A DNA stretch of 19,041 bases from Anaerolineales bacterium (GTDB taxonomy: Bacteria; Chloroflexota; Anaerolineae; Anaerolineales; VGOW01): positions 1-19,041 of the forward strand of contig CAKKQG010000238.1 in assembly GCA_919901875.1 (NCBI GenBank). The letters are read 5' to 3'. The translations under genes and the position numbers were made by a program. Under the pieces are notes generated by a model, which saw nothing but the letters and a program-made list of their open reading frames with translations, was not told where the DNA came from and did no database searches. Every line of letters starts with the position of its first letter. Position 1 is the first letter of the stretch. Positions 1 through 19,041 of this stretch are shown here, piece after piece.

Positions 1-170
1 TGAACGAACTCGACTCGGCACAAGAGATCGTATTGCAGTGCAAGAGCGGCGCGCGTTCGGGTAAAGCATTAGAGTTGTTGCGCGGTGCTGGCTTCCGTAA
101 AATTAAGAATCTCAAAGGTGGGATTGTGGCGTGGGCGAATCAAGTTGATCCGAGTCTGCCGGTGTATTAA
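1..170 (+). CDS. Rhodanese-like domain, C-terminal fragment (probably of a MoeB-rhodanese protein)
   Basis: This is the last 55 codons of a gene that begins before the window; the reading frame is set from base 3 and ends with TAA at 168-170. The visible protein contains the rhodanese active-site loop QCKSGARSGKA, with the persulfide-forming Cys, then the conserved LKGGIVAWANQVDP stretch and a short PSLPVY tail. The spacing and the DPSLPxY tail are typical of the C-terminal rhodanese domain of MoeB/ThiF-type adenylyltransferases, which activate and sulfurate small carrier proteins in molybdopterin or thiamine synthesis. The E1-like half is outside the window, so a stand-alone rhodanese cannot be excluded. 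The gene ends into a run of imperfect 8-bp repeats (171-205). Confidence 0.8.
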   Translation, partial: NELDSAQEIVLQCKSGARSGKALELLRGAGFRKIKNLKGGIVAWANQVDPSLPVY

Positions 171-205
171 GCAGGTAAATAAGTAGACAGGTAAACAGGT
201 AGAGG
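171..205. repeat. Short imperfect octamer array
   Basis: Directly after the rhodanese stop, the sequence reads as about four 8-bp units of the type GTAAACAG (GTAAATAA, GTAGACAG, GTAAACAG, GTAGAGGC). It belongs to the same class of short-period intergenic arrays seen at 2231-2310, 3296-3370, 4666-4832 and 12626-12797. No coding potential is visible. Confidence 0.5.
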
Positions 206-252
206 CGCGCCGCTGGCGTGTCTCTGTTTTAAACCACAAAATATTTTGGGGT

Positions 253-286
253 TCACAAAAGAGACGACCCACCGGGTCGTCTCTAC
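253..286 (-). terminator. Hairpin terminator of the PIG-L gene (GTAG/CTAC palindrome family)
   Basis: A perfect 11-bp stem (260-270 pairing with 274-284, 3-nt loop) lies 7 bases after the PIG-L stop codon. Read on the minus strand, the stem is followed by TTTTGTG, as expected for an intrinsic terminator. The minus-strand element starts GTAGAGACG, like the palindrome at 15972-15999, so it may be a dispersed palindrome used as a terminator. Confidence 0.65.
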
Positions 287-293
287 ATGCGAA

Positions 294-1103
294 TTATCGT
301 AGTCCCTCAAACAAATCTGTCTCAACCTTTCGCCCACCATTGACCAAACTATAAGCGCGATACAAAGTGGATTGACTCCAAGTGAGGCGGTGCATATCGT
401 CAGTCATGGCATCAAAAAGGTGTCGCCACGAAACAAGTTGTGAGGCGTGGCAAAGCACCGCCTCGCGCGCCGCGCGCCAATGTTCGCCCACGTCGAGCCG
501 CGTGGTGAACATCCAATCTTCCCAACCTAAATGCTTGCGCGTTACACCGTCCACGTCAAAAGTGAGATCGAAACCCCATGAATGAAGCATCTCCACAAAA
601 GTTTTGGGATCCACTTGGTAATAGAGTTTGGCAACGCGATGGGCAGGTTGGTTAAGCGAATCGGTATAACCAGAGTCGGCGGCGCACACGATGGCGGCTG
701 AAGTGAGTTGGGAGATGGCGATGTGATCGGGGTGTCCGTATGCGCCGTCGGGACCAAAGGTGACAACCACTTGCGGCTGAATGCGGCGGATGTGAGTCGC
801 AATTTTGTCGATCGCTTCAGCATGATTCGCTTTATCCAAATCGCCGTCAATGTAATCCAGAAAATTAACTTCGCGCAGACCTAATACTTTCGCGGCGTTC
901 ATCAATTCTTCGGTGCGAATCTTCCCCAACCCTTCGAGCCCGGGATTATCTTTTTCATCGCCCTGCCAGCCGCGCTCGCCGCGCGTAGCGCACAGCAAAT
1001 AAACATCCACGCTTTCGGCAACATACTTAGCGATGATGGCACCTGCGCCCATCGATTCATCGTCGGGGTGAGCAAAAACGAACATGAGACGTAAGTGAGT
1101 CAT
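294..1103 (-). CDS. PIG-L/LmbE family N-deacetylase
   Basis: This is a 269-residue protein of the PIG-L/LmbE family of zinc-dependent deacetylases, which remove acetyl groups from N-acetylglucosamine-type substrates (MshB, BshB, PIG-L, antibiotic LmbE-like enzymes). The zinc/catalytic motif AHPDDE is at residues 11-16 and the second motif GHPDH at 123-127, so His12, Asp15 and His124 are available as metal ligands and the active site looks intact. The length fits the family. The start is supported by an AAGGAG ribosome-binding site 7 bases upstream. It is transcribed divergently from the pdh operon across about 170 bp. The substrate cannot be told from sequence; a bacillithiol/mycothiol-type or glycan role is possible but the neighbours give no support. 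Confidence 0.88.
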   Translation of the reverse strand: MTHLRLMFVFAHPDDESMGAGAIIAKYVAESVDVYLLCATRGERGWQGDEKDNPGLEGLGKIRTEELMNAAKVLGLREVNFLDYIDGDLDKANHAEAIDKIATHIRRIQPQVVVTFGPDGAYGHPDHIAISQLTSAAIVCAADSGYTDSLNQPAHRVAKLYYQVDPKTFVEMLHSWGFDLTFDVDGVTRKHLGWEDWMFTTRLDVGEHWRAAREAVLCHASQLVSWRHLFDAMTDDMHRLTWSQSTLYRAYSLVNGGRKVETDLFEGLR

Positions 1104-1151
1104 TGTCTTTCTCCTTTGTCACGATATTTTAGCCCCAAACCGAAATTGGAC

Positions 1152-1160
1152 TGGTATAAT
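1152..1160 (+). promoter_or_regulatory. Extended -10 promoter of the pdh operon
   Basis: TGG-TATAAT at 1152-1160 matches the extended -10 pattern TGnTATAAT. No good -35 hexamer lies at the normal distance, which is usual for extended -10 promoters. Transcription would start near 1167 and give a leader of about 105 nt before pdhA, including the hairpin at 1215-1244. Confidence 0.5.
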
Positions 1161-1214
1161 CTTAATTAATGATGGCGCCAGCAACGCCGCGCACAGTTGA
1201 GTGTTCTAAATTTA

Positions 1215-1244
1215 AGTAGGCGGCTCGGAAACGACCCGCCTACT
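1215..1244 (+). promoter_or_regulatory. GAAA-tetraloop hairpin in the pdhA leader
   Basis: Bases 1215-1223 (AGTAGGCGG) pair with 1236-1244. After one C-C mismatch, TCG pairs with CGA and closes a GAAA tetraloop at 1228-1231. The element lies 28 bases before the pdhA start codon and ends before the ribosome-binding site. Its outer ends are GTAG and CTAC, as in the other palindromes in this window, so it may be a dispersed repeat rather than a dedicated regulator. No T-run follows, so a terminator is unlikely. Confidence 0.45.
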
Positions 1245-1272
1245 ATTCTGTCTCACGAGGTTACTTCTTAAA

Positions 1273-2232
1273 ATGGACAAAGCGGAATATGTTGAACTCT
1301 ACAAGCAGATGGTGATCATCCGCTTGATAGAGGAGAAATGCGAAGAGCTGTATCAAAAAAGCAAGATCGGCGGCTTCATGCATTTATATATCGGGCAAGA
1401 GGCAAGCGGCGTGGGCGCGATCTCGGCGCGCCTGCCACAAGATAATGTGATCACTGCTTATCGTGATCACGGCATCGCCATCGCCTGCGGCATGGATCCA
1501 AAAGTGCTTATGGCAGAAATGTTGGGCAAGGTGACGGGCTGCTGCAAAGGCAAAGGCGGCTCGATGCATCTCGCCGACATCAACTTAAGATTCTGGGGTG
1601 GTCATGCCATTGTCGGCGCGCACTTGGCACTCGCCACAGGTTTGGCTTGGGCTGATAAACAAAAAGGATCGGATGGGGTGACGTTGTGCTTTTTTGGCGA
1701 TGGCGCGAGCAACATCGGATATTTTCACGAATCATTAAATCTCGCCGCCGTGTGGAAGCTGCCCGTGCTGTTCATCTGCGAGAACAATCACTATGGGATG
1801 TGGACACCGATTGAAGATGCCTCAGCCGTGACGGACATCCGCAAGAAAGCGTTGGGCTACGATATTCCGAGTGATGTGTGTGACGGTATGGATTTGCTTG
1901 CTGTGCGTAAGGCAAGCGAGAAAGCAATTGCCCACATCCGAAGCGGCAAAGGTCCGTTCTTCCTTGAAGTGATGACCTATCGTTATCGCGGTCATTCGAT
2001 GGGCGACCAACGACCCTACCGCACCGCCGACGAAATTAAAGATTGGCAGACCAAAGACCCTATCGGCAAGTTTGAACCGGTGATGATGAAAAGCGGGATC
2101 ACGAAAGAACAGATCGAATCGATCCACGCCGAGTCGTCGAAGATCGTCGAAGAGGCTGTTCGCTTCGCCGAAGAGTCGCCCTTCCCGCCGATGGAAGAGT
2201 TGTATACGGATATTTACGTAGAGAACCAGTGA
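1273..2232 (+). CDS. pdhA: Pyruvate (or acetoin/2-oxoacid) dehydrogenase E1 component, alpha subunit
   Basis: This 319-residue subunit carries the thiamine pyrophosphate-binding half of the E1 heterotetramer, which decarboxylates pyruvate (or a related 2-oxoacid, or acetoin) and passes the acyl group to lipoyl-E2. The TPP/Mg motif runs from GDG at 142-144 to NN at 171-172. The arginine-rich activation loop RYRGHSMGD is at 237-245. The length of about 320 is that of the short bacterial AcoA/PdhA form. The ATG is preceded by GAGG at 1257-1260, with rather long spacing. It is the first gene of pdhA-pdhB-pdhC. No E3 (lipoamide dehydrogenase) is in the window. Sequence alone does not separate pyruvate from acetoin dehydrogenase; pyruvate is the default. 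Confidence 0.88.
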   Translation: MDKAEYVELYKQMVIIRLIEEKCEELYQKSKIGGFMHLYIGQEASGVGAISARLPQDNVITAYRDHGIAIACGMDPKVLMAEMLGKVTGCCKGKGGSMHLADINLRFWGGHAIVGAHLALATGLAWADKQKGSDGVTLCFFGDGASNIGYFHESLNLAAVWKLPVLFICENNHYGMWTPIEDASAVTDIRKKALGYDIPSDVCDGMDLLAVRKASEKAIAHIRSGKGPFFLEVMTYRYRGHSMGDQRPYRTADEIKDWQTKDPIGKFEPVMMKSGITKEQIESIHAESSKIVEEAVRFAEESPFPPMEELYTDIYVENQ

Positions 2233-2312
2233 CCAGTAAACAGTGACCAGTGATCAGTGAATAGTGATCACAACTGATGACTGATCACTGATGACTGATT
2301 ACTAAGTATTTG
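2231..2312. repeat. Heptamer array with inverted arms between pdhA and pdhB
   Basis: The pdhA-pdhB gap is almost entirely 7-bp units: GTGACCA, GTAAACA, GTGACCA, GTGATCA, GTGAATA, GTGATCA, then after CAA the complementary arm CTGATGA, CTGATCA, CTGATGA, CTGATTA. The two arms can fold into an imperfect hairpin of about 28 bp per side. The structure resembles the short tandem heptamer repeats known from cyanobacterial genomes. Only a weak ribosome-binding site remains before pdhB. Confidence 0.8.
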
Positions 2313-2317
2313 AAACT

Positions 2318-3292
2318 ATGTCTGTCTTAACCATGAGCAAAGCCCTTGCTCAAGCAATGTATGAAGAGATGGAACGCGATCCGAATGTCGTGGTGTTAGG
2401 TGAAGAGGTCGGCGCGCAAGGCGGCACCTACGGTGTGACCGCCGGACTGTTTGAAAAGTTTGGCAAAGATCGCGTGCGCGATACGCCGATCTCCGAAGGG
2501 GTGATCGTCGGCGCGGCGGTTGGCGCGGCGATGAACGGCTTGCGCCCCGTCGCCGAGATCATGGGAATCAATTTCGCATTTTTGGCGATGGATCAAATTG
2601 TGAATCACGCCGCCAAGATTCATTCGATGTTCGGCGGGCAATTTAGATGCCCACTGGTGGTGCGGACAACATCGGGCGGCGGCAAACAACTGGCGGCGAC
2701 TCATTCGCAAACGCCGGACGTGATCTTCGCCCACTTCCCCGGACTCAAAGTAGTGGCGCCGTCAACGCCTGCGGAAGCGAAAGCCCTGCTCAAAGCCTCT
2801 ATCCGCACCGACGACCCGGTGTTCTTCATCGAACACTCCACCATGTATTCCGAGCGCGGCGAAGTTTCCGACGATCCGAACTTCCTTTTGCCCATCGGCA
2901 AGAGCGACATTAAACGCAAAGGCAAAGATGTCACCATCGTCACCTATTCCAAAATGGTCAGCATCTCACTGAAAGCGGCGGCGGAACTTGAGAAAGAAGG
3001 CATTGACGTTGAGATCATTGACTTGCGGTCTCTGCGCCCGCTCGATCTCGATCCTGTTTTTGAATCGTTCAAGAAAACGAATCGCGCCGTGATCGTCGAA
3101 GAAGGATGGAAAACCTTCGGCATCGGCGCAGAAGTTGCGTCGCGCATCTACGAAGAATGTTTTGATTACCTCGACGCGCCGATTGAACGTGTAGCGCAAA
3201 AAGAAGTGCCACTGCCTTACAGCGCGGAATTAGAACGCGCCGCAATACCGCAGGTGAAAGATGTGATTGCGGCAGTGAAGAAAGTACTTTAG
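2318..3292 (+). CDS. pdhB: Pyruvate (or acetoin/2-oxoacid) dehydrogenase E1 component, beta subunit
   Basis: This 324-residue protein is the transketolase-like beta subunit that completes the E1 active site with pdhA. It begins with the family pattern TMSKALAQAMYEEMERDPNVVVLGEEVG. Glu30 and the Glu in DTPISE (residue 60) are in the positions of the conserved TPP-contacting acids. The C-terminal transketolase domain contains the expected DLRSLRPLD motif. Length matches AcoB/PdhB. It follows pdhA after an 85-bp repeat-filled gap; no good Shine-Dalgarno sequence is visible (TATTTGAAACT before the ATG), so translation may start weakly or be affected by the upstream hairpin. Confidence 0.88.
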   Translation: MSVLTMSKALAQAMYEEMERDPNVVVLGEEVGAQGGTYGVTAGLFEKFGKDRVRDTPISEGVIVGAAVGAAMNGLRPVAEIMGINFAFLAMDQIVNHAAKIHSMFGGQFRCPLVVRTTSGGGKQLAATHSQTPDVIFAHFPGLKVVAPSTPAEAKALLKASIRTDDPVFFIEHSTMYSERGEVSDDPNFLLPIGKSDIKRKGKDVTIVTYSKMVSISLKAAAELEKEGIDVEIIDLRSLRPLDLDPVFESFKKTNRAVIVEEGWKTFGIGAEVASRIYEECFDYLDAPIERVAQKEVPLPYSAELERAAIPQVKDVIAAVKKVL

Positions 3293-3295
3293 GTC

Positions 3296-3372
3296 AAACG
3301 TAATGCGTATTGCGTATTCCGTGATGCGTGATGCGTGGATCGAACTCACGAATCACGCATCACGTATCACGA
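3296..3372. repeat. Heptamer array with inverted arms between pdhB and pdhC
   Basis: A second heptamer array: GTAATGC, GTATTGC, GTATTCC, GTGATGC, GTGATGC, then the complementary arm ACGAATC, ACGCATC, ACGTATC. The arms pair over about 18 bases around the centre ATCGAACTC, a strong hairpin. The core heptamer differs from that at 2231-2312 although period and two-arm layout are the same. It ends just before the pdhC ribosome-binding site. Confidence 0.8.
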
Positions 3373-3390
3373 CAGTTTGGAGAAACACTC

Positions 3391-4665
3391 ATGCCTGAGT
3401 TCGTCCCCATGCCCAAGCTCGGCTTTGATATGGCAGAAGGTCGCCTGGTTCGCAAAGTTGTGCAAGAGGGTCAATCCATAAAAAAAGGCGAGATACTCGC
3501 CGAAGTAGAAACCGATAAAGCCACGGTTGAAGTAGAAGCCTATACCACCGGCACCGTCGTCGCCTGGCTCGTTGATGAAAATCAATTCGTCCCCATTGGC
3601 ACGCACATGGTGGTGATTGCCGCGCCGGGTGAACAAGTGGATGTTGCCGCACTCAAATCCCAAATCCCAAAACTTGTGGTGAGCGAAGTCGAACCATCCC
3701 AAAATCCCAAAGCCAAACTTCAAACTTCAAACATCCAACGTCCACGCGAAGCGTCCAATCTCCAATCTCCAATCTCTAGCTTCTTGCGAATCTCACCTAT
3801 CGCGCGACGCATGAGTGATGAATTAAAGATCGATCCACGATTGATCACAGGCACGGGACCGGAAGGACGAATCACCAAGAAAGATGTTGAAGCGTTCGCC
3901 AAAAGCGGCGGCGCGGCAACGGTGTTTGGAGTGGCGGCATCCGCGCCCTCACCGACTGCGGCGGCGGTTGCCGTCACCGCCGAAGATCGAATTGTCCCGC
4001 TCACCAAATTACGATCCGCTATCGCGCGGCGCATGTCCGAGAGCAAAACATCCATCCCGCATTTTTATGTGACAACTGAAGTGGATATGGGTGCGGTGAT
4101 CGAGTTGCGAAAACAGTTGAATGAATTAGTGAGCGAGGCGGAAAAAATTTCGGTCAATGATTTTGTTTTGAAAGCGGCGGCGCTGACCTTGCGCGACTAC
4201 CCGTATCTTAACGCTTCATTCAACGGTGATCATGTCATTCAACGCGGTCATATCAACATGGGCATCGCCGTTGCGGTCAGCGGCGGATTGCTGACCATTG
4301 TTGTCAAAGATTGCGACGTGAAATCAGTTAAAATGATCGCTGCCGAAGCCAAAGCAATGGCAGCGCGCGCCCGCGATGGCAAGGTGAAACCCAACGATGT
4401 GGAAGGTTCGACCTTCACCGTTTCCAATTTAGGAATGTTTGAGGTAGACTCTTTCACGGCGATCATCAATCCGCCTGAAGCAGCGATCCTTGCCGTGGGA
4501 GCGGCAAAAGAAGTTGCGGTCGTGAAGAATGGATCGCTGACAACAGGCTGGCGCATGAAAGCAACCCTCTCCGCCGATCATCGCGTGACGGATGGCGCGG
4601 AAGCGGCGCAATTCATGCAAGCCTTCAAGAAAAAACTCGAAGAGCCTCTTCGATTACTTATTTGA
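3391..4665 (+). CDS. pdhC: Dihydrolipoamide acyltransferase, E2 component
   Basis: This is a 424-residue E2 core that accepts the acyl group on a lipoyl arm and transfers it to CoA. Domains in order: lipoyl domain at 1-78 with the lipoylated lysine in ETDKATVE (Lys43); a linker; the peripheral subunit-binding domain at about 132-168 (ISPIARRM to TKKDVEAF); and the catalytic domain at about 197-424 with the active-site motif DHRVTDG (His397, Asp401). The start is the ATG with GGAG 8 bases upstream; an upstream in-frame ATG lies inside the heptamer array and is not used. Linker residues 97-131 are encoded by a 32-bp dispersed repeat plus a heptamer array, and differ from the usual Ala/Pro-rich E2 linker. 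A normal Ala/Pro-rich linker is present after the subunit-binding domain. Confidence 0.9.
   Translation: MPEFVPMPKLGFDMAEGRLVRKVVQEGQSIKKGEILAEVETDKATVEVEAYTTGTVVAWLVDENQFVPIGTHMVVIAAPGEQVDVAALKSQIPKLVVSEVEPSQNPKAKLQTSNIQRPREASNLQSPISSFLRISPIARRMSDELKIDPRLITGTGPEGRITKKDVEAFAKSGGAATVFGVAASAPSPTAAAVAVTAEDRIVPLTKLRSAIARRMSESKTSIPHFYVTTEVDMGAVIELRKQLNELVSEAEKISVNDFVLKAAALTLRDYPYLNASFNGDHVIQRGHINMGIAVAVSGGLLTIVVKDCDVKSVKMIAAEAKAMAARARDGKVKPNDVEGSTFTVSNLGMFEVDSFTAIINPPEAAILAVGAAKEVAVVKNGSLTTGWRMKATLSADHRVTDGAEAAQFMQAFKKKLEEPLRLLI
3679..3785. repeat. Composite repeat inside the pdhC linker
   Basis: Bases 3679-3710 are identical, in the same orientation, to 14492-14523. They are followed by heptamers CTTCAAA, CTTCAAA, CATCCAA, CGTCCAC, a GCGAAG bridge, then CGTCCAA, TCTCCAA, TCTCCAA, TCTCTAG. 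The same unit types occur at 4666-4832 and 12656-12730. The insertion is read through in frame and encodes residues 97-131 of E2. Confidence 0.85.
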
Positions 4666-4832
4666 GATTGGGGATTAGAGATTGGAGGTTAGAGATTGGA
4701 GATTAGAGATTAGAATCCAACTTCCAACTTCCAACTTCTAACTTCCAACTTCTAACTTCCAACTTCCAACTTCCAACTTCCAACTTCTAACTTCCAACTT
4801 CCAACTTCCAACTTCCAATTTCCAACATCAAA
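4666..4832. repeat. Long heptamer array after pdhC
   Basis: The first half has units GATTGGA/GATTAGA on the plus strand. The second half has about 16 units of CTTCCAA/CTTCTAA. The two halves are not exact complements but share the pattern GATTGGA versus TTCCAAC. The array fills the gap between pdhC and the next gene and ends about 5 bases before its ATG. No terminator with a T-run is visible. Confidence 0.85.
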
Positions 4833-4837
4833 CAACT

Positions 4838-5230
4838 ATGACAACAACAGCAAAAACTTGGTTTTACAACACGCCCGAAAACAATGCCTATCTTATCGGC
4901 GAGCGCATTCGCACTTCCTTGTGGGATGCGCGCTTTGGAAACATTTGGTTAGAGACCGCGCGAAGTGAAGCGCCTTATCTCATGCGCGGCACACTGCAAC
5001 ACACAGACGTTGAACTCGAATGGATGCCCAAACACTGGTGCATCCTGCGAACTAAGCCCGCCCACTCGTTGCTCTACGGCGGCGTCAAAAACATTTTGGG
5101 TTTCAGTGCAGTGTTCAAATACGAAACGCCCAACGGCTTCACCGCCTGGGAATGGCGTGTCGGTGACGCCAAAGAACGTTGGCAAGCGATTCAAGGCAAG
5201 CCGGAGTTTGGCAAGCTGGAGCAATTATGA
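4838..5230 (+). CDS. Protein of unknown function, 130 residues
   Basis: I do not recognise this protein. It is a soluble-looking 130-residue chain with many aromatic residues (WFYNTPENNAYL near the start, EWMPKHWC in the middle, FTAWEWRVGD near the end), two cysteines at most, and no signal peptide or membrane segment. Its stop overlaps the start of the response regulator (ATGA at 5227-5230), so the two are translationally coupled and probably work together. No Shine-Dalgarno sequence precedes the ATG; the bases upstream are heptamer repeat. Coding is supported by the open frame, the coupling and codon use like its neighbours. Confidence 0.7.
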   Translation: MTTTAKTWFYNTPENNAYLIGERIRTSLWDARFGNIWLETARSEAPYLMRGTLQHTDVELEWMPKHWCILRTKPAHSLLYGGVKNILGFSAVFKYETPNGFTAWEWRVGDAKERWQAIQGKPEFGKLEQL

Positions 5231-5604
5231 CTGTCATCTTGGTAGTAGAAGACGAACTGGCGACTCTCGATCTGCTTCGGCGGAGTTTGTCGAAAGCCGG
5301 TTACGAGATCGCCACCGCACCCGACGGCAAGACCGCGCTCACTATACTTGCCAACTCTCGACCCGACCTGCTTTTGCTCGATCTCATGCTGCCCGATATA
5401 CCGGGTATGGATATTCTCAAACACGTCATGACCCTGCCCGACCCGCCGCCCGTCGTGATCTTCTCGGCGCGCGGCGACGCGAGTGATATTGAAGCCGGGA
5501 TCAGCGCCGGAGCTTATAAATATCTGGTCAAGCCCATCTCGCGCGACAAACTGCTCGAAACAATTAAATCGGCATTGAGTCCGCGCCCTAAATCGCAGAC
5601 CTAG
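5227..5604 (+). CDS. Single-domain response regulator (receiver domain only)
   Basis: This is a 125-residue CheY-like receiver domain with no output domain. The acidic pair is Glu8-Asp9, the phosphate-accepting aspartate is Asp52 in LLLLDLMLPD, the switch Ser80 follows in VIFSA, and Lys102 lies in YLVKP. All active-site residues are present. The start is the ATG overlapping the preceding stop by 4 bases; a longer in-frame start would run 48 bases back into that gene. No histidine kinase is in the window. A stand-alone receiver usually acts by protein contact, perhaps with one of the two flanking unknown proteins. Confidence 0.88.
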   Translation: MTVILVVEDELATLDLLRRSLSKAGYEIATAPDGKTALTILANSRPDLLLLDLMLPDIPGMDILKHVMTLPDPPPVVIFSARGDASDIEAGISAGAYKYLVKPISRDKLLETIKSALSPRPKSQT

Positions 5605-5707
5605 CCGTGTCCACCGAAAACGACTTAGCCACATAACGTAGAGCAAATTGCCAATTTGCTCTTACAAATTCAGACCTAGCTGTGTCCATCGAAAACGACC
5701 TCGCCAC
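5596..5707. repeat. 37-bp direct repeat flanking a palindrome
   Basis: Bases 5596-5632 and 5671-5707 match at 33 of 37 positions. Each copy covers the end of the response-regulator frame (CAGACCTAG) and the start of the downstream gene (GTGTCCAyCGAAAACGAC). Between them lies the palindrome at 5638-5665. The copies are exactly 75 bp apart. The first copy gives a nine-codon frame (GTG at 5607, TAA at 5634-5636), a broken duplicate of the start of the next gene. Confidence 0.85.
5638..5665. repeat. Palindrome of the GTAG/CTAC type
   Basis: GAGCAAATTG (5641-5650) is followed by one base and its exact complement (5652-5661), with GTA before and TTAC after. Ends and symmetry match the palindromes at 15972-15999 and 18310-18366, while the core differs. 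No T-run follows on the plus strand. Confidence 0.75.
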
Positions 5708-6227
5708 TCTTGAGACATTCCTCTCCGAGTTTGACCCCTATCTTAAATCGGATGTTGTATTCTGGAACGTCGGCAAGTCGAACACCCCTGCGCTGACTCT
5801 GGGCGGCATTTTATTTTTGCGCCGCACACTGTCTGCGCGCCGCACTCAACTCGACCCCGAGCAATCCAAAGAATTTGCTCGACTCGATCTACTGGCGAAT
5901 GATTTGTTGAATCGGTGGATGGCGAATGTTGAGAGGAAAACGTTAAGCGAGATTAGTTCGCGCCTCAACGTGTGGGACTCCGCCTTTGACGAGTTAGCCG
6001 ACCACTACCCTCAAGCCGTCTACTCTCGCCTCTACCTTGCTCTGCTCATGCCTATCGTCGCCCACCTTGACGAAGCCGAACGTTTTCGTCAACGCTTAAG
6101 TGGACTCGATTCGCGTTTGCGCGGAATGTTCACCGTGGGCAACTTCGTTTGGGACGCCGCCATTGCGCCCGCTTTCCCGCGCGAACTGTTTTGGTATCTT
6201 TACGGAAAACCTGCCCCAAAAAAATAA
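5682..6227 (+). CDS. Protein of unknown function, 181 residues (GTG start)
   Basis: I do not recognise this protein. It is predicted mostly alpha-helical and soluble, with long amphipathic stretches (residues 40-150) and no metal-binding or catalytic motif that I can name. The proposed GTG start has no Shine-Dalgarno sequence. It is chosen because the same start region is duplicated 75 bp upstream, where it lies 2 bases after the response-regulator stop, which would be a normal operon junction. It ends 8 bases from the convergent cyclase gene. Position suggests a functional link with the response regulator and the 130-residue protein. Confidence 0.7.
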   Translation: MSIENDLATLETFLSEFDPYLKSDVVFWNVGKSNTPALTLGGILFLRRTLSARRTQLDPEQSKEFARLDLLANDLLNRWMANVERKTLSEISSRLNVWDSAFDELADHYPQAVYSRLYLALLMPIVAHLDEAERFRQRLSGLDSRLRGMFTVGNFVWDAAIAPAFPRELFWYLYGKPAPKK

Positions 6228-6235
6228 TGGCGGGA

Positions 6236-7708
6236 TTACTTCGGCAACACTTCGTGCGCTTGCACAGCTTGAGAACGTCCTTTAACTTCTAAACCACCCA
6301 AGCGTTGAATGATGAAGCGATCGGCAACACTCGCCGCAGTCATCGGTCCAATCACTAAACGATTCGGGCGCGCCAACGTCTCCAAGCGGTGCGCCACATT
6401 CACCGCGTCGCCCAGGACCGTGAACTCCACCCGCTCGGCAGTGCCAACATAACCGGCAACGACCAACCCGGTATTGATGCCCACACCGATCTCAATGCTT
6501 GTGCCATTCTCGCGCAAATTAGTCTTGAGACGTTCCAACATCTTCAACCCGGCAGATACCGCCTGTATCTCCGGCTCGGTCTGAGATGGATTCATCCCGA
6601 AGACCGCCATCAACCCATCGCCCATATATTTATCAAGCATCCCGCCAAATTCAAAAATGATCGCCGTCATCTCTTGATAATAGCGGCTCAACAATTCACC
6701 GAAGCCTTCCGCTCCCAATCGCTCGGCTAAACCCGTCGAGTCCACGATGTCGGAGAACAACACCGTCAGCTTGCGCGCCGTCAGCGGCGGCAGTGAACCG
6801 CTTTGCAAATAATCCTTCAAAAGAAATTCGGCTTCACGCGGTGAGAGAAAACGAAGCAACAAGTTACGTGCTTGTTGTTCTCGTTGAACACTCTGCACCA
6901 AGATCGCGCGCTGGATGGTCAACGCCGCTTGATTGCTGATGGCGACCGCCACACTCAAATCGGTGTCGTTGAACGGTCTGGCTTCCCGATCGGTCTTATA
7001 CATATAGATCAACCCCAACAGATCATCGCCGCTGATAACAGGCACGCACAACGCTGAACGCACGCGGAGTAATAACGCGCTTTTAGTAAAGTTGGGATCA
7101 TCTTTTTTAATTGCCGGGATGATCACCGTCGTGCGTTTTTGAATCGCCTCTTGGGCAATCGTTGCCGGAAAACCATACTCGTTGAGCCTGCCAAACTGTT
7201 CTGCCAAAATCACTTCACACTTGTCGGCACCCATCGCCGCCCTCATTAACTCCGACACTTCTCGCAATGCCTCATCCACATCCAAGACCGTGTTGAGTTG
7301 TTGAGCGATCTTGTACATCAACACCGCGTGATGATCGAGAGACTCCAGCATCATGTCGCGCGTCAAGGGTCGGCTGCTCGGACGAGAAGCGACTGTGGCA
7401 GAAACCGTGCCGCGATACTCATTCACAGTGAGGACATGCTCACCAATACGAATCGAATCACCGCTGTGCAGACTCACCGCTTGAGAGAGGCGGTTGTGGT
7501 TAACGTAAGTGCCGTTGGTGCTGTTGAGGTCGCGGATCGTCAGTGTCTTCGCATCGGGGATGTATTCGATTTCGGCATGGAGACGTGAGGCCGAAAGGTC
7601 TGGCACGGGGATATCGTTATCCACATTACGACCCAACTTGGCTACGCCAGCTTTGAGTGCAAATTCAACGGGTTCACCTGAGGGCGAGCGTAAAGTGAGG
7701 ATCCACAT
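6236..7708 (-). CDS. FHA-GAF-class III adenylate cyclase
   Basis: This 490-residue cytoplasmic protein probably makes cAMP in response to phosphothreonine binding and a small ligand. An FHA domain spans about 20-95, with Gly26-Arg27, SRLH at 41-44 and NSTNG at 62-66. A GAF domain spans about 118-272. The cyclase domain spans about 305-488. Metal-binding Asp320 (LFSDIVDST) and Asp364 (KYMGDG) are present. Lys360 and Thr430 (EFTVLGD) fit the adenine-specifying pair, and Asn437 and Arg441 the transition-state pair, so it should be an active adenylyl rather than guanylyl cyclase. FHA domains usually read Ser/Thr kinase signalling; no such kinase is in the window. No clear ribosome-binding site precedes the ATG; a TTGACA lies about 27 bases upstream. 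Confidence 0.88.
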   Translation of the reverse strand: MWILTLRSPSGEPVEFALKAGVAKLGRNVDNDIPVPDLSASRLHAEIEYIPDAKTLTIRDLNSTNGTYVNHNRLSQAVSLHSGDSIRIGEHVLTVNEYRGTVSATVASRPSSRPLTRDMMLESLDHHAVLMYKIAQQLNTVLDVDEALREVSELMRAAMGADKCEVILAEQFGRLNEYGFPATIAQEAIQKRTTVIIPAIKKDDPNFTKSALLLRVRSALCVPVISGDDLLGLIYMYKTDREARPFNDTDLSVAVAISNQAALTIQRAILVQSVQREQQARNLLLRFLSPREAEFLLKDYLQSGSLPPLTARKLTVLFSDIVDSTGLAERLGAEGFGELLSRYYQEMTAIIFEFGGMLDKYMGDGLMAVFGMNPSQTEPEIQAVSAGLKMLERLKTNLRENGTSIEIGVGINTGLVVAGYVGTAERVEFTVLGDAVNVAHRLETLARPNRLVIGPMTAASVADRFIIQRLGGLEVKGRSQAVQAHEVLPK

Positions 7709-8088
7709 AGCAATACGTGAGTCAATCTGTCAAAAGGATAAACACGATAGTGATTTTATCTCACTTTTCCCCGTCGCGCAGTAAAACCTTTTCGGGACAG
7801 ACGGGTAACTCCCGTACGATCAAGGTCTCACCGTCAACGGCGGCACTCCAAACTGCGTCGCCGTAGAATCAAAAGCGGCGATCTCGTAGAAGAGATCGCC
7901 GCTCAATCAATTCTGTAAGGGTAGGGCTTGCCCCTGCCCATCTGAGCAATCGTGAAGGTTGCCCCTGCCCATTTGGGCAATCGTGAAGGTTGCCCCTGCC
8001 CATCTGAGCAACCGTGAAGGTTGCCCCTGCCCATTTGGGCAACCGTGAAGGTTGCCCCTGCCCATTTGGGCAACCGTGAAGGTTGCCC
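7709..8088. other. Gene-free stretch between the cyclase and rny
   Basis: No gene is supported here. From the rny side it contains the 31-bp tandem array (7921-8092), a terminator hairpin (7870-7903), and a 36-codon open frame on the minus strand (7761-7868) that lacks a start codon and follows an in-frame TGA; this may be a gene remnant. A 27-bp segment (7838-7864) within it recurs with one mismatch at 12185-12211. Near 7801-7815 a small hairpin ACGGG/CCCGT is visible. The rest would hold the cyclase promoter. Confidence 0.6.
7870..7903 (-). terminator. Intrinsic terminator downstream of rny
   Basis: A perfect 12-bp stem (7874-7885 with 7892-7903, 6-nt loop). On the minus strand it is followed by TTTTGATTC, a modest T-run. 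It lies after the tandem array and would end transcription of the recA-recX-rny group. Confidence 0.65.
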
Positions 8089-8092
8089 CTAC
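7921..8092. repeat. 31-bp tandem array at the 3' end of rny
   Basis: Units with the start GGTTGCCCCTGCCC recur at 7957, 7988, 8019 and 8050, with a truncated copy at 8081 and a degenerate one near 7926, exactly 31 bp apart. Units alternate between CATTTGGGCAA and CATCTGAGCAA in the middle, and CAATCG and CAACCG near the end. Each unit contains inverted segments (GGTTGCCC and GGGCAACC). The array begins GTAG and ends CTAC; the terminal CTAC supplies the TAG stop codon of rny. There are no unique spacers. Confidence 0.85.
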
Positions 8093-9624
8093 TTCGCAAA
8101 CTCCGTCGCCCGCGTTTCTCGAATCACTGTCACTTTAATTTGACCCGGATACTGCATGGTCTCCTCGATCTTTTTGGCGATGCTCTTCGACATTTCAATC
8201 GCCGCCAGATCGTCCACATCTTCCGGCTCGACAATGATTCGCACTTCGCGCCCGGCTTGAAGCGCGTACGATTGCTGAACGCCTTTGAATGAGGCGGCGA
8301 TCTCTTCTAACGTGCGAATGCGTTTAACGTAGAGTTCAAGACTCTCGCGCCGCGCGCCCGGGCGTGAACCACTGATGGCGTCTGCCACTTCGACGATCAC
8401 CGCTTCCACACTTTCTTGAGCGGCTTCGTGGTGATGTGAGGCAATCGCATTCACAACTTTGGGATGCACACTGTAACGCCGCGCGAACTCCGCTCCGATG
8501 GCGGCATGTGTGCCTTCCACTTCGTGATCAATCGCCTTGCCCAGGTCGTGCAACAAACCACCGGCCTTTGCCAGCACCACATCCGCGCCCATCTCGGCGG
8601 CGATCACACCGGCGAGGAGCGAAGTCTCAATGGAGTGATGCCATTGATTCTGTCCGTACGATGTGCGGAACTTAAGCCGACCCAACAAGCGCAGCACTTC
8701 GGGATGCAGCCCCGGCACGCCCGCTTCGTAAGCGGCTTGCTCACCGGCTTCTTTGATAGACGCTTCTACTTCGCGTCGAGTCTCTTCCACTAATTTTTCA
8801 ATGTGCGCCGGATGGATACGACCATCTTCGATCAAACGATGCAAGGCGCGACCTGCCACTTCACGCCGCACAGGATCAAATGAAGAGATCGTCACCGCTT
8901 CAGGCGTATCATCCACAATCACGTCTACGCCCGCCGCCATTTCAAAGGCGCGAATGTTGCGCCCGTTGCGCCCGATGATGCGCCCCTTCATCTCATCGGA
9001 TGAGATCGGCACCACCGAGACCGAAAGCGATTGCACTTGATCTGTAGCAACGCGCTGAATGGCAACGGCGATCAATTCGCGCGCCCGCCGCTCGCCTTCG
9101 GCCTTCGCCTCATCTTCGATCTGACGGATGGTGCGCGCCATATCATTACGCGCCGTTGTCTCAACGTGAGCCAGCAACTGCGCCTTCGCCTCATCACGGC
9201 TCAACTGGGCGATGCGCTCCAACTCGGCGATCTGCGTCGATTCACGTTTATCCAGATCAGAACTGCGTTTGTCAATCTGGCTCTGACGTTTGTTCAACGC
9301 CTGCTGATCGCGATCCAGCTTATCAATGCGGCGATCCATTTCTTCGCGGCGTTTTTGTACCCGCTCTTCGCCCTTGTCTAACTCGTTGCGCTTGCGAGCG
9401 ATCTCCGCTTCCAACTCGTCGCGACGTTTAATCAACTCGTCGCGCGCTTTCAATTCCAATTCACGTTCGTGGGCTTCGGTCGTTGCCTTGATGCGTTCGG
9501 TCTCGGCGCGATGTTCTTTCTCTTCAGCTCGCGCCACTTGATGCCGCACAAAATATCCTACCGCGGCGCCAACGGCTGTCGCAACAAGACCGACCACAAT
9601 CACTAAAAGCATATTATCGGACAT
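8089..9624 (-). CDS. rny: Ribonuclease Y
   Basis: This 511-residue membrane-anchored endoribonuclease starts mRNA decay. Residues 5-25 form one transmembrane helix, 28-185 a long charged coiled coil, about 200-265 a KH RNA-binding domain (GRIIGRNGRN at 214-223), and about 325-420 the HD domain with catalytic His359-Asp360 in GGLLHDLGKA and the later SHHHE at 396-400. Length and order match the family. The start lies 8 bases after the recX stop, so the two are cotranscribed. The TAG stop is part of the tandem array that follows, so the last codons were probably fixed when that repeat arrived. Confidence 0.95.
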   Translation of the reverse strand: MSDNMLLVIVVGLVATAVGAAVGYFVRHQVARAEEKEHRAETERIKATTEAHERELELKARDELIKRRDELEAEIARKRNELDKGEERVQKRREEMDRRIDKLDRDQQALNKRQSQIDKRSSDLDKRESTQIAELERIAQLSRDEAKAQLLAHVETTARNDMARTIRQIEDEAKAEGERRARELIAVAIQRVATDQVQSLSVSVVPISSDEMKGRIIGRNGRNIRAFEMAAGVDVIVDDTPEAVTISSFDPVRREVAGRALHRLIEDGRIHPAHIEKLVEETRREVEASIKEAGEQAAYEAGVPGLHPEVLRLLGRLKFRTSYGQNQWHHSIETSLLAGVIAAEMGADVVLAKAGGLLHDLGKAIDHEVEGTHAAIGAEFARRYSVHPKVVNAIASHHHEAAQESVEAVIVEVADAISGSRPGARRESLELYVKRIRTLEEIAASFKGVQQSYALQAGREVRIIVEPEDVDDLAAIEMSKSIAKKIEETMQYPGQIKVTVIRETRATEFAK

Positions 9625-9632
9625 AGTCTTGG

Positions 9633-10301
9633 TCAGTCCTCATTTTCTAAAGTGTCATTCCCTTCGCCGAACTCCTGCCAAGCATGTTCGACGACCTCAG
9701 AGATAATTTCGTAATTGATTCCACGCCGCGCCAGATAACTGCCCAACTTGCGACGGAACTCGATCTTCGGCAATTTCTTTAATCGCGGCGCGCGCGATGC
9801 CGCCAACCGCCGCGCCACCTCTTCGTCATTTGTCCCCGCCACTGCCGCGTCTACCGCCTCGCGCGACAACCCTTTTTGCCTCAACTCGATCTTCAGCGCG
9901 CGCGTCCCCTTTGGTTTCGAATGAGATCGGCTTTCCACCCACATCTGCGCGAACTGTTCATCGTTCAACAACCCCACCCGCTTTAACCGTTGCACGGCTT
10001 CGTCAATCAACCCCGCCTCAATTTCTTTCTTCTTCAAATTCTGGCGCACTTCTTTTTCGGAGCGCGGGCGATACGAGATAAACTTTACCGCCTTTTCAAA
10101 CGCCATTTCCGATTCGTCGGATTTTTTTATGCGTTCTATATCGGCGTCGCTCAACACCTGCCCCAAATGCAATTTCGCCGCTTCAATCATCACCAGCCCA
10201 AAAGCAAACTCACCATCGAGATACACATTCACTCGATTCTTGTTTCGTGCTTGCACCTTCAGCACTGTAACTTTTTTCATGGGCGCAGATGGAACTTTCA
10301 T
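9633..10301 (-). CDS. recX: Regulatory protein RecX
   Basis: This 222-residue protein is a RecX-family modulator, which binds RecA filaments and limits recombinase activity. The N-terminal part (VYLDGEFAFGLVMIEAAKLHLGQVL) and the three-helix repeats typical of RecX are visible: YRPRSEKEVRQNLKKK, then LLNDEQFAQMWVESRS with GTRALKIELRQKGLS, then a degenerate third repeat with KLPKIEFRRKLGSYLARRGINYEII. The first ATG is supported by AGGA 6 bases upstream; a second Met at codon 8 has no such site. It lies between recA and rny, separated from recA by about 300 bp with a terminator-like hairpin, so its expression relative to recA is probably reduced. Confidence 0.92.
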   Translation of the reverse strand: MKVPSAPMKKVTVLKVQARNKNRVNVYLDGEFAFGLVMIEAAKLHLGQVLSDADIERIKKSDESEMAFEKAVKFISYRPRSEKEVRQNLKKKEIEAGLIDEAVQRLKRVGLLNDEQFAQMWVESRSHSKPKGTRALKIELRQKGLSREAVDAAVAGTNDEEVARRLAASRAPRLKKLPKIEFRRKLGSYLARRGINYEIISEVVEHAWQEFGEGNDTLENED

Positions 10302-10601
10302 AATTCATCCTTCTGCCTTCATCCTTTAAACAAAAAGCCGCGACATCACCTTGCGATGTCACGGCTATCGTCTTCACCCAGTCACCAACACCTGTTGGAA
10401 AAATTTGTCAGCGCGAATCGTCACACGCGCCCAGAGTAACTTAAAGCAGAGGTCTAATTCGATCCAAACAACTCAAAGGCAACGCATCAACCGAAACCAA
10501 CAACCTCAAACTTCGTCAACTCTTTTGAAAAACAAATCGTGTGGAGACCTTGTGTCGCAAGGTCTTCGCCACTGGTATTCGATAATCGTGACACCGGCGA
10601 A
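10302..10601. other. recA-recX intergenic region
   Basis: No gene or RNA gene is recognised. It holds the terminator hairpin at 10328-10366, a palindrome at 10545-10565 (AGACCTTG with its complement, 5-nt loop), and otherwise low-complexity CAA-rich sequence on the plus strand. The palindrome is not followed directly by T residues on the minus strand, so it is a weaker terminator candidate for recA. Confidence 0.5.
10328..10366 (-). terminator. Terminator or attenuator between recA and recX
   Basis: On the minus strand AGCCG-T-GACATC pairs with GATGTC-G-CGGCT, a 12-bp stem with one G-U pair and a 7-nt loop, followed directly by TTTTTGTTT. This is a strong intrinsic terminator. It lies about 26 bases upstream of the recX start, so recX and rny need readthrough or a promoter of their own. 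Confidence 0.8.
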
Positions 10602-11657
10602 CTATTTTTCACCTTCAGCCGACTCGTCATCGTCGTCGTCGTCAGGTTTGCCGGTTGGCATGGGCGCCGGAATGCTCAACGCTTGTTTGCGGACGGCTTT
10701 TTCAATTTCTTCAGCCATCGGCAGGTGTTCAGCCAAATACTTCTTAGCGTTTTCGCGCCCCTGACCAATGCGCGTGTCATTATAAGTATAAAACGCGCCG
10801 CGCTTGGTGATGATCTCTAAGGATGTGCCGAGATCAACCAGATCGCCCATCTTGCTGATGCCCTCATTATACATGATGTCGAACTCACACTCGCGGAACG
10901 GCGGCGCAACCTTGTTCTTAATCACCCGCACCCGCGTGCGGTTGCCGACAACGTCCTGTCCGTCTTTGATGGATTGAATACGGCGCACATCCAAACGGAT
11001 GCTGGCATAAAACTTCAACGCCTGTCCGCCCGTCGTCGTCTCCGGATTACCAAACATCACCCCGATCTTCTGGCGCAATTGATTCGTAAAAATCATGCAG
11101 GTGTTCGTCTGCTTGATCGCCCCCGAAAGTTTTCGCAACGCCTGGCTCATCAAACGCGCTTGCGCGCCCATCGTGGCGTCGCCCATCTCACCTTCAATTT
11201 CAGCTCGCGGCACCAACGCCGCAACCGAATCGATCACCACCACATCCACCGCCCCACTTCGCACCAACGTCTCGGCGATCTCCAACGCCTGCTCGCCCAT
11301 ATCCGGCTGCGAGACATATAAGTTATCTACATCCACGCCCAACTTTCGGGCATACGCTGGATCAAGCGCATGTTCCATATCCACAAAAGCGCACGTGCCG
11401 CCACGCTTCTGCGCTTCGGCGATCACATGCAAACAAATCGTCGTCTTGCCCGAAGACTCGGGCCCATAAATTTCTGTCACGCGCCCTTTTGGCAACCCGC
11501 CAACGCCCAACGCAATATCAAGCGAGATCGATCCGGTGGGGATCGCTTCCACCGCCAAATGAGTCGCTTCACCTAAACGCATCAACGCGCCGTCGCCATA
11601 TTTTTTATTGATCGTTGAAACCGCCGCATCCAACGCTTTATCTTTTCCGCTTGCCAT
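10602..11657 (-). CDS. recA: Recombinase RecA
   Basis: This 351-residue protein is the DNA strand-exchange ATPase of homologous recombination and the SOS response. The Walker A motif GPESSGKTT is at residues 65-73, followed by the [22 protein letters not shown] segment with Walker B, loop L1, and the [22 protein letters not shown] region with loop L2. The C-terminus is strongly acidic (DDDDDDE), as in many RecA proteins. The start [12 protein letters not shown] is chosen because AGGAG lies 8 bases upstream; the open frame runs 38 codons further but through the leader and promoter. Divergent from the GNAT gene. Confidence 0.96.
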
Positions 11658-11684
11658 GTTGTAGTCTCCTGTGTCTTTTGTAGA

Positions 11685-11710
11685 AGACGTTCGCGAAGCG
11701 TGCAACGTCT
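11685..11710 (-). promoter_or_regulatory. Hairpin in the recA 5' leader
   Basis: AGACGTT (11685-11691) pairs with AACGTCT (11704-11710); inside it CGC pairs with GCG around a GAA loop, leaving a 3-base bulge. It would be transcribed in the recA leader, upstream of the ribosome-binding site. The stretch GTGCAACGTCTCT is identical in the palindrome at 15972-15999, so this is a diverged member of that family. Confidence 0.45.
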
Positions 11711-11720
11711 CTGTGTAGCG

Positions 11721-11749
11721 ATTGTATGTGAGGGTCAAAGAACGCGCAA
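11721..11749 (-). promoter_or_regulatory. recA promoter
   Basis: On the minus strand TTGCGC (11744-11749) and TACAAT (11721-11726) are separated by 17 bases, a good housekeeping-type promoter. Transcription would begin near 11714, about 57 bases before the recA ATG. I see no clear LexA-type operator. Confidence 0.55.
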
Positions 11750-11755
11750 GCATAG

Positions 11756-11761
11756 TATACT
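11756..11761 (+). promoter_or_regulatory. Possible -10 box of the GNAT gene (leaderless transcript)
   Basis: TATACT lies only 8 bases before the ATG at 11770, so a start 7-8 bases downstream would give an almost leaderless mRNA, consistent with the missing Shine-Dalgarno sequence. The surrounding AGTATACT is a perfect palindrome. The -35 region is weak and overlaps the recA promoter. Confidence 0.35.
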
Positions 11762-11769
11762 TTTGCGCC

Positions 11770-12633
11770 ATGCTTCAAGTCCGCGCAGCGCAACAATCGG
11801 ATCGCGCCCTGCTCAATCACCTGCTTCACTCTAACGCCAAGATGCACACGCATCTCGATTGGCACTCGCCACAATCGTGGCTGGGAAAGAGACCGTTCCA
11901 CATCGTCACTAACGGTGACGCCGCCACGGGTGCGTTGGCGGCGCCCCCTGATCCGCCCGATACATCCTGGATTCGATTCGCGGCGATCAGCAACGGCTTT
12001 ACACTCGATCAAGTGTTTGATCCGATATGGCTGCCGACGTTAAGCGCGCTGCGCGAACTCAAAGTGAATCGGATCGCCTGCATGTTGCTCGATGAATGGT
12101 TCGTGCCGCAATTAAAAAAATGGGGGTTCGATCAGATCAACGACGTGATCGTCCTCTCCCGCCCGCTACGCGCCGTCATCCGCGCGGCGGCACTCCAAAC
12201 AGCGTCGCCGTCGATCAAAGGATTAAGAATCCGCCCGGCAAAAAATTCTTACATCAACGCCATCTTCAAAGTGGATGCCGCCTTTGTTGCCCCTTGGCAT
12301 TATTCAAAAGACACGCTGATGCAAGCGATGAGTCAAGTGGAGTTCTCCAGCGTTGCCGAGTTGAACAACGAGATCGTTGGCTACCAGATCAGTTCGGGTG
12401 GTAAACAAGGCGGGCATCTGGCGCGACTCGCGGTGAATCCAAAATTTCAAGGACAGGGCGTGGGGCGAATGTTGATGATGAACATTGCCGAACACTTTGA
12501 TCGACTCGGCGCGCCGTACATCTCGGTGAATACGCAACACGACAACATCGCTTCATTAAAGTTGTATCGCGCCTTTGGCTTTCTACAAACGGGAGATCAT
12601 TATCCGGTGTGGCAGTTAGACATAGGTGGTTAG
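11770..12633 (+). CDS. Two-domain GNAT-family acetyltransferase
   Basis: This 287-residue protein has a degenerate N-terminal GNAT-like half (1-135) and an intact C-terminal GNAT domain (about 152-287) with the acetyl-CoA motif at 217-233 ([17 protein letters not shown]) and the [13 protein letters not shown] element at 259-271. It probably acetylates an amino group on a small molecule or a protein; the substrate is unknown. The start is set at the ATG of [11 protein letters not shown] because that is where the GNAT fold begins; an upstream in-frame ATG falls in the recA promoter. The interdomain linker (residues 139-148) is encoded by a 27-bp repeat shared with 7838-7864. Confidence 0.8.
12185..12211. 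repeat. 27-bp repeat in the GNAT linker, copy of 7838-7864
   Basis: The two segments match at 26 of 27 bases, 4.3 kb apart. Ends are inverted (CGGCG and CGCCG), so each copy is partly palindromic. Here it encodes the junction between the two GNAT halves; the other copy is in the cyclase-rny gap. Confidence 0.7.
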
Positions 12634-12797
12634 GTGGTTGGGTGGTTAGGTTGTTAGAGATTAGAGATTGGAGATTGGAGATTGGAGATTGAAAGTTTGA
12701 AATTTGAAGTTTGAAGTTTGAAGTTGGGTTTTTGGGTTTTTGGGTTTTTCATTTTTCATTTGTCATTGTTCATTGTCTCATTGTTCATTGTTTCATT
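12626..12797. repeat. Composite 7/8-bp arrays between GNAT and the M1-like gene
   Basis: Successive blocks are visible: GGTGGTTA/GGTGGTTG octamers, GAGATTG heptamers, GAAGTTT heptamers, three GGGTTTTT units, then TCATTGT/TCATTTT units. The blocks at 12656-12750 are roughly the reverse complement of the composite repeat in pdhC. The last TCATTT supplies the TGA stop (12793-12795) of the minus-strand M1-like gene. No ordinary terminator is seen between the convergent genes. Confidence 0.8.
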
Positions 12798-14586
12798 TCG
12801 GTATCGTTAGCCTCTGCCCCACAAATATCGCATCCGCATTCGGCAATTTGTTTGCCTTCACAATTGCCTCAACGGTCACGCCATAAAATTTAGCAATACC
12901 ACCCAACGTCTCACCCGGCATCACAACGTGGGTGATCGGCGTGGGCGAAGGTGAACCTTGCGCGGTGAGAGTCGGTGCCACCGTGGGCATGATCTGTTTC
13001 GTAAAATACTTGGCGAGCAGTGGGTTTAAATCCGCATTAGTATGTCGCCTCAGCGCAATAAAAAAATCGTTGTTGGTCACTGTGCGCCCGGCACTGTTGG
13101 AATAAAAATCGCGCAAGAAGGCGAAGAACGAAGCGTCGCCTATCGCCGCGCGCAGGTCGCGCAAGAATAATGCGCCGCGCCGCAACAAGTTGCGCGAATA
13201 ATCTTCCGTGTCACTAAATTGTGAGGCGGCACGATCCAAGTTACCGCTTGGCTGCCAATAATTCACGCGCGAGTCCCAATACCACGATTCGAGATTCGGA
13301 TAATGCGTTTGATAAAACAACAATTCCGAATACATCGGAATACTTTCGTTGAGCCACGGCTGCGAATACGAATCGCCCATCACCGCCTGCCCCCACCATA
13401 AACGCGACATCGCTTGCGGCGTGAGCGCAGTCAAAAGTGAATCGGGTCGCCCGACGTAATCGGCGTAACCTCTGCCCGTGTGCAAAATAATTCCGCTCGC
13501 CGTCGCCGAACCCAAATAAGCGTTCTCGGCAATGATCAACGTCGTGTAAGGATACGCGCCGAATCGATCATTGAAAATTTTGAGCGACTGCGCTCCCGCC
13601 TTCAATGCCTCTTGCCCCGCCGCAACATGCTCCGCCAAATAATACGAAGTGAGAGTCACGTTGCCTTCGCGTTGAGTCTGCGTTTGATATTTATGACTCG
13701 CGGCGAAGGCAACCGTGCGAGCGTTGCGGATATTAAATTTCCAATTTCCCGATGATCGGCTCATCGCCCCGCCGCTTGTAACTGTTACCGACTCCGTTGT
13801 TGTAACGTTGATCTCATAGTCCGCCGAATCGGTGAAGATGGGATCGGCGGGCAAGGGGCCCGTGGCGGCGTCACCGAGCATGAGCCAGCCCGATCCGCTT
13901 TGATACGGAGTCAAGATCGGATACCAGTTAATAAATTGAATCAGATCATTGCTGTAACCGATGTTGCCGGATGGCGGGCGCGTGTCGAGAGCGATCTTCG
14001 GCGTGGTGAGGGCGTAATTAAATGTGATCGTCGCCACACCATTCGCCGGAACGCGCTTGGGCAAGTTGATGATCACTAAACCATTTTTCTTTTGATACGT
14101 GGCATTGCCTTCGGCAAGCGTGATGTTGCTCAACCCCCACGTATCGGCAGAGCGCAGCGCGGTGGGCAATTGAAAAACTACTTGAGACCACACATCGGGT
14201 CCGGGGTTAGTGACTTCCACAGTTTGAATCACCGAAGCGCGATGCGCCACATAATCCAGATTGATGTTGAAGCGATACGAGGCGATCCACCCGGAAAATT
14301 TTCCCAACGGCACGGGCGTGAAAGTTGGGACGTTGGATGAAGGCGAAGCGATGCGCGTCGAGGTGGATACGGGCGAAGGCGTGTCGGGGATGGAGGGAGT
14401 GGAACAGGAGGCAATGAACAATGAAGCAATGAGACAATGAACAATGAAACAATGAAACAATGAACAAAATGTTTTAAATCTCAACCTTATAGTGAGCGAA
14501 GTCGAACCATCCCAAAATCCCAACTTCCAACTTCGAACATCCAACTTCGCACTTCGCACTTTGCACTTCCAACTTCTAACCATCAT
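12793..14586 (-). CDS. M1-peptidase-like lipoprotein with LysM domain, catalytically dead
   Basis: With the start at 14586 the protein has 597 residues. It has a lipobox IASC (Cys61), a Pro/Ser/Thr spacer, a beta-sandwich, a thermolysin-like domain of the M1 aminopeptidase type, and a LysM peptidoglycan-binding domain at about 552-596. In active M1 enzymes HExxH is followed by 18 residues and Glu. Here the site reads QAMSR (391-395), then exactly 18 residues, then Glu414 in WLNES. Both zinc His and the catalytic Glu are gone, the GxMEN site reads SATASG, and the Tyr before the KGA-like motif is Leu. It is therefore probably a surface-anchored non-enzymatic protein. The ATG at 14584-14586 overlaps the upstream stop (ATGA), but codons 1-33 are repeat; a TTG at 14484 would give a cleaner signal peptide. 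Confidence 0.8.
   Translation of the reverse strand: MMVRSWKCKVRSAKLDVRSWKLGFWDGSTSLTIRLRFKTFCSLFHCFIVHCLIASLFIASCSTPSIPDTPSPVSTSTRIASPSSNVPTFTPVPLGKFSGWIASYRFNINLDYVAHRASVIQTVEVTNPGPDVWSQVVFQLPTALRSADTWGLSNITLAEGNATYQKKNGLVIINLPKRVPANGVATITFNYALTTPKIALDTRPPSGNIGYSNDLIQFINWYPILTPYQSGSGWLMLGDAATGPLPADPIFTDSADYEINVTTTESVTVTSGGAMSRSSGNWKFNIRNARTVAFAASHKYQTQTQREGNVTLTSYYLAEHVAAGQEALKAGAQSLKIFNDRFGAYPYTTLIIAENAYLGSATASGIILHTGRGYADYVGRPDSLLTALTPQAMSRLWWGQAVMGDSYSQPWLNESIPMYSELLFYQTHYPNLESWYWDSRVNYWQPSGNLDRAASQFSDTEDYSRNLLRRGALFLRDLRAAIGDASFFAFLRDFYSNSAGRTVTNNDFFIALRRHTNADLNPLLAKYFTKQIMPTVAPTLTAQGSPSPTPITHVVMPGETLGGIAKFYGVTVEAIVKANKLPNADAIFVGQRLTIPK
14404..14580. repeat. Composite repeat at the 5' end of the M1-like gene
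   Basis: From left to right: about seven AATGAAC/AATGAAA heptamer-octamer units (14404-14466), the 32-bp segment 14492-14523 identical to 3679-3710, then heptamers of the CTTCCAA/CTTCGCA type to 14580. On the minus strand this encodes both the N-terminal extension and the hydrophobic core of the signal peptide. Confidence 0.85.
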
Positions 14587-15158
14587 CTCGCAAACGCGCT
14601 CATGATCTGCGCCGCGCCCCACAGGACCATTGCCACCAGCAAAAAGTTGAGCCCCAAGCGCACCTGAAAAAATTTCCAATCGGCGATCTGTGCTTTGGTG
14701 TGGATAGCGCTCAACATTGAAACATTGAGGTCGTTGTGAGTTTGAGCGGTGAACTTGCGGATAAAATCTTCTAAGCTCAAGCGGCTGATGCTGTCGAAAT
14801 ACAATAGCGTTTCAACGCCCGGCACCGAGGGCCACGGGCGCAGAGTCAAAACGGCGCAGTAGATCGCCACGATCAATGCGGCGAACATTAAGATGATAAA
14901 CAAGGCAGAGACACGACTAAAAAGACTCTCGCCGCTATCAATCAAGGTGATGCCGGTCCCTTTGTTCAACGCGCCAGTGATGGCAACCGCCACCAGTGCG
15001 CTGGTCGCCAACAGCAAAAGACCCTGCGCTTTTGAATCGGCGAAGCGAATTTGATCTTCCATATGCCCAAAGAGAACTTTCATCAATTCGGTTGTCTCGG
15101 CGTTCATCGCCTCGACCCACTGTGGCGGCACAACGAGAGAAGGTTTTTTATCTGCCAT
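14583..15158 (-). CDS. DUF5706-like (Pycsar-effector-like) membrane protein
   Basis: This 191-residue protein has three predicted membrane helices (about 44-64, 85-106 and 163-186). The stretch QIRFADSKAQGLLL at 36-49 just before the first helix resembles the ADxKAxxLL signature of the DUF5706/Pycsar effector TM family, whose members in phage defence open or disrupt the membrane on binding a cyclic nucleotide. The resemblance is from motif memory and is moderate. It starts 5 bases after the clpS stop and its own stop overlaps the M1-like gene, so clpS, this gene and the M1-like gene form one coupled set. A cyclase exists in the window (6236-7708) but is 7 kb away and not of the Pycsar operon layout. 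Confidence 0.6.
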   Translation of the reverse strand: MADKKPSLVVPPQWVEAMNAETTELMKVLFGHMEDQIRFADSKAQGLLLLATSALVAVAITGALNKGTGITLIDSGESLFSRVSALFIILMFAALIVAIYCAVLTLRPWPSVPGVETLLYFDSISRLSLEDFIRKFTAQTHNDLNVSMLSAIHTKAQIADWKFFQVRLGLNFLLVAMVLWGAAQIMSAFAR

Positions 15159-15163
15159 ATCGT

Positions 15164-15490
15164 TTATTCTTCTGGCTCAATTGTAAACGTGAGCGGGTAA
15201 CCTTCGGCGCGCGCCATGCCGTGCGCTTGACCCACGAGATACTTTGCTTGTTCGAGCGGATACGTTGCCACATACCCCACACCCGTGACGTGCGCCCGTT
15301 GAGTGATCGCTACTGCTTTGAGGAGTGAAAAGTTGAAAACAGATTGCAGGACGTGGATGACAAAATCGTAAGGCGTGACGTCGTCATTATGGATGAGGAT
15401 TCGATACGGTGGATCGAGCATCACTTCTTCGTCCGAAGTGACTTCGACCTCCACATCAGTATCAGTGTCGGGTTGAATATCGGGTGTCAT
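15164..15490 (-). CDS. clpS: ATP-dependent Clp protease adaptor ClpS
   Basis: This 108-residue protein delivers N-end-rule substrates to ClpA/ClpC. The family core is clear: YRILIHNDDVTPYDFVIHVLQ at 29-49, with Asn35, Asp36, Asp37 and Thr39 of the N-degron pocket, His67 in AHVTGVG, and the C-terminal PLTFTIEPE. The position of the gatekeeper Met of E. coli ClpS (TPM) is Tyr here (TPY). The N-terminal 25 residues are acidic and flexible, as expected. The start MTPDIQ is supported by AAGG 8 bases upstream; an upstream in-frame ATG would add 18 residues with no family similarity. No clpA/C is in the window. Confidence 0.9.
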   Translation of the reverse strand: MTPDIQPDTDTDVEVEVTSDEEVMLDPPYRILIHNDDVTPYDFVIHVLQSVFNFSLLKAVAITQRAHVTGVGYVATYPLEQAKYLVGQAHGMARAEGYPLTFTIEPEE

Positions 15491-15567
15491 CGTAAGCGCC
15501 TTATAGTGTGCCTTGTCCAACTTCAAAGCACACTTTACCATCAAGTATCTTTTACCGCATAGTAATT

Positions 15568-16575
15568 TTACCTTTCCAACTGCCTGAAGTGCATTACATA
15601 TTCAAACTGAAACGTCCACAAATAATCCACCAGCGCCCACGTTTGCTCTTCGGTAAAAATCGGCCCCCAATACGGCATCCCTGTCCCCATACCGCCGCGA
15701 ATGATCTTGCCTTGCAGCAGCGCCGGACTTGCGCCGAGCATTTGCGATGAATCGGTGAAGTCCACCGGTGATTTAGTGTTGTGACCAAATTCCATTTGCG
15801 CGCTCGAATCTTTTTTCGTGAGTGACGCCGCCATTACCCCATCGCCCTTGCCACTCTCCCCATGACACGCGGCGCAATTTTGGGCGTATAACTTTTGCCC
15901 TTGCGCCAATTTTTCTTTGGTCGTGTTCGCTTGCCAAACGAAGGCGACCAGATTCCAAATTTCATCATCAGGTAGAGACGTTGCGTGCAACGTCTCTACA
16001 AAAGCATCGGACGGGCTATGCGTCAGGTAATACTCGCGCGTTAAAAAATTTGCGGGGATGTTAGTAATGGATTTGGCGACGGGTTTTTGCGGTGGGATAT
16101 TTTTAGCGGGATGTGGATCGTCAAGATCAATGTTCAACTTGAAATACAACGGTGACACCGCCGATGCCTGCGCCGCCGGTTCGCCCTTCACCTCAATCGT
16201 GCCGCGCATCCGCCAGTGACTCAACCCACACCAGCGCGTGCAATAAAAAACATATTTGCCCGGGCGATCAAACGTCAGCGTGGTTTCAACCATTTGCCCG
16301 GCGGGTAGATCGAGCGCGGGCGTATCACTTTGCCCAATGGCAAAACCGTGCTGCACATCATCGGAGATCAAACGCAAACGGATCGGTTCGCCGACTTTGG
16401 CGGTGAGGTTCGCCGGAGTGAAACCGCCCGCTTCGGCGATGCGGGCGTGAATCTCAATGGACGAATCGCGCGACATGATCCAACGCCCGATCAGGATCGC
16501 CAATGGGATGCCGACGAGAATCCCGATCACGAACAACCGCGCGCCGCTTTCGGCTTTCAACCAACGAGCAGCCAT
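15568..16575 (-). CDS. CuA cupredoxin-cytochrome c fusion (cytochrome oxidase subunit II-like)
   Basis: This 335-residue protein has one N-terminal membrane anchor (12-32), an extracytoplasmic cupredoxin domain with a full CuA set (His76, Cys112, Cys116, His120, Met123) and a C-terminal cytochrome c domain (CAACH at 234-238, Met300 as likely sixth ligand). It would pass electrons from c-type heme to CuA, or the reverse. Unlike true oxidase subunit II it has a single anchor, and no subunit I is in the window. Residues 205-214 (EIWNLVAFVW) look like the last helix of a further cytochrome c domain with no heme site. Residues 193-201 come from an inserted palindrome. The start has AGGG 5 bases upstream and overlaps the preceding gene by 19 bases. 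Confidence 0.85.
   Translation of the reverse strand: MAARWLKAESGARLFVIGILVGIPLAILIGRWIMSRDSSIEIHARIAEAGGFTPANLTAKVGEPIRLRLISDDVQHGFAIGQSDTPALDLPAGQMVETTLTFDRPGKYVFYCTRWCGLSHWRMRGTIEVKGEPAAQASAVSPLYFKLNIDLDDPHPAKNIPPQKPVAKSITNIPANFLTREYYLTHSPSDAFVETLHATSLPDDEIWNLVAFVWQANTTKEKLAQGQKLYAQNCAACHGESGKGDGVMAASLTKKDSSAQMEFGHNTKSPVDFTDSSQMLGASPALLQGKIIRGGMGTGMPYWGPIFTEEQTWALVDYLWTFQFEYVMHFRQLER
15972..15999. repeat. Perfect 28-bp palindrome inside the CuA-cytochrome gene
   Basis: GTAGAGACGTTGC (15972-15984), a 2-base centre, and its exact complement (15987-15999). On the minus strand it is translated in frame as VETLHATSL, between SPSDAF and PDDEIW of the cytochrome protein. It shares GTGCAACGTCTCT with the recA leader hairpin. 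Confidence 0.9.
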
Positions 16576-17867
16576 AACATCCCTAACGTAATCACGAAAC
16601 AAAATGCAATCACGCCCTGCGCGTTGGCTTTAATTTGTTCGCCAATTTGCATCGCCACTTGGCTCGACCAAGCTAACCCGATGATCAACGCCGCCGCTTG
16701 CAGAGTCGGCGTCACCTGAGTCAAGAAGGGAGTCCATTTGAAATTCACTGTGCCGAAAAGATTCCATCCCCAACCCAATGGATCAGAAATCGCGGGCAAT
16801 AGATATGAAGCGTTGGCGAAAACGAAGGAGAGGCTGAAGGCGATCCACGCCAGCAAACCGAGTGGGATGAGGGCGTAAGCGAAGTTGATGAATGATTTGC
16901 GATTGAATGAGGTGGCAATAAAAAAAGATGCGGGTAATGCGCCGAAGATAAAAACTAAAAATGTAATGGCATACAACGCCCAGTCATTTGTGCCGACGGC
17001 ATACGCCGCGGCTTTGAGCTGCCCCCACGAACCCAGCATCACAGCGGAATAAGTCATCGCGCTGCCCAACATGATGAAGGCTTTGAACGCCTCATCCAGT
17101 TTGCGCCCGTGTGGTTTGATCAGATCATCGCCGATGGGACGAATTTGAATCGCCACGTTGTCGTGCGGGCAAGTTCGCAAACATTCCATGCACGTCCCGC
17201 AATAGGTGTTCTTGCTGAGACCGCCCGGATACACTTGCCACGGACAACCATACCCTTCGGCATTTCCGTTATAGCAACTTTTTTCGGTGTGAGCCGCGCA
17301 CACGGCAGAATCTTTGACGCGCACTTCTATCGGCGCGACTTGCGAATACAAACCGATGAAGCCACCCACGGGGCACAGGTAACGACAAAACGCGCGTCGC
17401 TCGAAGATGAGACTCGCGGCAAAGGCGACGAAGAGAAAAGCGATGAGGACGATGGACGTGATATTGGGTTGAGTCAACACCACGGCACTGAACAAAGCGA
17501 CAAGCGCAAACGAAATGTTTTGTAACCAGATGTTGCGAAACTTGTTGTGCCAACGCAGGTTGAGTCCGAACCCTTTGCCTGTTGGTTTAAGTATCGCTCC
17601 ATGTTGAAGCCATTCACCGGCAAGCGGGATGGGACAGATGCTGCACCACGCTCGCCCGAAGAGCGGCACGGCGATCAACATCAACAACGCCCACCAGCCG
17701 ATCCACACAAAGACAATGCTGAAGTTGTGATTGCCTACCGGTGTGCCGACGAGTCCGGCGATGATGGCGAAGATGAATCCACCTAACGCAATCGCTTGAA
17801 TAATAAATTGTGGCAAGCGATTCTTGAGGAGAGGTTGGAGGAGGGGAGTGAGGTCGTAGCGAGTCAT
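16557..17867 (-). CDS. NapH/NosR/CcoG-like membrane polyferredoxin
   Basis: This 436-residue integral membrane iron-sulfur protein probably moves electrons across or along the membrane to the exported copper proteins encoded next to it. It has several transmembrane helices (about 20-40, 50-70, 115-155, 262-275, 287-375, 395-435). Two CxxxCP/CxxCP motifs (CSICP at 75-79, CRYLCP at 161-166) are typical of the NosR/NapH/RdxA family. A ferredoxin site follows: YCGTCMECLRTCP with Cys223, 226, 229 and 233, and further Cys190, 198 and 208. Its ATG overlaps the cupredoxin stop by 4 bases (ATGA). The second half with extra helices is longer than in NapH. NosR-like function for nitrous oxide reduction is possible, but no nosZ is visible. 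Confidence 0.82.
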   Translation of the reverse strand: MTRYDLTPLLQPLLKNRLPQFIIQAIALGGFIFAIIAGLVGTPVGNHNFSIVFVWIGWWALLMLIAVPLFGRAWCSICPIPLAGEWLQHGAILKPTGKGFGLNLRWHNKFRNIWLQNISFALVALFSAVVLTQPNITSIVLIAFLFVAFAASLIFERRAFCRYLCPVGGFIGLYSQVAPIEVRVKDSAVCAAHTEKSCYNGNAEGYGCPWQVYPGGLSKNTYCGTCMECLRTCPHDNVAIQIRPIGDDLIKPHGRKLDEAFKAFIMLGSAMTYSAVMLGSWGQLKAAAYAVGTNDWALYAITFLVFIFGALPASFFIATSFNRKSFINFAYALIPLGLLAWIAFSLSFVFANASYLLPAISDPLGWGWNLFGTVNFKWTPFLTQVTPTLQAAALIIGLAWSSQVAMQIGEQIKANAQGVIAFCFVITLGMLWLLVG

Positions 17868-18409
17868 GTTAAGTCAGACTTCCGAAGTTGCACAAACCGC
17901 AAAGACTTCGGAAGTCTGGATACGACAATCAATACCAACACCGCAAACCCAACTGCCTGCCACCACAACCAATTTGTTCCCACCTCTAATTTGCCGATCA
18001 TAAAAGGATGGAGCGCGCCGCACGTTACCGAACAACGAAAACGAAACGAGCCCGATTGATTAGCGATGAAAGTGAGTTTCGCCGTTTGCCCCGGGTCGGC
18101 GACCACGTTGAGATCGTAGCCATCAATGTAGAGTCCATGCACCACATCGGTTGAAGAAAGTTCAATGGTGAGGCGATCACCTTGATTCACTTGGATGGCC
18201 GGTGGCGTATATTCAAAGCTGCGGGCTTCAAGGCGATAGGTGCGATCCGTCGGCGGCGCGGCGGCAACAAAGGTCGGCAGGAAGAGGATCGCTAACGCGG
18301 CGAGTATCAGTAAGACAAGTTGCCAACTTGTCTTTGTCCTACTGACAAGTTGCCAACTTGTCCTACGGGATGTTGGATGGTCCATACTTGGAGTATGTGC
18401 TATCCACAT
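17864..18409 (-). CDS. Membrane-anchored CuA-like cupredoxin
   Basis: This 181-residue exported protein has a signal/anchor helix at 31-50, a cupredoxin domain at about 55-145, and a C-terminal membrane helix (148-164). The ligands His91, Cys126, Cys130, His134 and Met137 (CSVTCGALHPFM) form a complete CuA-type pattern, so a binuclear copper electron-transfer site is expected. The N-terminal stretch 17-32 (TSWQLV twice) is encoded by two palindromes and does not look native. The start is uncertain: the ATG at 18407-18409 overlaps the upstream gene by 47 bases; another Met is at codon 9. The last 17 residues, SRLPKSLRFVQLRKSDL, are encoded by a third inverted repeat. Confidence 0.82.
   Translation of the reverse strand: MWIAHTPSMDHPTSRRTSWQLVSRTKTSWQLVLLILAALAILFLPTFVAAAPPTDRTYRLEARSFEYTPPAIQVNQGDRLTIELSSTDVVHGLYIDGYDLNVVADPGQTAKLTFIANQSGSFRFRCSVTCGALHPFMIGKLEVGTNWLWWQAVGFAVLVLIVVSRLPKSLRFVQLRKSDLT
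17875..17918. repeat. Inverted repeat at the 3' end of the cupredoxin gene
   Basis: CAGACTTCCGAAGT (17875-17888) is the exact complement of 17905-17918, with a TGC/GCA pairing further in. It is translated as the C-terminal tail of the cupredoxin and ends just before the start of the polyferredoxin gene. Confidence 0.8.
18310..18366. repeat. Tandem pair of palindromes at the PCYCGC-cupredoxin junction
   Basis: AAGACAAGTTG with its complement (18312-18334, 1-base centre) and GACAAGTTG with its complement (18344-18362). The block begins GTAAG and ends CTAC. The CTAC end supplies the TAG stop codon of the PCYCGC gene (18363-18365), while on the same strand the cores are read as TSWQLV in the cupredoxin frame. 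Confidence 0.9.
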
Positions 18410-18800
18410 AATTTTTGATCTCGCCCGGACTCTTGCCCTCGTTGAGTAAACGCATCGTGTCTTGCGTAATGTCTACGCAGATCGAACAGCCGACGGCGTG
18501 CAGATCGTATTCGATCTTGCCGTTCTGCTCACCGGCGACGTAGCACGAATAATTTGAAGTGTGTCCCACTTTGCCGCAACCGCAGTAACACGGAATTTGT
18601 TTCATTACGTCGGGGTTGGCGACGGCGAATTGATATGCTTGCTGCACGGTGACCGGCGATGTCTTCACCTCTTGCGGCATTGAGTCGAGCGGTGCCATTT
18701 TCAATTTGTGATCGTCGGTAGCCGCACCGCATCCAGCTGTGAGAGTGCTAATGAAAACCAAGGTAAGCGTCAGGAAAAACCAGAAACGTTTATTGGGCAT
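18363..18800 (-). CDS. PCYCGC-motif lipoprotein
   Basis: This 145-residue protein has a lipoprotein signal peptide with lipobox TAGC (Cys24), a spacer, and a cysteine/histidine-rich domain: PCYCGC at 70-75, His80, Cys86 in NYSCYV, then HAVGCSIC (His101, Cys105, Cys108). The PCYCGC family is widespread in Gram-positive bacteria and Chloroflexota. Its function is not established; the residue set suggests metal (copper) binding or thiol chemistry outside the membrane. It follows the UGA-containing gene by 14 bases and overlaps the cupredoxin start, so it belongs to the same operon. Its TAG stop is provided by the adjacent palindrome. Confidence 0.88.
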   Translation of the reverse strand: MPNKRFWFFLTLTLVFISTLTAGCGAATDDHKLKMAPLDSMPQEVKTSPVTVQQAYQFAVANPDVMKQIPCYCGCGKVGHTSNYSCYVAGEQNGKIEYDLHAVGCSICVDITQDTMRLLNEGKSPGEIKNYVDSTYSKYGPSNIP

Positions 18801-18814
18801 GAGGCGATCTCTTT

Positions 18815-19041
18815 TTACGGCACCCAGTTCGAGAGAAGAGTGACGGTGCGATCTTTTTGCGTGGGATCGTTAGTCACCAGATGAACACTGAAATTATGTT
18901 TGCCCGCCATGCTTGGACCGTGCATTCCAAATTTGACAAAGATGATGGTGCGCTCGCCGGGTTGAAGGGTCATCGAACCGATGACCGGAGTAGGCGGTCA
19001 ACACCCCTCGACGACTTCGACGTAAGGTGTCTCCGCGAAGC
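18815..19041 (-). CDS. DUF1573-like exported protein, probable selenoprotein (partial)
   Basis: Only the last 74 residues are in the window, and the gene continues past the edge. The minus-strand frame reads ETPYVEVVEGC, then UGA (18998-19000), then PPTPVIGSMTLQPGERTI and onward through HNFSVHLVTNDPTQ to the TAA at 18815-18817. The part after UGA resembles the beta-sandwich of DUF1573-type proteins (LQPGE, VHLVTNDP). The frame is coherent on both sides of the UGA, and a hairpin with a G-first loop begins 11 bases after it. I infer that UGA encodes selenocysteine next to Cys, giving Cys-Sec-Pro-Pro. A plain stop mutation or base error remains possible. It is the first visible gene of the copper/iron-sulfur operon. 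Confidence 0.7.
18968..18986 (-). promoter_or_regulatory. SECIS-like hairpin after the in-frame UGA
   Basis: On the minus strand GGTCATCG (18986-18979), loop GTT, and CGATGACC (18975-18968) form a perfect 8-bp stem. There are 11 bases between the UGA and the stem and 19 between the UGA and the loop. Bacterial SECIS elements need a short stem-loop about 16-37 nt after UGA with G at the start of the loop and often GU; this hairpin meets those points. A competing 6-bp hairpin (18982-18987 with 18995-19000) would include the UGA itself. Confidence 0.6.

Follow-up and report, generated by a model that had tools for sequence, protein, structure and literature searches.

A predicted Chloroflexota selenoprotein with a DUF1573-related fold and a Cys-Sec pair, encoded beside CuA-type proteins

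An in-frame UGA and its counterparts in related genomes

Near the edge of a contig from an Anaerolineales bacterium, a protein-like frame is interrupted by a UGA codon directly after a cysteine codon; does this UGA end a gene, or is it read as selenocysteine (Sec), and what kind of protein would result? The window, meaning the whole stretch of DNA analysed (19,041 nucleotides), is a single contig (G000:C238) of a 2.63 Mb assembly that is 64% complete. Read on the minus strand, the frame has no stop between the contig edge (first full codon at 19039-19037) and a UGA at 18998-19000, and it continues beyond this codon to a TAA terminator at 18815-18817, exactly as given in the preliminary description of the locus. 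The features of the gene are as follows.

18815..19041, minus strand: 3' portion of the predicted selenoprotein gene, continued at its 5' side on contig C327 of this assembly (55-base identical overlap with the window end)
18998..19000, minus strand: predicted Sec-encoding UGA (83 UGA and 8 Cys among 91 homologous loci; UGA in 8/8 loci outside the class)
19001..19003, minus strand: invariant Cys codon (TGT) immediately 5' of the predicted Sec codon, motif Gly-Cys-Sec-Pro (columns G105, C106, [U/C]107 and P108 invariant in 84 sequences, L037 numbering)
18968..18986, minus strand: SECIS hairpin of 8 bp with loop GUU (18976-18978), UGA-to-loop distance 19 nt (conservation, covariation, geometry and energy)
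18896..18925, minus strand: codons of a Met/His stretch, M-H-x3-M-x3-H, with M132, M137 and H141 invariant (L037 numbering; conservation in the alignment, copper-ligand role proposed)

The window frame translates as FAETPYVEVVEGC-U-PPTPVIGSM...NWVP. The start of contig C327 is an exact repeat of the final 55 window bases, UGA included, and this contig supplies the missing N-terminus; translated separately, it yields a 106-aa ORF that starts with Met, carries a hydrophobic stretch near its N-terminus and ends at the Gly-Cys preceding the UGA. A complete gene of 167 aa is held by the relative L037, which is 85% identical to the window over the matched 74 residues. Coding conservation was seen both upstream and downstream of the UGA, in keeping with the preliminary description of a frame that is protein-like on both sides.

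When 396 Anaerolineae genomes were searched with the UGA read through, 78 matched, giving 103 rows, and 92 loci were read individually. One of these (L105), represented by two rows for a single split copy, was dropped before counting, and the UGA column of the remaining 91 read-through loci contained UGA in 83, Cys in 8 and no other state. Every one of the 83 Sec loci had the motif GCU. One UGA locus, L038, is a duplicate (its contig is that of L014 and L126), so the distinct UGA genes number 82: L037, and 81 others that come from 64 Anaerolineae genomes among the 396. The 11 most distant rows (L108-L118) stand outside the 83/8 count; among them L116 also has GCU, L109, L111-L115 and L118 have CGC or CSC, and L117 is the G214 gene with CTC. 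A separate scan of genome contigs for the gene returned only 2 loci. Beyond the class, each of the 12 listed rows from other Chloroflexota classes contained one TGA, and the loci read there showed GC-UGA followed by Pro in 8/8. The dropped locus is itself a second copy of the gene in its genome (G213:C1, about 4125314-4125534); a frameshift seems to have split it, and its first piece still contains the UGA.

Protein databases gave a matching picture. The preliminary description had proposed that homologues with Cys at this position would support Sec, and a search with a Cys form as query found Gly-Cys-Cys in 77/77 homologues (72 by pattern, 5 by eye). Among the 120 matches listed of 412 in a profile search, 118 were new, of which 55 had an internal GCCP, 2 were of CGC type and 61 ended exactly at Gly-Cys, the position of the UGA, as products of about 104 aa. 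With the piece from the window as query, 8/8 matches were 51-52 aa proteins covering the post-UGA part, one of them the window's own and three beginning at a Met downstream of the UGA. Since databases hold the Gly-Cys-ending and post-UGA pieces separately, gene callers evidently split this gene in two.

The protein alignment retained 84 of 88 prepared rows. A quick tree of these 84 members, calculated with the motif and hairpin columns excluded, required at least four Sec/Cys changes, three of them forced by starred branches. Two contigs each carry both versions of the gene, about 0.5 kb apart on G129:C380 (L014 and L050) and about 4 kb apart on G247:C338 (L093 and L099), possibly through duplication with Sec/Cys divergence.

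SECIS hairpin and selenocysteine machinery

The hairpin reads GGTCATCG-GTT-CGATGACC in DNA (GGUCAUCG-GUU-CGAUGACC in RNA) from 18986 down to 18968 and starts 11 nt 3' of the UGA. Published criteria for bacterial SECIS elements are a loop of 3-9 nt with a G in the first two bases, a stem of 4-16 bp, a distance of 16-37 nt from the UGA and a minimum free energy of -7.5 kcal/mol or lower (PMC13188914, Fig. 2 legend), and the window hairpin agrees with each of these at 8 bp, GUU, 19 nt and -10.5 kcal/mol. The perfect 8-bp stem, its GUU loop, its start and its loop distance within the bacterial range had all been reported in the preliminary description, and all were confirmed.

Across the 81 ungapped Sec forms, a mean of 7.0 of 8 pairs was present at the fixed place, compared with 5.58 in synonymous codon shuffles, the highest of 200 shuffles reaching 5.88. 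Six of the eight pairs were present in 77-81 of these 81 sequences, the outermost in 35/81 and the innermost in 50/81. The eight Cys forms averaged 2.25 pairs, each with 1-3 of 8, and thus lack the hairpin. In an alignment of 80 distinct Sec sequences, from which L038 and two loci with one extra codon each (L077 and L095, whose hairpins are still visible one codon further 3') were left out, 87.3% of cells were paired. Cells changed on both sides numbered 84 against 35.3 in shuffles, and the covariation score was 0.360 against 0.207, with 0/500 shuffles as high in either case; pairings slid along the sequence scored lower, the best (+3) at 0.286 with 69.2% still paired. Two of five pair measures, namely both-side-changed pairs and further pair types, were not above shuffles (197/500 and 399/500 as high). 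Across the family the loop opens with G or AG, 18-19 nt from the UGA. As an isolated stem, the hairpin reached -7.5 kcal/mol or lower in 62/83 Sec forms, the other 21 missing this value as bare stems, compared with 0/8 Cys forms and 882/13922 other codon positions of the same genes. With its fixed position, its covariation and its absence from Cys forms, the hairpin has the characteristics of a SECIS element.

In the window's own genome, selA (371.1 bits, profile positions 1-280 of 455), selB (318.9 bits, 2-326 of 581) and selD (365.3 bits) all scored over their curated cut-offs, the selA and selB matches reaching contig ends as partial genes. The selD gene has its own in-frame TGA at CAG-U-AAK, which we take to be the known Sec site, and it thus serves as an internal positive control; this selD (L042, G000:C142) sits inside a 935-aa open frame, far longer than selD alone and perhaps a fusion. 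The best tRNA-Sec match in this 64%-complete assembly, 72 nt on contig C239, scored 41 bits against a cut-off of 47 and was not accepted, and scanning seven loci, C327 and the contigs with sel genes for tRNAs found none. The check for sel genes suggested in the preliminary description thus turned up selA, selB and selD, selC alone not being found. In other UGA genomes, tRNA-Sec scored at least 61.9 bits in 40/40 searched (of 63, mostly the more complete, with the same-genus G340 included).

The gene selA was over its cut-off in 56/64 UGA genomes, and of the remaining eight, six had a selB match with an E-value no higher than 4e-91; G354 showed only a partial selA (143 bits, under the cut-off), and G128 neither selA nor selB over cut-off. 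Since selB was over its cut-off in 314 of the 396 Anaerolineae genomes, it is too widespread to serve as a discriminator and was rejected as one, and co-occurrence at the level of genomes carries little information. Among the five genomes with a Cys form only, selA was found in 2; G326 had no selA and no tRNA-Sec match over cut-off, and the best tRNA-Sec match in G288, at 50.6 bits, was far below those of other genomes. A strong tRNA-Sec match (76 bits) in G222 accompanies Cys gene forms only, with no selA and no selB over cut-off; this genome has possibly lost Sec use, or contigs are missing.

Two explanations would dispense with selenium altogether. The UGA could be an ordinary Cys codon turned into TGA by mutation or base-calling error, and its place at the contig edge of a draft assembly and the frameshift-like split of the further copy in G213 lend this something; against it, the TGA recurs in 82 distinct genes, those of the single-contig assemblies G027 and G351 among them, as well as in the 8/8 loci of other classes, which excludes the base-calling error named earlier as a refuting possibility, the frame is kept on either side of the UGA, and the tree has four or more Sec/Cys changes, so that a pseudogene or error is scarcely credible. 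Any other recoding, whether a genome-wide reassignment of UGA (to Trp or Gly, for example) or readthrough by a near-cognate tRNA, would equally leave an open frame across the UGA. Yet UGA ends 8 of the 19 listed ORFs of the window and 20 of the 83 Sec genes of the family, where it is an ordinary stop and thus speaks against a reassigned code, while Cys is the only alternative residue at the site and a SECIS-type hairpin accompanies the UGA forms and 0/8 Cys forms, leaving this explanation very improbable as well. The gene, judged from these comparisons, almost certainly encodes a selenoprotein in which the UGA is read as Sec.

Operon partners and neighbourhoods

Downstream of the gene on the same strand, four operon partners were assigned by profile and neighbourhood.

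18363..18800, minus strand: exported PCYCGC-motif protein (PF13798), Cys form
17864..18409, minus strand: membrane-anchored cupredoxin with the CuA-type motif CSVTCGALHPFM (PF00116, PF13473)
16557..17867, minus strand: NapH-like membrane 4Fe-4S protein (PF12801)
15568..16602, minus strand: CuA-type cupredoxin (CTRWCGLSHWRM) fused to cytochrome c

Both CSVTCGALHPFM and CTRWCGLSHWRM presumably fit the CuA ligand pattern. In order to describe this arrangement in relatives, 22 neighbourhoods were chosen, mostly the best-matching (21 distinct, L038 and L126 being one contig; 3 Cys forms), and the PCYCGC partner was found in 18, the CuA-cytochrome c partner in 16 and the NapH-like partner (at least 47% identity) in 15. 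Some of the misses, such as those in L037, L123 and L133, fall at contig ends, and in others, such as L120 and L138, the absence is real. The usual order is PCYCGC, CuA cupredoxin, NapH-like, CuA-cytochrome c and selenoprotein; the selenoprotein comes first in the window and in L037, and in the Cys forms the gene lies between the cupredoxin and the NapH-like gene. Across genomes, the NapH-like partner (E-value of 1e-90 or lower) was present in 42/69 with a GC[U/C]P gene versus 23/327 without (Fisher p 4e-22, kinship ignored), which leaves 27 of the 69 with no close NapH-like partner.

The slot beside the CuA-cytochrome c gene can be filled by a DUF1573 gene of CxC type, as in G299 (CSC), G244 (CSC), G214 (CTC), G378 (CGC) and G335 (CGC) (L148-L152). 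G244 and G214 also have a second DUF1573 gene, of CGC type, on the far side near the PCYCGC gene.

Several other genes of these neighbourhoods were considered. The PCYCGC partner was rejected as a second selenoprotein, with Cys in 20/20 occurrences of the pattern that would permit Sec. Sequence clustering placed metal P-type ATPase genes in 7/22 neighbourhoods; of five ATPases scanned, those of L131, L125 and L135 were far over the copper-ATPase cut-off, that of L137 just missed it, and that of L138 passed it but scored higher as a cadmium type. Near the operon in L136, at 3038-5191, a beta-propeller is fused to multicopper oxidase domains and weakly matches the clade III lactonase-type NosZ (140 bits, cut-off 700), and a second, distant NapH-like gene (29% identical) occurs in L037 at 1732-2721, upstream of the selenoprotein gene.

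Sco, PCuAC and TlpA are copper-delivery proteins for CuA sites, and the present family resembles them in its proposed role, exported location and Cys plus Met/His as putative ligands, but belongs to a different sequence family. Sco1/SenC (PF02630) passed its cut-off in 30 of the 36 genomes selected, comprising 18/20 with the gene and 12/16 without (one marginal). As Sco1/SenC is present in 18 of the 20 tested genomes with the gene, the selenoprotein is not a simple Sco substitute, and replacement of Sco was rejected.

Relationship to known DUF1573 proteins and a proposed copper role

The preliminary description had called the gene DUF1573-like, which is upheld by profile evidence. A PF07610 (DUF1573) match with an E-value of 0.001 or lower was obtained for 70 of 84 members, placing the family with DUF1573, and hhalign aligned the family profile to CxC-type DUF1573 with 98.7% probability. 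Scanned singly against the PF07610 cut-off of 26.1 bits, L010 was above it (38.7 bits) and L037 (22.7) and L034 (19.2) were below, and the 74-aa window fragment alone gave no PF07610 match. In the profile alignment, Sec-Pro appears as a two-residue insertion relative to the CGC of ordinary DUF1573. The domain fold, as modelled, is Ig/ASH-like and DUF1573-related; a test for the thioredoxin (alpha/beta) fold was negative. The model suggests that Met132, Met137 and His141 lie at the same end of the domain as the Cys-Sec pair.

Bacterial selenoproteins as a kind and the DUF1573 fold are already known. DUF1573 is a listed selenoprotein family with the Sec motif UGC (PMC13188914, Table 1), and the motif has also been given as UxC (PMC2398784). 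A 2026 review that catalogues 119 families and subfamilies of prokaryotic selenoproteins has DUF1573 with UGC only, the string 'Chloroflex' is absent from its main text, and its section 7 treats the same domain with another Sec position as a distinct subfamily (PMC13188914). Since GCU lies at another position than the listed UGC, this rule makes the present proteins a new subfamily. The earlier suggestion of a probable new selenoprotein is therefore supported, with one correction: it forms a new subfamily of a fold that already had a known selenoprotein. As far as the literature shows, what is new is where Sec sits (GCU), the occurrence in Chloroflexota and the operon with CuA proteins. The titles and abstracts searched in the open-licence literature contained no earlier report of a GCU DUF1573 selenoprotein; one study that reportedly screened groundwater genomes could include the gene among its candidates.

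CxC-type Chloroflexota DUF1573 proteins without Sec share the fold family and, in G244, G299, G214, G378 and G335, the operon slot, but have CGC, CSC or CTC with no motif UGA, and their aligned members lack the M-H-x3-M stretch. A vicinal Cys-Sec pair likewise occurs in the CU-motif selenoproteins CopZ-type form 2, SaoL, SaoC, HgcA and MbdU, which are different families. Several CU-motif selenoproteins are named after metals or organometals, and none in the review's table is a DUF1573 protein (PMC13188914).

One alternative is that the family is simply a further member of the known OS_HP2/DUF1573 selenoproteins (PF07610, NF041425). The two groups share the Ig/ASH-like domain family and a Sec near Cys in a short motif, and besides the hhalign result, NF041425 (OS_HP2) matched 58/84 members with an E-value of 0.001 or lower (best 1.4e-11). 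Scanned singly, though, one of three proteins had no match and the others reached 26.9 and 24.5 bits, far below the cut-off of 100, which does not place them in OS_HP2. The listed motif also differs, with UGC there and GCU here, where Sec follows Cys and lies inside the two-residue insertion against CGC, and the present family is further distinguished by its invariant Met/Met/His and its operon partnership with CuA proteins; set apart by listed motif and profile scores, it is improbable as a plain member of the known family. A different alternative grants the selenoprotein and sees in it a plain thiol-selenol oxidoreductase without copper binding, which would reduce, for example, the CuA cysteines or the PCYCGC partner. 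Mammalian thioredoxin reductase, with its GCUG end, offers a precedent for such redox chemistry; in favour stand the invariance of the vicinal Cys-Sec pair and the two-thiol CxC relatives in the same operon slot, and the ferredoxin-like membrane partner could provide electrons. Redox chemistry alone, however, needs none of Met132, Met137 and His141, which are as invariant as the Cys-Sec pair, and the modelled fold is Ig-like rather than thioredoxin-like, so that a purely redox protein seems rather unlikely.

Taken in a wide sense, an exported copper- or thiol-related role for the selenoprotein is very probable from sequence comparison. The vicinal Cys-Sec pair and invariant Met/His residues of an exported protein, encoded next to a ferredoxin-type membrane protein and two CuA proteins, together suggest that it would supply CuA sites with copper or reduce their thiols. 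A role specifically in copper handling or CuA maturation is a reasonable possibility that falls a little short of probable, and the residues of the Met/His stretch are proposed as putative copper ligands.

In the mechanism that we propose, the SECIS hairpin 11 nt past the UGA would direct SelB and Sec-tRNA, and Sec would be inserted after the conserved Cys to give Gly-Cys-Sec-Pro. Support for this SelB-dependent insertion at a SECIS is as strong as sequence evidence can give. The product would be a membrane-anchored, exported Chloroflexota selenoprotein of Ig/ASH (DUF1573-like) fold, whose Cys-Sec pair, with the invariant Met/Met/His, may bind Cu(I) and/or keep thiols reduced, and which might thereby help the two adjacently encoded CuA-type proteins to acquire or retain copper at their sites. 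More tentatively still, the Ig-fold vicinal Cys-Sec with its invariant Met/His could be a copper-transfer site that assembles CuA centres within a five-gene Chloroflexota electron-transfer system, with Sec, Cys-Cys and Cys-x-Cys versions exchanged in one slot.

The predicted selenoprotein is present in 64 of 396 sampled Anaerolineae genomes, and databases keep it as two disconnected fragments. Its family offers a natural experiment in which the exchange of Sec and Cys is paired with the gain or loss of an RNA hairpin, and it would provide a testable link between selenium and the assembly of copper sites.
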